A stretch of DNA of 64,000 nucleotides from positions 248,001 to 312,000 of the forward strand of contig NZ_MTCM01000002.1 in NCBI RefSeq assembly GCF_002000245.1. Reading direction: 5' to 3'. The notes below the pieces were generated by a model. That model had not been told where the DNA came from. It ran no database searches and worked only from the letters and a program-made list of their open reading frames with translations. The translations under genes and the position numbers were made by a program. Source of the stretch: Sphingobacterium sp. CZ-UAM (lineage in GTDB: Bacteria > Bacteroidota > Bacteroidia > Sphingobacteriales > Sphingobacteriaceae). This document shows positions 1-64,000 of the stretch, piece by piece (positions within the stretch are counted from its first letter, which is position 1; each line of letters starts with the position of its first letter).

Positions 1-2
1 TT

Positions 3-1169
3 TATTTTCCTGCAATACCTCAAATGGGGGCGGGAAATGCCAATTGGATTGATCCGAATACTGGTATCCGCTATCTGACAATCAATCCGCCTAATTTAAT
101 CAGTTCTACTTTTTCCTGGGAGAAAGCGCGTACTTTAAATATTGGAGTTGACATCGCATTGTTCAATAGCAAATTGAACGGAAGTTTTGATTGGTTCAGA
201 CGGCAGACCGTAGGGATGCTCTACCAGGGCGCTGACTTACCAGCTGTTCTGGGTGCTCAACCTCCATTCCAGAATATTACGGATCTTGAATCAAAAGGAT
301 GGGAGCTGGAACTTTCCTGGAGAGACAAGATCAAAGATTTTAAATATTCATTTACATTCAATCTTTCAGATAATAGAGGTTTCATTACCAAAATCAATAA
401 TAGTGCTGGGTTGATCGATGGTTTTTACAAAGGAAAAGAACTCGGCGAAATATGGGGATATGTCACAGACCGTTATTATAAGATGGATGATTTTCAGGAA
501 AATACTTTAAATCCCAATTTGCAAAACGGGAAGCTAAAAGAGGGAATTCCGTATTTTAAAGGTGTAGCGCAGAATCCAGGAGATATTAAATATGCTGATT
601 TAAATGCTGACGGTATTATTTTCAGTGGCACGGGTACCGTATCCGATCCTGGCGATATGAAGGTTATAGGCAATAGTAATAGACGGTTTCAGTTTGGTCT
701 GAATAGTAATTTCTCGTATAAGAATATTGACTTGAGCGTATTTATCCAAGGCGTGGGAAAGCGGGATCTATGGTTGAGCAATTTCTTGATGTGGCCGTAT
801 AATAACGAATTTGGTACGATCTATAAGAATAATCTGGACTACTGGACTCCAGACAATACGGATGCTACTTACGCAAGGGTATATGCCAACGCAAGCTTAA
901 ATACCGCCTCAAATCGAAGAACACAGACCAAATATCTTTCTGATGGCTCGTATCTTCGGGTACGGAACATTACATTGGGGTATACTGTTGACAATAAAAC
1001 CTTACGGAGCAAAGTGATTGACAACATCAAGGTATTTGTTTCGGGTGAGAATTTATTTAAAGCTGATCATATGCCGAGAGGGATGGAAGCCGATGGTGAA
1101 AACATAGGGTCGGGAGGTATTTATCCGTTCCTGAAAAAATACAGTTTCGGCGTTAATGTCACGTTTTAA
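3..1169 (+). CDS. SusC/RagA-family TonB-dependent receptor, C-terminal part (5' cut by window edge)
   Basis: C-terminal 388 residues of an outer-membrane SusC-type TonB-dependent transporter, which imports oligosaccharides bound by its SusD partner. The reading frame is open to the window edge, so the Met at position 24 is internal and not the start. Visible features are alternating aromatic/polar beta-strand segments of the barrel, the typical 'SWEKA..LNIGVDIALF' strand, a late 'YLRVRNITLGY' strand and a terminal Phe (VNVTF), the usual signal for outer-membrane insertion. The plug, carboxypeptidase-like domain and signal peptide lie outside the window. It is followed 23 bp later by a SusD gene and then a sulfatase, so the substrate is probably a sulfated or sulfatase-processed glycan (inference). 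Confidence 0.93.
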   Translation, partial: YFPAIPQMGAGNANWIDPNTGIRYLTINPPNLISSTFSWEKARTLNIGVDIALFNSKLNGSFDWFRRQTVGMLYQGADLPAVLGAQPPFQNITDLESKGWELELSWRDKIKDFKYSFTFNLSDNRGFITKINNSAGLIDGFYKGKELGEIWGYVTDRYYKMDDFQENTLNPNLQNGKLKEGIPYFKGVAQNPGDIKYADLNADGIIFSGTGTVSDPGDMKVIGNSNRRFQFGLNSNFSYKNIDLSVFIQGVGKRDLWLSNFLMWPYNNEFGTIYKNNLDYWTPDNTDATYARVYANASLNTASNRRTQTKYLSDGSYLRVRNITLGYTVDNKTLRSKVIDNIKVFVSGENLFKADHMPRGMEADGENIGSGGIYPFLKKYSFGVNVTF

Positions 1170-1192
1170 ATCTTCAAAAACCGCAGAATATC

Positions 1193-2974
1193 ATGAAAAA
1201 GAAATTTATACACTATATCCTTTGCCTAGGGCTAGCCACATCGCTAACAGGCTGCAGCAATTTACTGGATCTCGATCCGGAAGGCACATTGACCGAACAA
1301 AGTACGTTCACAAACTATAATAACTTTATTTCCTATGCTTGGCAATTCTATGGTACGTTTCCGGGCTACAGCAATGCTGTGCCGGATGCTGAGGTTCACA
1401 GCGACCTATTTGCCAAAGCGCAGGCAAACGCCACTTCTGACTGGGCTTGGCAGCGGATGGTAGTTCCCTCAACAAGTAGCGATTACAGCAATCCATTTGT
1501 GCAGATACGCGCTATCAATGTACTTTTGGATAATATTGAGCAGGCAGGTCAATTGTCTGAGCCGGAAAAGAAGCATATCCGTAGTATTGGCTACTTTTTT
1601 AAGGCCTACCAATATATGGATCTCCTGAACAAATTTGGTCAGGCGATCTGGGTAGAACGCACCATTAACGACGGTGACACTGATATTTTGTACGGCACTC
1701 CGGCAAGCCGTGACGAGATCGCTACACACATCACAGAAATGCTCAGCTATGCCGGAGAAAATATCAAGGAAAACGGTGACGGCCCCAATACCATAAATCG
1801 TAAAGTCGTCTTGGCGCTGACCGCTCGGTTTGGCTTGCGGGAGGGGACATGGCGAAAATATCACCAACTTAAAGACGCCGAAAAATACCTAAGATTGTCA
1901 ACAGCAGCGGCCGAAAAAATTCTATCCAGTACGATACCGTTATTGAGTAATTATGACTTATTGTTCAACAGTGAATCATTGGCGAATGTCGCCGAAGTTT
2001 TTCTTTACAAACAGTATGAATTGAATCAGATTACCCATAGTTTAGCATCTCTGGCGCGTAATTCATCCGGCAGATGGGATCTCACAAAGAAAGCTGTGGA
2101 TATGTACCTGATGAAAGATGGAAAAACGCGTTGGATAAGTTCGACATTTGATGGAGATCAAAATGCATACGATGAATTCCGGAATCGGGATACCCGTTTA
2201 TATTTTACGATTCCCCCGCCCTATAAAGTTAAAATGGGAAAAACAAATATGCTTTGGGAGTTTACGGATGAGCCCAAGGATCGGGAATATATCGATCTGA
2301 TGGCTACACTTTCAGATGAGAAACATAAAACTTTACCGTGGATGAACTGGGAAGGTCTGATATTGAAAGAGGAACCACATTATGTAGATTTCACCAATGG
2401 ACAACCTTTTAGTGTGAGCTATACAGGCTACAGGTTTTACAAATTCAGCAATAAGATCAATCGGATCCAAAATGTGGATATTAACGATGCTCCGATATTC
2501 AGACTTGGGGAAATGTTGGTGGGATATGCAGAAGCAAAATATGAACTTGGGGAAATCAACCAACAAATTATAGATCAAACGGTAAATAGATTGAGAGCAC
2601 GCGGCGGAGTGGCTCCGCTGCAGCTGACCGCTATCCCGCAGGATCCTACCCGTGATCAGGCTGTAAGCCCGGCGCTATGGGAAATTCGTCGGGAACGTAC
2701 TATTGAATTGATGGGCGAAGGATTCCGGTTTGACGACCTCAGAAGATGGAAAAAAATGGATTATGCTGTCGCTCAGAAATTAGGTCGGTATATTACCAAG
2801 GGCGTAGACGTTCCTTCGAATGCCCCTATACCGGTCGAAAATGGACAGGCAAAAGGTTATATTGCTTACGAAGGCAAAGCACCATCTCCGTTTCCTGAAT
2901 ATTATTATTTATATCCAATACCAGCGGCAGAATTGGTACAGAATAAAAACTTAAAACAGAATGAAGGATGGTAG
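1193..2974 (+). CDS. SusD/RagB-family nutrient-binding lipoprotein
   Basis: Surface lipoprotein that caps the neighbouring SusC barrel and binds the glycan. The N-terminus is a lipoprotein signal ending in LTGC (Cys21), followed by 'SNLLDLDPEG', a typical start of mature SusD. The 593-residue length is usual for the family. Helical TPR-like stretches and the C-terminal 'ERTIELMGEGFRFDDLRRWK' block (around residues 500-520) are hallmarks of RagB/SusD. The gene starts 23 bp after the SusC stop and the sulfatase follows after 44 bp, so the three are probably one transcript. The exact ligand cannot be read from sequence. Confidence 0.95.
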   Translation: MKKKFIHYILCLGLATSLTGCSNLLDLDPEGTLTEQSTFTNYNNFISYAWQFYGTFPGYSNAVPDAEVHSDLFAKAQANATSDWAWQRMVVPSTSSDYSNPFVQIRAINVLLDNIEQAGQLSEPEKKHIRSIGYFFKAYQYMDLLNKFGQAIWVERTINDGDTDILYGTPASRDEIATHITEMLSYAGENIKENGDGPNTINRKVVLALTARFGLREGTWRKYHQLKDAEKYLRLSTAAAEKILSSTIPLLSNYDLLFNSESLANVAEVFLYKQYELNQITHSLASLARNSSGRWDLTKKAVDMYLMKDGKTRWISSTFDGDQNAYDEFRNRDTRLYFTIPPPYKVKMGKTNMLWEFTDEPKDREYIDLMATLSDEKHKTLPWMNWEGLILKEEPHYVDFTNGQPFSVSYTGYRFYKFSNKINRIQNVDINDAPIFRLGEMLVGYAEAKYELGEINQQIIDQTVNRLRARGGVAPLQLTAIPQDPTRDQAVSPALWEIRRERTIELMGEGFRFDDLRRWKKMDYAVAQKLGRYITKGVDVPSNAPIPVENGQAKGYIAYEGKAPSPFPEYYYLYPIPAAELVQNKNLKQNEGW

Positions 2975-3018
2975 TCACATCGTACTAACCTTCCTATTTT
3001 AGCAGTAATTTAGAACAT

Positions 3019-4470
3019 ATGAAAGCATCACAATTGATCGTACTAAAACGAGCAGTCTTGGCTGCTCTTCTATTCGCAACAACGAGCATTTTTGCCCAGA
3101 GTGGGAATAAAAGACCGAATATTGTCTTTATTATGGCCGATGACCTTGGTTATGGGGATTTGGGCGCTTATGGACAGACCAAGATTGAAACCAAGCATAT
3201 AGATTCATTGGCTCGTGCGGGTATGAAGTTTGATAACTTTTATGCAGGTACTTCTGTATGCGCACCATCACGTTCATCACTGATGACAGGACAGCATACA
3301 GGACACACCCACGTCAGAGGCAATAAAGAAATCGAACCCGAGGGGCAAGAACCATTAGCCGATTCAGTACAGACTATCGCGATGCTGTTGCAGAAGGCTG
3401 GCTATACCACCGGCGCATTTGGCAAATGGGGACTGGGCATGGTTCATACGACAGGTGCGCCCGACCAAAAGGGATTTGACGAATTTTATGGATACAATTG
3501 TCAGCGTCAATCCCATCGTTATTATCCTACACACCTTTGGCATAATAAGGAAAAGATAGAACTTGATGGTAATGGATTGATGGCGCGGGGCCAGTATGCT
3601 CCGGCATTGATTCAGGAGAAAACCCTTGCGTTTATCGATGCCCACAAAGATAAACCCTTCTTTCTTTTTGTCCCCACGGTACTACCACATGCTGAACTCG
3701 CTGGACCGGAGGATGAGTATTACAAACAATATGCCCACAAGTTTGATGAAAAACCTTATCGGGGGAACGATTACGGTCCTCGGGCAACAGTTCCCGGGTA
3801 CGCCAGTGTCGAAAAGCCCCACGCGATGTACGCCAGTATGGTAAGTCGGATGGATGCGTATGTCGGTCAGATTGTCGAGCGATTACGACAAAATAACTTG
3901 CTCGATAATACCATTATTATATTTACCAGCGATAATGGGGCGCATAAGGAAGGCGGAGCAGATCCCGGCTTTTTCAATAGTTCGGGCGGATTGCGAGGGA
4001 CAAAACGTGACCTTTATGAAGGGGGGATAAAGACTCCGTTCATCGCGTACTGGCCGGGTAAGATCACCGGAGGTAAAACATCCAGTTATCTGGGCGCTTT
4101 TTGGGATATCATGCCAACGATGGTCGAACTGGCAAAGGCTGATAAGCCAAGATATACAGATGGAATTTCCTTTGTTCCGACCCTGTTAGGCAAAAATAAA
4201 AAGCAAAAACAACATGATTATCTCTATTGGGAATTCCATGAGGATGGTGGACGTCAGGCTGTTCGTAGAGGAGACTGGAAACTTATTTTGCAGAAAGTTA
4301 GGAGCGGATCCCCTACAACAGAGTTGTATAATCTTAAACGAGATCCAAAAGAGCAGCATAATATTGCGGAAGCTAATCCAGGAAAAGTAAAGGAATTGGG
4401 TCGTTTGATTGAACAGGCACATGTTGAAAGTCCTATTTTCCCGTTAACCAGTAAGGTGGATAAACGCTAG
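3019..4470 (+). CDS. Secreted sulfatase (type I, formylglycine-dependent)
   Basis: Hydrolyses sulfate esters, most likely on a glycan handled by the upstream SusC/SusD pair. A signal peptide ends near 'SIFAQ' (residue 27). The mature protein opens with 'RPNIVFIMADDLGYGDLG', whose Asp41-Asp42 are the expected calcium ligands. The sulfatase signature CAPSR starts at Cys81; this Cys would be oxidised to formylglycine. Further family motifs are 'GKWGLG', the 'TSDNGAHKEGG' metal/sulfate site and a C-terminal subdomain with 'YNLKRDPKEQHN'. Length (483 aa) is normal. No anaerobic sulfatase-maturing enzyme is in the window, so it must be encoded elsewhere. Endo- or exo-action and sulfate position are unknown. 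Confidence 0.93.
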   Translation: MKASQLIVLKRAVLAALLFATTSIFAQSGNKRPNIVFIMADDLGYGDLGAYGQTKIETKHIDSLARAGMKFDNFYAGTSVCAPSRSSLMTGQHTGHTHVRGNKEIEPEGQEPLADSVQTIAMLLQKAGYTTGAFGKWGLGMVHTTGAPDQKGFDEFYGYNCQRQSHRYYPTHLWHNKEKIELDGNGLMARGQYAPALIQEKTLAFIDAHKDKPFFLFVPTVLPHAELAGPEDEYYKQYAHKFDEKPYRGNDYGPRATVPGYASVEKPHAMYASMVSRMDAYVGQIVERLRQNNLLDNTIIIFTSDNGAHKEGGADPGFFNSSGGLRGTKRDLYEGGIKTPFIAYWPGKITGGKTSSYLGAFWDIMPTMVELAKADKPRYTDGISFVPTLLGKNKKQKQHDYLYWEFHEDGGRQAVRRGDWKLILQKVRSGSPTTELYNLKRDPKEQHNIAEANPGKVKELGRLIEQAHVESPIFPLTSKVDKR

Positions 4471-4474
4471 TTAA

Positions 4475-4510
4475 GGGGCCGTGTCAAAATAGGTGTTTTG
4501 ATACGGCCCC
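4475..4510. terminator. Intrinsic terminator between convergent genes
   Basis: A 15-bp inverted repeat (4475-4489 with 4496-4510, one G-T pair) has a 6-nt loop and is followed by a T-rich stretch on the plus strand. It lies 4 bp after the sulfatase stop and 30 bp before the stop of the convergent lipoprotein gene. It probably ends the SusCD-sulfatase transcript and may act in both directions. Confidence 0.8.
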
Positions 4511-4539
4511 AATTTCTTTCATTTTTCATTCCTCGTTTC

Positions 4540-5217
4540 TTATGGTACTCTTGTATAACCAACGTTTCCGATAGCGACATAATTATTGCCTGAAAAAATA
4601 ACGGATACCGAGCTGTAATCGCCAATTGAACAATCATTTGTACCTCTATTCAAGGTGTAAATAGTGCAATTATTTTGGTTATAGCCTTTCCATTTTACAT
4701 CCCCAACGGGGAAGCAACAGCCGATTGACGATGTGACTGTACCCGTTGAGCCATTAAAGGTAATCACTTCATTTCTAACACAGGGTGGGTGTGTAGATGA
4801 ATTAGTTCTTAGCCATTTGCCTACCAGACTATATTGTTTGCAATTGCTGTTGCCTCCACCACCACCGCCGCCTCCATTGCTGCCGGTGAGTTCCATGGTG
4901 TTACAAACACCGGCAGTAAATGTTACGCTGCTTGCCCAAGTAGTTCCATTTGTAGAACTAGCCGTAAAAGAATGGGTACCTTCATACTCTTTGACGTTTA
5001 CATCGGCTTGCCCACAGGTAACACCTCCAGCGTGATAATGTCTGATGGTACCTACTTTTTTCCCTTCGATAAATATATCTATATTACCCAGATCGCTCTT
5101 TGTAAAAAAGGATACCGTTCCTGTATTGTTTTCTTCCACTACGTCCTCGCGTGTGCAAGCATATATCGCTACCACTCCTAAGATAGCTACTAACGATAGA
5201 TATAATACTTTTTTCAT
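4540..5217 (-). CDS. Two-domain lipoprotein with oligo-glycine linker, function unknown
   Basis: I do not recognise a characterised family. The N-terminus is a lipoprotein signal (VAIYAC, Cys21). Residues of about 30-112 form a first beta-rich domain with several Cys (VTCGQADV, GVCNTMEL). A run of nine Gly then acts as a flexible linker, and the C-terminal part begins 'CKQYSLVGKW', resembling the opening strand of lipocalin-like Bacteroidota lipoproteins. This half has a dense set of Cys (CCF, NNCTIY, NDCS), suggesting disulfides in the periplasm or on the surface. It is monocistronic, facing the sulfatase. The Gly tract is coded by similar GGN codons and could be prone to length change. Confidence 0.72.
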   Translation of the reverse strand: MKKVLYLSLVAILGVVAIYACTREDVVEENNTGTVSFFTKSDLGNIDIFIEGKKVGTIRHYHAGGVTCGQADVNVKEYEGTHSFTASSTNGTTWASSVTFTAGVCNTMELTGSNGGGGGGGGNSNCKQYSLVGKWLRTNSSTHPPCVRNEVITFNGSTGTVTSSIGCCFPVGDVKWKGYNQNNCTIYTLNRGTNDCSIGDYSSVSVIFSGNNYVAIGNVGYTRVP

Positions 5218-5306
5218 AGGATTAATTTTTTAGGGTTAACGTATGATGAATTTGTATATTCTCGAGATTGGCACAAACCCTTTCTTATAGCTTCGTATTG
5301 ATAAAG

Positions 5307-5314
5307 CAAATTTA
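5307..5314 (-). promoter_or_regulatory. Candidate Bacteroidota -7 promoter box for the lipoprotein gene
   Basis: The minus strand reads TAAATTTG, an exact match to TAnnTTTG, about 90 bp before the lipoprotein start. A TTTG lies upstream but only 13 bp away, shorter than the usual 19-21 bp to the -33 element, so the call is tentative. Confidence 0.35.
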
Positions 5315-5328
5315 TCTAGGCCTTGATC

Positions 5329-5357
5329 AAAAAAAAATACCTAGCACTAGGTATTTT
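5329..5357 (-). terminator. Intrinsic terminator of the two-component operon
   Basis: On the minus strand an 11-bp inverted repeat (arms 5334-5344 and 5347-5357) runs directly into a long T tract (5337-5329). The 2-nt centre means the innermost pairs probably open into a small loop. It lies about 240 bp downstream of the histidine kinase stop. Confidence 0.7.
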
Positions 5358-5598
5358 CGTTGTATCTGATCTTGTTTTAATATCCATTTTTCTGTACAGA
5401 CTCACCATAAACCGATTTAGACTTTTGTAAATTGTGATGGATCGTCATAGCCTGGCTTAGTATTTACTCCTATTGGTTGAATATATAAAAAGCATGATTA
5501 TTTTTTTACCGCTATATAGCCAATAAGGTTTGCATTCCAGTGGATCAGGACAAAAATGATGATTTTCCGGGCGCGGATAAGTTTGTTATTGAGGAAAT

Positions 5599-6924
5599 TT
5601 AATCGATTGGTTCCTTTGAAGGAAAGTAAAGATAGACTGTTGTACCTTTTTGGGGTTTAGAATTTATTTGTATGTTGATCTGCAAAAAATCCGCAATGCT
5701 TTTTACGATCGACATACCCAGCCCATTCCCTTTTGAATATTTACTCCTGAAACGTTCGAAAAGGTTCTCTAATTCGGTCGCAGTCATTCCCACTCCGCTA
5801 TCCGAAATTATTATTTGATGATTTGTTCCATCAAAATTATGGGTAATGTTGATCCAACCTTGTGGACGGTTATATATGATTGCATTATTGATCAAATTAT
5901 GGAACAGATGGAAGAGAAGCTCTTCGTGTTGATGGCTTAAGGCAATATCTTTAGGAACCTCAATAGACAGATAAATCTGTTTTTCAGCCATGAGTGGTTC
6001 AAGCTCTTCGGTTACCCTTGTTAGCAATGGTCTGATTAAAACCTTGTGTGTACGCTGGTACTGGCCGCTATCGACGCGTGCCAGGAAGAGCAGTGTTTTA
6101 ACGATCCCGTTCAGACGATCGAGTGTTTGTAACGATGAAAGGAGCTTTTCTTGCAATTCCAGGTTAAGATCTGGCTGGATTAGCATATTTTCTATCTTAC
6201 CTCGCAGGATGCTGATTGGTGTCAGCAGTTCGTGGGAAGCATTGGCGGTAAAATCCTTTTCGCGTGTATAGGCGTGTGTAGCCCTTTGCATAAGGTCGCA
6301 AAGGTGTTCATCCAGCAGGCGGAAGTCTGTTGTCGTCGTTGGGATTGCTTTAAATTCCAGGTCAAATGGAAACTGTTGTTCGGAAAGCCGATAGCGAATA
6401 ATTCGTTGTAACGGGCTCAACAGATGGCGTCCATAAAAATAATCCACGGAGATGGTCAGTAAAAACAATACCATTAAAATAACGAGTGCGACCTGTTGCA
6501 GGATAGCCGCATAAAGTGAGATGCTATGTTGCGATCTACCAATTTCCAATAAGTACATTTTTCCATCCGCTTCAAAAAAGCGATGCAAAATCCGGTAGTT
6601 TAAGGTGTCGCTTTCCACAATGCGCCGCTGATTGTCTATATGTGACGGGCCTAAATCGGAAGAGTCAGCCCTGGCCGTCTGAATGGCAATATAATCTTCT
6701 TTGAGCATGGTATAACTGCCGTAGTTCTGTTCCCCTTGCAGATAGTATTCCATGCCGTTTTCACGGATCTTGTCAAATACTTTGGTCTCTTGGCCATGTA
6801 GGAATCTATCGATGGAGTATTGCGTATACCAACTGAAGACTATCGGCAAGATGCATAAGAAAAAGCCAAAGATCAGCAGTTTCGAAAAAGCAAAATAGAG
6901 CGTAAATTTAGTGTTCAGTTTCAC
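5599..6924 (-). CDS. Membrane sensor histidine kinase (EnvZ/OmpR-type pair)
   Basis: Inner-membrane sensor that phosphorylates the response regulator encoded just upstream. Two membrane segments (about residues 10-30 and 138-160) bracket a roughly 105-residue periplasmic sensor region. The cytoplasmic part has the HisKA H-box 'DFTANASHELLTP' with His231, an N-box around 'HNLINNAIIYNRP' (343-353), G1 'DSGVGM' (375-380) and G2 'GNGLGM' (399-404), so the kinase core is complete at 441 aa. The start is GTG, sharing a GTGA overlap with the regulator's TGA stop, which implies translational coupling. The input signal is unknown; the upstream secreted proteins and barrel-like protein suggest an envelope cue (inference). 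Confidence 0.93.
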   Translation of the reverse strand: MKLNTKFTLYFAFSKLLIFGFFLCILPIVFSWYTQYSIDRFLHGQETKVFDKIRENGMEYYLQGEQNYGSYTMLKEDYIAIQTARADSSDLGPSHIDNQRRIVESDTLNYRILHRFFEADGKMYLLEIGRSQHSISLYAAILQQVALVILMVLFLLTISVDYFYGRHLLSPLQRIIRYRLSEQQFPFDLEFKAIPTTTTDFRLLDEHLCDLMQRATHAYTREKDFTANASHELLTPISILRGKIENMLIQPDLNLELQEKLLSSLQTLDRLNGIVKTLLFLARVDSGQYQRTHKVLIRPLLTRVTEELEPLMAEKQIYLSIEVPKDIALSHQHEELLFHLFHNLINNAIIYNRPQGWINITHNFDGTNHQIIISDSGVGMTATELENLFERFRSKYSKGNGLGMSIVKSIADFLQINIQINSKPQKGTTVYLYFPSKEPID

Positions 6925-7598
6925 GGCAATACAATTTTATAGCCGATTCCCCGAACCGACTGTAGCCAGGGGACAGGTGCAAACACCGACATTTTTTTCC
7001 TGATATTTTTGATATGGACATCAATGTAATTTGAGTCCGTATTCGGAAAGCTCAGGTCTCCCCACACATGCTCGTACAATTGCGAGCGGCTCAAGGGGCG
7101 ATTCTTGTTTAGTAGAAGATAGGTCAGGATATCAAATTCCTTTTTGAAGAGGACGATTTCTTGATCCTGGTAATAAACAGCCCTGTTTTCAATATCAATA
7201 CTAAATTCACCCACCTGTAGTGGCTGAGCGGTATGGCCCAAACGGCGTCGATAGATAGCGAATAGGCGTATGTGCAGTTCGGCCAAGGAGAAAGGTTTGG
7301 GAAGGTAGTCGTCTGCACCATTTTTTAATCCCAGTATGCGGTCTTCAAGAGCACCACGCGCGGAGGCAATCACGACAGCGCTATCCGGGTGATCCGTTCT
7401 GATCATATCCAATAGGTTCATGCCATCTCCATCCGGCAGGCTTAGATCAAGGACTATGGCATCAAAGAAACGATCCCTAAGTACGCGTATCGCATCTGCT
7501 AGGGTTGAGCAAACCTGACAATCGTATTGTTCAAGCCGGAGAAAATCGGTAATTTCCCGGGCCAATTCCGGTTCGTCCTCTACGATAAGTACCTTCAT
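6921..7598 (-). CDS. OmpR/PhoB-family response regulator
   Basis: DNA-binding partner of the downstream histidine kinase. I chose the ATG at 7598 (MKVLIVEDEPEL), because this is the canonical beginning of a receiver domain; a TTG at 7619 directly behind the preceding stop would add seven residues. The receiver has the acidic pair Glu7-Asp8, phosphoacceptor Asp51 in 'IVLDLSLPDGDG' and the conserved Lys in 'YLPKPFSLAE'. The C-terminal winged helix carries 'NRPLSRSQLYEHVWGD' and 'SNYIDVHIKNIRKK', typical of OmpR/PhoB. Length is normal at 225 aa. It lies 21 bp after the barrel-like gene and overlaps the kinase by 4 bp. Confidence 0.94.
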   Translation of the reverse strand: MKVLIVEDEPELAREITDFLRLEQYDCQVCSTLADAIRVLRDRFFDAIVLDLSLPDGDGMNLLDMIRTDHPDSAVVIASARGALEDRILGLKNGADDYLPKPFSLAELHIRLFAIYRRRLGHTAQPLQVGEFSIDIENRAVYYQDQEIVLFKKEFDILTYLLLNKNRPLSRSQLYEHVWGDLSFPNTDSNYIDVHIKNIRKKMSVFAPVPWLQSVRGIGYKIVLP

Positions 7599-7619
7599 AC
7601 CCTTTGCAAATAGCTTCAA

Positions 7620-8477
7620 TTAAAATTGATAAAAATATCCCACATTAAAAAACGAATTATGTTTTTGCTCCGCCGCGGCATTCTTTCCCAGTACCGAGAG
7701 TTGATAGGAGAGTAAGAATGCACCATTGCCATATTGCCAGATCAAGGGAAGCTGAAAATTATAAGACAGCATTTTGAACCCGGTTGACTCAACAGTCGTT
7801 TCCTCATATTCCGGCTTTTGATTGACAGGTGGTAATTTGTCATCCAAAAATCCTGGAAGACCAAGCCTCCTTTCTTTCTCCTCCAGATATGTCGTATAAT
7901 AACGTTGTGTACCGGTGGTCAAGGCGATATTCGGTTTGATATAGAGGAGATCTTTTGACGTAAAACTATGGATATTCACGATTTTGCTATTGGTCAGCGT
8001 TACGAATACATCGTTTTCTTTACCAAAATTGTAATCACCTTCCAGATCGGTCTGAAAGATATGGCTGAATCCCAGTTCAGCTGAAACATTGTTTGGATTG
8101 GAGGCCTGCAACAGGGGAGATTCTTTCTGATAAAAAGAACGCGTATAACCAATGTTCAGGGACAAGGCTTTGTTCAGTTTAAATTCAAATCCCGTTCCCA
8201 CATGAAGCTCGGAAGGAGCGGAGTTTTCTTTCAGCAGCTGGTAGCCACCCGCGGAAATATGCCATCCCGAAGTCGTCAGCATGCGTAGATCTGTATAGGC
8301 AAAGGGAAGTTTCTCCGATGCGGTTTGTCCATAGTAATTGGCATTGTTGCTCAGTAATGTAGTCCAGGTAAACGTCGTTTTCCGGGCTGTACTGTCAGGC
8401 TCTTGGGCAAAACAAGCTACGCTGCCGAATAGTTGAGTAACGGCTAATGCTGCTATCAAAAAATATAGCGTTTTCAT
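7620..8477 (-). CDS. Predicted outer-membrane beta-barrel protein of unknown function
   Basis: The product has a signal peptide cleaved near 'ACFAQ' (residue 25), no lipobox, and many alternating amphipathic strands rich in Tyr, Phe, Asn and Thr ('LSLNIGYTRSFYQ', 'AELGFSHIFQTD'). It ends in '...VGYFYQF', with the terminal Phe expected for outer-membrane barrels. At 285 aa it could form 10-14 strands. I do not recognise a named family. It is the third gene of a five-gene minus-strand operon and abuts the response regulator, so it may be a target, channel or sensing partner of that two-component system (inference from position). Confidence 0.78.
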   Translation of the reverse strand: MKTLYFLIAALAVTQLFGSVACFAQEPDSTARKTTFTWTTLLSNNANYYGQTASEKLPFAYTDLRMLTTSGWHISAGGYQLLKENSAPSELHVGTGFEFKLNKALSLNIGYTRSFYQKESPLLQASNPNNVSAELGFSHIFQTDLEGDYNFGKENDVFVTLTNSKIVNIHSFTSKDLLYIKPNIALTTGTQRYYTTYLEEKERRLGLPGFLDDKLPPVNQKPEYEETTVESTGFKMLSYNFQLPLIWQYGNGAFLLSYQLSVLGKNAAAEQKHNSFFNVGYFYQF

Positions 8478-8489
8478 GGAAATAGATGC

Positions 8490-8810
8490 TTAAAGTTTTA
8501 TCCTAATTTTTGTGTTGATCTTTGTTTTCACTTTTACCCGAACATCAGGGTTCACCGAATTAATTCGAGGTATTACAGGGCGGGGGATCTGTTGATTGCG
8601 AGCCTTGGGTACAGATTTTATTACTTTTTCTTTCGTTTGGCTAACAGTTTCTTTGGCCTGACTGGCTGGCCGGTTAGCTTCCTCGTGCTTTTGTTTTGAG
8701 GATGCCGACTGTGCAATAGTATCCTGTGGGATAGCTGCTGTAGCGACGCCGATCCGTATAGCGAAAATTAGTAAAGCTGTAAACCATGCCTTGTGAAACA
8801 TACTGCTCAT
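8490..8810 (-). CDS. Small secreted protein with basic C-terminal tail
   Basis: A predicted secreted protein of about 106 aa. The hydrophobic N-terminus ends near 'GVATAA'. A Gln/Ser/Lys-rich, probably disordered or helical middle follows, then a strikingly basic tail 'VRVKVKTKINTKIRIKL' with alternating Lys/Arg and beta-branched residues. I use the ATG at 8810; a TTG at 8819 or ATG at 8801 is also possible. The tail resembles the end of the next upstream gene's product (NVRTNTKIRTGVGIK). The gene lies 12 bp before the barrel-like gene. No known family was recognised; surface association or membrane/LPS contact by the cationic tail is only a guess. Confidence 0.65.
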   Translation of the reverse strand: MSSMFHKAWFTALLIFAIRIGVATAAIPQDTIAQSASSKQKHEEANRPASQAKETVSQTKEKVIKSVPKARNQQIPRPVIPRINSVNPDVRVKVKTKINTKIRIKL

Positions 8811-8866
8811 TCTGATCAATCTAACTTTGAACTAATGACTTCAGCTCAAAGTTAGATTTTATCTGC

Positions 8867-9460
8867 TTATTTAATACCCACTCCGGTACGAATTTTCGTA
8901 TTTGTACGCACATTGGTTGAGTTTACGTCAATTTTTGTTTTGGCATTGACGTTTGCCTTTACATTGGGGGTACTTTTGACCGCCGCTTGTGTAGCAACAT
9001 CCACTGTTTTTACTGCAGCGTGAGCCTGCCCTACGGAAGAGGCGACAGTGCTTACTGTACTTCCTTTAACATCTGATGCAATATCTGATTTAGCGACAGT
9101 GCTTACAGCAGCACCATGATTATCCGGATGCTCGGTTTTTGCATCTATTTTACCAGCTGTGGCTAATTCGCTGACAGCTTTGCCTGTTTCAGCTCCGGAT
9201 ACCGTTTTTGTCAATTGGCTTACCGCTGTTTTGCCTTTTGATTCAGCAGCATCTATTGATTGAGCAACTTCTTGTTTGCCCCTGATTTCTTGTTCGACCA
9301 CCCCATTTCCTTCCGCTTTCAACGTTGCAGTTTTTTTTGATTTATTGTTCTGCAAGGTAGTTTCTGCGCTTTGCGATGAATGAACTTTAGATTTTGTTTC
9401 CTGTGCCATCCCTGTTGTACCTAGCAACAAGCCGATGGCTAATAATCCCAAAATTTTCAT
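8867..9460 (-). CDS. Secreted low-complexity repeat protein with basic C-terminal tail
   Basis: First gene of the two-component operon, 197 aa. A signal peptide ends at 'TTGMAQ'. The body is Ala/Lys/Thr/Val/Ser-rich and carries a degenerate repeat of the form (A/T)VSx(L/V)xx (AVSQLTK, AVSELAT, AVSTVAK, TVSTVAS). The end is basic, 'NVRTNTKIRTGVGIK', and recalls the tail of the following gene. It has no Cys, no membrane segment after the signal and no recognisable enzyme motif. It is likely to be an extended or helical periplasmic/secreted protein. Its place upstream of a barrel-like protein and a sensor pair suggests an accessory envelope component. Confidence 0.68.
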   Translation of the reverse strand: MKILGLLAIGLLLGTTGMAQETKSKVHSSQSAETTLQNNKSKKTATLKAEGNGVVEQEIRGKQEVAQSIDAAESKGKTAVSQLTKTVSGAETGKAVSELATAGKIDAKTEHPDNHGAAVSTVAKSDIASDVKGSTVSTVASSVGQAHAAVKTVDVATQAAVKSTPNVKANVNAKTKIDVNSTNVRTNTKIRTGVGIK

Positions 9461-9478
9461 TTTTTATAATTTGTTAAT

Positions 9479-9486
9479 CAAAGCTA
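9479..9486 (-). promoter_or_regulatory. Candidate -7 promoter box of the two-component operon
   Basis: The minus strand reads TAGCTTTG, an exact TAnnTTTG match, 19 bp before the ATG of the first operon gene. That leaves a short leader of about a dozen bases. No clear TTTG is seen at the -33 spacing, so confidence is modest. Confidence 0.35.
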
Positions 9487-9554
9487 AACGCCGATTATGA
9501 AAAAAAAATGAAATCTTTAATCTGAATAAAAAATCTCAGTGGGACTCAATTTGA

Positions 9555-10346
9555 TTAAATATCTGAATACTGTGTTGGCCGACAAAGGGTAGTTACGTTT
9601 TTAGAAACATTATTTTGGTATTGGGGCAGCTCCGCCATTGGTTTATATAAAGGGCCAAACGCTTTCCAATGCGCGTCCCGTTCGTTCATGTTTTCGAAGG
9701 TCGTAAGATAAATCAAATTAGGCATCGTGCTGCCTGCAATAACCTGACCATAGAAAACGGCATTAAAATTTAACTTGTTGAAGATATCGATCTCACCATT
9801 GTTGAACATGGAGATTTTATTTGCAGATAACTTTTCGGTTGGAGCTTCATAGCTTCTCAATTCGTAAACGCGTTCACTTTTATCCCCGTTTAATTTGGGG
9901 AGAGTAAGAAATGGCATACCCTCAAAGGCTTTCATTAAAATCGTTTCAATCCTTGAGTAAGGCGGATGGGTATGTGCGGCATCGAGGTATTCCTTTCCCG
10001 ATTCTAAATACCGTTTATCTTTTAAGATATCGACATCAAGACTTGCATATTTTTCAAGTTTAGTTGATGAACTGAAGACGTAAACCAATTTATCCGCTTT
10101 ATCCTTATTGTCAATCGGTTTGAATACGGCAATCTCTTTAAATCCTAATTTATGCATTGCCGGCAAATAGGCTTTTTCAAGAAAACGATCGATCACCTGT
10201 TCTTGTTCTGTGGTTTGGAAGTGATAAACTTTTAATTGAAAATAAGTGGTTGCTGCGTGGGCAAAACTGCTGGATTGACTACTTATAAAAATCAACAGAA
10301 TTAACATCCACTGTCCCGGATTCATAGGCTTGATCATGTTTAACAT
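9555..10346 (-). CDS. Secreted NIPSNAP-family protein
   Basis: The 263-aa product has an N-terminal signal segment (about residues 10-32, ending SFAHA) and two ferredoxin-like NIPSNAP modules. The first begins 'YFQLKVYHFQTTEQEQ'; the second is recognisable from 'VYELRSYEAPTEKLSANK', 'IDIFNKLNFNAVFYGQV' and 'YLTTFENMNERDAHWKAF'. In Bacteroidota such proteins are exported and of unknown biochemical role, sometimes near sugar-oxidising enzymes. No catalytic residues can be named. The gene is separate from the two-component operon by about 95 bp and is transcribed in the same direction. Confidence 0.85.
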   Translation of the reverse strand: MLNMIKPMNPGQWMLILLIFISSQSSSFAHAATTYFQLKVYHFQTTEQEQVIDRFLEKAYLPAMHKLGFKEIAVFKPIDNKDKADKLVYVFSSSTKLEKYASLDVDILKDKRYLESGKEYLDAAHTHPPYSRIETILMKAFEGMPFLTLPKLNGDKSERVYELRSYEAPTEKLSANKISMFNNGEIDIFNKLNFNAVFYGQVIAGSTMPNLIYLTTFENMNERDAHWKAFGPLYKPMAELPQYQNNVSKNVTTLCRPTQYSDI

Positions 10347-10531
10347 TTAGTTTTATAGATTTAGATTATATTTTTTGTTTTCTTATCATTAGAAAAATAC
10401 AGATTAAAAATAAGATTTTTTTATAATATAGATGTTCGAACCAGAAATACACTTTCAAAAAATAAAACCAGTGTTTTCTTTTTCTATCATACAATTTGCT
10501 ACCTTTCGTCCTATCATCTATACGACGGATT

Positions 10532-10897
10532 ATGGACATATTAGTTTTTTTCTTGGCTATTACAGCAGGGACTTGGTCGGTTTACGGCCATTTTCAGCGA
10601 AAGAAAATTGTTCGTATTGCGATGGACGAATACATAAGCTTTGATTTAGAACAGCAAAAGCTCGAGTTGTTAGCACATCAGGTTTTAAACCGGTCATTAG
10701 GCAATTTTGAACATAGAAAACACTGGTTGAAGGATTATTGGAGTTTTAGGGATGTCAATGGGCGTTTTCTGACCAAGGTATACATTGATCTACAAGTGAA
10801 AAATAGATTTAACGAAATTTGCACGATTACTGCCAAAATCAATTATGGTGTTCTTGATGGAATAAATGGCATTGAATATGAACCCGCCTTAGACTAA
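10532..10897 (+). CDS. Small membrane-anchored protein, unknown
   Basis: About 121 aa, starting at the ATG that opens 'MDILVFFLAITAG'; a TTG 36 bp upstream keeps the frame but adds an atypical N-terminus. One N-terminal hydrophobic segment (residues 2-15) would anchor the protein, followed by a soluble domain of about 100 residues with mixed charge and several Tyr/Asn. No Cys-Cys pair, lipobox or known motif is seen. It is divergent from the NIPSNAP gene. The codon pattern looks like a real gene, but no family was recognised. Confidence 0.55.
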   Translation: MDILVFFLAITAGTWSVYGHFQRKKIVRIAMDEYISFDLEQQKLELLAHQVLNRSLGNFEHRKHWLKDYWSFRDVNGRFLTKVYIDLQVKNRFNEICTITAKINYGVLDGINGIEYEPALD

Positions 10898-10913
10898 GTT
10901 GGACTGTCTATCA

Positions 10914-11120
10914 TTAACGCTCACCTGAGATATGATTAGGGGCATACACTTTCTCTTCGCCGTGACCCGATTCGCCATTTTCGACCAAAATATAGCATCA
11001 AGTATGGCGGATAGGATCGAATTCGGGTAATAGCTGAAGCGCTTGCTGTTCCACTACTGATCTTTTAAAACAAAGTAGGTTTGAGATTGGTTTTTTATGC
11101 AAGATTCCTGATGGTACTGT
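10914..11120 (-). pseudogene. Interrupted reading frame filling the gap before the aldo/keto reductase
   Basis: The 300-bp gap between the small membrane protein and the reductase is not empty. On the minus strand one frame runs for 40 codons ('...VVEQQALQLLPEFDPIRHT'), meets an in-frame TGA (11000-10998), then continues for 27 codons ('LVENGESGHGEEKVYAPNH...') to TAA. The text is protein-like (acidic, helix-forming, no low-complexity bias) but has no ATG start and is preceded by another TGA. I read it as the decayed 3' part of a gene; chance cannot be excluded. No family was recognised. Confidence 0.35.
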
Positions 11121-11199
11121 TCACGCTAAATTTTTGATCTAGCTGGCCGTAACAAAAAAACTTTATCACAGGCAAGGGAATTTAGATAAGGTTGAACGT

Positions 11200-12324
11200 A
11201 TGAAAAGAAGAAAATTTTTAGTGCAGACAGGCCTTGCAGGATCGGGGTTAATCTTGAGCGCAGCAGCACCAGATATTTTGACAACAACAATTAAAGAACA
11301 TAAGATGGTAAAACCTGAAAATTTAGATCAACATAAGAGGTTTCGTCCCAATGAAAAAGCCGGCTTTGGCGGTGTGGCATTAGGAAACGGTTTTCAGCAA
11401 CACTCAGATCTTGAATGCCTCCAAGCAGTGGAAGCGGCTTGGAATGCAGGGGTACGATTATTTGATACTTCTCCATGGTACGGATTGGGCATCAGCGAAC
11501 GTAGGATGGGCTTATTTTTAAAAGATCAGCCACGGGACAGTTTTACGCTCTCGACTAAAGTAGGACGACTCTTGTCACCTAAAGAGGGTTTTACAATGGA
11601 GCAGTTGTTATGGAAGGGTAAAATGAATTTTAGTTATCGATATGATTACAGTGCTGCCGGTGTCAGAAAAAGCGTAGAGGATAGCTTACAGCGCCTGGGT
11701 GTATCATCCATAGATATCGTATATATCCATGATCTTTCACCCGACAATGGCGATATGAAAGATAGCTATGCTAGTTATTTCGAGCAAGCGGCGAAAGGAG
11801 CCATGCCTGAGCTGACTAAAATGAGGCAGGAGGGGATAATAAAAGGGTGGGGGCTAGGTGTCAATACCATCGAACCGATATTGCAAACATTGGATGTGGC
11901 GGATCCCGATATTTTTCTCTCAGCCTGCCAATATTCATTAATCAAACATGATGATGATCTGAATAAGGTATTCCCAAAAATCGCTGAAAGAGGCTTGTCC
12001 ATTGTTGTAGGTGCACCCCTGTGTGCTGGATTTCTGTCAGGCAAAGACCGCTATCTGTATGATGGCAAGTTTCCTGCTGGGGTTAAAGAAAAATTAAATG
12101 CTTTACAAAGAGTGGCAGACGATCATGCCGTAGACCTACGGACAGCAGCATTACAATTTGCTGCTGCACCAAGTGAAGTTTCAGGGGTTATACCCGGAGC
12201 ACATACGGTCGCGCAGGCGGTACAAAATGCCGAGTCTCTCAAGGCTAAAATTCCCGCTGATTTTTGGGAAGAATTAAAGCATGAAAAATTAATTGCAGCG
12301 AATGCACCGGTACCAAAAGCATAA
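11200..12324 (+). CDS. Tat-exported aldo/keto reductase
   Basis: An NAD(P)-dependent oxidoreductase of the AKR superfamily, 374 aa. The N-terminus 'MKRRKFLVQTG' followed by a hydrophobic stretch is a twin-arginine signal, so the folded enzyme is probably exported to the periplasm. The barrel part starts near residue 50. Catalytic tetrad positions are visible in 'LFDTSPWYG' (Asp, Tyr), 'STKVGR' (Lys) and 'IVYIHDLSPD' (His). 'GVIPGAHTVAQAVQN' near the C-terminus fits the phosphate-binding end of the cofactor site. The overall pattern resembles D-threo-aldose/L-fucose dehydrogenase-type AKRs, so a sugar substrate is likely but unproven. Confidence 0.9.
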   Translation: MKRRKFLVQTGLAGSGLILSAAAPDILTTTIKEHKMVKPENLDQHKRFRPNEKAGFGGVALGNGFQQHSDLECLQAVEAAWNAGVRLFDTSPWYGLGISERRMGLFLKDQPRDSFTLSTKVGRLLSPKEGFTMEQLLWKGKMNFSYRYDYSAAGVRKSVEDSLQRLGVSSIDIVYIHDLSPDNGDMKDSYASYFEQAAKGAMPELTKMRQEGIIKGWGLGVNTIEPILQTLDVADPDIFLSACQYSLIKHDDDLNKVFPKIAERGLSIVVGAPLCAGFLSGKDRYLYDGKFPAGVKEKLNALQRVADDHAVDLRTAALQFAAAPSEVSGVIPGAHTVAQAVQNAESLKAKIPADFWEELKHEKLIAANAPVPKA

Positions 12325-12508
12325 TAGTTATTTCATCCTCAACATCTTTCTTCACGTTAGCCTGTCCTTCTTCCGTGTCGTCTGGACCGTCATTCTTTAT
12401 ACGTGATAAGTCCGTATTTGAATCTTCATTTTCTTCGGTCGATGTGCCGTTTTCTTGCTCTTTTATGAAATCAGGACTCGGCTCACAAGCAGGCAGGAGC
12501 GAGGATAT
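12325..12508 (-). pseudogene. Probable remnant of an acidic lipoprotein gene
   Basis: The minus strand carries an open frame (12508 to 12248) whose first part reads 'SSLLPACEPSPDFIKEQ' and continues Glu/Asp/Asn/Thr-rich. This resembles a lipobox followed by the acidic mature start of a Bacteroidota lipoprotein. It is preceded in frame by TAG (12511-12509), lacks a start codon and runs out antisense to the end of the reductase gene. A plus-strand frame across the same bases has no family resemblance. I interpret it as a broken gene with low certainty. Confidence 0.3.
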
Positions 12509-12578
12509 CTATGATAAGGAAAGTGAACTTTCTGAATCAACATTCAGTACTACTGGAGCAACATTAAAAAGAAATATA

Positions 12579-13748
12579 CTAGTTTATAGGTATCAAGAGT
12601 TTGAACGTAATTTTCCTGTCTTCTATTACTACTTCAATATCCCCTTGATGGGACTTCGCTATTTCTTTGGTCACATACAGTCCCAGACCGAGCCCCTTGC
12701 TACCCGAGCCACGAACAAATGGCTTAAATAGATCCGAAGTATTTAATAGATGGGCAGCAGAGAGCTGATTTGTTACACTGAATATAAAATTGTCCTTTTC
12801 TATAAAAGCATTTATTTCAATTTCTTGATGCGGTTCCCCATGCTTTATCGCATTACTGATCAGGTTAACAAAGGCTCTTCCCATTTTGGCTTTGTCGCAA
12901 TGCACATTGAGGGGAAGCCTCATATGTGTTAAGACTTTTCTGTCATGTATCACTTCAAATTCGGACAAAACCTGTTTGATTAACGGCTCCATATTCACAA
13001 GGTCTGTATAACTTTCAGCCTCACGTCCAAACCGGGTATTGCTAAAATCTAAAATATCATCGATTACACCCTTCATCCGGCTAGAAGCATTTTCTATTTT
13101 TTTTGCCAGAACTTGTTGCGCTCCATTTAGACTCTGTCCTAGATATTGAGATAACAGCTTAATTATACTAACTGGATTGTTTAAGTCATGGGCCAAAGAA
13201 AATAAAATAAGATCTCTGTTTTTGGAATAAATGCGTTCCTGCTCGAGTATATTTTGGAGATGCAGCGTTTCAGTTGTTGTGCTAAAGTCAGTAGCAATAA
13301 GATCACTGCAGAATGGGAATAGCGTTTCCAATTTAGGCTGGTCAAACTTAACCGGTTCATCATTCATAAAACTTAAGTGGCCAATAATAGTGTTGTTTTT
13401 ATTAAGTATGGGATAGGAAATATAGCTTTTTAATCCAAATTCCTGAAGAAGCTCGCCCCATTGCTGTTTTGTACATCGGTCTATATTGTCAATATAAATT
13501 GGTTCAAAACCTTTTCTTATTTCCCGATATATTTTTACATAGGTGTTACTATCCTGAACGATGATCTGTTGAGCCTGGTAGTCATAAAAACAATAATTAT
13601 CCCATTTATTACCTTTTTTTTTGCGTATCAACCCATACCTCATTTGGATATGACTACACATCGTTTCCAGAATTCTTTGGTTAGGATTAATCCCGCCCAT
13701 GTCATTATATTTTTTGTTCCCTTGATTTACCTTATTCTGGAATGTCAT
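12579..13748 (-). CDS. Soluble GAF-domain histidine kinase
   Basis: Cytoplasmic sensor kinase of 389 aa with no membrane segment. Residues of about 20-155 form a GAF-type sensory domain ('FGLKSYISYPILNKNNTIIG'). Next come a short coiled linker and HisKA with 'LILFSLAHDLNNPVSIIKLL' (His187), then the ATPase domain with N-box 'NLISNAIKHGEP' and the G2-like 'GSKGLGLGLYV'. The G1 aspartate motif is weak: the corresponding segment reads 'NFIFSVTNQLSAAHLL', with Asn where D-x-G-x-G is expected. ATP binding may therefore be altered. No response regulator is adjacent; the divergent hybrid kinase lies 525 bp away. Confidence 0.87.
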   Translation of the reverse strand: MTFQNKVNQGNKKYNDMGGINPNQRILETMCSHIQMRYGLIRKKKGNKWDNYCFYDYQAQQIIVQDSNTYVKIYREIRKGFEPIYIDNIDRCTKQQWGELLQEFGLKSYISYPILNKNNTIIGHLSFMNDEPVKFDQPKLETLFPFCSDLIATDFSTTTETLHLQNILEQERIYSKNRDLILFSLAHDLNNPVSIIKLLSQYLGQSLNGAQQVLAKKIENASSRMKGVIDDILDFSNTRFGREAESYTDLVNMEPLIKQVLSEFEVIHDRKVLTHMRLPLNVHCDKAKMGRAFVNLISNAIKHGEPHQEIEINAFIEKDNFIFSVTNQLSAAHLLNTSDLFKPFVRGSGSKGLGLGLYVTKEIAKSHQGDIEVVIEDRKITFKLLIPIN

Positions 13749-14272
13749 TTCTTGTGTTGTTTTATTTGTTCGACAAGCGCTTACGCTACCTGATGGTTAT
13801 GATGACGAATGCTAATTACCCAAATGTGTATTAAATAAGATTGTGATTATGTTCAATAAATCTCTTATAATATTCTTGTTGATAGCAATTATGTTGAACA
13901 ACAATAAATAGACCCAGATCGTTTCATAATTTTATATTTATAATGGAATAAGTAATTTTTATATGATCAATCGTCTTTAGCTTGTATTTTTTAAGTAGTT
14001 AAAAATGTGTTTTAATGAAAACTTTTTTGTTTTAGCGAGTGTCCATTTTGCGTTACTTAGTTCTTATGTTTCAAGAAACATTATTTTTTAATAAACTATT
14101 TTTATCTACCATTTGTTAGTCACTATATTATATATATTAATCGATATTAGTTTAGAGTTTAGTCTATACTGTCTGTTATTGTAAATTGCCGATGGGAGAG
14201 GAGGATTGTTGGTGTTTTTGTTATGAAGGTGTAGAAATTTAACTTGTTTTTATAAATTTTATTTGTGATTTT
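13749..14272 (+). other. AT-rich divergent promoter region between two kinases
   Basis: A 524-bp gap that is very rich in A and T. It separates two divergently transcribed kinase genes and must hold both promoters. I see no coding frame, no exact -33/-7 pair and no long inverted repeat. Two short near-repeats around 'TTATGTTcAA' and 'TTATGTTgAA' (13846-13900) are the only visible structure. Confidence 0.5.
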
Positions 14273-17098
14273 ATGGATGGAAAATCACCGACAAAGAATG
14301 AGTCGCAACGGATTCAGGCACTGCACGAATATGAAATTCTGGACACTGCTGCGGAAGCAGAATTCGATCGTATCACGGAGATCGCCTCACGCGTTTGTGA
14401 TATGCCTATCTCTTTAATTTCATTGGTAGACAAAGAAAGGCAATGGTTTAAATCACGCGTTGGACTCGACGTGGAAGAGACGCCACGCGATTTATCTTTT
14501 TGTCAATATACGTTTACAGAAGATCGATTATTGGAGGTTCGGGACGCTGCTGAAGATGAGTGGTTTAAGTTCAATTCGCTCGTAACGGCGGATCCTCATA
14601 TCCGGTACTACGCTGGATTACCCTTGGTTGATGCCAATGGATTTTCTTTGGGTGCGTTATGCGTTATTGACAGGGTGCCCAGGCAACTCGACGAAAACCA
14701 GAAACACATCCTATCCCTGCTACGGGATGAGGTGGTTACGCTTATTACCAATCGACGAGAAAAGGAGAAATATAAAGAAAATGAGCAGAAGCTGAAAGCT
14801 TTTTTTGATCACTCGCAGAGTCTCATGTGTACTCATGATCTCGAGGGCAATTTTATTACCGTGAATGAGGCTGGAGCCAGATTGTTAGGCTATGAAAAAG
14901 AGGAAATAGAAAAGCTTTCGCTTTTTGATATTGTGCCAGCGGAAGGCCATTTAAATCTTAGGGATTACCTGGTTGAAATTGTAAAAAAAGGAATTGTCAA
15001 AGGCGAAATGCGTACGGTCACACGTGCTGGGGGCATCCGTATTTGGATGTTTAATAATATTCTCCAGGCCAACGGAAATAAGAAGGCTTATGTAATTGGT
15101 AATGCGGTTGATATCACTGAGCAGCATTATTTGGAGAAGGATCTAAAACATACCCAAGCAATGTTGACAAGGACTGGTCGGGTTGCCCGGGTCGGTGGCT
15201 GGGAGTACAATCTGAAGAATGGAAAAATTATCTGGTCCGAGATTACCAAAGAGATCCATGAAGTCGAAAAGGATTATGAGCCTGATCTTGCAAGCTCGCT
15301 GAATTTTTACAAGGAAGGAGTGCACCGGAATAAAATCCAGCAGGCCATTGAGCAGGCTATTTCCACTGGAGAGCCCTGGGATCTTGAACTGGAAATTATC
15401 ACCTTTAAAGGGCATGCACTTTGGATCCGTGCATTGGGCAATGCTGATTTTGAAAATGGTGTCTGTGTACGGCTTTATGGTACCTTCCAGGATATTGACA
15501 GACGTAAAAGAATGGAAGCGGAGTCGTCAAATTCAAAAAAACTATTTGAGGATATCCTCGAGGCCACTTCTGCGGTTGCCATTATCGCCACAGATATCGA
15601 AGGCACAATAACGTTGTTTAATAAAGGTGCCGAAAATCTTTTGGGCTATGCCAGCGAAGAAATAATCGGTAAATTAAGTCCGGTACATTTTCATTTGCAG
15701 AGCGAGTTAGCATCAAGGGAAACTGAGCTATCCACAGAGCTGGGATACCCTGTCAAAGGATTCAGGGTTTTTGTGGAAAAAGCTGAACTGTATGGTTCGG
15801 AGCAACGTGAATGGACTTACATCCGCAAAGACGGCTCTCAATTGTTTGTTTCTTTAGCCGTGACCATTATCAGGAACATCGAGGAGAAGGTCATCGGATA
15901 TCTTGGTGTAGCTACAGATATCAGCAAAATTATTCAACAACATAAAGAGCTTGAAAGGGCAAAAGGACTTGCTGAGCAGGCAAGTATGGCAAAGTCCGAG
16001 TTTTTGGCCAATATGAGCCACGAAATACGGACTCCCCTGAATGGAATAGTAGGCTTTACCGATTTATTGACCAGAACCAATCTCGATGCGACACAGCGCG
16101 AGTATTTAGGGATGGTCGAACAGTCGATCGGATTATTGTTAGGCATTATCAATGATATACTGGATTTCTCCAAAATTGAAGCCGGTAAAATGGAATTGGA
16201 AATTGAGCAAACCGACCTTAATGAACTTATCAATCAGCTGAATAAACTTTTTAATGTTCAGATCGCAGGCAAAGGCCTGGAATTCTATTTAGATATCGCA
16301 CCCGAGGTGCCAAGTTATATTTGGACAGACGCACTTCGTATCAAACAAGTGCTGATGAACCTAATGAGCAATGCCATCAAATTTACCGCGAAAGGAAACA
16401 TTACATTTAAAATCTCCGTTCTGTCCCGTGAGGCCGAAACTGCTCTTCTGCGTTTCAGCGTTCGGGACACCGGCATAGGTATACCCGAAGATAAGCAGGC
16501 AAAGATCTTTGAAGCCTTTTCGCAGGAGGATACTTCAATGACCAAACGCTATGGGGGTACAGGCCTTGGGCTCACGATATCCAATCGCTTGCTAAAAATG
16601 ATGGGCAGTGAACTGCAGTTGGAAAGTACGGTTGCTGTCGGAAGCCATTTCTTTTTCGACCTTGACTTACGTTCTATTTGGGAAACAGAAGATTGGAAAG
16701 AGCTGGCATCTATTGACACTGTCCTGGTCGTTGCCGATGATGAATGGGAACGGGAAAGCTTGGTCCAGCTATTGACAAAAAAAAATATCGCTGTGCTACA
16801 GGCAAAGAATGGGTTCGAAGTCTTGCAACTTTTGATGCGCGGCAGCCGCTATGGAGCAATCCTCATGATGAACGACTTGCCTATTATGAGTGGCATAGAC
16901 ACGATAAAGAAGATTCGGGAAAAGATTTTTAATGAAAAATATATACAGCCTATTATTCCCATATTTGATCCACAGGAGAGCAATGTTGTCGCTGTTTGTG
17001 AGTCATTGGAAATTAAGCAATGGTTATTAAAACCTGTTAAACCTGAGGATCTTTATCAGGTACTGACCGATATTCACAGGGAGCAATTACCAAAGTAG
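14273..17098 (+). CDS. Hybrid histidine kinase: GAF, three PAS, HisKA-HATPase, degenerate receiver
   Basis: A cytoplasmic multi-sensor kinase of 941 aa without membrane segments. Order: GAF (about 20-165, 'YYAGLPLVDANGFSLGALCVID'), PAS 1 (about 178-290), PAS 2 (about 295-415), PAS 3 (about 420-550), coiled linker, HisKA with 'ANMSHEIRTPLNGIVGF' (His583), HATPase with 'NLMSNAIKFT', 'DTGIGIPED' and 'GTGLGLTI', then a C-terminal receiver-like domain (about 810-940). The receiver keeps the acidic pair ('ADDEWE') and the Lys ('LLKPVKP'), but the phosphoacceptor position in 'AILMMNDLPIMSG' is Met866 instead of Asp. The kinase core is intact while the receiver is probably non-phosphorylatable and regulatory. 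Confidence 0.92.
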   Translation: MDGKSPTKNESQRIQALHEYEILDTAAEAEFDRITEIASRVCDMPISLISLVDKERQWFKSRVGLDVEETPRDLSFCQYTFTEDRLLEVRDAAEDEWFKFNSLVTADPHIRYYAGLPLVDANGFSLGALCVIDRVPRQLDENQKHILSLLRDEVVTLITNRREKEKYKENEQKLKAFFDHSQSLMCTHDLEGNFITVNEAGARLLGYEKEEIEKLSLFDIVPAEGHLNLRDYLVEIVKKGIVKGEMRTVTRAGGIRIWMFNNILQANGNKKAYVIGNAVDITEQHYLEKDLKHTQAMLTRTGRVARVGGWEYNLKNGKIIWSEITKEIHEVEKDYEPDLASSLNFYKEGVHRNKIQQAIEQAISTGEPWDLELEIITFKGHALWIRALGNADFENGVCVRLYGTFQDIDRRKRMEAESSNSKKLFEDILEATSAVAIIATDIEGTITLFNKGAENLLGYASEEIIGKLSPVHFHLQSELASRETELSTELGYPVKGFRVFVEKAELYGSEQREWTYIRKDGSQLFVSLAVTIIRNIEEKVIGYLGVATDISKIIQQHKELERAKGLAEQASMAKSEFLANMSHEIRTPLNGIVGFTDLLTRTNLDATQREYLGMVEQSIGLLLGIINDILDFSKIEAGKMELEIEQTDLNELINQLNKLFNVQIAGKGLEFYLDIAPEVPSYIWTDALRIKQVLMNLMSNAIKFTAKGNITFKISVLSREAETALLRFSVRDTGIGIPEDKQAKIFEAFSQEDTSMTKRYGGTGLGLTISNRLLKMMGSELQLESTVAVGSHFFFDLDLRSIWETEDWKELASIDTVLVVADDEWERESLVQLLTKKNIAVLQAKNGFEVLQLLMRGSRYGAILMMNDLPIMSGIDTIKKIREKIFNEKYIQPIIPIFDPQESNVVAVCESLEIKQWLLKPVKPEDLYQVLTDIHREQLPK

Positions 17099-17191
17099 CT
17101 AAGTGAAAATAGTTTAAGTGCCAACTCGAATAAGTAATTCCTCCTTCGATGCCTTACGGTCTATCACGTTAATGTTTGGCTGTAATCCTAA

Positions 17192-17376
17192 TTATCCGAG
17201 CTGGAGGAGTTTAGTTCTGAACTGCAGCAGTTTGGACTTAGTCTATCCGACTGAATTAGAGCGCACGTTGAATGCCAATGTCTTTAACATGGAGACAATG
17301 GTAATGCCCTTTGGATCCTACGGTAGCTGATATGCTCCGCGATATGGGTTTTGTTCGACCAGAAGGGCATTTTTAA
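17192..17376 (+). pseudogene. Frameshifted gene remnant after the hybrid kinase
   Basis: The 311-bp gap between the hybrid kinase and the convergent DUF5695-like gene contains protein-like text in changing frames. 17198-17254 reads 'ELEEFSSELQQFGLSLSD' then TGA. In another frame 17314-17376 reads 'DPTVADMLRDMGFVRPEGHF' then TAA. Stops separate the pieces and no start is present. This looks like one small gene broken by at least two indels. The longer continuous frame here (17118-17330) gives less protein-like text. No family was recognised. Confidence 0.33.
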
Positions 17377-17409
17377 AGATGAGGAAGTAGGAATCACAAG
17401 AAGTATACG

Positions 17410-20136
17410 TTATTTTGTTTTTCTAAGGATTAGACTGCTTGTGGAAGATGGAACTTCATATCGGTTGAATCTGTCTTTGTTTTCGAGGCCTTCAACGATA
17501 TACCCACTCTCTGGATTGATATTGAGCAATATATGGGGTACGAGTACGGATTGATTAAATTGTAAGACTATGCTTTTATCCTTTTGATTGTAGGTCAGGG
17601 TTTCGATTTCTCCGGCATCCGTGGTCAGCCACAAATTTTCTTTTGCTAAGAAAATACGGCCTTTAGAAGCTGTTTTTATATCCACTTCGATGGTATCCCG
17701 ATTTTCTTTAAGATTTCCACTAAATGCCAACCAGCCAAATTCTGGATGGTCGACGATATAGGTGCCTGAATTGACAGCATATCCATAAAATCCAGTGCCG
17801 TAGTCGCCCGAAATACCATCGTTGGCTAGGGTAGATGGGTAAGAATGGAAGGCAGCCGGGCCAAAGCCGTCTGCAGTCACATTGGCTAATGCGCCCATCA
17901 TACCAGCGTGGCCTACACGAAGCAGATAGAAATCATCTGGATGGTCACGGTATTCCGTCAATACCGGGATTGCGTTTAAGGCTGAACCATAATGATGCAG
18001 CTGACGCTCGATCCGGGATAATTTTCCGCCATAGACAAAATCCCAGTAGCGGCGGGCACTACCATTGTATCCCCAATGGGGGACGGTAGGCATATAGGCG
18101 AGGATGGCATTTAAGGTAACCCGGGTTTTGTCGTCAAAACCAAAATACCGGGACCATAAATAGACTTCTTCTTGTCCAGTAGAGTCCCAGGGCATTTCAC
18201 TTCCAAAGGGATAAGCGAGGCTTTTCCAATGTTCGGCCCGTTTGCGCATCACTGCTTCCAATTGATTCGCTTCAGCTGTCATTCCCTCACGGCGCAAATC
18301 ATGGAGGATAAGCAAAAAAATGCTGCCTTCCATTTGGCCAAATTGTGCATAATAAGGTGCTTTCTCGATCATCGCCATACTGGTTTGAAAAGCACGGTCT
18401 AGATAAACATTCCATCGCTCTTCCCGGATAAGATCCTGATAATCGCGGGCGAGTCGGTACATGACCCAATGGGCAGCAGCGACATGTGGATAGTTATACG
18501 AACGACCGATGTTATCCGCCTCTTTTTTAGGCCATGCCGACCAGGTCTTCCAGTTGATGTCTGTTTGGTAGGTGCCTGCCGGCATGGAATCAGGCTCGTA
18601 ATAAAATAAGCTTTTGACAACGCCGTATTTTTGATCACCTTTCTTGTGCTGGATTCGGCCATACATCGTTTCATGCACAAAGCGTTTCAATTTTGCGATC
18701 TCGGTGCGATTGGGCTGCAAGATCTGCTTCATGATGGCTGCTAGCCAGCTGGCAGCCCCGGCTTCATCGCTCAAACCGGCATACCAAGCGCGTGGCTCTT
18801 GGGTGACTAATTTCTTTTCTTCATAATCGTAGCTAATCACAGCGGGTGACCTGCCAAACAGGTCCTTGTCATTTTCGAACCATTGGGTAGTCGTCAAGAA
18901 ATGTCCAAGATCATTGACCACATCTTTTTCGGACTTAATGACTTTGTAATGAATGCTTTGTTCGATGCCATCCTGATAGGTAATAGTCAGACGTGCACGT
19001 CCCCACCGCTGACCTTTGATCTCAAAGTGATGCCATTGCTGTGGGCTGTCTTTTAGCTTGCTAACGCTTAGAGCGCCTTCCGGATAGACCGCAATGTTTT
19101 TAATAGCCTTGTTATGTTTTATAAACAATTTAACCGGATTATCTAAGGGAACGACATAGCCGGGAGCACCAATGGCCACAGGTCTATGATTCTTTAACAG
19201 GGTACGCTCAATTTCTTTAATGCCCGGAGCCAAGACAAACTTGAGGGCAAAAGTTTTGGATTGTTTTGGTTGTAAGAGCGTCGAGGTCGGGATATTCCAC
19301 TGTTCTATGCCCTTCCAGGACGTTTCGGCAAGTGCTTTGCTATGGATCATCCACTCATGGAAGCCTTCGAAAGTAATACTTCTGGGCGTAGGGTCATCAA
19401 GTAAAGGGTTGTAGGCTTCAAATCCGGCATTGCTGTAAGGGATTACCAATAAGCTTGGTCCGTTTCCATGCAGATGGTTTACTTGGAGATAGCCCGCATC
19501 TTTTCCGATATAGGGATCGAAAAATACATTTTGTGCATGTGCCTGATTCAGATCCTTCCGGTCCATATTATTATTGAATGGAAGTGGAATTCCCAAAGCC
19601 CCGATTTCAATCGCTTGATCGGTCGGATTACTGAGTTGAAATTTCAGGACAAGATCACCCCCTACATTCTCCCAACTGCGCTTGACCTGTAAGGGAATGT
19701 TCCCTAATGTTGGACTGATGTCAGCAGCAGCCAAGATCGTTTTGGACTGAGGCAATGCGATGACCTTTTTGCGGTCTTTAGCCGAAGAATAACTCGACCA
19801 TTGCATTTCTCCGCGACGTCTCAAACTGATGTTGATGTCACCGATATGAAAGAAACCGTTACGGTCGCGCTTGGCTAACATTTCCACCGGTGTATAGTCG
19901 AAAGCAGCATCGCCATCGACCTGTTGAAAGGCTGATAGCGTCTGTGAGTGATTGAATACCTTTATTTTCAGCTGCGCTAAAGTGAAGCTTTTAGTTCCTT
20001 GATCAATACCCAAAGTCGCCGGCTGGTTTTTAGTAGCTTTCCATACGGGGTGCTCCTCCTGTTGGCTAAATGCAGCATTGGTCAGTAGGATATAAAGTAA
20101 GGTAATGAGGATATAGTAACTATTTTTTAAATTCAT
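17410..20136 (-). CDS. Large secreted DUF5695-like protein, probable carbohydrate-active enzyme
   Basis: A 908-aa exported protein; the signal peptide ends near 'NAAFSQ' (residue 25). The N-terminal half (to about 390) is beta-sandwich-like ('ISFEG..EWMIHSKALAE'). The middle and C-terminal half contain helix-pair segments with conserved aromatic/acidic residues ('RAWYAGLSDEAGAASWLAA', 'SYNYPHVAAAHWVMYRLA', 'EEVYLWSRYFGFDDK'), suggesting an (alpha/alpha)6 barrel as in many glycosidases. The pattern matches what I remember of DUF5695, whose activity is not firmly known to me. It is divergent from an AraC regulator with 219 bp between starts, which may control it. Confidence 0.72.
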   Translation of the reverse strand: MNLKNSYYILITLLYILLTNAAFSQQEEHPVWKATKNQPATLGIDQGTKSFTLAQLKIKVFNHSQTLSAFQQVDGDAAFDYTPVEMLAKRDRNGFFHIGDINISLRRRGEMQWSSYSSAKDRKKVIALPQSKTILAAADISPTLGNIPLQVKRSWENVGGDLVLKFQLSNPTDQAIEIGALGIPLPFNNNMDRKDLNQAHAQNVFFDPYIGKDAGYLQVNHLHGNGPSLLVIPYSNAGFEAYNPLLDDPTPRSITFEGFHEWMIHSKALAETSWKGIEQWNIPTSTLLQPKQSKTFALKFVLAPGIKEIERTLLKNHRPVAIGAPGYVVPLDNPVKLFIKHNKAIKNIAVYPEGALSVSKLKDSPQQWHHFEIKGQRWGRARLTITYQDGIEQSIHYKVIKSEKDVVNDLGHFLTTTQWFENDKDLFGRSPAVISYDYEEKKLVTQEPRAWYAGLSDEAGAASWLAAIMKQILQPNRTEIAKLKRFVHETMYGRIQHKKGDQKYGVVKSLFYYEPDSMPAGTYQTDINWKTWSAWPKKEADNIGRSYNYPHVAAAHWVMYRLARDYQDLIREERWNVYLDRAFQTSMAMIEKAPYYAQFGQMEGSIFLLILHDLRREGMTAEANQLEAVMRKRAEHWKSLAYPFGSEMPWDSTGQEEVYLWSRYFGFDDKTRVTLNAILAYMPTVPHWGYNGSARRYWDFVYGGKLSRIERQLHHYGSALNAIPVLTEYRDHPDDFYLLRVGHAGMMGALANVTADGFGPAAFHSYPSTLANDGISGDYGTGFYGYAVNSGTYIVDHPEFGWLAFSGNLKENRDTIEVDIKTASKGRIFLAKENLWLTTDAGEIETLTYNQKDKSIVLQFNQSVLVPHILLNINPESGYIVEGLENKDRFNRYEVPSSTSSLILRKTK

Positions 20137-20355
20137 ATTGTCAGGTTTAGCAATTTATAATTCTATAATAGGACTATAAAGTGAATTACTACAAATTTGA
20201 TTGATTAGGATCTCTATTAATTGCCAGATTTTAACCTAAGCTAATACATTTTTGATATTTTACATGAACGGATTGTTTTGTAAATAGCTAAATAGTAAAT
20301 TTAATGTATAAATGACACTTTATTGAAAATCATTTCAACTTAACGATTCTAATTT

Positions 20356-21219
20356 ATGAAACCAATTCAATACCAAGTTCCTATTCCTAAGGATAGGACT
20401 GTTTTTATTCAGGAGGATTTGTTGGATAAATTTTATCCTTATATGCATCGTCACGAGGAATATCAGTTGATTTGGATTAAGGAGGGCTCAGGGCAGCTAT
20501 TGGTCGATGATAATGTGCATTGTTTTGAACATGGCGATATTTTCTTATTAGGTTCGAATCAGGCTCACGTCTTTAAAAATGATTCTATGGATAGGTTTGT
20601 ACAATCTGTTTCTGTCTTCTTCAATTTAAAAGGCACTTTATCGGGGATTTTAAATTTGCCTGAATTAAGTATGCTACTGGATTTTATCGATAAAAATGGT
20701 CGTGGTTTTCAGGTTCCTAAAACATATCTGGCTCAGGTAAGCCGGAGGATAGAATCGCTGAAGAATGCGGATAGTTTAGGTCAGCTCGTAAGTTTCTTTT
20801 ACCTGTTGAAATCGTTAAACCGGCTTTCGTTCAAACTTAAACCTCTTACAGGAGTGGCGACTGCTGATTTTGGAACTGGAAGCTCCTTTAGGATAACATC
20901 GTTATGTGATTTTCTGGATAACAACTATAAGGAGCATATTAGTTTAAATGAAATCGCCGAAAAGGCTAATCTTACCCCCCAGGCATTCTGCCGATATTTC
21001 AAGAAAAGTACCGGTAAAACTTTCGTTTCGTATGTAAACGAATTGCGGGTAAGAGAAGCCTGTCGCTTATTGGGCAAGGAAGATTATGATAGTATTTCAA
21101 GAGTTGCTTATAGTTCGGGATTTAATAGTGTCACTAATTTTAACCGGGTTTTTAGAAGCATTCTCGGCATCTCACCCAAGATGTATATCGCTAATTACAG
21201 GCATTTACTTTACGAATAA
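20356..21219 (+). CDS. AraC-family transcriptional regulator with cupin sensor
   Basis: A 287-aa regulator. The N-terminal cupin half (residues 1-110) contains 'MHRHEEYQLIWIKEGSG' and 'CFEHGDIFLLGSNQAHVF', the usual sugar- or ligand-binding jelly roll. The C-terminal half (about 185-287) carries the two helix-turn-helix motifs: 'ISLNEIAEKANLTPQAFCRYFKK' and 'SISRVAYSSGFNSVTNFNRVF'. The protein is complete. It is transcribed away from the large DUF5695-like gene and is its likely regulator. The AT-rich 219-bp spacer would hold both promoters and the operator. Confidence 0.92.
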   Translation: MKPIQYQVPIPKDRTVFIQEDLLDKFYPYMHRHEEYQLIWIKEGSGQLLVDDNVHCFEHGDIFLLGSNQAHVFKNDSMDRFVQSVSVFFNLKGTLSGILNLPELSMLLDFIDKNGRGFQVPKTYLAQVSRRIESLKNADSLGQLVSFFYLLKSLNRLSFKLKPLTGVATADFGTGSSFRITSLCDFLDNNYKEHISLNEIAEKANLTPQAFCRYFKKSTGKTFVSYVNELRVREACRLLGKEDYDSISRVAYSSGFNSVTNFNRVFRSILGISPKMYIANYRHLLYE

Positions 21220-21317
21220 TTGTAAATGTCAATATCCAGTAAGTAATGATTAAAAGCTGGTTAGTTTGCTGTTTGTAGAGTTGCTTTCTTTGAATAAGAA
21301 AATTATAAATTACTCAA

Positions 21318-21479
21318 TTGAAGACCAACTATTGCAGCACGTATTACCTCTTACAGGATGGCCGGGAAGTTCAGATTTCAGAGCAGGCTGACAGACAGAA
21401 CAATTGTTCCTATGACAATGTAGGAATGATCGTGCGGAGTCATTTTACCCGATTGGCAGCATCCGGTATTGTAGCGTAA
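21318..21479 (+). CDS. Possible small ORF or gene fragment
   Basis: The 339-bp gap before the DUF885 gene has one plausible frame of 53 codons from a TTG. It reads 'YYLLQDGREVQISEQAD' and ends 'RLAASGIVA' before TAA. Composition is protein-like and mixed in charge, but there is no ATG, no clear ribosome-binding site and no recognised family. It could be the end of a decayed gene. The rest of the gap shows nothing notable; a Cys-rich minus-strand frame over the same bases is probably its shadow. Confidence 0.25.
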   Translation: MKTNYCSTYYLLQDGREVQISEQADRQNNCSYDNVGMIVRSHFTRLAASGIVA

Positions 21480-21558
21480 GGAGTGAAATGGATTTGAACA
21501 GCAAATATCTCGGCATTTAGTACAGATTGGTTTCAATAGTAAACAATAAATCGAAAAG

Positions 21559-23331
21559 ATGAAGAGAAACAACACTGACCCTAACGTAAAGAAATTTATA
21601 GTCATTGGCGTACTTTGTACGGCTTCTTCGCTAACAGATGCCCAAAATATGGATTTGTATCAACACACAACACCTATTGAACCTTATATCATCCAATATC
21701 GCCAAGACTTGGAAGCGGTCAATTATTTTTACGGCCCGATGCCTAAAAACTGGGGATTTCAGCAGTCGGCTGCCTCGCCCGAGCAGATCAATAGGCTAAT
21801 TAAGATAGACGATGGCTACCTAGCCAAACTCAAAAAATTTGACTATACAGGTTTAAATACCAATGGCCAGGTCGATTACATTCTGCTCAACCAAAAAGTG
21901 CGACGACATCAGGATGAACTCAAAGAAACATTAGCTTCTTACAATCGGCTAAAATTCTACTTGCCCTTCGCCGATAATATCTTTCAATTTGAACAGCAAC
22001 GTCGTAGAGGTGCCACTGTTGTGGGAAAGGATGTTGCTATCATACTCGAGAAAACGGCAGGGCAGGTGGATGTGGCAATCCAAAAGTTAGCCAATATGGC
22101 CTCGATCGAATCAACGGATGTCAATTTCCTGGTCAATATGGTGGAGTCATTGCGGTTACGTCTGGAAAGCGCGTACGATTTTTATAATGGCTATGACCCC
22201 TTGTTTACCTGGTGGGTGCCCAAATCTTATGAACATTTAAACGAAAAGTTGATCCAATACAAAGACGTATTGCAGGCAAAGAGCAACTGGAAAGTGTTTA
22301 ATGATGGTAGTAATATTGGTGGGCAGCCGATTGGAAAAGCGGCGCTCAATAAAAAATTGCGCGAGGAAATGATCGCTTATGATGCGGATGAGTTATTGCG
22401 CATTGCTGACAAGGAGTGGGCATGGTGTCTGTCGGAGCTGTTAAAAGCTTCCCATGAGATGGGGTTTGGCAACGATTGGAAAGCAGCGCAGGAAAAAGTT
22501 AAAAATACCTATGTACCCGAAGGTCAGCAGCCCGCTCTGATCAATGCATTATATGACCGGGCCCAGACATTCATCAAACAGCATGATCTGATCGATATTC
22601 CGGAACTGGCGGATGAAACCTGGGGAATGATCATGATGACGCCTGAACGGCAATTAGTCAATCCTTTTTTTACGGGCGGACGTGAGATCAGTATTTCCTA
22701 TCCGACCAACACGATGACCTATGAGCAGAAGATGATGAGTATGCGAGGGAATAATCCGCATTTTTCGTTAGGTACAGTGCAGCACGAACTCAATCCGGGG
22801 CATCATCTGCAGTACTTTATGAACAAACGCTACAAGCCTTACCGCGAGCAAAATTTCAATACGCCATTCTGGACCGAAGGCTGGACCTTATATTGGGAAT
22901 TGCTGCTCTATCGGATGGGATTTGCAAAGACAGCCGAAGAACGTATCGGGATGTTATTTTGGAGGATGCACCGTTGTGCGCGGATCACCTTCAGTATCAA
23001 ATTTCATTTGGGTGAATGGACACCCCAGCAATGTATTGATTATCTAGTTGATCAGGTCGGCCATGAGCCTGCAAACGCACATGGTGAAGTGAAGCGGTCT
23101 TTCGAAGGTGCTTACGACCCCTTATATCAATTGGCTTATTTGATCGGCGGTTTGCAGTTACTGAGTATCAGTGATGAATTGGTGGGATCGGGTAAAATGT
23201 CCTACAGCGAATTTCATGACCGGGTCATCAAGGAAAATTACTTGCCCATGGAGATGCTAAGGGCCATCTTAACAGACCAAAAGCTCGAACCTAACCATCA
23301 GGCAACTTGGAAATTCTACAATTTTAAGTAA
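21559..23331 (+). CDS. Exported DUF885-family metallopeptidase-like protein
   Basis: A 590-aa exported protein; a hydrophobic segment around residues 12-26 precedes 'TDAQ'. DUF885 proteins resemble zinc carboxypeptidase-like enzymes. The expected metal site is visible as 'QHELNPGHHLQ', with His409, Glu410 and His415/His416. A downstream 'FWTEGWTLYWELLLYRMGF' block (Glu candidate for the third ligand) and 'EVKRSFEGAYDPLYQLAY' near the C-terminus complete the family pattern. It is the first gene of a tight group with an amino-acid permease (21 bp later) and an S9 peptidase, so release of amino acids or short peptides is likely. The exact substrate is unknown. Confidence 0.88.
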   Translation: MKRNNTDPNVKKFIVIGVLCTASSLTDAQNMDLYQHTTPIEPYIIQYRQDLEAVNYFYGPMPKNWGFQQSAASPEQINRLIKIDDGYLAKLKKFDYTGLNTNGQVDYILLNQKVRRHQDELKETLASYNRLKFYLPFADNIFQFEQQRRRGATVVGKDVAIILEKTAGQVDVAIQKLANMASIESTDVNFLVNMVESLRLRLESAYDFYNGYDPLFTWWVPKSYEHLNEKLIQYKDVLQAKSNWKVFNDGSNIGGQPIGKAALNKKLREEMIAYDADELLRIADKEWAWCLSELLKASHEMGFGNDWKAAQEKVKNTYVPEGQQPALINALYDRAQTFIKQHDLIDIPELADETWGMIMMTPERQLVNPFFTGGREISISYPTNTMTYEQKMMSMRGNNPHFSLGTVQHELNPGHHLQYFMNKRYKPYREQNFNTPFWTEGWTLYWELLLYRMGFAKTAEERIGMLFWRMHRCARITFSIKFHLGEWTPQQCIDYLVDQVGHEPANAHGEVKRSFEGAYDPLYQLAYLIGGLQLLSISDELVGSGKMSYSEFHDRVIKENYLPMEMLRAILTDQKLEPNHQATWKFYNFK

Positions 23332-23351
23332 GCGCAACCTAACCCTAAATT

Positions 23352-24773
23352 ATGCGTAGTCAACAAAATAGGCAGGAATTCAAAAAGTCATTGGGACTGT
23401 TGGATGCCACAATGCTCGTTGCCGGCAGTATGATCGGCTCGGGAATCTTTATTGTATCGTCGGATATCGCCAGAAATACGGGCTCTGCCGGCTGGCTGAT
23501 GTTGGTATGGGTGATCTGCGGATTTATGACCCTAGCTGCAGCCTTGAGTTATGGCGAACTCAGTGCCATGTTTCCGAAAGCCGGTGGGCAGTATATTTAT
23601 CTCAAAGAAGCCTACGGTCCAGTGGTCAGTTTTACGTTTGGATGGACTTTTTTTGCGGTCATCCAGACGGCGACGATTGCAGCTGTGGGAGTAGCTTTTG
23701 CCAAGTTTACAGCTTATTTGTTTCCTGTACTTGATGAGGATGTTTACCTGTTGCTCATCGGTGACTATCATATTTCATCGGCGCAGCTGTTGGCTATCGC
23801 TGTTATTTTACTGCTCACCCGTATCAACACCGGCGGTGTAAAGCATGGTAAAACAATTCAGACGGTGCTGACATTGATCAAAATATTAAGTTTAGTTTTA
23901 TTGGTCATATTCGGTTTTGCGGCTTTCGATCTGGAGGTATGGAACCAAAATTGGTCCACATCGAACAGATGGGATCTACAGCATTTAAATGTGGACGGAT
24001 CGACAGCCGCTTATGCCACTTTTGGTGCATTTGGCGCCGTATCTGCTGCATTGGTCGGGGCATTGTTCAGCAGTGACTCCTGGCATTCCTCTGCTGCGGT
24101 AGCAGGCGAGATCAAGAATCCGCAACGCAACATTGGATTGAGCCTGGCGCTGGGTACACTGGTTGTAACAGTGATCTATATTTTGACCAATCTGATGTAT
24201 ACGGGTGTATTAACAATCGAGCAGATGGCCAGCGCACCAAAAGACCGCGTGGCCATGCTGGTAGCGCAGGAAATTTTTGGTCCCCTGGGCATAGCCGTCT
24301 TAGCGATTATGATTATGGTCAGCACTTTTGGCTGCAATAACGGACTGATCCTCGCTGGTGCAAGGATCTATTATTCCATGGCTAAGGACGGCTTGTTTTT
24401 TAAGAAAACAGCAAGGTTAAATAAGCATGCGGTACCAGCTTACGCCCTGTGGTTGCAGGCAGTCGTTGCATCGATATGGTGTCTGACCGGTAAATACGGT
24501 GACCTGCTGGATATGATTACCTGTGTGGTGGTGATGTTCTATGTGCTCTGTATCATCGGCATCTTTTGGTTAAGACATAAACGTCCGGATGTACCGCGGC
24601 CTTATCGGGCTTTTGGCTATCCCTTTATTCCGGCCATCTATATTGTGATGGGCATCTCGTTTATTATTTTGTTGGTGATCTATAAACCGCAGTTTACCTG
24701 GCCCGGTATTATCATCACGCTATTGGGGATACCACTCTATTATGTTGTGAAACAGAAAAACCTGAAGACGTAA
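23352..24773 (+). CDS. APC-superfamily amino acid permease
   Basis: An inner-membrane amino-acid transporter of 473 aa with about 12 membrane segments. The N-terminal segment contains the substrate/ion-binding signature 'LVAGSMIGSGIFIVSSD' in broken helix 1. 'MFPKAGGQYIYLKEAYGP' is the LAT/APC loop. The later 'SSDSWHSSAAVAGEIKNPQRN' block is typical of the L-type branch. Starting 21 bp after the DUF885 gene and 73 bp before an S9 peptidase, it probably imports amino acids released by these enzymes. Substrate specificity cannot be read here. Confidence 0.93.
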   Translation: MRSQQNRQEFKKSLGLLDATMLVAGSMIGSGIFIVSSDIARNTGSAGWLMLVWVICGFMTLAAALSYGELSAMFPKAGGQYIYLKEAYGPVVSFTFGWTFFAVIQTATIAAVGVAFAKFTAYLFPVLDEDVYLLLIGDYHISSAQLLAIAVILLLTRINTGGVKHGKTIQTVLTLIKILSLVLLVIFGFAAFDLEVWNQNWSTSNRWDLQHLNVDGSTAAYATFGAFGAVSAALVGALFSSDSWHSSAAVAGEIKNPQRNIGLSLALGTLVVTVIYILTNLMYTGVLTIEQMASAPKDRVAMLVAQEIFGPLGIAVLAIMIMVSTFGCNNGLILAGARIYYSMAKDGLFFKKTARLNKHAVPAYALWLQAVVASIWCLTGKYGDLLDMITCVVVMFYVLCIIGIFWLRHKRPDVPRPYRAFGYPFIPAIYIVMGISFIILLVIYKPQFTWPGIIITLLGIPLYYVVKQKNLKT

Positions 24774-24846
24774 GCTCGCTGATTTTCAATGCTGCCTGGG
24801 TGCGATGAACGGCAGATTAATATATACGATATAAAAAACAATACAT

Positions 24847-27090
24847 ATGAAGTCAACATTTACGGCTGTTTTATTACTGCTATTGCAGCTTACAGGGATG
24901 GCGCAGGGGACAGTGGAGGATTATAAACGTGCCAAAGAGATCAGAAGTTCGTTTGCTAAGGTGTATCAGGTGCCACAACAGGTGATCTGGTCTGAAAAAG
25001 GAGATCGCTTTTCGTATCGCGTGAATCGCAAAGATGGGAAACGAAGCTTATATCTAGTGGATGTAGCGACGAAGAAAACAATAGAAACTGATGTTGCTGC
25101 TATTGAAAAGCAGCTGTCAGATCTGTCAGGCAAAGCGGTAGAATTGGGAGTTTTGTGGGGAAGGGATTTGAAAGTCCTGACGGCGAACGAAGTGGAATTC
25201 ACGGAAGAGAAAGCGGTCTGGAAGTGGAATACTGTGGAAAATAAGTTGAGCAAATTGCGGGATATTCCTTCAACGGGCACAGACCGTAGATCGGGGGGCT
25301 ATTGGGGAGCGCGCTGGGATGATAGTAAAGGTGAACCGGTAGAGTCGCCCGATAAAGTCTATACAGCCTATATCAAAAATAATAATGTATACAGCAGTAA
25401 AAAATCGGATGCAAAAACTGAGCGGCAGTTGACCTTTGATGGAAGCCCCGGAGAGTATTATAGTGCACGTATCTTATGGTCCAATGATTCAAAGAAATTG
25501 GCGGTGTCAAAAGTGAGAAAGGCTGAAATCAGACAGTTGACATTATTGGAATCTTCGCCAACCGATCAATTACAGCCTAAGTTACAAACTCGGGATTATA
25601 ATAAACCGGGCGATGCATTGTCTCAATATTATCCAACTATTATTGATGTAGTCGATGGCCGGCTGATGTCGGTAGATCCTGCCCAGGTCGCCAATCAGTT
25701 TTCACTGTCTGGACCCGTCTGGAAATCGGACAATAGCGGGATCACCTTTGAATATAATCAGCGTGGTCACCAACGTTACGACGTTATGGAACTCAGTGCC
25801 ATAGACGGCAAAACACAAGCAATTATCTCCGAGCGAAGCGCCACATTTATTGATTATAGTGGAAAAAAATATCGCTATGATCTTAAAAAATCGGCGGATA
25901 TTATCTGGGCTTCGGAACGCGATGGATGGAATCACCTGTATCTGTTCGATGCCAAAACCGGCGCTTTGAAGCGTCAGATTACAAAGGGGAATTGGGTGGT
26001 GCGTAAGGTCGTCCATGTGAATGAGGATAACAAAAATATTATTTTTGAAGCCAGTGGCATGCATAGGGACGAGGACCCCTATCTAGTTCATTATTATACG
26101 ATTGGTTTTGATGGAAAGGGCTTGAAAGAAATTACTCCGGAAGCAGCCAATCACCAGGCAACATTCAATTCGGATCATTCCTTATTTGTCGATCTCTACT
26201 CTCGTGTGGACCAAGCTCCACAGGCGGTATTACGTCGGGTGACAGATGGACAGATCATCATGAAGCTGGAACAGGCGGATATCTCGGATCTGGAAGCTAG
26301 CGGATGGCGCAAGCCTGAGGTGTTTAAGTCGCTGGGTAGGGATGGTAAAACCGATATTTGGGGCATCATTGTGCGGCCTAGAAATTTTGACCCGAACAAA
26401 ACATATCCGGTAATTGAGTATATCTATGCCGGTCCGCATAGCGCCTTTGTCCCGAAATCATTTTCTGCTAATCCGGCCGGGCTTGCCGAGCTGGCTGAAC
26501 TGGGTTTTATCGTCGTTCAGATTGACGGAATGGGCACGTCCAACCGCTCGAAGGCATTTCAGGATGTCGCCTGGAAAAACCTAAAAGATGCTGGTTTTCC
26601 AGACCGTATTGCCTGGATGAAGGCTGCAGCACTTCAATATCCCTATATGGACATTAAAAAAGTTGGCATATTCGGGACTTCTGCGGGTGGACAGTCCGCT
26701 GCCGGAGCCCTGTTGTTCCATCCCGAATTTTATAAGGTCGGAGTTTCCTCCTGTGGCTGTCATGATAACCGGATGGACAAAATATGGTGGAATGAACAAT
26801 GGATGGGCTGGCCGATCGGGCCTGAATATGCTGCCTGTTCTAACATCGAAAACGCATATCGACTGGAAGGCAAGCTGCTGTTGATCGTGGGGGAGCTGGA
26901 TGATAATGTGGATCCTGCTTCGACCTATCAATTTGTCAATCAGCTGATCAAGCATGGCAAAGATCACGACTTTATTATGGTTCCGGGTATGGGACATGCT
27001 TCCGGTGGTGATTTCGGAGAAAAGAAACGTCGCGATTATTTTGTCAAACACCTACTTGGTGTCGAACCACCAGCATGGAATGCTTATTAA
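24847..27090 (+). CDS. Secreted S9-family prolyl oligopeptidase (DPP IV-like)
   Basis: A 747-aa exported serine peptidase. A signal peptide ends at 'TGMAQG' (residue 21). Residues of about 30-500 form the beta-propeller that gates access ('IIWASERDGWNHLYLFD' is the DPP IV hallmark). The alpha/beta-hydrolase domain follows, with catalytic Ser612 in 'FGTSAGGQS', Asp685 or Asp686 in 'GELDDNVDP' and His717 in 'GMGHASGG'. The spacing of the triad is normal. Enzymes of this group usually remove dipeptides with Pro or Ala at position two. The neighbours (DUF885 protein, amino-acid permease) support a role in peptide use. Confidence 0.92.
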   Translation: MKSTFTAVLLLLLQLTGMAQGTVEDYKRAKEIRSSFAKVYQVPQQVIWSEKGDRFSYRVNRKDGKRSLYLVDVATKKTIETDVAAIEKQLSDLSGKAVELGVLWGRDLKVLTANEVEFTEEKAVWKWNTVENKLSKLRDIPSTGTDRRSGGYWGARWDDSKGEPVESPDKVYTAYIKNNNVYSSKKSDAKTERQLTFDGSPGEYYSARILWSNDSKKLAVSKVRKAEIRQLTLLESSPTDQLQPKLQTRDYNKPGDALSQYYPTIIDVVDGRLMSVDPAQVANQFSLSGPVWKSDNSGITFEYNQRGHQRYDVMELSAIDGKTQAIISERSATFIDYSGKKYRYDLKKSADIIWASERDGWNHLYLFDAKTGALKRQITKGNWVVRKVVHVNEDNKNIIFEASGMHRDEDPYLVHYYTIGFDGKGLKEITPEAANHQATFNSDHSLFVDLYSRVDQAPQAVLRRVTDGQIIMKLEQADISDLEASGWRKPEVFKSLGRDGKTDIWGIIVRPRNFDPNKTYPVIEYIYAGPHSAFVPKSFSANPAGLAELAELGFIVVQIDGMGTSNRSKAFQDVAWKNLKDAGFPDRIAWMKAAALQYPYMDIKKVGIFGTSAGGQSAAGALLFHPEFYKVGVSSCGCHDNRMDKIWWNEQWMGWPIGPEYAACSNIENAYRLEGKLLLIVGELDDNVDPASTYQFVNQLIKHGKDHDFIMVPGMGHASGGDFGEKKRRDYFVKHLLGVEPPAWNAY

Positions 27091-27130
27091 CGAACAAAAA
27101 TCGAGCTTTTGAGCTCATAAAGAGATAGAG

Positions 27131-30100
27131 ATGAAAAGTTACAGAGTTCTTTTACGTATTATCCTCATGGCCATGGTCCTAACGAAGGGGCTGAGCCAGT
27201 TACAGGCACAAAGCGGGGATCAAATATTGGATGGAATCGGCGAGACGGGCATGATCGCGCGATATGTCTTTAATGGCGATCTGAAAGATTGGTCGCGCAA
27301 CAACCTGCACGCTACAGCTGGCCAAAATGCGACATTTATCAACGATAAGCGCTTTGGCAAAGTATTGTCATTATCGGGTGAAAAAAATGATTTTGTTCAG
27401 ATACCTGCTGATGCATTGACCGATATGGAATCCTTGAGTATATCGGGCTGGATTTACCTGCGTTCGGAAAAAAAGGATCAGGTTTTTTTTGACTTTGGAA
27501 AGGATGGGCATAAACATTTCTTTGCCGCTCCTTTCGGGACGAGCACGCAGGCTGGCTTCCAAAGTTTAATGACTACAGGTAAAAATAATCAAAAAGGAGC
27601 TGTTGCTCCAGCATTGCAATTGAATAAGTGGGTTTATCTGACCATTGTGGTGGATATTCCGGCTAAAACGATGCGGACTTATGTAGATGCTATACCTGTC
27701 GCGGAGTCGCAGCAGATCCCGCGCGAGTTGACTGAGGTTTTTGGAACTGCTGGTGAAAAGAACAAATTATATATCGGAAAATCGCTGCTGACGGGATCGC
27801 CGACCTTGGATGGCATGTTGCATGATTTTCGGATCTACCGTGTTCCTTTGACTAAAAATCAGGTTACCGGAATTTACAGCAATTCACAGCGCGGCGTTAG
27901 TAATCGGGCTGTAAATGTAAGCAAGATGGAGGACAATTTGCCGGAGTTTCCAATTACCCGGGCGCAACTTTATAATGCCTATCTGGTTGCGGTGCCAGAT
28001 GTGCAGGTGGAAACGGCTCTAGGTGATTTACCGCGCTTACCAAGTTATGTGCCAGGAGTATATCAAGAAGGTATCATTGGCCCCAAAGTGCGGGTATTGT
28101 GGCCTTCGCCCCACGATAACAGTACCGTCCTGGAAGCTGGACGATATACGATTATAGGCCGGGTGCCGGGAACAGCTATACAGCCTAAAGCAATCGTGAC
28201 TGTAAAGGCCAGCAAGGCCCCCTCGGCACCGACGCTGAAGTTGGCGGCTTTTGCACTGAATCAGGTCTCCTTACAAGCAGACGCAGATAACCAGCAAACA
28301 AAATTTATTGAAAATCGCGATAAGTTTATCAACACCTTAGCAAAGACTGACCCCAACTCGTTTCTATATATGTTTCGCGATGCATTTGGGAAACCGCAGC
28401 CCGAAGGGGCCCAGCCTTTGGGGGTATGGGATAGTCAGGATACCAAGCTCCGGGGCCACGCAACGGGGCATTATCTGACTGCGATCGCGCAGGCTTATGC
28501 GAGTACAAGCTATGATAAAACGTTGCAGGCTAATTTTGCCGAGAAAATGACCTACATGGTCAATACCTTGTACGAACTGGCTCAATTGTCGGGTAAACCG
28601 CAGCAAGCAAGTGCTGTGGCTACAGCTGATCCAACTGCCGTACCTTATGGGCCCGGCAAATCAGCTTATGACTCGGATCTGAGCCGCGAAGGGATCCGGA
28701 CGGATTATTGGAATTGGGGTGTCGGTTATATCAGCGCTTATCCGCCAGATCAATTTATTATGCTGGAAAAAGGAGCGAAGTATGGTGGACAGAAAACCCA
28801 GGTTTGGGCGCCTTATTATACCTTGCATAAAATTTTGGCCGGATTAATTGATATTTACGAAGTGAGCGGTAATCAAAAGGCGTTACAGGTAGCCACAGGG
28901 ATGGCAGACTGGGTGCATGCACGCCTTAGCCGGCTGCCCAAGGAAACGCTGATACAAATGTGGAACACATATATTGCTGGCGAATTTGGCGGAATGAATG
29001 AGGCGATGGCACATCTCTACCGCATCACCCGTAAGGAACATTATTTGAAAACCGCACAGTTGTTTGATAACATCGATATGTTCTTTGGTAATGCGAATCA
29101 TGAACATGGATTGGCCAAGAATGTCGATACATTTCGTGGATTGCATGCCAATCAGCATATTCCACAGGTTGTGGGCAGCATCGAGCTCTACCAGGTTTCC
29201 AATCTGCCGGAATACTACCGGGTGGCAGACAATTTCTGGTATAAAGCAGTCAATGATTACATGTATAGCATTGGCGGTGTAGCGGGGGCACGCAATCCCG
29301 CCAATGCAGAGGTTTTTACGGCAGAACCAGCGACCCTATATGAAAATGGTTTTTCTGAAGGTGGACAGAATGAAACTTGTGCAACTTACAATATGCTGAA
29401 ATTAACAAGCAACCTGTTTCTTTTTGATCAACGCACCGAATATATGGATTACTACGAACGCGGTTTGTATAATCATATTTTAGCTTCGGTAGCTGAAAAT
29501 ACGCCGGCTAATACCTACCACGTGCCACTGCGGCCGGGAGCAATAAAGCAATTTGGAAATCCCAATATGACTGGCTTTACCTGTTGTAACGGTACCGCAA
29601 TCGAGAGTAGCACCAAATTGCAGCATAGTATTTATTTTAAAAGCCGGGATGATCAGGCTTTATACGTCAATCTATTTATTCCCTCAACTTTGGAATGGAC
29701 AGAACGTAAGCTGACTGTGCAGCAGACTACTAGCTTTCCAAAGCAAGACGAGACGGAGCTGACCATACAGGGGAATGGCAAATTTGATCTGTATGTTCGC
29801 GTGCCCAGCTGGGCAACCAAAGGATTTTATGTGACTATTAATGGGAAAGACCAGCAGGTACAGGCGCAGCCCGGTACGTATTTGAAACTGAGTCGCAATT
29901 GGAAGAATGGCGATCGTATTAGGCTCAAAATGCCATTTCAGTTTCACCTGGATCCGGTCATGGATCAACAAAATATTGCCAGTTTATTTTATGGACCGAT
30001 CTTATTGGCTGCTCAAGAGCCTGAGGCTAGAAAAGACTGGCGTAAAGTGACGCTTGACGCGCAAGATATCAGCAAATCTATCACAGGTGATCCGCGGCAG

Positions 30101-30190
30101 TTAGCTTTCAAAATTGATGGGGTTGATTTTAAACCATTTTATGATACCTACGGGCGACACTCCGTTTATCTGGATGTTACCTTAAAGTAA
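27131..30190 (+). CDS. LamG-GH127 beta-L-arabinofuranosidase-like enzyme
   Basis: A 1019-aa exported protein. After the signal peptide (to about residue 27), residues of about 38-245 form a LamG/concanavalin-like domain ('MIARYVFNGDLKDWS', 'IYIGKSLLTGSP'), followed by a linker and the GH127 (formerly DUF1680) catalytic part. In characterised GH127 enzymes a Zn site formed by Glu and three Cys includes the nucleophile. The matching residues here are Glu748 and Cys750 in 'NETCATYNML', and Cys818-Cys819 in 'FTCCNGTAIES'. It lies 40 bp after the S9 peptidase and before a SusC/SusD locus, so it may remove terminal beta-L-arabinofuranose from a plant glycan or arabinosylated protein. Confidence 0.9.
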   Translation: MKSYRVLLRIILMAMVLTKGLSQLQAQSGDQILDGIGETGMIARYVFNGDLKDWSRNNLHATAGQNATFINDKRFGKVLSLSGEKNDFVQIPADALTDMESLSISGWIYLRSEKKDQVFFDFGKDGHKHFFAAPFGTSTQAGFQSLMTTGKNNQKGAVAPALQLNKWVYLTIVVDIPAKTMRTYVDAIPVAESQQIPRELTEVFGTAGEKNKLYIGKSLLTGSPTLDGMLHDFRIYRVPLTKNQVTGIYSNSQRGVSNRAVNVSKMEDNLPEFPITRAQLYNAYLVAVPDVQVETALGDLPRLPSYVPGVYQEGIIGPKVRVLWPSPHDNSTVLEAGRYTIIGRVPGTAIQPKAIVTVKASKAPSAPTLKLAAFALNQVSLQADADNQQTKFIENRDKFINTLAKTDPNSFLYMFRDAFGKPQPEGAQPLGVWDSQDTKLRGHATGHYLTAIAQAYASTSYDKTLQANFAEKMTYMVNTLYELAQLSGKPQQASAVATADPTAVPYGPGKSAYDSDLSREGIRTDYWNWGVGYISAYPPDQFIMLEKGAKYGGQKTQVWAPYYTLHKILAGLIDIYEVSGNQKALQVATGMADWVHARLSRLPKETLIQMWNTYIAGEFGGMNEAMAHLYRITRKEHYLKTAQLFDNIDMFFGNANHEHGLAKNVDTFRGLHANQHIPQVVGSIELYQVSNLPEYYRVADNFWYKAVNDYMYSIGGVAGARNPANAEVFTAEPATLYENGFSEGGQNETCATYNMLKLTSNLFLFDQRTEYMDYYERGLYNHILASVAENTPANTYHVPLRPGAIKQFGNPNMTGFTCCNGTAIESSTKLQHSIYFKSRDDQALYVNLFIPSTLEWTERKLTVQQTTSFPKQDETELTIQGNGKFDLYVRVPSWATKGFYVTINGKDQQVQAQPGTYLKLSRNWKNGDRIRLKMPFQFHLDPVMDQQNIASLFYGPILLAAQEPEARKDWRKVTLDAQDISKSITGDPRQLAFKIDGVDFKPFYDTYGRHSVYLDVTLK

Positions 30191-30204
30191 CATCCAGATA
30201 AACG
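30163..30204 (+). repeat. Perfect 18-bp inverted repeat spanning the GH127 stop codon
   Basis: Arms 30163-30180 and 30187-30204 are perfectly complementary with a 6-nt loop (CTTAAA). The first arm codes the last residues of the enzyme; the stop codon TAA lies at the beginning of the second arm. There is no T tract directly after it. It would form a very stable mRNA 3'-end hairpin, possibly protecting the transcript or slowing readthrough. Confidence 0.9.
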
Positions 30205-30211
30205 AACAATT

Positions 30212-30252
30212 AAAGGGGTACTTTGTCAAGCAGAGTATCCCTTTATTATTTT
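30212..30252 (+). terminator. Intrinsic terminator after the GH127 gene
   Basis: An 11-bp stem (30212-30222 with 30234-30244, one G-T pair) with an 11-nt loop is followed by the T-rich ATTATTTTC. It sits 8 bp beyond the perfect hairpin at the GH127 stop, so transcription of the following SusC gene probably starts anew. Confidence 0.75.
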
Positions 30253-30304
30253 CTTCCAACGCCGGGTTTTGGTCATAATCGAAGCGCGATTGGTTAAATT
30301 CGGA

Positions 30305-30336
30305 TTGAAATCAGACCTGATTCTAAGCTAACTTCG
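30305..30336 (+). promoter_or_regulatory. Candidate promoter of the SusC/SusD/FAS1 operon
   Basis: TTG at 30305-30307 and TAACTTCG at 30329-30336 are separated by 21 bp. This approximates the Bacteroidota -33/-7 pattern with one mismatch in the -7 box. It lies downstream of the terminator and 45 bp before the SusC start. Confidence 0.3.
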
Positions 30337-30380
30337 ATTATCTATTAACAACTAATATCAATTAACCAAATTAATCAGTT

Positions 30381-33300
30381 ATGAAAAACGCAGGTCTTTT
30401 AATAGTCCTAGTTGTTCTCCTTTCATTTGATTTATTTGCGCAACAGGTAACAGGCGTAGTACGGGATGGTTCGGGAAGTGCAATGGTAGGAGCTACCCTG
30501 CGAAATTTGTCTACACAGATAAGTGCGCAAACGAATGGTAAAGGTGAGTTTACGATGGCAGCAAAATCAGGCGACGTTATCGAAGCAAGCTTGCTTGGTT
30601 ATCAATCAAAGCGGCTCACGGTCAGTTCGGAATCAGGGCTAACTTTTCAATTGAACGCCACATTTTCCACGTTGGACGAAACCGTTGTCATTGGCTATCA
30701 AAAAGTCTCCCGAAAGAAAGCCACCGCAGCGATTTCTAGTATTTCAGGAAAAGAACTGGCGAACCTGCCAGCGGCAAGTTTTGATCAGCTCCTGCAAGGA
30801 CGTTTATCCGGAGTCAATGTACAGAACTTCACCGGGGAACCTGGGGCAACACCCACTGTTCAAGTACGTGGAAATACAAGCTTAAATCGGGAGTACGATG
30901 AATTTAGTGTCGGAAACGCCCCCTTGTATGTTGTTGATGGCGTTCCGCAACCACCACAACAATACACTTCGCCAGTAACGGGAACGGGTACAAATTTTAT
31001 TGCTGGAATAAATCCGCAGGACATCGAAAGCATTGATGTATTGAAAGACGCTTCTGCGGCTGCCATCTATGGATCAAGAGCTTCCAGTGGTGTGATCCTC
31101 ATCACGACCAAGAAAGGGATCAGCCGGGAGCCACAGGTGATGGTTTCGGCCTATACGGGTTTGACACAACGCCCGGAGTTGCGCGACGTAGCCTTGGGCG
31201 CCGAAGAGCGCAGGCAGAAAATGCGTATCTTGGAAGAATTACAGCAGTATCGTCCTGATATTGAAAATAGAAATATATCTTTTTTGCTGACCGACAGTTT
31301 AAATCCGGCTTTTAATGGATCAACCGATTGGCAGGACATGTACTACCGCAAAGGTATGGTGAACAATGCGGACCTGAGCCTGAGTGGTGGAGGCCCGGGC
31401 GGATCCAATTATCGTTTCAGTGCGGGATTATATGATGAGCAGGGAATTGTCAAAGCAACGGGCTTCAAGCGCTATTCAACACGGCTGAACCTCATGTCAA
31501 AAGCGCTGAAGGAACGTTTGATGATTAATCCGATTGTAGCTTATTCGCGTACGGAACGTACCCGGGCTGGCGGTGGGGGAGTCGGGGTGACGGCGAGATA
31601 TACACCGGCATCTTATTTCAACCTGAGCGAGACACGGAAAAATTATCTTCTTGGGATGTATAACGATGATTCGGATGTGAATACGGGAAATCAATTTACT
31701 TTCAACCTGAATCTAGGGTATGATTTTTCAAAAGCGTTGAAATTTACATCCCAGACTTCTTATATCTATTCAAACAGCAGACGCGATGTGAGCACACCTT
31801 CTTCGGTGGCTAATTTTACCGGTAACAGACAAGATGTTTTTTCAGATAACCAGGTTAACGTGTTGTCTTCTAATTATTTCAGTTATAATAAAGAATTTAA
31901 TAAACATAATCTGAGCATGATCTTGGGAAGCGATCTGGAATATAATCAATATCGGTCCGTAGGCGCAGGTGCTTCGAATGGTGCTTCGGACCAAATCAAA
32001 GTTATACAAGGATTTCAGCAACGTTATCTAACTGCTTTTTCCGATTATCAGGCTTACAGTATGGCCTCTTTTTATTCGCGGTTGGCCTATGATTATGATT
32101 CCAGGTACCTGATATCAGCCAGCATACGTGGGGATGGTTCCTCTCGTTTTGGGGTAGGCAATAAATGGGGCTATTTTCCTGCCGCATCAGTGGCATGGCT
32201 CGTTTCGGAAGAATCATTTATGAAAGATGGACAGTCCCCGTTCTCTATGTTAAAACTTCGGGCGAGTTTAGGCACAACCGGTGGATTGCCGGGAAATAAT
32301 TATCTACAGTATAATCTTTACAGGGTCAATGCCGGTAATTTTTGGGGAAATGACAATGCCACTTCGTACAATGGTGTCACAGCCATAACCCCCAATTTGG
32401 TCGATGGGGTGGCGCAACCGAATATCAGCTGGGAGCGTTCGATGCAATGGAATATTGGTCTGGATGGTGAGGTAGCCAACGGTCGTTTTTCTTTTGCTTT
32501 TGACGTTTTTAATAAGGAAAATAAGCAATCTTTATTTGACGTGGCTTTGCCTGTGACAACCGGATATGATCGGGCATTGACCAATTCAGTGGGAGTACGT
32601 AACTATGGCGCCGAGGTGGTATTAATGGCCAATCCTCTTTCAAGGACAAGCCCTGTGCAGTGGTTTAGCCGTCTGAATGTCTCCTATGTGCGGAATAAAA
32701 TTATGAATCTCCCGAACTCCGGTCGCGATTTGGTGGTCGCTGGTTCCCGTTTCGATAAAGCCCATATTCTATCGGTGGGAAGTCCGATCAATACATTCTA
32801 TTTATACCAAACGTTAGGCATCTATTCAACACTGAACGATATTCCGATTAATCCCCTGACAGGCGACCGCTACAATGCTGGAGGAAGTCCTTATGCGCCG
32901 GGAGATATGTGGATTAGGGATGTGGACGGAGATTACATGATCGATCCATTCAATGATGGTATCAATCCGGACAAACTGCCGATCGGCGATCCAAATCCCA
33001 AATTCACGGGGGGCTGGACAAATAATGTGACCTGGAGGAATTTCAATCTGGGTGTACTCTTCACCTTTTTGTTCGACAGGGATGTGCTCAATCTGTATCA
33101 ATCCGATCTCTTCGAAAATGGTGCTGCGACTAATTCAACCAGTGGATTTGCGCAGTATGCGACGCCCGATTTTAGTAAGATCAATATCTGGCGCCAACCT
33201 GGTGACCGTGCCGATTATCCGGCTTATCCTTTGGGTTCTTGGCGCTACTATACCGTTGCTGGTCAAACATTTTTCTTGGATCAGGGGGATTATTTCCGGG

Positions 33301-33518
33301 TGAAAAGTGTGAGTCTCTCTTACAGTTTGCCCAACCGCCTGGTAACAGGCTGGGGGATGAAAAGCATTCGTATGTATGGTATCGTGGATAATCTACTGAT
33401 GTTCCAGCGTTCGAAAAGATTACCAGATGCTGAGGCAGTAAATTATTATGGTGAATATGAGGGGAATGGTTATCCGATCCCCAGAAAGTTCACGTTTGGT
33501 GTTGAATTACAATTTTAA
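30381..33518 (+). CDS. SusC/RagA-family TonB-dependent transporter
   Basis: Complete outer-membrane importer of 1045 aa. A signal peptide ends near 'DLFAQ'. Residues of about 23-100 are the carboxypeptidase-regulatory-like domain ('VTGVVRDGSGSAMVGATL'). The TonB-box region 'LDETVVIGYQKV' follows. The plug (about 115-235) contains 'LLQGRLSGVNVQN' and 'IESIDVLKDASAAAIYGSR', the SusC signature. The remainder is the barrel and ends in 'GVELQF'. There is no STN domain, so it does not signal through an anti-sigma factor. The SusD partner starts 10 bp after the stop. The nearby GH127 suggests an arabinose-containing substrate. Confidence 0.96.
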   Translation: MKNAGLLIVLVVLLSFDLFAQQVTGVVRDGSGSAMVGATLRNLSTQISAQTNGKGEFTMAAKSGDVIEASLLGYQSKRLTVSSESGLTFQLNATFSTLDETVVIGYQKVSRKKATAAISSISGKELANLPAASFDQLLQGRLSGVNVQNFTGEPGATPTVQVRGNTSLNREYDEFSVGNAPLYVVDGVPQPPQQYTSPVTGTGTNFIAGINPQDIESIDVLKDASAAAIYGSRASSGVILITTKKGISREPQVMVSAYTGLTQRPELRDVALGAEERRQKMRILEELQQYRPDIENRNISFLLTDSLNPAFNGSTDWQDMYYRKGMVNNADLSLSGGGPGGSNYRFSAGLYDEQGIVKATGFKRYSTRLNLMSKALKERLMINPIVAYSRTERTRAGGGGVGVTARYTPASYFNLSETRKNYLLGMYNDDSDVNTGNQFTFNLNLGYDFSKALKFTSQTSYIYSNSRRDVSTPSSVANFTGNRQDVFSDNQVNVLSSNYFSYNKEFNKHNLSMILGSDLEYNQYRSVGAGASNGASDQIKVIQGFQQRYLTAFSDYQAYSMASFYSRLAYDYDSRYLISASIRGDGSSRFGVGNKWGYFPAASVAWLVSEESFMKDGQSPFSMLKLRASLGTTGGLPGNNYLQYNLYRVNAGNFWGNDNATSYNGVTAITPNLVDGVAQPNISWERSMQWNIGLDGEVANGRFSFAFDVFNKENKQSLFDVALPVTTGYDRALTNSVGVRNYGAEVVLMANPLSRTSPVQWFSRLNVSYVRNKIMNLPNSGRDLVVAGSRFDKAHILSVGSPINTFYLYQTLGIYSTLNDIPINPLTGDRYNAGGSPYAPGDMWIRDVDGDYMIDPFNDGINPDKLPIGDPNPKFTGGWTNNVTWRNFNLGVLFTFLFDRDVLNLYQSDLFENGAATNSTSGFAQYATPDFSKINIWRQPGDRADYPAYPLGSWRYYTVAGQTFFLDQGDYFRVKSVSLSYSLPNRLVTGWGMKSIRMYGIVDNLLMFQRSKRLPDAEAVNYYGEYEGNGYPIPRKFTFGVELQF

Positions 33519-33528
33519 TTAGCGCGTC

Positions 33529-35151
33529 ATGAAAACATTATTTATAATCAATTATTGGAAGTTGGTACTTCTTTTGGCTATCGGCATGGGTACCACGTCG
33601 TGCAACAAATTTTTGGAAGAGGAACCTCGAAATTCCACCTATAAAGAGGTCTATTGGAAAGATCCCAAAGCCGGAGAAAGTGCTATTGCAGGTAATTATG
33701 CGCTGCTGAGGAATGCCCTGATGGACGGTTTTTATGGCGTTGGAAACCGCTATTACATTTATGGGGACATGACGCCGGATATTTATATCGGGATCAATAG
33801 GGATAGCTACAGTCATCCGGAAATTGGAAAAGGAAATTGGACCAGCAATTATTTTGCGCAGTCTTATGGCAATTGGACCGTATTTTATAAAACAATAGCG
33901 ATGTCCAATATCATTCTCAAAGAAATGCCATTAGTGCCGAATGATATCTTGGTGTTAGAACAGACAGATCCCGAGGCTTTTCGTAAAAAAATTATGGGAC
34001 AAGCCTATTTTATTCGGGCTTTCTCTTATTTCATGCTGACCAAAATCTGGGGTGATGTGCCCCTCGTTACCGAGGCCTATGATGATCCGATTAATGCGCC
34101 TCATCTGGGACGCACCTCCCGCATTGCGGTCATGAAACAGATCGAGGAGGATTGCCAACATGCGATAAACTTATTGAGTTGGGGGTATAAAACAGTTGCA
34201 GAACGCGCTGTCACAGCCAACAGAGGATCGGCCTATGCGCTCTTGGCACACCTGTACCTATGGCGGGGAACGACTACGGACCTAACCACAAATACACCGA
34301 TCATGGATGATATCATGCGTGCTGACACGACAATCAATACCTTACTCGCACAAGGAGGCTATACACTGGCAGATACCGCCAAATATGCGGATGTTTTTAA
34401 AGGAAGATCGAGCGAGGGGATTTTTGAATTAAATGTCAGTGAAAATACTTTAGAAGGATCAAGTGCTCATATTGGAATGAAATTTTTGAATAGTAGCTAT
34501 ATTCCAACCTATGCCGCAACAGCTGACTTTTTTACCAAACCGGCTTACCTAAGTAGTCACTTTTACAAGATCGAAGAGAAAGAGGATTGGGTCTGGCATG
34601 AAGATATCAGGCAATGGGTCTGGGAAACAGTGCAAACCCGGGGACTTGATACATTGGACGTACGATTCAAAAATAATTTTGTCAATTATACTTCGGATAA
34701 ACCCGTATGTATTAAATATAGTAACATCGTCTTTCGGAATCCAGGTCAGCAGCTTGAACCTTATAATAGCAATAATTTGATTTTGTTTCGGTTGAGCGAT
34801 ATCAAACTATTGCAGGCCGAAATCGCCCTCTACCAAAATAATCCCGATCGTGCAATCAGCATCATTAATGCATCAAGGACGCGCTATGGTGCCGATCCTT
34901 CAAGTCTGTTAAAGCCGGGCTTGGCCAAAACAGAAGTGATGAAAGAATATATGATCGAACGCGGAAAAGAACTCTATCTGGAAGGCCATCTGTTTTTTGA
35001 CATGATCCGCACACGCACGTATTCGGATCATATCGCTTGGCTGAGCGAGGCGCGGTTTAAGCAAGGTGGCTTTTTCTGGCCGGTAGATCCGCGTTTATTT
35101 AGTGAGAATAGACTTTTAGTTCAAACCGAATACTGGCGTGGAAAGATTTAA
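33529..35151 (+). CDS. SusD/RagB-family nutrient-binding lipoprotein
   Basis: Partner of the SusC transporter encoded 10 bp upstream. Lipoprotein signal with lipobox TTSC (about Cys25) and the usual 'NKFLEEEPRN' mature start. Length (540 aa) is normal. TPR-like helices include 'GQAYFIRAFSYFMLTKIWGDVPLV', abbreviated here to its recognisable core 'RAFSYFMLTKIWGDVP'. The C-terminal block 'ERGKELYLEGHLFFDMIR' matches the conserved SusD end. It is followed by two more lipoproteins, which probably sit on the same surface complex. The ligand is not deducible. Confidence 0.95.
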   Translation: MKTLFIINYWKLVLLLAIGMGTTSCNKFLEEEPRNSTYKEVYWKDPKAGESAIAGNYALLRNALMDGFYGVGNRYYIYGDMTPDIYIGINRDSYSHPEIGKGNWTSNYFAQSYGNWTVFYKTIAMSNIILKEMPLVPNDILVLEQTDPEAFRKKIMGQAYFIRAFSYFMLTKIWGDVPLVTEAYDDPINAPHLGRTSRIAVMKQIEEDCQHAINLLSWGYKTVAERAVTANRGSAYALLAHLYLWRGTTTDLTTNTPIMDDIMRADTTINTLLAQGGYTLADTAKYADVFKGRSSEGIFELNVSENTLEGSSAHIGMKFLNSSYIPTYAATADFFTKPAYLSSHFYKIEEKEDWVWHEDIRQWVWETVQTRGLDTLDVRFKNNFVNYTSDKPVCIKYSNIVFRNPGQQLEPYNSNNLILFRLSDIKLLQAEIALYQNNPDRAISIINASRTRYGADPSSLLKPGLAKTEVMKEYMIERGKELYLEGHLFFDMIRTRTYSDHIAWLSEARFKQGGFFWPVDPRLFSENRLLVQTEYWRGKI

Positions 35152-35185
35152 TGATAACGTTAGCAACTTAAATTCTTTAGAAATA

Positions 35186-35890
35186 ATGACTACAATCATA
35201 AAAAAGACCTGTGTATATCCATTCTTTGCCCTGTTGTTTTTTCAGGTACTGAGCTCATGCTCGAAAAACGATTATATCAACGATGGCGGCGTTCATCAAG
35301 CAAAAGTAAATATGACGACCTATGATTATCTGGCATCGCATCCAAAATTTGATTCTTTGGTGCGGATCATTGATCGTGCTAATTTAAAAGAGCTGGTGAA
35401 CAGTGATATCACCTTTTATGCGACAACAAATTGGGGCGTTGCGGATTATGTGAGTGCCAAAAAACAACAGCGTATTGCGGAGGTGGGTGACGAAAATATA
35501 TCCTTTGACATTGATGATATTGATCCGAAAAGACTGGATTCGTTAAAGATATATATGTTCAAAGGAAAGGTGGAGCGTGACAAGCTGGATCTAAATGGGG
35601 CATACTATAACAATTTGTTTGGCACTATCCCTGGGGTTCGATTTCAATTGGGGCTGAGACGGACGAGAGATTATAGTTCCTACGTCGATTATGTTGATTA
35701 TTTATATTACACGAAAGTCAATGGAACGCTTGATTCGGAAGAACCAAACCAAAATGCGATCCCGGAAGCAGAGCGGGATGTACGGGTAGACGTACAGACC
35801 TCAGGAATTATCACCACTACAGGTGTTATACATGTGCTGCACGGTGATCATCGTTTATTTTTTAATAAAGAAAAAATGGCTTCTAATTGA
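35186..35890 (+). CDS. Fasciclin (FAS1)-domain lipoprotein
   Basis: A 234-aa lipoprotein, starting at the ATG of 'MTTIIKKTC'. A GTG further upstream would overlap the SusD gene and add a charged N-terminus before the signal peptide, so I rejected it. The lipobox is LSSC. The mature part is one FAS1 domain: 'TTYDYLASHPKFDSLVRII', 'DITFYATTNWGV' and the final 'TTTGVIHVLHGDH', equivalent to the H2 motif. FAS1 modules mediate adhesion or glycan contact. It follows SusD by 34 bp and precedes another lipoprotein by 22 bp, so it is probably an accessory surface protein of this uptake system. Confidence 0.87.
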   Translation: MTTIIKKTCVYPFFALLFFQVLSSCSKNDYINDGGVHQAKVNMTTYDYLASHPKFDSLVRIIDRANLKELVNSDITFYATTNWGVADYVSAKKQQRIAEVGDENISFDIDDIDPKRLDSLKIYMFKGKVERDKLDLNGAYYNNLFGTIPGVRFQLGLRRTRDYSSYVDYVDYLYYTKVNGTLDSEEPNQNAIPEAERDVRVDVQTSGIITTTGVIHVLHGDHRLFFNKEKMASN

Positions 35891-35912
35891 TAGAGGTTAA
35901 AAATATAGGCTA

Positions 35913-36938
35913 ATGAAAATGAAAACTATAACCAGATATACCGTCCTATTAGGAATAATGATCGGTGTAATCCTATCCTCCTGTGAGAAAATAGAGCAAG
36001 GTTTTTTAAGTGATACCATTCGTTATCGTGACAGTGTAATCTATTGTAAACGTGGGATGACACTCACCCTTTCGGATCGGATAAATGCAGATGGATCGAC
36101 TCCGCCATTTGAATTTAAGATGTTAAACCTGCGGAATAAGCTGACAGGCGAGCCTGCACCTGAGGAATTCACAAAGATGTATGAAATTGAAGTTTTTAAG
36201 GAAGGTATGACTTTCAATGCGGCAACAGACACAACGGTCGCGCTGCTGAAAGCAAAGCGCGAAACCAAGCAGGTGACACCCATGGAGTTTAACTCGGTCA
36301 GTGGTCAGATTAGCTTTAATCGGGCATCTGCAAATTTGCCACTGGGAATCTATACCTTTGATTTGCAGGCAACAAACCGCAAGGGGACAAAAATCTATCC
36401 CTCATTTGCGGAGATCCATGTCATCGAACCTTTTTTGGAGGATGTCTTTGAGTTGACCTATGCTTCATTGACCGGGTCGAATGCTGCTGAGACTTTTACA
36501 CCGGCGTATAATAGTAATATCAAACTGACCTGTACCAAAGTTTCTGATGAGGGGGCGCGTGTGATCCTGAAAATTGTCGACAAAAATGGCCGGCCATGGG
36601 ATCCCAAAGCAGGGCAGGTGATCAAAAGGGGTGATCGCCCGACCTTTGAATCACACGTCCGTTTCAATCCGGTCGTCGCCACAAGCACAGCATTGGTATG
36701 TGATTATGAAGTGGCTCCCTTTCCCCTAACAAAATTTAATGATGGGAAGACAAATTGGGACTACAATATTTATTACCGTATACCGATGCGTTTTGCAGCA
36801 ATGGATGGACACCCCAATCACAATATCAATCCTGTTTTTGGGTTTCGGGTATTGATGGAGGGAACATTTGAGGTAGAAGTAAAGCTGACAAATGTGGCTG
36901 CAATAAACTCATCCGGCCCACCAGCTACAGGACTGTAA
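35913..36938 (+). CDS. DUF5007-like surface lipoprotein
   Basis: A 341-aa lipoprotein with lipobox LSSC (about Cys24). The mature protein is beta-rich, with 'YRDSVIYCKRGMTLTLSD' near the start and a cadherin-like stretch around 'LPLGIYTFDLQATNRKGTK', which suggests immunoglobulin-like folding. The arrangement SusC-SusD-FAS1-this gene agrees with what I recall for DUF5007 proteins in Pedobacter and Sphingobacterium loci; the family name is from memory. A surface glycan-binding (SusE/F-like) role is inferred from position. It is the last gene of the operon; a hairpin terminator follows. Confidence 0.72.
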   Translation: MKMKTITRYTVLLGIMIGVILSSCEKIEQGFLSDTIRYRDSVIYCKRGMTLTLSDRINADGSTPPFEFKMLNLRNKLTGEPAPEEFTKMYEIEVFKEGMTFNAATDTTVALLKAKRETKQVTPMEFNSVSGQISFNRASANLPLGIYTFDLQATNRKGTKIYPSFAEIHVIEPFLEDVFELTYASLTGSNAAETFTPAYNSNIKLTCTKVSDEGARVILKIVDKNGRPWDPKAGQVIKRGDRPTFESHVRFNPVVATSTALVCDYEVAPFPLTKFNDGKTNWDYNIYYRIPMRFAAMDGHPNHNINPVFGFRVLMEGTFEVEVKLTNVAAINSSGPPATGL

Positions 36939-36973
36939 CTAGGTAAAGCAAGTGCTATAGCGAAAGATAGGAA

Positions 36974-37007
36974 ACTATGTCTGCCTCTAAATCGAGGCAG
37001 ACATAGT
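36974..37007. terminator. Bidirectional hairpin between convergent operons
   Basis: A perfect 14-bp stem (36974-36987 with 36994-37007) with a 6-nt loop lies between the stop of the DUF5007-like gene and that of the convergent thioredoxin gene. T richness on either side is weak. Its position argues for a shared transcription end. Confidence 0.72.
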
Positions 37008-37024
37008 AGCATTTATGAATACCG

Positions 37025-38497
37025 TTAGCCTTTATAAGGTTTTTTAGCGGCTTCTATCAGCTCTTTCATTTCTAATTTGATATAGTCTACATTTGATGAG
37101 GAGCCAGTTAGAAAATAGCGGATATTTCCTTCCTTGTCAATGACAAATTTTGCCGGGATACCTTTTACACCATATTTGGCTGCCATAACTTCTCCGGTTT
37201 GCGGATCTTTTTGATCGTCGTACAGCACTTCAAAAGGATAGTTGTTCTTGGTGAGAAAGGATACGACATTTTCTTTATAGTTTTTATCCCGCTCCCAAGT
37301 ATTCATAAACAAGAATTGGACGTCTTTATCGTTTGCATAAGATTCCTGTGCGGCTTTCATTCCCGGGAATGAACGTACACAAGGTTGGCACCAGGTAGCC
37401 CAGAAATCCAGGACAACAACTTTTCCTTTTAAACTGGCCAAAGATACTTTTTCACCCTTGAGGTTGAATAATTCAAAGTTGGGTGCTGGTTTAAAGGTTG
37501 CCATATCCTTGATGTGATTGCGGATGTTTTGGGTTAACTCCGTTTTTAATGAAGCATTGAAGGTCTCGTAACCCTGAGCTGAACCATTCAATTCTGTGTA
37601 TAATCTTTTCAGATCTTCTTCGATCGCAAACTGCCCCTTAGCATATAATTTTGTCAATATATTGTAGGCTTCAAGCTTTCTGCCAGTTCCAATCAGCGAT
37701 TTATAGTAAACCATTGCAAGGCCATCCGCTTGTTCAGGTGCTGCTTTCAGGGCATTCTCGATATAGCTAATCGCCTCAGTATATTTTTTTTGTGCGACAA
37801 GGATATTTACATAAGCCGACATTGAACTTGCATAGCCCATTGATGCAAATCGGGCTTTATTGTCTTTTTGATCTTCCGGCAGCGTCAGATAATAATAACT
37901 GTCATCCATGGCAGTCTTCAGTAGTGGTGCCGCAGTCGTCGTATCGCCTGTCCTCAATAGGATCTGGCCAACTGGAATATAGCCATTGCCGCGCCAGAAC
38001 CGTTCTTTCATTGCGCCCAGGTAATGAACAGCCTTTTGGGCATTGCCATCATTGGCAAAACTCTGCGCCAAATTTCCCAAAACGTAATCATAAGTCAGTG
38101 GCTCGTCACTGAAATTTTTGACTGGCCATTTTTTGATAAGTTCAGTATAGGCCTTTTCTTTCGCCATCGACGTTTCTGCATTGTAGAAAACATCTGTAAT
38201 AAAAGCATCCCGTGTTATTGCTCCCTTGGGGTACTTTTTCTTGGCGATATTTTCAACACTGGTCATTTCCTCTTGTTTGTCCAGTGAACGGAGAATATTG
38301 ATGGCTGTACGATAGTCCGCTTCCGTTTTGTAAGTTTTTACTTCTGTGAGTAATGCTTTGGCCAACGAATCTTTTTGTATTAATGTGCCCTTCTCAATAA
38401 TTGGAAGGTATTGTTGGTATTTATTCGCGGTTTGCTGCTGCGCATAACCGACTGTTGTTGCCAGTAGCAGTGCTAGTGTTAAAGCTTTTCCTTTCAT
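37025..38497 (-). CDS. Periplasmic TlpA-like thioredoxin with helical N-terminal domain
   Basis: A 490-aa exported protein. A signal peptide ends near 'VGYAQQ'. Residues of about 25-330 are helical with TPR-like units ('AISYIENALKAAPEQADGLAMVYYKSL'-type pattern, seen in short as 'SYIENALKAAPEQ'). The C-terminal 140 residues form an AhpC/TSA-TlpA thioredoxin fold with the active site 'FWATWCQPCVRSFPGM' and cis-Pro in 'VKGIPAKFVID'. It probably reduces or exchanges disulfides in the periplasm. It is the last gene of the sigma/FecR/SusCD operon, 11 bp after SusD. This pairing is common in Bacteroidota but its purpose is not settled. Confidence 0.9.
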   Translation of the reverse strand: MKGKALTLALLLATTVGYAQQQTANKYQQYLPIIEKGTLIQKDSLAKALLTEVKTYKTEADYRTAINILRSLDKQEEMTSVENIAKKKYPKGAITRDAFITDVFYNAETSMAKEKAYTELIKKWPVKNFSDEPLTYDYVLGNLAQSFANDGNAQKAVHYLGAMKERFWRGNGYIPVGQILLRTGDTTTAAPLLKTAMDDSYYYLTLPEDQKDNKARFASMGYASSMSAYVNILVAQKKYTEAISYIENALKAAPEQADGLAMVYYKSLIGTGRKLEAYNILTKLYAKGQFAIEEDLKRLYTELNGSAQGYETFNASLKTELTQNIRNHIKDMATFKPAPNFELFNLKGEKVSLASLKGKVVVLDFWATWCQPCVRSFPGMKAAQESYANDKDVQFLFMNTWERDKNYKENVVSFLTKNNYPFEVLYDDQKDPQTGEVMAAKYGVKGIPAKFVIDKEGNIRYFLTGSSSNVDYIKLEMKELIEAAKKPYKG

Positions 38498-38508
38498 GTA
38501 TTTTATTT

Positions 38509-39912
38509 TTATTTTTCAACATTTTGTTTAATGGATCCGTTGCCAGGATTCTCGGTTGCTCCTAATGGAAAAGGCATAATCCATAGGTGTGATGTTGGGC
38601 TCAGCTGAACCGTTTTGCCATCGACCGTCTTCGTCAGTGTTTTCGCAAAAGCACCTTCTTGGTTGAGGCGTTTGTAATCTGCAAAAGGGACGATGGAATG
38701 AATCAGCTCATTCTGTTTAAGCTGTTGTATTTTTTTGATGGCGTCTGTGGCATTTTGTGCGGTCAGGTCGGCATAGTCTGCCGCTAGGATCCTAGTCTTA
38801 CGGACTTTGTTAACGAGATCCATTGCCTTTTGGATATTTCCCTGTCGTGCATGGCATTCTGCAGCAATCAGATAGGCTTCGACAGTTGTCAAGCCCTGGG
38901 TATTATAGAATCCGGTCATCGTGCTCGCAAAATAGGTGTTGGGCACGACGGTACGCAACTTCCAGCGTGAGGCGAATTTACTGTCCCCTTTTTCAAATCG
39001 GGCAGCACGTTCTACCTGTAGGGATAATTCCGCAGCAGTGTAGTTTGGCGATTGACCATGTCTGAAGTAGTAGTTTTCGACATAGGTAAAATCCATAGGC
39101 GTCTTCTTCAGGGTATAATTATTCGGATCTTCGATCTGTGATTTATTGGCCGTATAATAGGCCGTCCAGTCGTATAGTTTATCGTTGTATCCCAGTGCTT
39201 TTTCACTATTTTCCAATGCATCCGGATAGTTATCCATTTGGAGGTAGATACGTGCCAATAGTGCATGAGCTGCTCCTTTGCCCGGATGCAGGATAGTTAG
39301 TCCTGTCGTAGGCAGGTTTGGGAGTGCGTCTTTGATATCCTTGATCATATAATCATATATTTCGGCAATCGTAACCTGCTTTGAAGGGGCACCGATATCA
39401 GCACTTTCAATCCATGGAACCGATAGCAATTGGCCTGCCGTTTTAGGGTCATAATCCGCCGCATAATAATTTGCTAAGGTAAAATAACTGATGGCCCGGA
39501 GTACCTTGGCGGTAGCCATCAATTGATCCCGCTGTTGGGCCGTGGCCTCGGTCATTGCCGGCCCATGCTCCAAGATCAGATTGCAGACAGATATGCTCGA
39601 ATAGGCATTGTAATAGGTGCTTTCATCGGAGTTATTGTAAATCTTGCGGTCTTCTTGTTCCTTCCAGTTATAGTTAATATCCCATAATTTATAATAATTA
39701 AGATTGGCCGGAGAGACGAAACGATCGTTGGCCAAAATAATGGCCTGCGGAATAGGAACCTGATGAACAGTTGCTTCATCGCGCAAAAGCGCCTCGAAAT
39801 CCGCATAAGTCTGTGGAATTTTCTTGCCTTTAGGCAATATGTCCAAATATTTATTGCAGGATGCGAAAAATAGTAAGGGTGTGATCGCAAGTAGTAATAA
39901 TAATTTTTTCAT
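38509..39912 (-). CDS. SusD/RagB-family lipoprotein
   Basis: A 467-aa surface lipoprotein with signal 'LLFFASC' (Cys19) and mature start 'NKYLDILPKGKKIP', typical of the SusD-like branch linked to STN-type SusC receptors. Helical repeats include 'HALLARIYLQMDNYPDALENS'-type TPR text. A region such as 'LIAAECHARQGNIQKAMDLV' is also characteristic. It follows its SusC partner by 12 bp. Because the operon has no glycoside hydrolase, the ligand could be a peptide, glycan fragment or other nutrient. Confidence 0.92.
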   Translation of the reverse strand: MKKLLLLLAITPLLFFASCNKYLDILPKGKKIPQTYADFEALLRDEATVHQVPIPQAIILANDRFVSPANLNYYKLWDINYNWKEQEDRKIYNNSDESTYYNAYSSISVCNLILEHGPAMTEATAQQRDQLMATAKVLRAISYFTLANYYAADYDPKTAGQLLSVPWIESADIGAPSKQVTIAEIYDYMIKDIKDALPNLPTTGLTILHPGKGAAHALLARIYLQMDNYPDALENSEKALGYNDKLYDWTAYYTANKSQIEDPNNYTLKKTPMDFTYVENYYFRHGQSPNYTAAELSLQVERAARFEKGDSKFASRWKLRTVVPNTYFASTMTGFYNTQGLTTVEAYLIAAECHARQGNIQKAMDLVNKVRKTRILAADYADLTAQNATDAIKKIQQLKQNELIHSIVPFADYKRLNQEGAFAKTLTKTVDGKTVQLSPTSHLWIMPFPLGATENPGNGSIKQNVEK

Positions 39913-39924
39913 AAGAATTTTAAA

Positions 39925-42900
39925 TTAAAAAGTTAGGTAGGCACCAAAAACATAATTCGGTGCACGATAGCCTTCCAGCATAAATTTTGCATTGCTGGAT
40001 TTGGTAAACATGGCGACATTTTCAGCATTGAACTGCAATCGGGCTTGCGCTAGGCGCATCTTTTTTACCCAGTCGGCCGGTAGCCGGTAGGCAAGACTGA
40101 TATTGCGAATGCGTACATTGCGCGCATCGAGCACATTGATATCGGCGTATTGGTAGACCGTCCCGCTTGCTGAGTTGTAAAGATCTGTCTCTTCGGGAAA
40201 CACCAGACGGGGAATATTGGTTCTTGATTCATCGCCTTCCTGTTGCCAACGATTGCGGATATCTTTGTTCATCGGAGCGAGGGTAGTGAATGTCAGATAA
40301 TTGCCGATACCCATATAGGGGAGATCCGTATTTCTGATTTTATTTCCGCCTTCGTATGTGAACATCATCGAAAAATCAAAGTTTTTGTAGGAGAGGCTAT
40401 TTGTCCATGAAAGGGTGTGCGTAGGCACTTTCGTACCCGCATATACAATAGACTCCAATGTGGTTGGCGTTTGTGAGCTTTTATTTCCATTTTCATCATA
40501 TACCTGTGGTATGCCTTGCTGGTCGAGTCCAGCCCATTTGTAGGCATATATCGCCTGGTATGGATTTCCTATGCGGGGATAAGCGTCAGGGTAGTCCAAT
40601 TGTAAGATATAGAATGGCGCCTTGACATTGACATACGTAACTTTGTTTTTATTATAGGCATATAGGACACTGCTGTTCCAGCTAAAATCATTTTTCTGCA
40701 GGATATTGGCGTTCAGGGTAAGTTCCAGTCCGTGGTTGGTCATCTCTCCGTTGTTGATGGCGTAGGTGGAATAGCCGAAGCCTTCGGTAGGTACGCCCAT
40801 GGTGGAGGCGAAGAGGTCTTTTCCTTGTTTCCTATAGTAATCCAAGCTGCCCGAAAGACGGTTTCTGAACAAACCAAAATCCAATCCGATATTCGTGGTT
40901 GTTGTTTTTTCCCACGAAAGTGATGGGTTGGGACGGTCTGAGACTGAACCTTGAGTTCCTCCCACATGGGAGTTCGTATTATAATAGGCCGTCATAAATG
41001 GCGCGACATTCTGCAATATATTGCCACCGATACCATACGAGGTTCTTAGCTTAAGTTGATCTAACCAGTCCAGCTGCACGAAATTTTCCTCATGAAGATT
41101 CCAGCCGGCACCGATAGACCAGATTGGTTTGTTCTGGTATTTTGAACTTGTCCCCCATAAATTAGACCTATCCCAGCGCAAACTTCCTGTAAGAAGGTAT
41201 TTTTTCGAATAGGTATAGCCGACATTCCCATAAAAGGAAATAAAGCGGTTGGTGGATTCGTATTGGTTGGCATTATCATAAGTTTGGTTGAAAGAACCCA
41301 CGGTACCTATGGCCGGATCCAGCATGGTATAGGTAAGCGCATCGGGATCAAAGTTATAGAGATTTTGAAGCTGAGAACGCATGCGGTTGTTTCTGAGCTC
41401 GCTGCCCAATATCGCATTTAGGCTATGTTTTTCGCCAAAATCTTTGTCAATATTGATCTGTTGCCTAAAATTGAATGCATTATTCTTGAGATCCGTTGTT
41501 TTGTTGATATTCCCATTGGGCATCATCAGTTTCGCTTTTCCATCGGCTATTAATGCAAATTGATTGACTCTCGATCGTGTATAATACGAGTTTTTACCAT
41601 AGAGAAGCTCGATCTTTCTGTTGCTGATTTCATACTGAAAAGACGCTGAATAGCTGAGCCACTCTGCAATCGTTGCATTCAGTTTGAGGAAACTTCGATT
41701 TGAAAAGCCATTTGACTGTTCGATATTGTTTTTTATCTCATCCACTGGCGTGATGTCCAGTGTATTTAGGCCATACTGTTTAATGCTGTTGATATTTGCC
41801 AGGCTCATATAATCGGCCATGTAAGCGGTATAATTACTGCCGTCGTCATTTTTTAACCTATTGTAAGGCAGAAAAGAAAAACCGGGTTTTAGCACATCAT
41901 AGGTTTGCCTGTCATTATCGGCATAATTGAGAAATGAGCTCATCTCGACTGTTAACCATTTGTTGATCTGGGTGATATTGCGGAGGTTGATGCCGAGATT
42001 CTGGTTTTTACTGAAACGGTCTTCCAGTAGATCCTTTTTATAGGTCGTCGAAAAGTAGTATTTGCTTTTTTCCGTACCGTTGGAAAGGTTCAGGTTGTAC
42101 TGTTGCGAAAGAGGATTGCGCTTGGCATACTTGGCGATATCGTCATAAAAACGATAGCCTTGTTGGGAGAGGCGGTCCAGCTCGGCATTCATTTGAGATT
42201 CATTGATCAGACCGGCATATTTTTTAAGGATGCTGCGGATACCAAGACTTTGGTAAGACATATCGTTTAAAGTACTTTTTGCCTGCTCGGCTGTCATTGT
42301 TTTCAAATTAGGGTTTTTCGCTGCCCATTCGCGTTCGATGGCGATCATGTCCGCGGCCGATGCTAAGCGGTCGGTGTTAAAATAATAAGGTGTATGCGTC
42401 AAAGTCGCTGATACATTGATTTCAGTGCCTTTATTTTTTCCTTTTTTGGTGACTATAACGACAACTCCATTGGCTGCCCGGGCTCCATAAATGGAGGCTG
42501 CCGCCGCATCTTTTAGGACAGTAACAGACTCAATATCTTCCAGGTTGAGATCTGGAAGATTCTCGACTACACGGCCATTGACATCCATGGTTGCGTTATC
42601 TACGGGGAAACCATCGATCACGTATAAAGGAGAGGTGACGCCCCTCATGGAGGTTGTCCCGCGAAGCAAGCCATCATGATATCCCGCAATGCGGCCTTCC
42701 AGCAGACTTCCTAAGTTGTTGAGGCGCTGTTGTTGCAGGCTGTTTTTGGGCAGGCTAGCGAATGCGCCGGTAGCGCGTTCCTTGGCAATGGTCTGATAAC
42801 CCGTATTGATGGTCACATCAACTTCCGCAAGGCTGGTCATACTTGGCTGGAGTACAATGACAGCCGGTTCGTCATTGGCATTAAATTCAAGGGACTCGTA

Positions 42901-43425
42901 CCCCAAGAAGGAAACGTTCAGTACGGCGCTACGCGTGGGTGAAGTCAATTCAAATTGTCCATTTTGATCGGACTTTGTGGAGATTCCACTGTTTTTAATT
43001 GTGATGGTGGCACCGTTCAATGCCTTCCCCTCGGCATCGGAAATCTTGCCATGCAATTTGTATTGTTGGCTGGGCGTTGAGGGCGTCGTGGAAGTGGACC
43101 TTCCGGTTGGTGCATTTTTCAGCAAAATGGTGTTTTTGACAATCTTGTACTGGATGTTATTGGCAGTAAATATCGCATCCAGCGCTTCCTTGAGCGAGAC
43201 ATCGCTGAGGCGAAGTTTAACTTTGGGAATCGTCAGCTGAGTCTCGTCATAGACAAAATGATAGGTCGATTGTTTTTCGATCTGTTTCATCACTGCAAGC
43301 GCTGATTCGTTATTGGCCTGGATGTTAATCTGGCCAAAACTGTAGGAGCTGCACAGTACTGTAAAGCCATAGAGTAGCACGGCCCTGGCTTTTTTGTTCA
43401 GCCTGGGCGAATAGGATTGTTTCAT
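39925..43425 (-). CDS. STN-domain SusC-type TonB-dependent transducer
   Basis: A complete 1166-aa outer-membrane receptor. After the signal peptide (ends near 'SYSFGQ'), residues of about 33-100 are the STN (secretin/TonB short N-terminal) domain ('FVYDETQLTIPKVKLRL'), which contacts FecR to signal substrate arrival. Next are the carboxypeptidase-like domain (about 122-195, 'LHGKISDAEGKALNGATI'), the plug with 'IESVTVLKDAAAASIYGAR' and the barrel ending 'GAYLTF'. The FecR-type anti-sigma gene ends 17 bp upstream. Together with the sigma factor it forms a self-inducing import system. Confidence 0.95.
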   Translation of the reverse strand: MKQSYSPRLNKKARAVLLYGFTVLCSSYSFGQINIQANNESALAVMKQIEKQSTYHFVYDETQLTIPKVKLRLSDVSLKEALDAIFTANNIQYKIVKNTILLKNAPTGRSTSTTPSTPSQQYKLHGKISDAEGKALNGATITIKNSGISTKSDQNGQFELTSPTRSAVLNVSFLGYESLEFNANDEPAVIVLQPSMTSLAEVDVTINTGYQTIAKERATGAFASLPKNSLQQQRLNNLGSLLEGRIAGYHDGLLRGTTSMRGVTSPLYVIDGFPVDNATMDVNGRVVENLPDLNLEDIESVTVLKDAAAASIYGARAANGVVVIVTKKGKNKGTEINVSATLTHTPYYFNTDRLASAADMIAIEREWAAKNPNLKTMTAEQAKSTLNDMSYQSLGIRSILKKYAGLINESQMNAELDRLSQQGYRFYDDIAKYAKRNPLSQQYNLNLSNGTEKSKYYFSTTYKKDLLEDRFSKNQNLGINLRNITQINKWLTVEMSSFLNYADNDRQTYDVLKPGFSFLPYNRLKNDDGSNYTAYMADYMSLANINSIKQYGLNTLDITPVDEIKNNIEQSNGFSNRSFLKLNATIAEWLSYSASFQYEISNRKIELLYGKNSYYTRSRVNQFALIADGKAKLMMPNGNINKTTDLKNNAFNFRQQINIDKDFGEKHSLNAILGSELRNNRMRSQLQNLYNFDPDALTYTMLDPAIGTVGSFNQTYDNANQYESTNRFISFYGNVGYTYSKKYLLTGSLRWDRSNLWGTSSKYQNKPIWSIGAGWNLHEENFVQLDWLDQLKLRTSYGIGGNILQNVAPFMTAYYNTNSHVGGTQGSVSDRPNPSLSWEKTTTTNIGLDFGLFRNRLSGSLDYYRKQGKDLFASTMGVPTEGFGYSTYAINNGEMTNHGLELTLNANILQKNDFSWNSSVLYAYNKNKVTYVNVKAPFYILQLDYPDAYPRIGNPYQAIYAYKWAGLDQQGIPQVYDENGNKSSQTPTTLESIVYAGTKVPTHTLSWTNSLSYKNFDFSMMFTYEGGNKIRNTDLPYMGIGNYLTFTTLAPMNKDIRNRWQQEGDESRTNIPRLVFPEETDLYNSASGTVYQYADINVLDARNVRIRNISLAYRLPADWVKKMRLAQARLQFNAENVAMFTKSSNAKFMLEGYRAPNYVFGAYLTF

Positions 43426-43442
43426 ATAGGTGTTGGGTTAAG

Positions 43443-44561
43443 TTATCTGTTTATGCTATTGTTTTTGATGGTTAAATACACTTTATTGTTTTTCATGTGG
43501 CCTTGGATGTCAAAATAAGAAAGGATCTGCATGACATCGTCAAGATTGACATTTCTAGGGATTTCTCCTGTGATCAGGCGATTTTCGGCTGCGGTTTGAT
43601 CAACGACAAAATCAATATTATACCAGCGTTCCAATTCGCGGACAATATTTTTTACCGAACTCCGTCTGAAGCTGAAAAGTCCATTTTTCCAGGCAGTAAT
43701 ACCGCTTATATCCGTATTTGTCTTTTGTAGATTTGTTTGTGCTAAGGTTTGCTGTCCAGGCTGTAAGATCAGTGATTGCTGCTGGTTATTTTTGCGGGTC
43801 ACTTTTACCTTTCCATGGACCAACGTGGTGATTGGCGTGGCGTTGTCTGCGTAACTTTGAATGTTAAACCCGGTACCCAGCACTTGGATTTCATCGTTTC
43901 CGACGTTAACTTTAAAAGGTTTTTTCGCGTTGTGCGCGACTTCAAAATAAGCTTCACCCTTTAAAACGACCGATCGGTCGTTTCCATTAAATTTGGCCGG
44001 ATAGCTGATGGTCGAACCGGCGTTCAGCCATACTTTGGTGCCGTCTTCGAGCTGTACCTGAAATTGTCCACCACGCGGTGTTTCCAGCGTGATCAGTTGA
44101 TTACCCCCAGCTTTGCTGAGATCGATATTGCCTGTATTCAGCTGCACGACGCCATTCTTATTGATCAGTTTGTCCTGTTGACCCAATGCGATGACTTCGC
44201 CATTGGGCAGGCGAAGTGTAGCCTGGTCATGCCCTGGTTTTATGGCAGCAAACAGTTCGGTCGCCTGTTGAGCTTCCTTTTCAGCACGCTGCTGCTGTGT
44301 ATACTGATAGAGTCCAAATGCTGCGCTGAAAATGACGATCGCTGCCGCAGCATATTTCCATATCGAAATATAGTTGGCTTTTCGTGGAAATAAATTCCGA
44401 TCCATTGCATCGAGCTGCTCCTGAATAAATTGATCGTCCAGCTCCGTGGATGAACGCTTTGCTTTATGCAGATAGAAGCTGTGAATGATCCGCAGTTCTT
44501 CTGGAGACGCTGTCCCCGCTTTATATTTTTGGAATAGTTCCTGTATTGTGTCTTTCTCCAT
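43443..44561 (-). CDS. FecR-family anti-sigma factor
   Basis: A 372-aa single-pass inner-membrane regulator. The cytoplasmic N-terminus (about 1-65) would bind the sigma factor. One membrane helix lies around residues 67-86 ('YAAAAIVIFSAAFGLYQY'). The periplasmic FecR domain contains 'TPRGGQFQVQLEDGTKVWLN', 'GEAYFEVAHNAKKPFKVN' and 'LGTGFNIQSY'. The C-terminal DUF4974-like module 'RELERWYNIDFVVDQ' resembles STN and likely contacts the receptor. It lies between the sigma gene and the STN receptor, as expected for cell-surface signalling. Confidence 0.95.
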   Translation of the reverse strand: MEKDTIQELFQKYKAGTASPEELRIIHSFYLHKAKRSSTELDDQFIQEQLDAMDRNLFPRKANYISIWKYAAAAIVIFSAAFGLYQYTQQQRAEKEAQQATELFAAIKPGHDQATLRLPNGEVIALGQQDKLINKNGVVQLNTGNIDLSKAGGNQLITLETPRGGQFQVQLEDGTKVWLNAGSTISYPAKFNGNDRSVVLKGEAYFEVAHNAKKPFKVNVGNDEIQVLGTGFNIQSYADNATPITTLVHGKVKVTRKNNQQQSLILQPGQQTLAQTNLQKTNTDISGITAWKNGLFSFRRSSVKNIVRELERWYNIDFVVDQTAAENRLITGEIPRNVNLDDVMQILSYFDIQGHMKNNKVYLTIKNNSINR

Positions 44562-44648
44562 TCTTTAGGCTGATAGCCATAAGAAGGCTATCTAATAATA
44601 ATGACGGTCGAATAGGGAAAAGGGAGTATAAAAAAAATAAAAAAATGA

Positions 44649-45212
44649 TTAGAAAAAAAAGAAGGATCCAAATTTCGTGCGCAATATGCGTAAGGCGTTA
44701 TGGACCTGTTTTTTAATTGTTTTTTCGGAAGTGGATAAGAGTGCGCTGATTTCTTTATAACTATGGCCCTGCTCGCGATTGAGTTCAAAAACTTCCCTTG
44801 TACGGGGCGACAGTTTGCTCTTTTCGTGTTCGATCATAGCAGCAAGTTCTTTTTCCAGCAGGAAATCGTCGGTATAACGGATACCCTCCTCGACAAAGGA
44901 TAAAACATCCTCCCGGTATTTTTCTACCAATTCCTGATGGCTAAAATAGTCCAGTATTTTATTGCGGATGGATTTGATCAAATACGGTTCGAGCGATTGG
45001 CTGATTTCTATAATTGCCCTTTTATTCCAGAGGACAAGGAAAACGTCCTGAACAATATCCTGGCTTAGCTCGTAGTCCTGTGTCATTCGGTAGGCATGGC
45101 GAAACAGCAGTTCTTTATAACGATCAAACAATTCCTTGTAGGCTAACGCGTCGTTATTCTTGACAAGTTGGAAGAGTGTTTCTTCTTTTAAATTGTGGTA
45201 ATCGTATTGCAC
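44649..45212 (-). CDS. ECF RNA polymerase sigma factor (FecI-like)
   Basis: A 187-aa sigma-70-family ECF factor. Region 2 has 'ALAYKELFDRYKELLFRHAY' and 'LSQDIVQDVFLVLWNKR'. Region 4 has 'LSPRTREVFELNREQGHSY' with HTH 'KEISALLSTSEKTIKKQVHNAL'-type text, split here as 'YKEISALLSTSEKTIKKQ' and 'VHNALRILRTK'. The start is GTG; no in-frame ATG suits the domain start. It is the first gene of the locus, and presumably directs transcription of the SusCD-TlpA genes when FecR releases it. The tail is Phe-rich (four Phe before the stop), an odd feature. Confidence 0.94.
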   Translation of the reverse strand: MQYDYHNLKEETLFQLVKNNDALAYKELFDRYKELLFRHAYRMTQDYELSQDIVQDVFLVLWNKRAIIEISQSLEPYLIKSIRNKILDYFSHQELVEKYREDVLSFVEEGIRYTDDFLLEKELAAMIEHEKSKLSPRTREVFELNREQGHSYKEISALLSTSEKTIKKQVHNALRILRTKFGSFFFF

Positions 45213-45531
45213 CTGGCTGTTGATTGATACTAGTTTGTAAAGCTAATTTAGGACATTGTTTTCAAAAATAAAAAACGAAAGTCAACACCCTGTTGCGTCA
45301 ATATCATATATAAATTGCTATAGGTAAAGATTTAAAATAACAAATGAAGGACAACTTCCCAAACTTGTATCGATAAAAATATCAAACTTAAAAGCTATTC
45401 TTGTAGTATTGGGTGTAAAGTTTTTATCATTATATATTATTTTATTAATGTTTAATGGGTTATTTTGCATTTATGGCTAGATTAAAGAAAAATATTATTT
45501 GTACTTTTAAGTCTATTAATATAGGAGATTT
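45213..45531. other. Divergent promoter region between ECF sigma and AraC-like genes
   Basis: A 319-bp AT-rich spacer between divergent starts. It holds a -7 box for the sigma operon (45263-45270). Towards the AraC-like gene it has TTATTTTG and ATTATTTG sequences that only approximate the -7 consensus. No coding frame or long repeat was found. Confidence 0.5.
45263..45270 (-). promoter_or_regulatory. Candidate -7 box of the sigma/FecR/SusCD operon
   Basis: The minus strand reads TATTTTTG, an exact TAnnTTTG match, about 50 bp before the GTG of the sigma gene. A TTGAC lies 12 bp further upstream, closer than a normal -33 element, so the pairing is uncertain. Confidence 0.33.
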
Positions 45532-45906
45532 ATGTATACGGAAGATAATATAACACGAAGCAAGGAAATCTGTAAAAACTACTTGATCTTCTTGGACAAT
45601 CACATAGACGATGTGATAGCCGGTCGTAAAATGGAATTTTTAGAAATCAATGAGATTGCTTCAGAATTGGCAATATCACATACCCACTTGACAGATGTGG
45701 TAAAACTGGAGATGGGAAATCATCCATGTTACTTCTACGATTTAAAGATCATTGATAGGGCAAAAGAAATGCTTGTCCATAGTCAGTTGCCCATTGCGAA
45801 AATTGCCGCGGCATTAACATATGACCCCTCTAATTTCTCCAAATTCTTCAAAAAATGGACTGGCGTTACTCCAGGGCATTTTAGGCAAAATTTTTTGGAA
45901 AGCTAA
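45532..45906 (+). CDS. Single-domain AraC-type HTH protein
   Basis: A 124-aa DNA-binding protein consisting almost only of an AraC/XylS double helix-turn-helix. The first HTH is 'LEINEIASELAISHTHLTDVV'-like (core 'NEIASELAISHTHL'); the second is 'LPIAKIAAALTYDPSNFSKFF' (core 'AALTYDPSNFSKFF'), followed by 'GVTPGHFRQNF'. There is no cupin or other sensor domain, so it may be constitutively DNA-binding or controlled by abundance. It precedes an SDR oxidoreductase in the same direction by 72 bp, a probable target. Confidence 0.86.
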   Translation: MYTEDNITRSKEICKNYLIFLDNHIDDVIAGRKMEFLEINEIASELAISHTHLTDVVKLEMGNHPCYFYDLKIIDRAKEMLVHSQLPIAKIAAALTYDPSNFSKFFKKWTGVTPGHFRQNFLES

Positions 45907-45978
45907 TCTTCCGAAAAGTTCACCATATAGATATAATTCCGAATATTGAATTTTGTATTGTAATCTTAAAATTATACT

Positions 45979-46734
45979 ATGGCAACACATGATTTAAAAG
46001 GAAAGGTTGTTTTGATCGCCGGTGGCGGTAAGAACCTTGGTGGACTATTAAGTAGAGATTTTGCTTCAAAAGGAGCAAAGCTTGCAATACATTATAACAG
46101 CGAAAGCTCAAAGGTGGAAAGCGAAAAAACTTTGGCAGAAGTCCAAAGTTTAGGCGCAGAGGCATTTTTGTATCAGGGCGATTTAACGAAAGTTGAAAAT
46201 GTAAGCCGTTTTTTCGACGAAGCAATAGCTAAATTTGGAGGAATTGATATCGCTATCAATACTGTTGGGATGGTGCTAAAAAAGCCGTTTACTGAAACTA
46301 CGGAAGAAGAATATGATATCATGTTTGGAATCAATTCAAAATCAGCCTATTTTTTCCTTCAAGAAGCTGGGAAAAAATTGAATGACAATGGAAAGATTTG
46401 TACGATAGTTACATCTTTATTGGCTGCATATACGGGATTATATTCTACCTATGCGGGAGCCAAAGCTCCTGTTGAACATTTTACAAGAGCTGCATCTAAA
46501 GAATTTGGGTCAAGGGGAATTTCTGTTACGGCTGTTGCCCCTGGTCCCATGGATACTCCTTTCTTCTATGGCCAGGAAACTCCAGATGCTGTAGCCTATC
46601 ACAAATCAGCGTCGGCGCTTGGTGGATTGACAAAAATAGAAGATATCGCCCCACTAGTCGAATTTTTGGTTACTGATGGTTGGTGGATCACAGGACAAAC
46701 AATTTTTGCAAACGGTGGTTATACCACTAGATAG
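45979..46734 (+). CDS. Short-chain dehydrogenase/reductase (SDR)
   Basis: An NAD(P)-dependent oxidoreductase of 251 aa. The Rossmann nucleotide motif appears as 'LIAGGGKNLGGLLSRDF', a variant of TGxxxGxG. 'GGIDIAINTVGM' replaces the usual NNAG motif. The active site is 'YSTYAGAKAPVEHFTRA' with Tyr and Lys in YxxxK spacing. 'VAPGPMDTPFFYG' is the PG motif, and the C-terminus 'WWITGQTIFANGGYTTR' is typical of classical SDRs. The substrate is unknown. A terminator follows directly, so it forms a unit with, or separate from, the AraC-like gene. Confidence 0.92.
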   Translation: MATHDLKGKVVLIAGGGKNLGGLLSRDFASKGAKLAIHYNSESSKVESEKTLAEVQSLGAEAFLYQGDLTKVENVSRFFDEAIAKFGGIDIAINTVGMVLKKPFTETTEEEYDIMFGINSKSAYFFLQEAGKKLNDNGKICTIVTSLLAAYTGLYSTYAGAKAPVEHFTRAASKEFGSRGISVTAVAPGPMDTPFFYGQETPDAVAYHKSASALGGLTKIEDIAPLVEFLVTDGWWITGQTIFANGGYTTR

Positions 46735-46740
46735 TCAATG

Positions 46741-46778
46741 AAAAACCAGCTGTTTATAAAAATACCGCTGGTTTTTTT
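46741..46778 (+). terminator. Intrinsic terminator after the SDR gene
   Basis: A 10-bp perfect stem (46741-46750 with 46767-46776) with a 16-nt loop ends in a run of seven T. It begins 7 bp after the SDR stop codon. Confidence 0.83.
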
Positions 46779-46881
46779 ATTTCGCTATTGATACTACGGT
46801 ATTATTGGTATGCAAACTAATCTGTTGGATTATGGCCCTTTAATGTTATAACCATAAAATTAACCATTTAGAAAACACAAT

Positions 46882-47229
46882 ATGACACTAAAAATTATTA
46901 ATGCTGCACTAATGATCATTGCCATATTTATGGGCCTTAAACAAGGATGGGCAATGCTTTCGGGCAAATCAGAAATGATAGCAATGTTTGGCAAATGGAA
47001 CATCGGTAAAACAGGCTTGATGGTTATCGGGGCTACAACTATGCTAAGCGCACTGCTTATTATTTTTCCAAAAACCTTTATTTGGGGAAATTTCTTAATG
47101 GCAGCAGGTATTTTAATGATCATATGCCTTCACCTGCTTGATAGAGATCTAAAAGGCATGGCAATAGAATTACCATTTCTTTTGCTGAATCTTATCATTA
47201 TTTATTTGCAGCATCCGTTGAAAGGATAG
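46882..47229 (+). CDS. Small DoxX-like membrane protein
   Basis: A 115-aa integral membrane protein with four hydrophobic segments at roughly residues 5-22, 43-62, 66-84 and 91-110. The layout and sequence ('MGLKQGWAMLSGKSEM', 'WNIGKTGLMVIGATTMLSALL') fit DoxX-like four-helix proteins found beside oxidoreductases. No catalytic residues are evident. It lies between the SDR and NmrA-like genes, which may point to a shared redox or electrophile response (inference). Confidence 0.75.
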   Translation: MTLKIINAALMIIAIFMGLKQGWAMLSGKSEMIAMFGKWNIGKTGLMVIGATTMLSALLIIFPKTFIWGNFLMAAGILMIICLHLLDRDLKGMAIELPFLLLNLIIIYLQHPLKG

Positions 47230-47542
47230 CCTAATAACAGTTTGGCAAACTTTAGGATCCCAGCCCTTATTTTCGAAACGGATTTTTAGGATTTCAATAG
47301 TGATTTAAAATGGTAAGCGAGAATATGTCTATTCCATAAGGGGCAAAAATGTATGCTATTTAAATGACATTTCATGGTTTTCACTATATATAGTGAAAAC
47401 TAAGATGAAATCGCTTTATTTCATGAACTATTAAATTGATGCATTTTTTAAAAGTCTGATTATTTGACAGTTGTTTCTTTTGGACTCACTGTTGTTCCAG
47501 TCACCATATACAAAGAATTGATAAATTTTAAATTTAAAAAAA
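47230..47542 (+). promoter_or_regulatory. Upstream region of the NmrA-like gene with palindromes
   Basis: A 313-bp spacer without a coding frame. It contains a 24-bp perfect palindrome (47377-47400), an adjacent 7-bp inverted repeat ATGAAAT/ATTTCAT (47405-47411 and 47418-47424), and an extra ATTTCATG copy just before the palindrome. This clustering suggests an operator region. Confidence 0.6.
47377..47400. promoter_or_regulatory. Perfect 24-bp palindrome, candidate operator
   Basis: The sequence GTTTTCACTATA is followed immediately by its exact reverse complement. It is 143 bp upstream of the NmrA-like start. The absence of a loop and of a T tract argues for a protein-binding site rather than a terminator. 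HxlR-, TetR- or PadR-type repressors bind sites of such form, but no such regulator is in the window. Confidence 0.7.
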
Positions 47543-48295
47543 ATGAAGATTTTAGTTATTGGAGGCACAGGATTGATTGGAACAAAAACTGTTGCTAAGT
47601 TGAGAACACTGGGGCATGAAGTCATTGCAGCATCCCCGAATACCGGTATAAATACGATTACGGGCGAAGGCTTAGCAGAGGCTGTGAACGGAGCCGAAGT
47701 TGTGATTGACCTAGCCAATTCACCATCATTTGCAGATAAGGATGTGATGGAGTTTTTTGAGACTTCTGGAAAAAATTTGCTGGCGGCCGAAATTAATGCT
47801 GGAGTTAAACATCATATTGCATTGTCTGTTGTCGGTACGGGCCGCCTCCAGGCAAGTGGATATTTTAGGGCAAAGCAAGTACAAGAGGATCTTATTGTCA
47901 AATCGGGCATTCCCTACACGATTATTCATTCCACGCAATTTTTGGAATTTTTAGGGGGCATCGTTGCTTCTGCACAGGATGGCGATGTGATCAATCTGTC
48001 GACTGCTAAAATACAACCGATCGCAGCCGAAGACGTTTCTTCTTTTGTGACCGAATTCGCACTTGGCCAACCTATGAATGGCATCGTCGAAATTGGTGGC
48101 CCCGAACAATTTGAACTTGCGGGCCTGGTGCAACAATATTTGCTCAAAACACAAAACCCCAAAAAAGTTGTTGGAAGTAAAGATGCCTTATATTTTGGTG
48201 CGCCCTTGGAAGAATTAACCTTAGTGCCTTCTGTGGATGCAAAATTGGGTAAGCTGACCTTTGAAGAATGGTTTCGCCTTATTGCTCAAAAATAA
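47543..48295 (+). CDS. NmrA-like NAD(P)-binding protein (atypical SDR)
   Basis: A 250-aa Rossmann protein starting 'MKILVIGGTGLIGTKTV', with the GxxGxxG dinucleotide motif of atypical SDRs. 'ADKDVMEFFETSGKNLLAAE' and 'HIALSVVGTGRLQASGYFRAK' correspond to the NmrA/azoreductase-like subgroup, and the classical YxxxK site is shifted or absent. Such proteins act as redox sensors or as NAD(P)H-dependent reductases. Its upstream palindromes suggest regulated expression. Substrate and direction are unknown. Confidence 0.88.
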   Translation: MKILVIGGTGLIGTKTVAKLRTLGHEVIAASPNTGINTITGEGLAEAVNGAEVVIDLANSPSFADKDVMEFFETSGKNLLAAEINAGVKHHIALSVVGTGRLQASGYFRAKQVQEDLIVKSGIPYTIIHSTQFLEFLGGIVASAQDGDVINLSTAKIQPIAAEDVSSFVTEFALGQPMNGIVEIGGPEQFELAGLVQQYLLKTQNPKKVVGSKDALYFGAPLEELTLVPSVDAKLGKLTFEEWFRLIAQK

Positions 48296-48371
48296 ATATA
48301 TTCTGATCCAAGGGCAGGCAATGTCCTTGGATTTTGAAGCCTATCTATCCCATCTTAACAAGATTATAACA

Positions 48372-49043
48372 ATGAAGAGTTTTTATAACACCTTTACGAG
48401 CTCGTTGGGCCGAAAATTTACAATGGCATTGAGCGGACTGTTCCTTATCAGTTTTTTGCTGGTGCATATGTCGGTCAATGCACTCATATTTTATAATGAT
48501 GGTGGAGCAACGTTTACAATTGGTGCACATTTTATGGCCACAAATCCCGTGATCAGGACCTTGGAAATCGTTCTTATTGTTGGATTTGTTCTCCATATCG
48601 TGCAAGGTCTTCTATTGTGGAAAAAAAATAGGGACGCGCGCCCCATCAAATATGCCTATCCATTGGCTACGCCTAAAATAAAATGGTATAGTAAGAGTAT
48701 GACCTTGCTGGGGACACTTTTGCTTCTGTTTTTAGTTATACACACGTCCAACTTTTGGATACCAAATCGTATTCACCAGTTTCGTTATGATGAGGAACTG
48801 CCACTTTATGAAATGATGCTGGAGAAGTTTAGCAACCCGCTGGAAGTATTGGTTTATTTATTTGGTTGTGTCTCCCTGTTCTGGCACCTCTTGCATGGTT
48901 TTACCAGTGCTTTTACTTCGCTTGGACTATCGCATCGGCGGTACAACCGTTTTATAAAATGGATGGGGACGAGCTTTTCGGTAATTGTGCCGCTTGTATT
49001 ATTCTTGATGCCACTGTCGATTTATTTTAAGTGGATAAATTGA
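48372..49043 (+). CDS. SdhC-like succinate dehydrogenase cytochrome b subunit, without SdhA/B nearby
   Basis: A 223-aa membrane protein of the b558-type SdhC family. I chose the ATG that opens 'MKSFYNTFTSSLGRKFTMAL'. An upstream in-frame start would overlap the NmrA-like gene and add a non-homologous leader. Five hydrophobic segments are visible, with candidate heme-ligand His residues in 'SFLLVHMSVN', 'VGFVLHIVQG', 'LFLVIHTSNF' and 'LFWHLLHGFTSAF'. Normally sdhA and sdhB follow directly, but here a sigma-54 activator follows. It may be a second, orphan copy that pairs with a distant flavoprotein, or a divergent quinone-interacting protein. Confidence 0.85.
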   Translation: MKSFYNTFTSSLGRKFTMALSGLFLISFLLVHMSVNALIFYNDGGATFTIGAHFMATNPVIRTLEIVLIVGFVLHIVQGLLLWKKNRDARPIKYAYPLATPKIKWYSKSMTLLGTLLLLFLVIHTSNFWIPNRIHQFRYDEELPLYEMMLEKFSNPLEVLVYLFGCVSLFWHLLHGFTSAFTSLGLSHRRYNRFIKWMGTSFSVIVPLVLFLMPLSIYFKWIN

Positions 49044-49136
49044 TTAAACAGAATTGCGTATATTCGAACTATAGCCAACTGCATAAACACATCAGTAAAA
49101 ATGTAAGGGTACCGTCGTACCGCACTTCTGTATATC

Positions 49137-51770
49137 ATGAAAGCAAATAAAACAACCAGTCCTAAAAATGAAGTGTCCAAGCCCAACATCGCATATTACC
49201 AAAAAGAACGCGAGATACTATTAGCATTGGGCAATGATCTAACTAAAGTTCGAGATAAAAATGATCTCATTCGGCTTTTTAAGGAAGGTATAAAAGGCTT
49301 ATACTTTATTACCCATACCATTGTTACGACCATCGATTACAAAGACGACACCTACAGCCCCTTTCTTGTTGACAATGATGGGTCCCCGATTCGGGATCAT
49401 CCACGTTATGCAGAAATGATAAAAGCCCGTTTTCCCCTTAATGAACCATTTATTCAGCGTGTATTGAATTCATGCGAGCCAGTTTCATTCGTATTATCGG
49501 ATATCATGGATGATCCCAGAAGTCCAAAATTTCTGCGCGTCAATTATGAAAAAGGTGTACGTGAAATTTTAATGGCCAAATTGATGCGTGAGGGACACGC
49601 TATCGGCTTCCTTCATATTTATACCGATAAAATAAATGGCTTTAGCCAGAATTTCAGAGATGTCATCATTGGTATTATTCCACAGATATCGAGTGCGGTT
49701 TCCAATATTATAAAAAACGAAGAGCTGCTAAAAAGGGAAAAGGAGAAGACTTTTCTGCTCGAATTCAGTAGCCGAATGGCCGCTGTTCGGACCAAGGAAG
49801 AGTTAACGGAGACTGTTCGCGATGTCTTGAAGCAACTTAGCCCGACAGGAAGTTTTGTCGTTCGGCGAATCTGTGGTGATACGAAATCTTTTACAGAACC
49901 CTATATTTATGACTTCGGAACGCATCCCGTACCGAAAAACAGAGTGAATTGGTTTCAACAATTACCCCTCAATGATGGTTTACAGAATCGCATTTTAACG
50001 AGTGCCATACCTTTGTTATTTAGTGTAGACCGGGAAGTGCAGCGTGGTATTTCCTCAGGTTATCTCCAGTATTGGAAGTCTTTGGGGATAGCGACATTTA
50101 CGGGGATACGTTTGCGGAATGGTGAGACAAATTTAGGTCTGTTGTTATTGGAGACAGCCGAAATTAACATCCCCTTACTCCAGAGCATTTGTGCGCAGAT
50201 CTCAACAGCTATTTCCAATACGCTAGCGAATGAACAACTTGTTAAAAAGCAGGAAGAGCAATCTTTTTTATTAGATTTCAGCAATGATATTACCCAACTG
50301 CGGACAAAGCAAGATCTTCAGTCAGCTATCAGTCGCGTTTTGGACAAAACCCTGTCCACCCGGTTGTCCATGATTCGTGTGATCGAAGCCGATGGTATCC
50401 ACTTATCTCCTTTTATGTATGATGCCACACTGTTTGCCGATGCAAAATCCGATTTTGATAAATTGGCAAGCAACCCGATTACAATTAATGAACTATATAC
50501 TGCGCAAATATTGGCCAGCAAGGAAGGGCTGGTATTCAATGTTGAGGAGGAAATTAAAAAAGGAAACGACTATGCCCGATTATGGAAGACCACAGGGCGA
50601 AGGAATATGTATGGCCTGCCTTTGCGCATCGGTGAAAAAAATATCGGTACGATATGGTTGTTGGCGGATCAGCTTAATAAAATGCTAATTAAAGGCATCT
50701 GTTCACAGATTTCAATCGCTATTGATAATATCCGTGCTAATGAGCAACTATTGGCCTATAAAAAGAACCTGGAAATAGAAAATGATTACCTAAAAGAGCA
50801 GATCAAAACTATTTACAATTTTTCTGAAATCATCGGAAGTGGAGAAGCTATGCAGCAGGTATATCACCTGATGTCGCTCGTTGCAGGTACCGGCACTACC
50901 GTCTTGATAACGGGGGAAACCGGGACTGGAAAGGAGTTGGTCGCCCGGGGTATACATATATCCTCGGATCGAAAAGATAAAGTCATGGTAAAGGTAAATT
51001 GCGCGGCTTTGCCAGCCCATCTGATCGAAAGCGAATTATTCGGACACGAAAAAGGCGCATTTACAGGCGCCGTGGAACGCCGTATCGGTAAATTTGAACT
51101 GGCACATCAAAGTACACTTTTTTTGGATGAGATCGGAGAACTTCCCTTAGAAGCGCAATCAAAATTGTTGCGGATTATTCAGGAACGCGAATTGGAAAGG
51201 ATCGGTGGGCAGCAGACCATAAAGATTGACGTCCGGCTTATTGCGGCGACCAACCGTAATTTGGAAGAAGAGGTAAAGGCAGGACGTTTTCGGGCCGACC
51301 TGTATTTCAGGCTCAATGTATTTCCTATACACCTACCGCCGCTACGTGAGCGAGTGGAAGATATCCCCCAGCTTACCGACTTTTTTATGCAGAAATATAG
51401 TCGCAATACAGGGCGTAAAATGAAGAAGATAGGATCAAAAGTAATTCAGCAATTGCGTAGCTATAGCTGGCCCGGAAATGTGCGCGAACTCGAACATTTG
51501 ATTGAAAGGACAATTCTTTTGACCACAACTGCAGAGATTGATTATGTTTATCTCCCTAAGGTGCATGCCGAGTCTGGACAGGAAGAACTGCCGTATTTAA
51601 ATTATTCACTCGATGAATTGGAACGCAATTATATTATCCAGGTTTTAAAGCGTTGTGCGGGGAAGATTTCGGGTCCGGGTAGTGCATCAGAAATTCTGCA
51701 GATTCCCGGCAACACCCTACATTCAAAAATGAAAAAACTAAATATTCGAAAGAGCGAGTATTTTACCTGA
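49137..51770 (+). CDS. Sigma-54-dependent transcriptional activator with tandem GAF domains
   Basis: An 877-aa enhancer-binding protein. The N-terminal 560 residues contain three GAF-like units (about 25-195, 200-360 and 370-540); the linkers between them repeat 'FLLEFS/FLLDFS' and 'IVRTKEEL/QLRTKQDL'-like text. The AAA+ domain has Walker A 'GETGTGKE', the sigma-54 contact loop 'GAFTGAVE', Walker B 'STLFLDEIGEL' and arginine-finger region 'FRADLYFRLNVFPI'. A Fis-type HTH ends the protein ('SASEILQIPGNTLHSKMKKL'). There is no receiver, so it is likely to be controlled by small molecules or redox via GAF. Bestrophin follows by 31 bp and is a potential target. Confidence 0.94.
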   Translation: MKANKTTSPKNEVSKPNIAYYQKEREILLALGNDLTKVRDKNDLIRLFKEGIKGLYFITHTIVTTIDYKDDTYSPFLVDNDGSPIRDHPRYAEMIKARFPLNEPFIQRVLNSCEPVSFVLSDIMDDPRSPKFLRVNYEKGVREILMAKLMREGHAIGFLHIYTDKINGFSQNFRDVIIGIIPQISSAVSNIIKNEELLKREKEKTFLLEFSSRMAAVRTKEELTETVRDVLKQLSPTGSFVVRRICGDTKSFTEPYIYDFGTHPVPKNRVNWFQQLPLNDGLQNRILTSAIPLLFSVDREVQRGISSGYLQYWKSLGIATFTGIRLRNGETNLGLLLLETAEINIPLLQSICAQISTAISNTLANEQLVKKQEEQSFLLDFSNDITQLRTKQDLQSAISRVLDKTLSTRLSMIRVIEADGIHLSPFMYDATLFADAKSDFDKLASNPITINELYTAQILASKEGLVFNVEEEIKKGNDYARLWKTTGRRNMYGLPLRIGEKNIGTIWLLADQLNKMLIKGICSQISIAIDNIRANEQLLAYKKNLEIENDYLKEQIKTIYNFSEIIGSGEAMQQVYHLMSLVAGTGTTVLITGETGTGKELVARGIHISSDRKDKVMVKVNCAALPAHLIESELFGHEKGAFTGAVERRIGKFELAHQSTLFLDEIGELPLEAQSKLLRIIQERELERIGGQQTIKIDVRLIAATNRNLEEEVKAGRFRADLYFRLNVFPIHLPPLRERVEDIPQLTDFFMQKYSRNTGRKMKKIGSKVIQQLRSYSWPGNVRELEHLIERTILLTTTAEIDYVYLPKVHAESGQEELPYLNYSLDELERNYIIQVLKRCAGKISGPGSASEILQIPGNTLHSKMKKLNIRKSEYFT

Positions 51771-51801
51771 TTGATTATCATTTTTTATAAGATATTGAAC
51801 G

Positions 51802-52809
51802 ATGTATATTGGAAGAACCTATAAAATAACCGAATTTCTTTTCTGGACGCGACGGAACCTGTTTTTGTTGCTCTTGATCAGTATTGTTCCAGTTGTGTTG
51901 TATGAATTATTGGGCCTTCAATGGCTGGTAGTACCCTGGCCAATAGTAGCGTTTTTAGGAACAGCAACAGCCTTTGTCGTCGGATTTAAAAACCAGCAGA
52001 CGTATAATAGGACGTGGGAGGCACGTGACATTTGGGGACTCAAGATCGGCATGAGCAGGGCTTGGGCAATAATGTGCCGCGATTTTATCAAAGACCGCTA
52101 TATTGCGCGGGAGATTGCATTTCGCCATTTGGCATGGCTCACATTGCTGCGGTATGAGTTACGCTCCAAGCGGGCTTGGGAAAATATTGATAAGTCTTAT
52201 AATCGCGAATACGCTAGCTTCTATACGATTCCAGAACGGGAAATAGCCTTGCCAACAGTGCTACAAAAATATATGAGTAATGATGAACTTGAAAAAGTGA
52301 TTTCTGCCAGTAATCCCCTGACACAGCTCATGAGTCTACAGAGCGCCGCACTGGTGAGCTTGTTTGATCGTGCTGAGCTTGACAATGCCCGTTTTTTCGA
52401 ACTACATAAATATTTGCGTGAATTTTCTACGCTACAAGCCAGAAGTGAAAAAATAAAAAATTTTCCTTATCCCAGACAATATGCAACTGTCAATCGGATA
52501 TTTGTTTGGCTTTTTTGTCTTCTGTTGCCTTTTGCTATGTTAAAGGAATTTAATTCATTTAATGAATTTACAACTGGATGGATGAAAGGCCACATGGTGT
52601 GGCTTGTCATACCATTTAGCATCATAATATCCTGGGTTTATACCTCATTAGATCAAGTGGGAGAGAGTACTGAAAATCCTTTTGAAGGCAGTCCCAATGA
52701 TATCCCGATTTCTCACATGTGCGATCATATTGAGAATGAGATAAGAGATATATGGGGAGATGCGAAACCTGCTCAGACGATTGTTAATCAAAGTAATATT
52801 ATGATGTGA
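51802..52809 (+). CDS. Bestrophin-like (UPF0187) membrane ion channel
   Basis: A 335-aa membrane protein of the bacterial bestrophin family, which forms pentameric ion channels. Two N-terminal hydrophobic segments (about residues 18-37 and 40-62) are followed by 'QQTYNRTWEARDIWGLKIG', the most conserved family stretch. The later pair of membrane segments starts 'VNRIFVWLFCLLLPFAML' and 'MVWLVIPFSIIISWVYTSLD'. The motif 'ENPFEGSPNDIPI' is the acidic C-terminal family signature. It starts 31 bp after the sigma-54 activator and probably shares its transcript. Ion selectivity cannot be told. Confidence 0.92.
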   Translation: MYIGRTYKITEFLFWTRRNLFLLLLISIVPVVLYELLGLQWLVVPWPIVAFLGTATAFVVGFKNQQTYNRTWEARDIWGLKIGMSRAWAIMCRDFIKDRYIAREIAFRHLAWLTLLRYELRSKRAWENIDKSYNREYASFYTIPEREIALPTVLQKYMSNDELEKVISASNPLTQLMSLQSAALVSLFDRAELDNARFFELHKYLREFSTLQARSEKIKNFPYPRQYATVNRIFVWLFCLLLPFAMLKEFNSFNEFTTGWMKGHMVWLVIPFSIIISWVYTSLDQVGESTENPFEGSPNDIPISHMCDHIENEIRDIWGDAKPAQTIVNQSNIMM

Positions 52810-52982
52810 TAGTAACAGATGATCTCCATAAATCAGGTCAAAATCTTGCCTCCAGATTCCGTAAAAACAGACTTTATTCGATTTGGTGATTTATACCCTG
52901 AGGTGTGGGATATCATACCACATAATATAAATGAATAGAAAAATTCAACAGGATCAATTGTCTAAAAATGAGGCTTTGAGAA

Positions 52983-53012
52983 TTGCTTTCTAAACTTTTT
53001 TTTCTATACTTG
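52983..53012 (+). promoter_or_regulatory. Candidate Bacteroidota promoter before the sigma remnant and GH116 gene
   Basis: TTG (52983-52985) and TATACTTG (53005-53012) are spaced by 19 bp, fitting -33/-7 with one mismatch in the -7 box. It precedes the truncated ECF sigma frame by 46 bp and may now drive the GH116 operon. Confidence 0.45.
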
Positions 53013-53058
53013 GGAAATTATAAATTCTAATCAAGTACCTTTTACGAGAAACATAGCT

Positions 53059-53271
53059 TTGAACCGAGACGATGTTGAACTGATTGAAGCGATCAATAAT
53101 GCGGATCCCATTGCCTTTAAAAAGCTGTTTGATACGTATTGGGAAAAAGTGTACCGAACAGCATTACAAAAACTCCCGACCGAAGAAGACGCTTCTGATA
53201 TTACGCAGGATGTCTTTTATATGATATGGAAAAATCGGGCTAACTGTGGCCAATTCCACAGAATGCAATAG
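53059..53271 (+). pseudogene. Truncated ECF sigma factor (region 2 only)
   Basis: A 70-codon frame, TTG start, beginning 'NRDDVELIEAINNADPIAF' and containing the ECF region 2 text 'FKKLFDTYWEKVYRTALQK' and 'DASDITQDVFYMIWKNR'. Immediately after this conserved helix the sequence changes to 'ANCGQFHRMQ' and stops. Region 2.3-2.4 and the whole of region 4 are missing, compared with the usual 180-190 residues. It is therefore a gene remnant or, less likely, a short sigma-like competitor. No FecR gene follows, and a GH116 gene begins 45 bp later. Confidence 0.85.
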
Positions 53272-53316
53272 ACAGAAACAAAAATTTACTTCCGCAAAAT
53301 CCCGGATGGTAATTCA

Positions 53317-56037
53317 ATGAAACGAATGGATAGAAGAAGCTTTTTTAAAAAAAACGGCTTACTGGGCTTAGCTGTGATAGCGAGTAGGTTTCCGGTATGG
53401 TCAAACTCCATGTTTGCCTGGGATAATCCCATACATAACATTCCGGAGGAAAAAAATATTGACAAACAATGGATCGCCTCTTTATATGAAAGAGGCGATA
53501 AGATTGTCTACAGCAAGAGCAAGAACGAATTACGTTATATTGGTATGCCGATAGGTGGTCTGCATGCAGGCACAGTTTATATCGGCGGCGATGGGCGTTT
53601 ATGGTTGTGGCAGATATTTAATACAGCTTATGACGGTGAACAGGAGGGAATAGAACCCAAAAATGTGCGGTGGAATAACGGTATGGAGCTTGTACATGTT
53701 CGCCCACGCGATGGTTCGGCCTATGTTGAGCCAGCTATTGCGGATAATCTCCGTAGTATGGAACAAGGGTTTGCTGTTTCCGTTTTTTTGAACGGTAAAC
53801 ATGTCGTCAAGGAACTGCGAGAAAATCATTGGGACGAAGTTCTTTTTGAGCCCACTTATCCGACTTGTCGTATAACCTATGTGAGTACTGATTTCCCCGT
53901 GGATGTAGTGCTCACTGCTTATTCGCCGTTTATTCCTCTGGATCAAGACAATTCTTCCTTACCCCTGACAACTTTGCACATCGAACTGCGCAACAAAGTG
54001 GAGACAGCCATTGAAGTAGTCCTTACGGGATGGATGGAAAATGGGGTACACAAAGGGCGTAAAGATTTTAAGGCGGTAAAAAAGGTGTCACAAGTCGTAG
54101 AAAGATCTGGTTTCAAAACGCTTAGCTACAGTTGCGATCAAGTGCCTGATATCGCCAAACAGGCCGGGGATTATGGGACAATGGCCTTTACCTGTATAGA
54201 CCCTAAGGCGGAAGCCGTGACGAGACTTAAGGACTGGCCAATTGTGCCGCAAAACGTACAACCTGACACTAATGATTCGGTAGTAGATTTTTCCGAATTT
54301 CAGGTAGGTGCTTTTACCGTACGGCGTACACTTAAAGTGAAAGAAAATAGTCATAGTTCTTTTGCCATTTCCTGGCATTTTAATAACCCTCATCCAAAGT
54401 TGCAGCAGCATATCAAAGATGCTAAAGATGGCTATTGGTATGGTACAAAATTTAAAGATGCAACGTCGGTGATAGCATATTATCTGACAAATAAGGAAAA
54501 ACTTGATGCAGAAACCTGGGCTTGGCAACAAACCTGGAATAATACAACACTGCCCCATTGGTTTATGGATCGGACATTTGTCAATATCGGCACGTTGGCT
54601 ACGGCAAATACCATGCGTTTCGCCTCCGGAAGGTTTTGGGGTTGGGAGGGTGTCGGATCTTGCGCGGGGACCTGTACCCATGTTTGGCAGTATGGACAGT
54701 CTATGGGACGCCTATTCCCTGATATTGAGCGCAATTTACGGGAGGTTACCGACCTGGGGGTGGGATTTCAGCCCGAAACCGGTGCAATTATCTTCCGGGC
54801 AGAATACGAAAAAAGGCCCGCCATCGATGGGCAGGCAGGTGTTATCCTGCGTTTTTATCGGGACCATCAGACCAGCAAGGACAGTACGTTTTTACAACGA
54901 AACTGGCCGAAACTGAAGCAGGCCGTCCAATTTATTCTTAACCAGGATAAAAATGCTGATGGAATGACCGATACACCAATGGAAAATACATTGGATGCGG
55001 TTTGGGAAGGTGAAATTGCCTGGATTGTGGGCCTATGTCTTGCAGCCGTGCAGTCCGCGGCGTATATGGCCAATGAAGTAGGCGATAAAAAATTTGAGCA
55101 GACCTGTTTGGATTATGTCAAAAAGGGAGCAGAAAATATGGATAAGGAGCTCTTTAATGGCGAGTACTATATCCATCGTCCGGACGCTGTGCTCGGAAGG
55201 AAGAAATTAGGATCGTATAATACCTGTCACATCGATCAGGTATATGGGCAGGCCTGGTGCTTTCAGGTCGATATGCCACGCATCAATAATAAGGAAAAAA
55301 CAATCTCCGCATTGAAAGCGTTATGGAAATATAATTTTACAATAGACGTAGGTCCATATATTAAGACACATGTTGGTGGCAGACCTTATGCGCTAGCTGG
55401 GGAGGGAGGAATGGTGTTGAATACCAACCCTAAAAACGAAGATAAAGCCTATGGTGATAATACCACTTGGCAACTGGGCTATTTTCATGAATGCATGAGT
55501 GGATTTGAACATCAGGTTGCAGCACATATGATGGCGGAGGGTATGACCGATGAAAGTCTAATACTTACTAGAGTAATACATGATCGTTATCATGCAGCAA
55601 AACGAAATCCATTTAATGAAATAGAATGCAGTGATCATTATGCACGTGCCATGGCAAGTTATGGTACATTTATCAATGCCTGTGGTTTCATTTACCATGG
55701 CCCCAAAGGGCGGATTGGTTTTGCACCCAAAATTGGGGCAGCTGACTTTAAAGCACCTTTTACAACAGCCATGGGTTGGGGAACTTATTCGCAACAAAAG
55801 CAGGCAGGAAAATGTGAGTGTCAGTTGACACTACATTATGGACAGTTGGTCCTCAACGAATTCCATTTGGGAAATTCCACTGATCTCGCTACTGATAAGA
55901 AAAAGGTAAGGGTTTTGCAGAACGAAAAGCCCATCGCAGTTGCCGAGTTAAAACGTACAAACGAACGTCTGGTCGTTGTTTTCAAGGATAAGCTGACTAT
56001 TAATAAAGGCGATAAATTAAAAATACAATGGTTATGA
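53317..56037 (+). CDS. Tat-exported GH116-family glycosidase
   Basis: A 906-aa enzyme of the GH116 family (non-lysosomal glucosylceramidase/beta-glucosidase type). 'MDRRSFFKKNGLLGLAVI' is a twin-arginine signal, so it is probably folded before export. The N-terminal beta domain (about 60-390) has 'LRYIGMPIGGLHAGTVYI'. The (alpha/alpha)6 catalytic domain has the family's 'CAGTCTHVWQYGQSMGRLFP', 'MENTLDAVWEGEIAWIVG' and 'CHIDQVYGQAWCFQV'. In the last motif Asp640 corresponds to the general acid of studied members; I do not assign the nucleophile. A lipoprotein of the RbsD fold overlaps the stop by 4 bp. The substrate is probably a beta-glucoside or beta-xyloside. Confidence 0.88.
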   Translation: MKRMDRRSFFKKNGLLGLAVIASRFPVWSNSMFAWDNPIHNIPEEKNIDKQWIASLYERGDKIVYSKSKNELRYIGMPIGGLHAGTVYIGGDGRLWLWQIFNTAYDGEQEGIEPKNVRWNNGMELVHVRPRDGSAYVEPAIADNLRSMEQGFAVSVFLNGKHVVKELRENHWDEVLFEPTYPTCRITYVSTDFPVDVVLTAYSPFIPLDQDNSSLPLTTLHIELRNKVETAIEVVLTGWMENGVHKGRKDFKAVKKVSQVVERSGFKTLSYSCDQVPDIAKQAGDYGTMAFTCIDPKAEAVTRLKDWPIVPQNVQPDTNDSVVDFSEFQVGAFTVRRTLKVKENSHSSFAISWHFNNPHPKLQQHIKDAKDGYWYGTKFKDATSVIAYYLTNKEKLDAETWAWQQTWNNTTLPHWFMDRTFVNIGTLATANTMRFASGRFWGWEGVGSCAGTCTHVWQYGQSMGRLFPDIERNLREVTDLGVGFQPETGAIIFRAEYEKRPAIDGQAGVILRFYRDHQTSKDSTFLQRNWPKLKQAVQFILNQDKNADGMTDTPMENTLDAVWEGEIAWIVGLCLAAVQSAAYMANEVGDKKFEQTCLDYVKKGAENMDKELFNGEYYIHRPDAVLGRKKLGSYNTCHIDQVYGQAWCFQVDMPRINNKEKTISALKALWKYNFTIDVGPYIKTHVGGRPYALAGEGGMVLNTNPKNEDKAYGDNTTWQLGYFHECMSGFEHQVAAHMMAEGMTDESLILTRVIHDRYHAAKRNPFNEIECSDHYARAMASYGTFINACGFIYHGPKGRIGFAPKIGAADFKAPFTTAMGWGTYSQQKQAGKCECQLTLHYGQLVLNEFHLGNSTDLATDKKKVRVLQNEKPIAVAELKRTNERLVVVFKDKLTINKGDKLKIQWL

Positions 56038-56612
56038 AAATAAGGCTAAGCAATTTATTGTTGATTTTTTCTTTCTGCGTGCTTATTGGCTGTAACTCAT
56101 CTCCGCGTCATTTAGGGGATCCGGTTCCAAAGCAAGGCTGGCATGAAGCATTTTCGCAAAAGCTGCCCTTGCTGGGCCACCGCAATTGGGTGTTGGTTGT
56201 CGACAAAGCCTACCCGGCCCCGGCAGGAGAAAATATTATTGTCATTGACACAGAAAAACCAATGGCGGAAGTCCTGGGAGGGGTCGTCGGATTGATCAAT
56301 CAGCAAGCTCATATCAGACCTATTTTCTATGCTGATAAAGAATTGCAATACTTAGATGAAAATATTGCACCAGGCCTAAAAGATTATAAAACTAGCTTGG
56401 ATACCATATTTAAGCACATTATACCACAGCCATTGATACATGAGGATGTTTTTCGCAAAATGGATCAAGCAGCCTCCCTTTTTCAGGTTATTGTATTGAA
56501 AACGGAATCTTTGGTACCGTACAGCTCAATTTTTATTGAATTAGATTGTAAATACTGGGATGCTGGTCGCGAGAAAATTTTGCGAGACCGTATGGCAAAT
56601 AAAACAAATTAA
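56034..56612 (+). CDS. Lipoprotein with RbsD/FucU-type sugar mutarotase fold
   Basis: A 192-aa protein with a lipoprotein signal (LIGC, Cys20), translationally coupled to GH116 by an ATGA overlap; an ATG six bases earlier is also possible. The mature part matches the RbsD/FucU pattern: 'LPLLGHRNWVLVVDKAYP' has His49 and Asp57 with the 8-residue spacing of the RbsD catalytic His/Asp. 'LIHEDVFRK' supplies the second His (His136), and 'TESLVPYSSIFIEL' resembles the RbsD TGExxPYAN motif with Tyr163, though Asn is Ser165. RbsD/FucU enzymes are cytoplasmic; a lipidated version beside an exported glycosidase is unusual. Mutarotation of the released sugar is my inference. Confidence 0.78.
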   Translation: MKIRLSNLLLIFSFCVLIGCNSSPRHLGDPVPKQGWHEAFSQKLPLLGHRNWVLVVDKAYPAPAGENIIVIDTEKPMAEVLGGVVGLINQQAHIRPIFYADKELQYLDENIAPGLKDYKTSLDTIFKHIIPQPLIHEDVFRKMDQAASLFQVIVLKTESLVPYSSIFIELDCKYWDAGREKILRDRMANKTN

Positions 56613-56969
56613 CGGTAGCAAATTGTAAACTGCCCAGACATAACGAAGAATCCTGGTTTGTGAAATTTGGCTTTTTTTGTGCGCTTACCACGCGGTAAAT
56701 GGTGCGACTGCAGTGCCTATAATCTGCCGTTACAGGACGTTGAAAATAATTTATATCGATAGGGTTAGTTATCTTTTTTGGGTAACGCTTTTTGATATGT
56801 TTTTTTTCGCAGCGAATAGCCCTCCTGAATTGCCGAGAAGCGATAAAGCACGCTGATCCCTAGATTATTTAACCATCAGGTTAGCTTCGAATAATTAATT
56901 ATTTATAATTAGTCTAATTAATTTCAATTAAACATGAAATAGTACTATATTCGGTTCCATAAATTTTTT
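56613..56969 (+). promoter_or_regulatory. Upstream region of the siderophore-type receptor
   Basis: A 357-bp stretch without a convincing gene. Its last 80 bases are very AT-rich and contain the 15-bp palindrome at 56906-56920 and a possible promoter (TTTC at 56922, TATATTCG at 56946-56953, 20 bp apart). A 32-codon minus-strand frame between stops looks fortuitous. Confidence 0.5.
56906..56920. promoter_or_regulatory. 15-bp palindrome, candidate Fur-type operator
   Basis: TAATTAG-T-CTAATTA is a perfect 7-1-7 palindrome immediately upstream of the probable -33 element of a siderophore-type TonB receptor. The 7-1-7 layout and gene context fit iron-dependent Fur repression. The sequence itself has not been compared with a species Fur matrix. 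Confidence 0.55.
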
Positions 56970-59387
56970 ATGGGAATGAAATCTATACATATTGCTGTAG
57001 CGATGCTGTCGCTTACTGGTGCCGCCAATGCGCAGACGGCCAGTATCTTTGGAAAGATTACGACGCAGGATGGGAATCCGGCGGAATCAGTCAACCTAAC
57101 CATTAAGGGAACGAATAGAAGGACACAGACAGATAAAAATGGTCATTACAAATTTGATCGCCTAAAGCCGGGGAGCTACCAACTCATCACGAGTTTTACG
57201 GGTTTAAATTCTATTGAGAAACCAGTAACCCTCGAGGGGAATAAACCTACCGTACTTGACTTTGTACTCGATGAAAACTATGCACAGTTGCAGGAGGTAC
57301 TGGTATCTGCCTTAAAATCCAACCGGACGGTTAGCTCTGTCGCCAAAATGCCGCTGAGCAATCTAGAGAACCCGCAGGTGTATACGACAGTCTCCCATGC
57401 AATAATGAAACAACAGGCAATCACAAATTTTGATGATGCTTTGCTGCGCAATGTCTCGGGTATCAGCCGCACCTGGGAATCGACCGGTAGGGCCGGCGAT
57501 GGGGGAGCCTATTTCTCGCTACGCGGTTTCGAGGCGCAGAGCAATCTCGTCAATGGGCTTCCGGGTTTGTCGAGTGGTATCTTGGATCCGGCCGGCGTAG
57601 AGGAGATACAGGTGCTCAAAGGGCCTTCGGGTACGCTTTTCGGAGCGAGCTTTTACGGTTATGGCGGGGTGATCAATACCATCACCAAAAAGCCTTACTT
57701 TGATTTCGGCGGTGAAGTTACCTACAACTATGGCAGCAATGATCTGCACCGTGCAACGGTCGATCTCAACTCACCTTTGAATAAAAGTAAGACTGTCGCC
57801 CTCCGGGTCAACTCGGCCTTTCACCGCGAGCATAGTTTTCAGGATGCGGGTTTTAAAAACTCCTTCTACTTTGCGCCTTCGCTGACCTATAAGGTCAATG
57901 ACAGGCTGACGGTCAACCTGATGGCTGAGCTCCTCGATATGAAAAGGGCCGTCGCGCCAGTTTTCTTCCATTCGGACCGCGTGGCTCCCCTAACCTTTAA
58001 AAATATCGCCGAACTGAACCTCAATCCCAAACTGTCCTTTACCAGCAACGATCTGGCCATCAAAAATCCGCGCACTAACGTGCAGGGAGAGGTGCTCTAT
58101 AAGATCAATGAGCAGTGGAACTCACAGACCGTTGTCTCCATGGGCAATGTGAAATCTGATGGGATCTACAGCTATATCTGGGGAAATCAACCCGGTGACA
58201 GTTTTTTTGACCAGTATTTTCACAATGAGAATCAGAAGACCAGAACCTTTGACATACAGCAGAATTTTAACGGCGACTTTAAACTAGCGGGTTTGAGAAA
58301 CAGGCTTCTGGTCGGTGTGGACTATTTTGTGCGCGATGTCAAGGAAAATGGCTCGGGCTGGGGTCTGGGACGCCGGGTAAATCCGCAGGGACTGATCAAG
58401 GGACCGCTGAATGAAAATAAGGATGAGTTGCCGGCGGTTCCACTGACCAGGCAGGCGATCGACCAGCTGCTGGCAGGTACTGAGGCGGGCGATCCATCAC
58501 ATATCAAGAACAGCTCTTTCAGCGTCTATGCTTCGGATCTATTGGATCTGACCGACCGGCTTTCGCTGATGGCGAGTTTACGGGCGGATTACTTTGATTC
58601 AAAGGGCGAGGTTTCCGATGCGGATGACAATTATAGCCAGTGGGCACTTTCTCCAAAGTTGGGCTTGGTCTATCAGATAGTCAAGGATCGCGTTTCACTG
58701 TTCGCCAATTATATGAATGCATTTTACAATGTCGCGCCAACTATTCAATACAATGCTGATAATGTCAAGACCGGCGTACAGTCTTTTAAGCCGGAGCGGG
58801 CCAACCAGTGGGAGCTGGGTACCAAGGCGAGCCTGATTAAGGACAAGCTATGGACCACCTTGGCCCTCTACGATATCACGGTGGCCAATCGGGTGTATAG
58901 CACACCGACAGGCAAGATACAGGGCGGAAAGGTTGAGAGCAAGGGATTTGATTTTGACATCGAAGCGATACCATATGCAGGTTTCTCGGTCAAAGCCGGA
59001 TTCAGTTACAACCATATTGCGGTCATCGCCGGTAATGGAAATGATTTCTACAACGAAGAGGGGCGGGCTCCAGGTGGACAGGGACCGAGTACATTGGCCA
59101 ATGTTTGGGGATCTTACCAGATTCAGAACGGTAAACTAAAAAATCTGGGCATTGGCCTCGGCGGTAACTATGGCGGCAAGTATAAGGTCATCGACAATAG
59201 CGTAACCGGTGTATTTGAGCTTCCAAGTTATGCTCTTTTGAATGGAACGGTATACTATAGCTTCAACAAATTCCGCGTGAATTTCAACCTCAATAATATC
59301 AACAACAAGCAATATTATATCGGTTACTGGTCTGTTAATCCGCAGCAACGCAGAAACTTCGTGGCGACAGTTTCCTACCGATTGTAA
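56970..59387 (+). CDS. TonB-dependent siderophore-type receptor
   Basis: An 805-aa outer-membrane receptor of the FhuA/FecA-like group. A signal peptide ends near 'GAANAQ'. Residues of about 24-105 are a carboxypeptidase-regulatory-like domain ('ASIFGKITTQDGNPAESVN'). The plug (about 125-235) contains 'FSLRGFEAQSNLVNGLPG' and 'VEEIQVLKGPSGTLFG', both typical of siderophore receptors. The barrel has 'FKPERANQWELGTKASLI' and ends 'FVATVSYRL'. There is no STN domain and no SusD partner. The gene looks richer in G and C than its surroundings, which may indicate recent acquisition. Ligand unknown; iron or another metal chelate is likely. Confidence 0.93.
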   Translation: MGMKSIHIAVAMLSLTGAANAQTASIFGKITTQDGNPAESVNLTIKGTNRRTQTDKNGHYKFDRLKPGSYQLITSFTGLNSIEKPVTLEGNKPTVLDFVLDENYAQLQEVLVSALKSNRTVSSVAKMPLSNLENPQVYTTVSHAIMKQQAITNFDDALLRNVSGISRTWESTGRAGDGGAYFSLRGFEAQSNLVNGLPGLSSGILDPAGVEEIQVLKGPSGTLFGASFYGYGGVINTITKKPYFDFGGEVTYNYGSNDLHRATVDLNSPLNKSKTVALRVNSAFHREHSFQDAGFKNSFYFAPSLTYKVNDRLTVNLMAELLDMKRAVAPVFFHSDRVAPLTFKNIAELNLNPKLSFTSNDLAIKNPRTNVQGEVLYKINEQWNSQTVVSMGNVKSDGIYSYIWGNQPGDSFFDQYFHNENQKTRTFDIQQNFNGDFKLAGLRNRLLVGVDYFVRDVKENGSGWGLGRRVNPQGLIKGPLNENKDELPAVPLTRQAIDQLLAGTEAGDPSHIKNSSFSVYASDLLDLTDRLSLMASLRADYFDSKGEVSDADDNYSQWALSPKLGLVYQIVKDRVSLFANYMNAFYNVAPTIQYNADNVKTGVQSFKPERANQWELGTKASLIKDKLWTTLALYDITVANRVYSTPTGKIQGGKVESKGFDFDIEAIPYAGFSVKAGFSYNHIAVIAGNGNDFYNEEGRAPGGQGPSTLANVWGSYQIQNGKLKNLGIGLGGNYGGKYKVIDNSVTGVFELPSYALLNGTVYYSFNKFRVNFNLNNINNKQYYIGYWSVNPQQRRNFVATVSYRL

Positions 59388-59432
59388 TCGCCAATAAAAA
59401 TGAAAGATGAGGTTCTTCACTTCAACTTTTGC

Positions 59433-59463
59433 ATAGGTCTTTGAATCGTATTCAGAGACCTAT
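59433..59463. terminator. Hairpin terminator after the siderophore-type receptor
   Basis: A 14-bp stem with one G-T pair (59433-59446 with 59450-59463) and a 3-nt loop is followed by TTAATTTATT. It begins 46 bp after the receptor stop and faces the convergent zinc-ribbon gene. Confidence 0.75.
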
Positions 59464-59557
59464 TTAATTTATTGACAATCCAATGAGCTCCATTATCAAG
59501 CTATTGCTACCAGCTTGTTTTCTAAACCCATCGAATTCGACAGGTTTAGAATTCTTT

Positions 59558-59869
59558 TTAGTCAAAATCAAAGAGATCGGAGAGGAAAGATTTCTTCTTT
59601 CGCCCATGTGGATATTTGTGATTGTCCGTATAGCCGTCACTATCACGGTAGTGTTGCTTTGATTGATAATTTTCTCTTTCGTACTTATTGAAATCGCTAA
59701 CATCTTTATGCTGAGGTTGGCTGCTGTCGATATTATTGCTGGCTTGTTCCAGTAATTTATCCAGTTCTCCTTTATCCAGCCATATTCCTCTGCAGTTTGG
59801 GCAGTAATCTATTTCAATTCGGTGACGTTCCGTCATCAGTAGTGTTTCGTTACAGTTTGGACATTTCAT
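59558..59869 (-). CDS. TFIIB-type zinc-ribbon protein
   Basis: A 103-aa cytoplasmic protein. The N-terminal 45 residues form a zf-TFIIB-type ribbon: 'MKCPNCNETLLM' and 'IDYCPNCRGIWLDKGELDKL', giving two CPxC knuckles. The rest is polar, rich in Asp, Lys, His and Tyr ('KYPHGRKKKSFLSDLFDFD' at the end) and probably disordered. Proteins of this kind are widespread but poorly understood. It lies downstream of the TerC gene on the same strand with 145 bp between. Confidence 0.88.
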   Translation of the reverse strand: MKCPNCNETLLMTERHRIEIDYCPNCRGIWLDKGELDKLLEQASNNIDSSQPQHKDVSDFNKYERENYQSKQHYRDSDGYTDNHKYPHGRKKKSFLSDLFDFD

Positions 59870-60014
59870 ATTTTTCGAATATTAATGAATTTACAATATA
59901 ATTAAAATTATAAAACCAATTGCCTTGTCCCGCTATTATTTAGCAATTTTTAACGTAGTGGTTTCAATCCACAATTTTTTGGAATTATATAAGATACAAA
60001 CAATAATATCGGAT

Positions 60015-60794
60015 TTATACGCCAGTAGGGTTTGAATCCGAAAGTTTTTTTAACGCCTTATTTTCCGATCGTATATTTAAAAATTCAACCAGGACAGAAA
60101 ATGCCATGGCAAAATAGATGTACCCTTTTGGAATATGCTGGTCGAATGCTTCTGCTGTTAAAGAAACACCTATAAGCAATAGAAATGCTAAAGCCAGCAT
60201 TTTAACGGATGGATGGTTATTTACAAATCTGCTAATAGGTTCTGCCGAGAACATCATAATTGCTACCGCTACGATTACTGCGGCGATCATTACACCGATT
60301 CGGTCGACCATTCCTACTGCTGTGATTACCGAATCGAGGGAGAATACAAGGTCGAGGATAAGTATTTGGATAATAATGTTAGAGAAAGTTACCTTTTTAA
60401 GTTTTGTTGTGCCTGTTTCGATATGCCCTTCGACACGATGGTGGATTTCGGTTGTGGATTTATAAATCAGGAACATCCCTCCAAAAAATAATATAAGATC
60501 CCGGCCTGAAAGCGAAAGGTATCTGATGATTGCCGGATTATCCGTATTGAACCAGCCCGCAATATCCAAGATTGTAGCTGTTAGGCCCATGACCCATTTA
60601 ATCGAAAATAAGAGCGCTACGCGCATTACCAATGCTAATGCAAGACCCAATTGACGGGCCTTTTTCTGTTGTTCGAGCGGAAGCTTACTGCTTTGTATTG
60701 AAATAAATACGATGTTGTCAATGCCCAGAACAATTTCCAGCACAGTTAAAGTAAAAAATGAGATCCAAATTTGCGGGTCAGTAATCCATTCCAT
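60015..60794 (-). CDS. TerC-family integral membrane protein
   Basis: A 259-aa inner-membrane protein with about seven hydrophobic helices. The N-terminal 'EIVLGIDNIVFISIQSSKLP' and the matching 'ILDLVFSLDSVITAVGM' are the paired acidic TerC signatures, likely metal-coordinating. Members of this family act in manganese export or tellurite tolerance. The C-terminus contains 'GYIYFAMAFSVLVEFLNIR'. Upstream is a hairpin with a T run about 30 bp from the start, which might attenuate expression. I see no yybP-ykoY manganese riboswitch. Confidence 0.92.
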   Translation of the reverse strand: MEWITDPQIWISFFTLTVLEIVLGIDNIVFISIQSSKLPLEQQKKARQLGLALALVMRVALLFSIKWVMGLTATILDIAGWFNTDNPAIIRYLSLSGRDLILFFGGMFLIYKSTTEIHHRVEGHIETGTTKLKKVTFSNIIIQILILDLVFSLDSVITAVGMVDRIGVMIAAVIVAVAIMMFSAEPISRFVNNHPSVKMLALAFLLLIGVSLTAEAFDQHIPKGYIYFAMAFSVLVEFLNIRSENKALKKLSDSNPTGV

Positions 60795-60821
60795 AGTCGG
60801 TGATTTTTTATTTTGTTAATT

Positions 60822-60992
60822 TCAAAAAAAGTAGTCGATTTGCCTTTTAGGGCAAATCATTATTGCATTCTTGCCTTCGTCTTTGGCTTGATCAATTCCC
60901 CATTTCATCGGAAGTTCTTGAGTTGAGCTGTGTTTAAGATAGCTCGATGCCAATTCCAAAGAATAAGGCTTTTTGGTGCCGTTATTTTCCAT
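60822..60992 (-). pseudogene. Possible small ORF or acetyltransferase-like fragment
   Basis: A minus-strand frame from an ATG codes about 56 residues. 'PMKWGIDQAKDEGKNAIMI' faintly resembles the acetyl-CoA-binding helix and strand of GNAT acetyltransferases. The final residues coincide with a terminator-like hairpin, which makes that portion doubtful as protein. The frame stays open upstream for another 56 codons without good coding signs. This is either a gene fragment or a leader peptide before terC. Confidence 0.28.
60824..60858 (-). terminator. Terminator-like hairpin in the terC leader
   Basis: On the minus strand GATTTGCC and GGCAAATC (arms 60851-60858 and 60837-60844) form a perfect 8-bp stem with a 6-nt loop; seven T follow after six bases. 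It ends 29 bp before the terC start. It may terminate an upstream transcript or act as an attenuator. Confidence 0.5.
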
Positions 60993-61224
60993 ACATATTA
61001 TATCTATAAGCAAAGTCGTACACAGAATGTTTGGATTTTTATAAAATCTCTCTCGTATGATGTCAGATCTATTTGTTGACGAAATTGAACTAAATCCCGG
61101 TACTATCATCAATCGAAAAATAATAGGATCTTTTGTTTTATTTGCTATTGTCCGCTTCACAATGGGTCGGGAAAAAAGTATAATTTTCTCTATTTTAGAA
61201 CCTATAAATTAAAAAAGGATAATT

Positions 61225-62121
61225 ATGACAATCGAAGTTAATGGGCAGATAACGCCAGGTTTCACATGGCTGGATGTATATGCTCCTGAGAGTGAGGAAC
61301 TGCAGGAAGTTGCCGAAAGATATAAGATACACCCGGTGCTTATAAAGGATTGCCTTCAGCCTGATCACTTACCTAAACATGAAGTGATGGAAAACTACTC
61401 CTTTATTATTTTTAGGGTGCACAGCGAAAGTAATCCAAAAAACGTTGACACCGTGCAAGAGTTAACGCACAAGGTTGCCATATTTTATAGCGAAACATTT
61501 GTTATTACAATCCACCGTCATAAACAGCCATTAGTCGACCGTATTATTGCCATGGGAGAGAATAAGCCCTACAAAAGTGTAATGATGCTCGTCAATTCTC
61601 TTGTTGCTGAATGTTTGGATACCTATCAGCCTGCGTTATCTAAGTTATCTGCAGAGATTGATTATTATGAGTCTGTAATATTTCTTCGCCCCAAAAATAT
61701 ACCCTTACTTAAGGGACTCTACCATATGAAACGGAAAGTTGACCTGATAAAAAGGATGGTTGAGCTTTCTCAGGAAATAATTGATGCTTTAGATTCTAAG
61801 TCGGGAAATGTGTATACAAGAGATACAAAAGATCTTTTTATAAGACTCAAAAACTTGTCGTCCTATCTCTCTGAGAATAGCCACAATTTATTGAATATCT
61901 ATTTTTCAACAACATCTCAGCGGACTAATGAGACGATGCGTATATTAACCATTTTCTCTGTATTTTTTATGCCTTTAACCTTTATAGTGGGGATCTACGG
62001 AATGAATTTCGATTATATGCCGGAATTGAAATGGATATTTGGGTATCCGGCAGTAATGGTAGCCATGATTGTTGTCACTGTGGTGATTTACCTGTGGTTC
62101 AAGAGGAAGAATTGGCTATAA
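61225..62121 (+). CDS. corA: CorA-family magnesium/divalent metal transporter
   Basis: A 298-aa member of the CorA family. The N-terminal 235 residues form the cytoplasmic funnel with long helices ('YHMKRKVDLIKRMVEL'). Two C-terminal membrane helices begin at 'LTIFSVFFMPLTFIVGIYG' and 'PAVMVAMIVVTVVIYLWF'. The signature YGMNF contains Gly259-Met260-Asn261, the selectivity loop. The basic C-terminus is 'KRKNW'. It is divergent from terC across 430 bp and convergent with the lipid kinase, with only 10 bp between stops. Mg, Co or Zn could be the substrate. Confidence 0.95.
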   Translation: MTIEVNGQITPGFTWLDVYAPESEELQEVAERYKIHPVLIKDCLQPDHLPKHEVMENYSFIIFRVHSESNPKNVDTVQELTHKVAIFYSETFVITIHRHKQPLVDRIIAMGENKPYKSVMMLVNSLVAECLDTYQPALSKLSAEIDYYESVIFLRPKNIPLLKGLYHMKRKVDLIKRMVELSQEIIDALDSKSGNVYTRDTKDLFIRLKNLSSYLSENSHNLLNIYFSTTSQRTNETMRILTIFSVFFMPLTFIVGIYGMNFDYMPELKWIFGYPAVMVAMIVVTVVIYLWFKRKNWL

Positions 62122-62131
62122 TAATGTCATT

Positions 62132-63046
62132 TTAGTTTTTTGCGTCCCCTACAACAATCTCCAATAGACTATCGAGTAGGGAGATCTTCAGTCGCTGTCC
62201 ACGGTAGTCTTTGTGCTCGTCATCAATATGTAGCCCATCACCCTGCCATTCCATGGATAAGCGGCTGGCTCTGATTGGTTTTATTTTAAATGGCTTATTT
62301 TTCCCCGCCAATAGTCCATCTATATAGGCAATCAGATCTTGACGCTGCTCTGCGGTTACGATGATGATATCAAACTCTCCATCTCCGGGATCGGCATCAG
62401 CAGCGAGGACTAGCCGGGGGCCCATACTGGAGATATTCATGATTTCGACCATAATACATTCTTTTTCAATTTTACCTGCTGGAGTAACAAGTTTTAGCCG
62501 TTTTGGCGGGAATGTCAGGGCCAGTTTGCGGAGCTGCATCAGCGCACATTTAATTTCCTCCTCAGCAGGAAGTGTTTCGGTATTTTTTGTGTCCATTTTT
62601 TTCATCAGTACTGGAAATAAACCAAAACCAATGGACTCGATAAAATGCAAGGGCCTTCGTCCTAAACCTGTCACCATGCCGATATCGATTTTTTTGGGAT
62701 AAAAATTTTTCCATTGGCTAATTGCTTTTTCAGGGTCCAACGGAATACCAAGTGAAAGGGCAATATTATTTGCAGTACCCTGAGGCAAGATTGCAATTGG
62801 CCTTTTAAACCGTATTTTTTTTTCCAGTAAAGCCATAATAGTTTTTCTGATGGTACCGTCACCCCCAGCTACGGCAATGAGATTGGTGGATGGATCAATC
62901 TTTTTGACAGCATCGTTTTTTGAAACCACTGTACATTGATGCCCCAGCTCTTCAATCAGCTGACAGAGCTCATCTTTACCATCATTATTATTATCTCCGG
63001 CGGCGGGATTATGGACCAGCCTTACTCTTTTGCCATATTCTTTCAT
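62132..63046 (-). CDS. Diacylglycerol/lipid kinase family protein (YegS/DgkB type)
   Basis: A 304-aa cytoplasmic lipid kinase-like protein. The DAGK catalytic domain has 'VRLVHNPAAGD' at the start, the nucleotide loop 'AVAGGDGTIRKTI' and 'AILPQGTANNIALSLGIP', all hallmark motifs. 'VEIMNISSMGPRLVLAAD' and 'DGEFDIIIV' mark the second, beta-sandwich domain. Such kinases phosphorylate diacylglycerol or sphingoid lipids; Sphingobacteria make sphingolipids, so either is possible. It is divergent from surE with 52 bp between starts. Confidence 0.92.
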   Translation of the reverse strand: MKEYGKRVRLVHNPAAGDNNNDGKDELCQLIEELGHQCTVVSKNDAVKKIDPSTNLIAVAGGDGTIRKTIMALLEKKIRFKRPIAILPQGTANNIALSLGIPLDPEKAISQWKNFYPKKIDIGMVTGLGRRPLHFIESIGFGLFPVLMKKMDTKNTETLPAEEEIKCALMQLRKLALTFPPKRLKLVTPAGKIEKECIMVEIMNISSMGPRLVLAADADPGDGEFDIIIVTAEQRQDLIAYIDGLLAGKNKPFKIKPIRASRLSMEWQGDGLHIDDEHKDYRGQRLKISLLDSLLEIVVGDAKN

Positions 63047-63098
63047 ATCAGCTGAACAAAGCGTGGGTGAGATTGGTTTTTATATAAAACGTATAAAT

Positions 63099-63839
63099 AT
63101 GAACATACTTATCACCAATGATGATGGTATCTATTCACCAGGAATAGCAGCGCTGGCAGAAACCGCGAGGCAGTTTGGTACGGTTAGGATCGTTGCGCCA
63201 GATGTTGAACAGTCGTCCATGGGACATGCTATTACCCATTCCCGTCCACTAAATTATCGACGTTCTCCCATTACTTTTGAAGGTATTGAAGCCTTTCGGG
63301 TCAACGGGACACCGGCAGATTGTGTGGCTTTAGGCCTGCATATGTTTCCCGGTACCCAGGTGGTGCTATCCGGAATCAATATGGGCCCCAATCTTGGTAA
63401 TTCCATGTGGCACTCGGGTACCCTTGCTGCGGCCAAACAGGCTATGCTACTTGGGGCTACCGGTATCGCACTGAGTACGCCTGTTGGAAAGACAGAACCG
63501 GATTTTAAAGGTCTAGCCCAATGGACAGCCGATGTACTGAAAATCTTGCTTAACGATAAGGGCCCGGCATTGTATAATGTGAATTTCCCCCCAAAACCTC
63601 AAGGAATTTCATGGACAAGGCAATCGGTACGGCTCTATGATGGAAATGTCGTTCCGGACAAGGATCCTATGGGAAGAAAAAACTATTGGATTACGGTTGT
63701 ACCCCTTGAGCCAGCAGAAGAAGGCACAGATCGCTGGGCCGTAGAAAATAAGCTGGTCTCCATTACCCCCTTGCGGCTGGATCTGACTGCACATGATGAA
63801 CTTTCATTCAGACTGGCAAGTCAGGGAGAAACGAAATAG
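63099..63839 (+). CDS. surE: 5'/3'-nucleotidase SurE
   Basis: A metal-dependent nucleoside monophosphate phosphatase, 246 aa. I use the ATG opening 'MNILITNDDGIYSPGI', the canonical SurE start; a frame extension upstream would overlap the lipid kinase gene. Metal ligands Asp8-Asp9 are in 'TNDDG'. 'PDVEQSSMGHAIT' supplies the conserved Ser, and 'VLSGINMGPNLGNSMWHSGT' the Asn ligand. 'VNFPPKP' and 'LTAHDELSFRLA' are in the C-terminal part. Length is normal. It probably acts in nucleotide salvage or stress survival. Confidence 0.95.
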   Translation: MNILITNDDGIYSPGIAALAETARQFGTVRIVAPDVEQSSMGHAITHSRPLNYRRSPITFEGIEAFRVNGTPADCVALGLHMFPGTQVVLSGINMGPNLGNSMWHSGTLAAAKQAMLLGATGIALSTPVGKTEPDFKGLAQWTADVLKILLNDKGPALYNVNFPPKPQGISWTRQSVRLYDGNVVPDKDPMGRKNYWITVVPLEPAEEGTDRWAVENKLVSITPLRLDLTAHDELSFRLASQGETK

Positions 63840-63936
63840 ATAGGATAAGGCATATGAAAGCAGCAATTTTTCTTCATTGTTAAGCCCAGCAGCCATTTGT
63901 TCACGCCAGAACTTGTAGCACAACTAAAGGAATTAC

Positions 63937-64000
63937 TAAGATTCAGTTTCTTTCTTATCTAAAACAGTTCGAAATGCTTTGTATATCCCTAAACATAAGA
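63937..64000 (-). CDS. C-terminal end of a minus-strand gene entering from the right edge
   Basis: One minus-strand frame is open from the window edge to a TAG at 63937-63939 and reads 'LCLGIYKAFRTVLDKKETES'. The Lys/Glu-rich ending is typical of a real protein C-terminus, and this would make the gene convergent with surE. Only about 20 codons are visible, so no family can be named and chance is possible. Between the surE stop and this point (63840-63936) nothing is apparent. Confidence 0.35.

Follow-up and report, generated by a model that had tools for sequence, protein, structure and literature searches.

Within the window analysed here (64,000 nucleotides of Sphingobacterium sp. CZ-UAM), a run of five collinear genes on the minus strand codes for two exported low-complexity proteins (A and B), an outer-membrane barrel, a response regulator (RR) and a sensor kinase (HK), which raises the question whether they form one unit and which of its parts are constant. 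The initial annotation had joined the exported proteins, barrel and kinase into one envelope-sensing unit, in which the cationic tails of A and B may insert in or report on the outer membrane. The open reading frames were confirmed at the coordinates below, which also list the shorter features used in the analysis.

5599..6924, minus strand: HK, 441 aa, GTG start (Pfam, NCBIfam, AF2 model)
6921..7598, minus strand: OmpR/PhoB-type RR (Pfam; follows the barrel in 67/68 named loci)
7620..8477, minus strand: 12-stranded outer-membrane beta-barrel, 285 aa, C-terminal Phe (AF2 model, fold comparison)
8490..8810, minus strand: protein B, exported, cationic, predicted disordered, constant kinase partner (68/68 loci, charge, dN<dS)
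8493..8543, minus strand: basic alternating tail of B with NTKIRIKL end (sequence; varies across clades)
8583..8621, minus strand: conserved 13-residue motif of B, IKSVPKARNQQIP, residues 64-76 from the ATG (alignment of 86 B proteins)
8867..9460, minus strand: protein A, exported, low-complexity, optional, with a B-like tail (sequence; about 29/68 named loci)
9479..9512, minus strand: predicted RR box and promoter, TTCATTTT-TTT-TTCAT, 14 bp, TTTG (-7-type element) (pattern search)

The intergenic gaps are 56 bp (A-B), 12 bp (B-barrel) and 21 bp (barrel-RR), and RR and HK overlap by 4 bp, sizes which assume the likelier ATG starts of B (8810, rather than TTG at 8819) and RR (7598, rather than TTG at 7619).

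Conservation of the operon and its two-component pair

B is the next gene upstream of the barrel in 68/68 named loci, and the barrel is followed by RR in 67/68 (66 plus L062, added later) and by HK in 66/68, the misses being contig ends. Since gene content and order recur across these 68 loci, the arrangement goes beyond chance, and the operon is a conserved, co-inherited and co-oriented unit; the refutation proposed beforehand, small proteins missing or unlinked in relatives, did not come about for B. Base composition gave no signal of a recent foreign origin (GC 0.431 for the operon vs 0.425 for the window), and this candidate was dropped. The same 3/93 genomes of the genus have B, the barrel and the full-length HK sensor, with a partial sensor match (4e-11) in one more (G064), and Pedobacter nyackensis carries two unlike copies of the operon (L036, L045), a distribution which suggests transfer. 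The genes at the operon head vary and include DUF4382, ApbE and PepSY-like genes, of which DUF4382 was Pfam-confirmed in one locus (L042) and elsewhere called from sequence.

With regard to the two-component pair, RR has the receiver and Trans_reg_C domains of the OmpR/PhoB type, both above the Pfam cut-off (Response_reg 6.3e-25, Trans_reg_C 7.4e-21). HK consists of a TM helix, a periplasmic PAS/sCache-like sensor (about residues 33-131), a second TM helix, HisKA (1.9e-10) and HATPase_c (3.3e-21), the periplasmic sensor region having been noted in the initial annotation; residues 1-225 were modelled with AF2 at a mean pLDDT of 82.9. In VIA comparisons the sensor matched the WalK model (Z 10.4) and the TlpB sensor (Z 9.2, 2.3 Å over 114 residues), while Foldseek alone gave no match at E ≤ 0.001 and a sequence search found no solved relative at E up to 0.01. 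HK aligns over almost the whole length of the NCBIfam PorY model (NF052314), yet scores 222.6 bits against a curated cut-off of 350; another kinase of the same genome reaches 500.5 bits. PorX carries an output domain of the PglZ type and lacks one for DNA binding, whereas the RR of the window is of the DNA-binding OmpR type, with no PglZ match listed in the Pfam search. Membership of the T9SS PorXY system was therefore rejected, both on the HK score and on the presence of Trans_reg_C in RR. By eye, two other full-length PorY-model matches in the genome sit outside B operons, and their own operons contain a PepSY-like secreted protein and efflux-type genes.

The barrel-like protein ending in Phe was borne out by a 12-stranded AF2 model with strands mostly over pLDDT 90 and a FYQF C-terminus. 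Its VIA scores against 12-stranded barrels were Z 16-19, with autotransporter domains reaching up to 19.2, FapF 16.6, KdgM 16.8 and OmpG 13, at only 7-10% identity, and a PDB sequence search (E up to 1) found no solved relative. The predicted model is like FapF and the autotransporter barrels in strand number and shape, but these are also common to solute porins, which reach the same Z range, so that the fold says little, and reading of the loci brought up no further component of a Fap or autotransporter system. The autotransporter match derives partly from the barrel's own signal peptide, which is modelled at low confidence and, from the aligned range, would sit in the lumen. A, B and the barrel gave nothing above Pfam cut-offs, B was without a Pfam match even at E values up to 1, and the CpxP/Spy Pfam families were not matched by B.

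Co-occurrence of protein B and the kinase

In a draw of 121 genomes of the family, 49 have this kinase type (225 bits or more), and all 49 have an adjoining B (39 by profile, 10 by eye); conversely, the 39 genomes matched by the B profile all lie within these 49, with the match no further than about 2.5 kb from the kinase. The barrel was found in 44/121 genomes by single-sequence search. Six of the 49 kinase-bearing genomes (G020, G022, G025, G041, G045 and G055) have no barrel beside the kinase and retain B, as does a second locus in G012, the missing barrels being judged by single-sequence search and locus reading, so that a diverged copy may lie elsewhere. Because B persists in the six barrel-less genomes, the constant pair is B and the kinase. 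In a kinase tree (62 sequences, each accompanied by B) barrel presence switched at least four times; the trees used 45/68 named kinases, with L220 absent and six B-less rows dropped from the second tree, and long branches make the placement of L247 and L246 in the first tree unsure. The barrel is a usual but dispensable part of the unit, and it was rejected as the core of that unit, being gained and lost while B stays. Nor is A a constant member, as it was found in about 29/68 named loci (by script and eye, with L073, L088, L083 and L096 undecided and scored as lacking A).

Outside the family, B precedes the barrel, RR and kinase in G381, and in a phylum draw the sensor was found in 11/395 genomes at E up to 1e-40, eight of them from the window's family (the upstream regions of G597 (L243) and G417 (L244), at 152-175 bits, lie outside the reading). 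The B motif accompanies the kinase subfamily in Sphingobacteriaceae, in Chitinophagaceae and in one or more other families. Four weaker kinases (L231-L234, 139-169 bits) had no B-like ORF of at least 60 aa before RR in the upstream stretch read, and sensor residues such as Q45, G57, Y61 and loop 68-72, which are kept in the 62 kinases with B, are mostly lacking in six B-less ones. As B and HK are neighbours, part of their co-occurrence is explained by shared inheritance.

The motif and tail of B, and the box ahead of the operon

The N-termini of A and B are signal-peptide-like by eye, in agreement with their annotation as exported low-complexity proteins, and no lipobox was seen by eye in B. 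B is predicted to be disordered, and the net charge of its last 75 residues ranges from +5 to +18 (68 loci). Judged from alignment, the conserved part of B is the 13-residue internal motif rather than the tail: in one alignment (A4), both invariant columns and the single nearly invariant one fall inside the motif. In the alignment of 86 B proteins, motif columns 1, 4, 5 and 13 were fixed by the search rule, and a wrong second match was taken for at least L042. The loose motif rule also matches 26/665 other small ORFs, while the strict form (K.[VI][PA][KR][AST][RK]...[KR]P) matches 44/68 B proteins and 0/665 other small ORFs, the window's own B falling outside it. The tail of B is variable, and in L219, L220 and L222 it is cut to a few residues with the internal motif retained, and a unit built on cationic tails that insert in the outer membrane is not supported.

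Protein A contains repeats (HGxxVS..A.S / KGxxVSxVAS) and ends in NTKIRTGVGIK. The basic tail said to be shared with B is recognisable in the window's own clade, where both tails alternate I/V/L with K/R/T, but across clades the tails of A and B from the same locus were only modestly more alike than shuffled pairs, with p values between 0.008 and 0.32 depending on length and sample. At lengths of 8, 12, 16 and 20 these were 0.072, 0.008, 0.031 and 0.014 for 20 representatives, 0.085, 0.032, 0.021 and 0.015 for 11, and 0.32, 0.050, 0.14 and 0.025 for 29, which points at most to a weak co-variation of the two tails.

Ahead of the operon, the predicted box is a direct repeat of 11 bp, with TTTG following after 14 bp; target promoters of OmpR/PhoB-type regulators carry tandem direct repeats of about this length. 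The full pattern has a single match in the 5.84-Mb genome (control 0), and its core (TTCAT-N6-TTCAT) is present in 61/68 upstream regions (the window together with 67/68 loci, L073 being left out for its short upstream stretch), compared with 0 in the reversed regions and a mean of 0.19 (maximum 2) in mononucleotide shuffles. The core was not found in 7/68 upstream regions, and no box was found at L219, L220 and L222; among 14 further loci, 11 have the box before the operon head, mostly in loose form. Scans for consensus promoters and terminators gave counts no higher than shuffles. From its position and repeat form the box may be bound by RR, and as it lies at the operon promoter and has a single full match in the genome, the operon is likely autoregulated. 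In 25 barrel-bearing genomes 13/36 box matches lie away from the operon, some preceding a DUF4382 paralogue, a Tyr-rich secreted protein or a lipoprotein, while the rest look unrelated. What stands of the single unit originally proposed is thus its co-inheritance, co-orientation, putative box and OmpR-type pair, but not its basis in the barrel and the cationic tails.

Possible roles of B in kinase signalling

The reading we favour, with moderate confidence, is a self-contained, autoregulated three-part unit of B, RR and HK to which the barrel is usually and A often added, and in which B, disordered and cationic, would serve as an accessory to the kinase. B is probably the kinase's own switch or signal carrier, although it could be merely a cotranscribed output gene. 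B would be exported to the periplasm and remain unfolded, and its 13-residue motif would dock on the PAS/sCache-like sensor domain and set the kinase/phosphatase balance, much as CpxP does with CpxA. The cationic tail, and A with its similar tail, may let an envelope partner compete for B, with anionic outer-membrane lipid or a misassembled barrel as candidate competitors. Once B is withdrawn or delivered, RR would bind the TTCAT-N6-TTCAT box and readjust the levels of all five operon products (A, B, barrel, RR, HK), to which Pedobacter adds a divergent DUF4382 lipoprotein. The sensor is not consistently acidic (mean net charge -1.2, range -9 to +7 in 66 loci, a rough estimate from a fixed residue window), which makes a simple electrostatic dock less likely; the barrel is near neutral (mean -0.5), and an electrostatic match of B to either was dropped.

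The Cpx system has an OmpR-type regulator and a PAS-type sensor. In CpxP-CpxA-CpxR of E. coli, according to an excerpt of one report (PMC4160245), a small periplasmic protein acts on the sensor kinase and its positive charges matter for CpxA binding, a likeness to B, which differs in having no Pfam match, in its predicted disorder, and in lying in the kinase's own operon, usually with a barrel beside it. Similarly, an excerpt on QseG-QseE (PMC12691602) describes an envelope accessory protein which is encoded in the kinase's gene cluster, bridges toward the outer membrane and activates QseE, but QseG is an outer-membrane lipoprotein, whereas B is cationic and has no lipobox by eye. More tentatively, B may be the founder of a new accessory class, in which the single 13-residue motif of an unfolded periplasmic protein would be a ligand reserved for one kinase subfamily, the protein being kept for the whole history of that subfamily, while the barrel, A and operon-head genes (DUF4382, ApbE, PepSY-like) are swapped as interchangeable inputs and outputs.

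Among the alternatives, B and A could be outputs, cationic or low-complexity surface proteins which leave through the barrel while the kinase pair regulates its own neighbours. The position of the box before A and B, the repetitive, low-complexity nature of A and the resemblance of the barrel to polypeptide-passing 12-stranded barrels such as the autotransporter domains and FapF fit this idea, but B survives barrel loss and retains an internal motif rather than bulk, and both the equally high scores of solute porins and the contribution of the signal peptide to the autotransporter match count against it, making it rather unlikely. It is less probable again that B acts as a secreted peptide pheromone, alone or together with A. 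In that case the kinase, in the producing cell or its neighbours, would sense a basic C-terminal fragment set free from the protein, and the operon would be under positive feedback. An exported precursor with a dibasic motif, a dedicated kinase, a putative autoregulatory box and some likeness of the A and B tails within loci would suit such a peptide, but the motif is conserved and the tail is not, the N-terminal part of the kinase varies little (mean column identity 68%) and lacks the hypervariable region needed for specificity groups, and besides the barrel no recurrent processing or transport gene was seen in the loci read.

In RcsF-OMP-Rcs, a basic unstructured sensor protein is combined with an outer-membrane barrel, which is required as its partner in sensing. 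That B would similarly thread or plug the barrel, and be moved to the kinase by surface damage, is suggested by a Lys/Pro-rich unstructured protein adjoining a predicted 12-stranded barrel in all 68 barrel loci, but we consider it distinctly improbable, as B and kinase persist without an adjoining barrel in six genomes (where an unrelated barrel could serve), the barrel changed repeatedly on the tree, and this is an ordinary HK-RR pair with no lipoprotein by eye and no phosphorelay. The joined B-barrel model, a check proposed for the tails, also gave B no order, although this is weak evidence in either direction. Finally, that unrelated small exported proteins merely lie beside a two-component pair is scarcely credible: low-complexity proteins match weakly by nature, and A as query (E up to 1) matched 3/59 relatives (its own genome, G139 at 6e-4 and a poor G140), but for B the synteny and exclusive co-occurrence with the kinase refute it, and dN<dS in 12/12 close pairs of A and 33/33 of B (pairs not mutually independent) indicates constraint.

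No published description of this operon was found in the open-licence literature, judged by titles and the beginnings of abstracts. Only a few sensor-kinase accessory proteins are understood; CpxP and QseG, as described in the excerpts cited above, are folded or lipid-anchored and proteobacterial. The operon offers a natural dissection of an accessory protein: the barrel, the tail and A are gained and lost, and what one kinase subfamily retains beside it is a short motif. As this gives a defined peptide, a sensor domain and a promoter box, it makes an envelope signal of the Bacteroidota directly testable.

Layout and synteny of the operon

Two exported low-complexity proteins (A, 197 aa, and B, 106 aa with its ATG at 8810), a predicted 12-stranded outer-membrane beta-barrel (285 aa), an OmpR/PhoB-type response regulator (RR) and a PorY-like histidine kinase (HK) are encoded by consecutive genes separated by gaps of 56, 12 and 21 bp, in that order, and a final 4-bp overlap. 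This gene order and spacing bear out the five collinear genes of the initial annotation.

9460 to 5599, minus strand: operon A, B, barrel, RR, HK (five consecutive genes)

Downstream, the operon is adjoined by a gene for a lipoprotein-like protein with a Gly run and no Pfam match (4540-5217, minus strand).

Scanning named genomes with a barrel profile gave 68 named loci, all of which contain the barrel because it was the seed of the scan. They include loci from Pedobacter, Daejeonella, Solitalea, Olivibacter, Albibacterium, Pelobium, Desertivirga, Chitinophaga and Flavihumibacter, with four records labelled Sphingobacterium. B lies directly upstream of the barrel in 68/68 loci (29-bp overlap to 69-bp gap), RR beside the barrel in 67/68 (66 by the first rule, plus L062 on re-inspection; L040 stops short of RR) and HK in 66/68 (L037 and L040 stop short of it). 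The operon is thus real and conserved. Protein A or an A-like protein is found in about 29 of the 68 loci, and in most Pedobacter loci its place is taken by a divergent DUF4382-type lipoprotein gene (Pfam-confirmed in one). This gene, which often has a promoter box (described below) of its own, and a Tyr-rich small secreted protein are divergent to the operon in most Pedobacter loci (L042:4617-5420 and L042:4059-4574, respectively, both minus strand).

B, RR and HK are co-inherited

Among 93 genomes of the genus, the barrel and B were each found in three, and the periplasmic PAS/sCache-like sensor of HK in four at E <= 1e-10. Full-length sensors are present in the window's own genome (G000), G139 and G191, the same three genomes as the barrel and B, and the match in G064 (4e-11) covers the membrane-proximal part only. 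In the family set (n=121) the sensor profile matched 64 genomes at E <= 1e-20, of which 49 score at least 225 bits and the remainder at most 169. The B profile matched 39 genomes, all within these 49 and all near the kinase, and the remaining ten (G014, G022, G025, G036, G051, G062, G082, G101, G106, G116) have, as judged by eye, a B-like gene with its motif upstream. Four lower-scoring paralogues whose loci were inspected completely (L231-L234, 139-169 bits) show no B-like ORF ahead of RR, and in L245 (144 bits) an aminotransferase occupies B's place. B, RR and HK are therefore shown to be co-inherited. In the phylum draw the sensor was found at E <= 1e-40 in only 11/395 genomes, and the system is therefore restricted to part of the Bacteroidota.

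The barrel search found 44/121 family genomes (G002 weakly, E 8e-7), 43 of them within the 49 kinase genomes. Six genomes have the kinase with no barrel match (G020, G022, G025, G041, G045, G055); in these loci, and in the second kinase locus of G012, B stands immediately before RR, and all that is left of it in G020, G041 and G055 is the signal peptide, a linker and the motif. In a maximum-likelihood phylogeny of 62 kinases, at least four changes in the presence of the barrel are needed, and the well-supported branches alone force four. The window groups with Sphingobacterium sp. xlx-96 (nearest), with S. olei and with one of the two copies in P. nyackensis, and the barrel-less G045 is the next branch outside this group. 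The barrel is not core to the unit.

Pedobacter nyackensis carries two operon copies (L036, L045) that belong to clades far apart, one of them neighbouring the Sphingobacterium type, and these two unlike copies hint at transfer of the operon. G113 has an interrupted barrel gene (L031:1238-2088) with B, RR and HK seemingly intact, reflecting a sequencing error or a fresh loss, and the G045 RR is split across two frames (L221:2627-3148), an error or a pseudogene.

The internal motif of B and the kinase sensor

Across 86 B proteins a 13-residue internal motif reads [IV]-K-[EQK]-[VI]-[PA]-[KR]-[AST]-[RK]-x-x-x-[KR]-P. Columns 1, 4, 5 and 13 are constrained by the search rule, which misplaced the motif in one or more loci; among the columns left free, K2 occurs in 76 of the 86, K/R at 6 and A/S/T at 7 in 80 each, R/K at 8 in 72, and K/R at 12 in 77. 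This loose rule also matches 26/665 other small ORFs of the loci, and the strict form K.[VI][PA][KR][AST][RK]...[KR]P matches 44/68 B proteins and 0/665 of these ORFs. The window's B, IKSVPKARNQQIP, meets the loose form only. In 33/33 close pairs dN is below dS, so B is under constraint. Net charge over the 75 C-terminal residues of B ranges from +5 to +18. The tail varies: basic in the window's clade, it is rich in Lys and Pro in Pedobacter and differs again elsewhere. In a 49-row alignment (A4), the two invariant columns and the one nearly invariant column all fall inside the motif and none in the tail. The weight that the initial annotation placed on barrel and cationic tails should shift to the kinase and to the motif inside B.

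The barrel was modelled with high confidence as 12-stranded; its structural matches are 12-stranded barrels with many functions, and a sequence search found no solved relative. Modelled joined to the barrel through its stop codon, B is disordered (pLDDT 31 to 43 per block of ten). For the HK N-terminus the model (mean pLDDT 82.9) shows a long helix, followed by a PAS/sCache-like sensor and then a second TM helix; Foldseek alone gave no match for it at E <= 0.001. In a second structural comparison the best rows were WalK (a model, Z 10.4) and the TlpB sensor (Z 9.2, with 114 residues aligned at 2.3 A), although the tool warns that Z values of that size can be common for helical models. Q45, G57, Y61 and the 68-72 loop are among the sensor residues that 62 B-linked kinases keep and that six kinases with no B mostly do not; such residues are candidate B contact sites.

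Promoter box and proposed mechanism

The first gene is preceded by a direct repeat, TTCAT-N6-TTCAT (consensus tTTCATcTTa.tTTCAT.TT), trailed at nearly constant distance by TTTG, which we take to be the end of the Bacteroidota -7 element; the string TAnnTTTG has been used in Bacteroides work. The shorter core was found in 61/68 upstream regions (not in L045, L061, L086, L088, L089, L094 and L097) and the full pattern, repeat plus TTTG, in 44/68; neither occurred in the 68 reversed regions, and after mononucleotide shuffling a mean of 0.19 regions had the core (maximum 2). In 29/68 regions the full pattern is on the opposite strand, facing the DUF4382 gene in the loci read. A core or full box precedes the operon head in 11/14 further loci (none in L219, L220 and L222). 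The window's genome (5.84 Mb) has a single full-pattern match, at 9479-9512, and 23/25 barrel-bearing genomes (none in G191 and G086) have 36 matches versus one control match, 23 at the operon and 13 elsewhere. The simplest reading is that the operon is autoregulated by its own RR via this putative box. In G066, away from the operon, a full box lies just ahead of the start of a small Tyr/His-rich secreted protein (L118/L152, G066:C1:4196372), and in G076 the box precedes a similar start (L145, G076:C117:279375).

Other genes can stand at the operon head:

L226:1133-2068, plus strand: ApbE-type gene (Pfam for L226 only; kin in L227, L228, L229, L230, L235 and L236)
L223:1078-1965, plus strand: PepSY-like lipoprotein gene (also in L225; L224 just under the Pfam cut-off)

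In genus g15 the ApbE-type gene is upstream of B with the box core before it in 7/7 loci read, and may head the operon. In L223, L224 and L225, which have no barrel, the PepSY-like gene precedes B and the core lies ahead of that gene. The variable head genes (ApbE, PepSY-like, DUF4382) suggest envelope tasks, with no single pathway.

We propose that the operon is probably one transcript under its own RR, that B's motif would bind the HK sensor, and that the tail and A would couple this contact to the outer envelope, directly or via the barrel. CpxP is reported to act on CpxA (PMC4160245) and QseG on QseE (PMC12691602). These pairs would be the closest working models for B acting on HK, by analogy in mode of action, although B belongs to neither family. 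No description of the operon was found in the literature searched. Two-component systems with accessory proteins are already known, and the B-RR-HK operon is a distinct variant of this kind.
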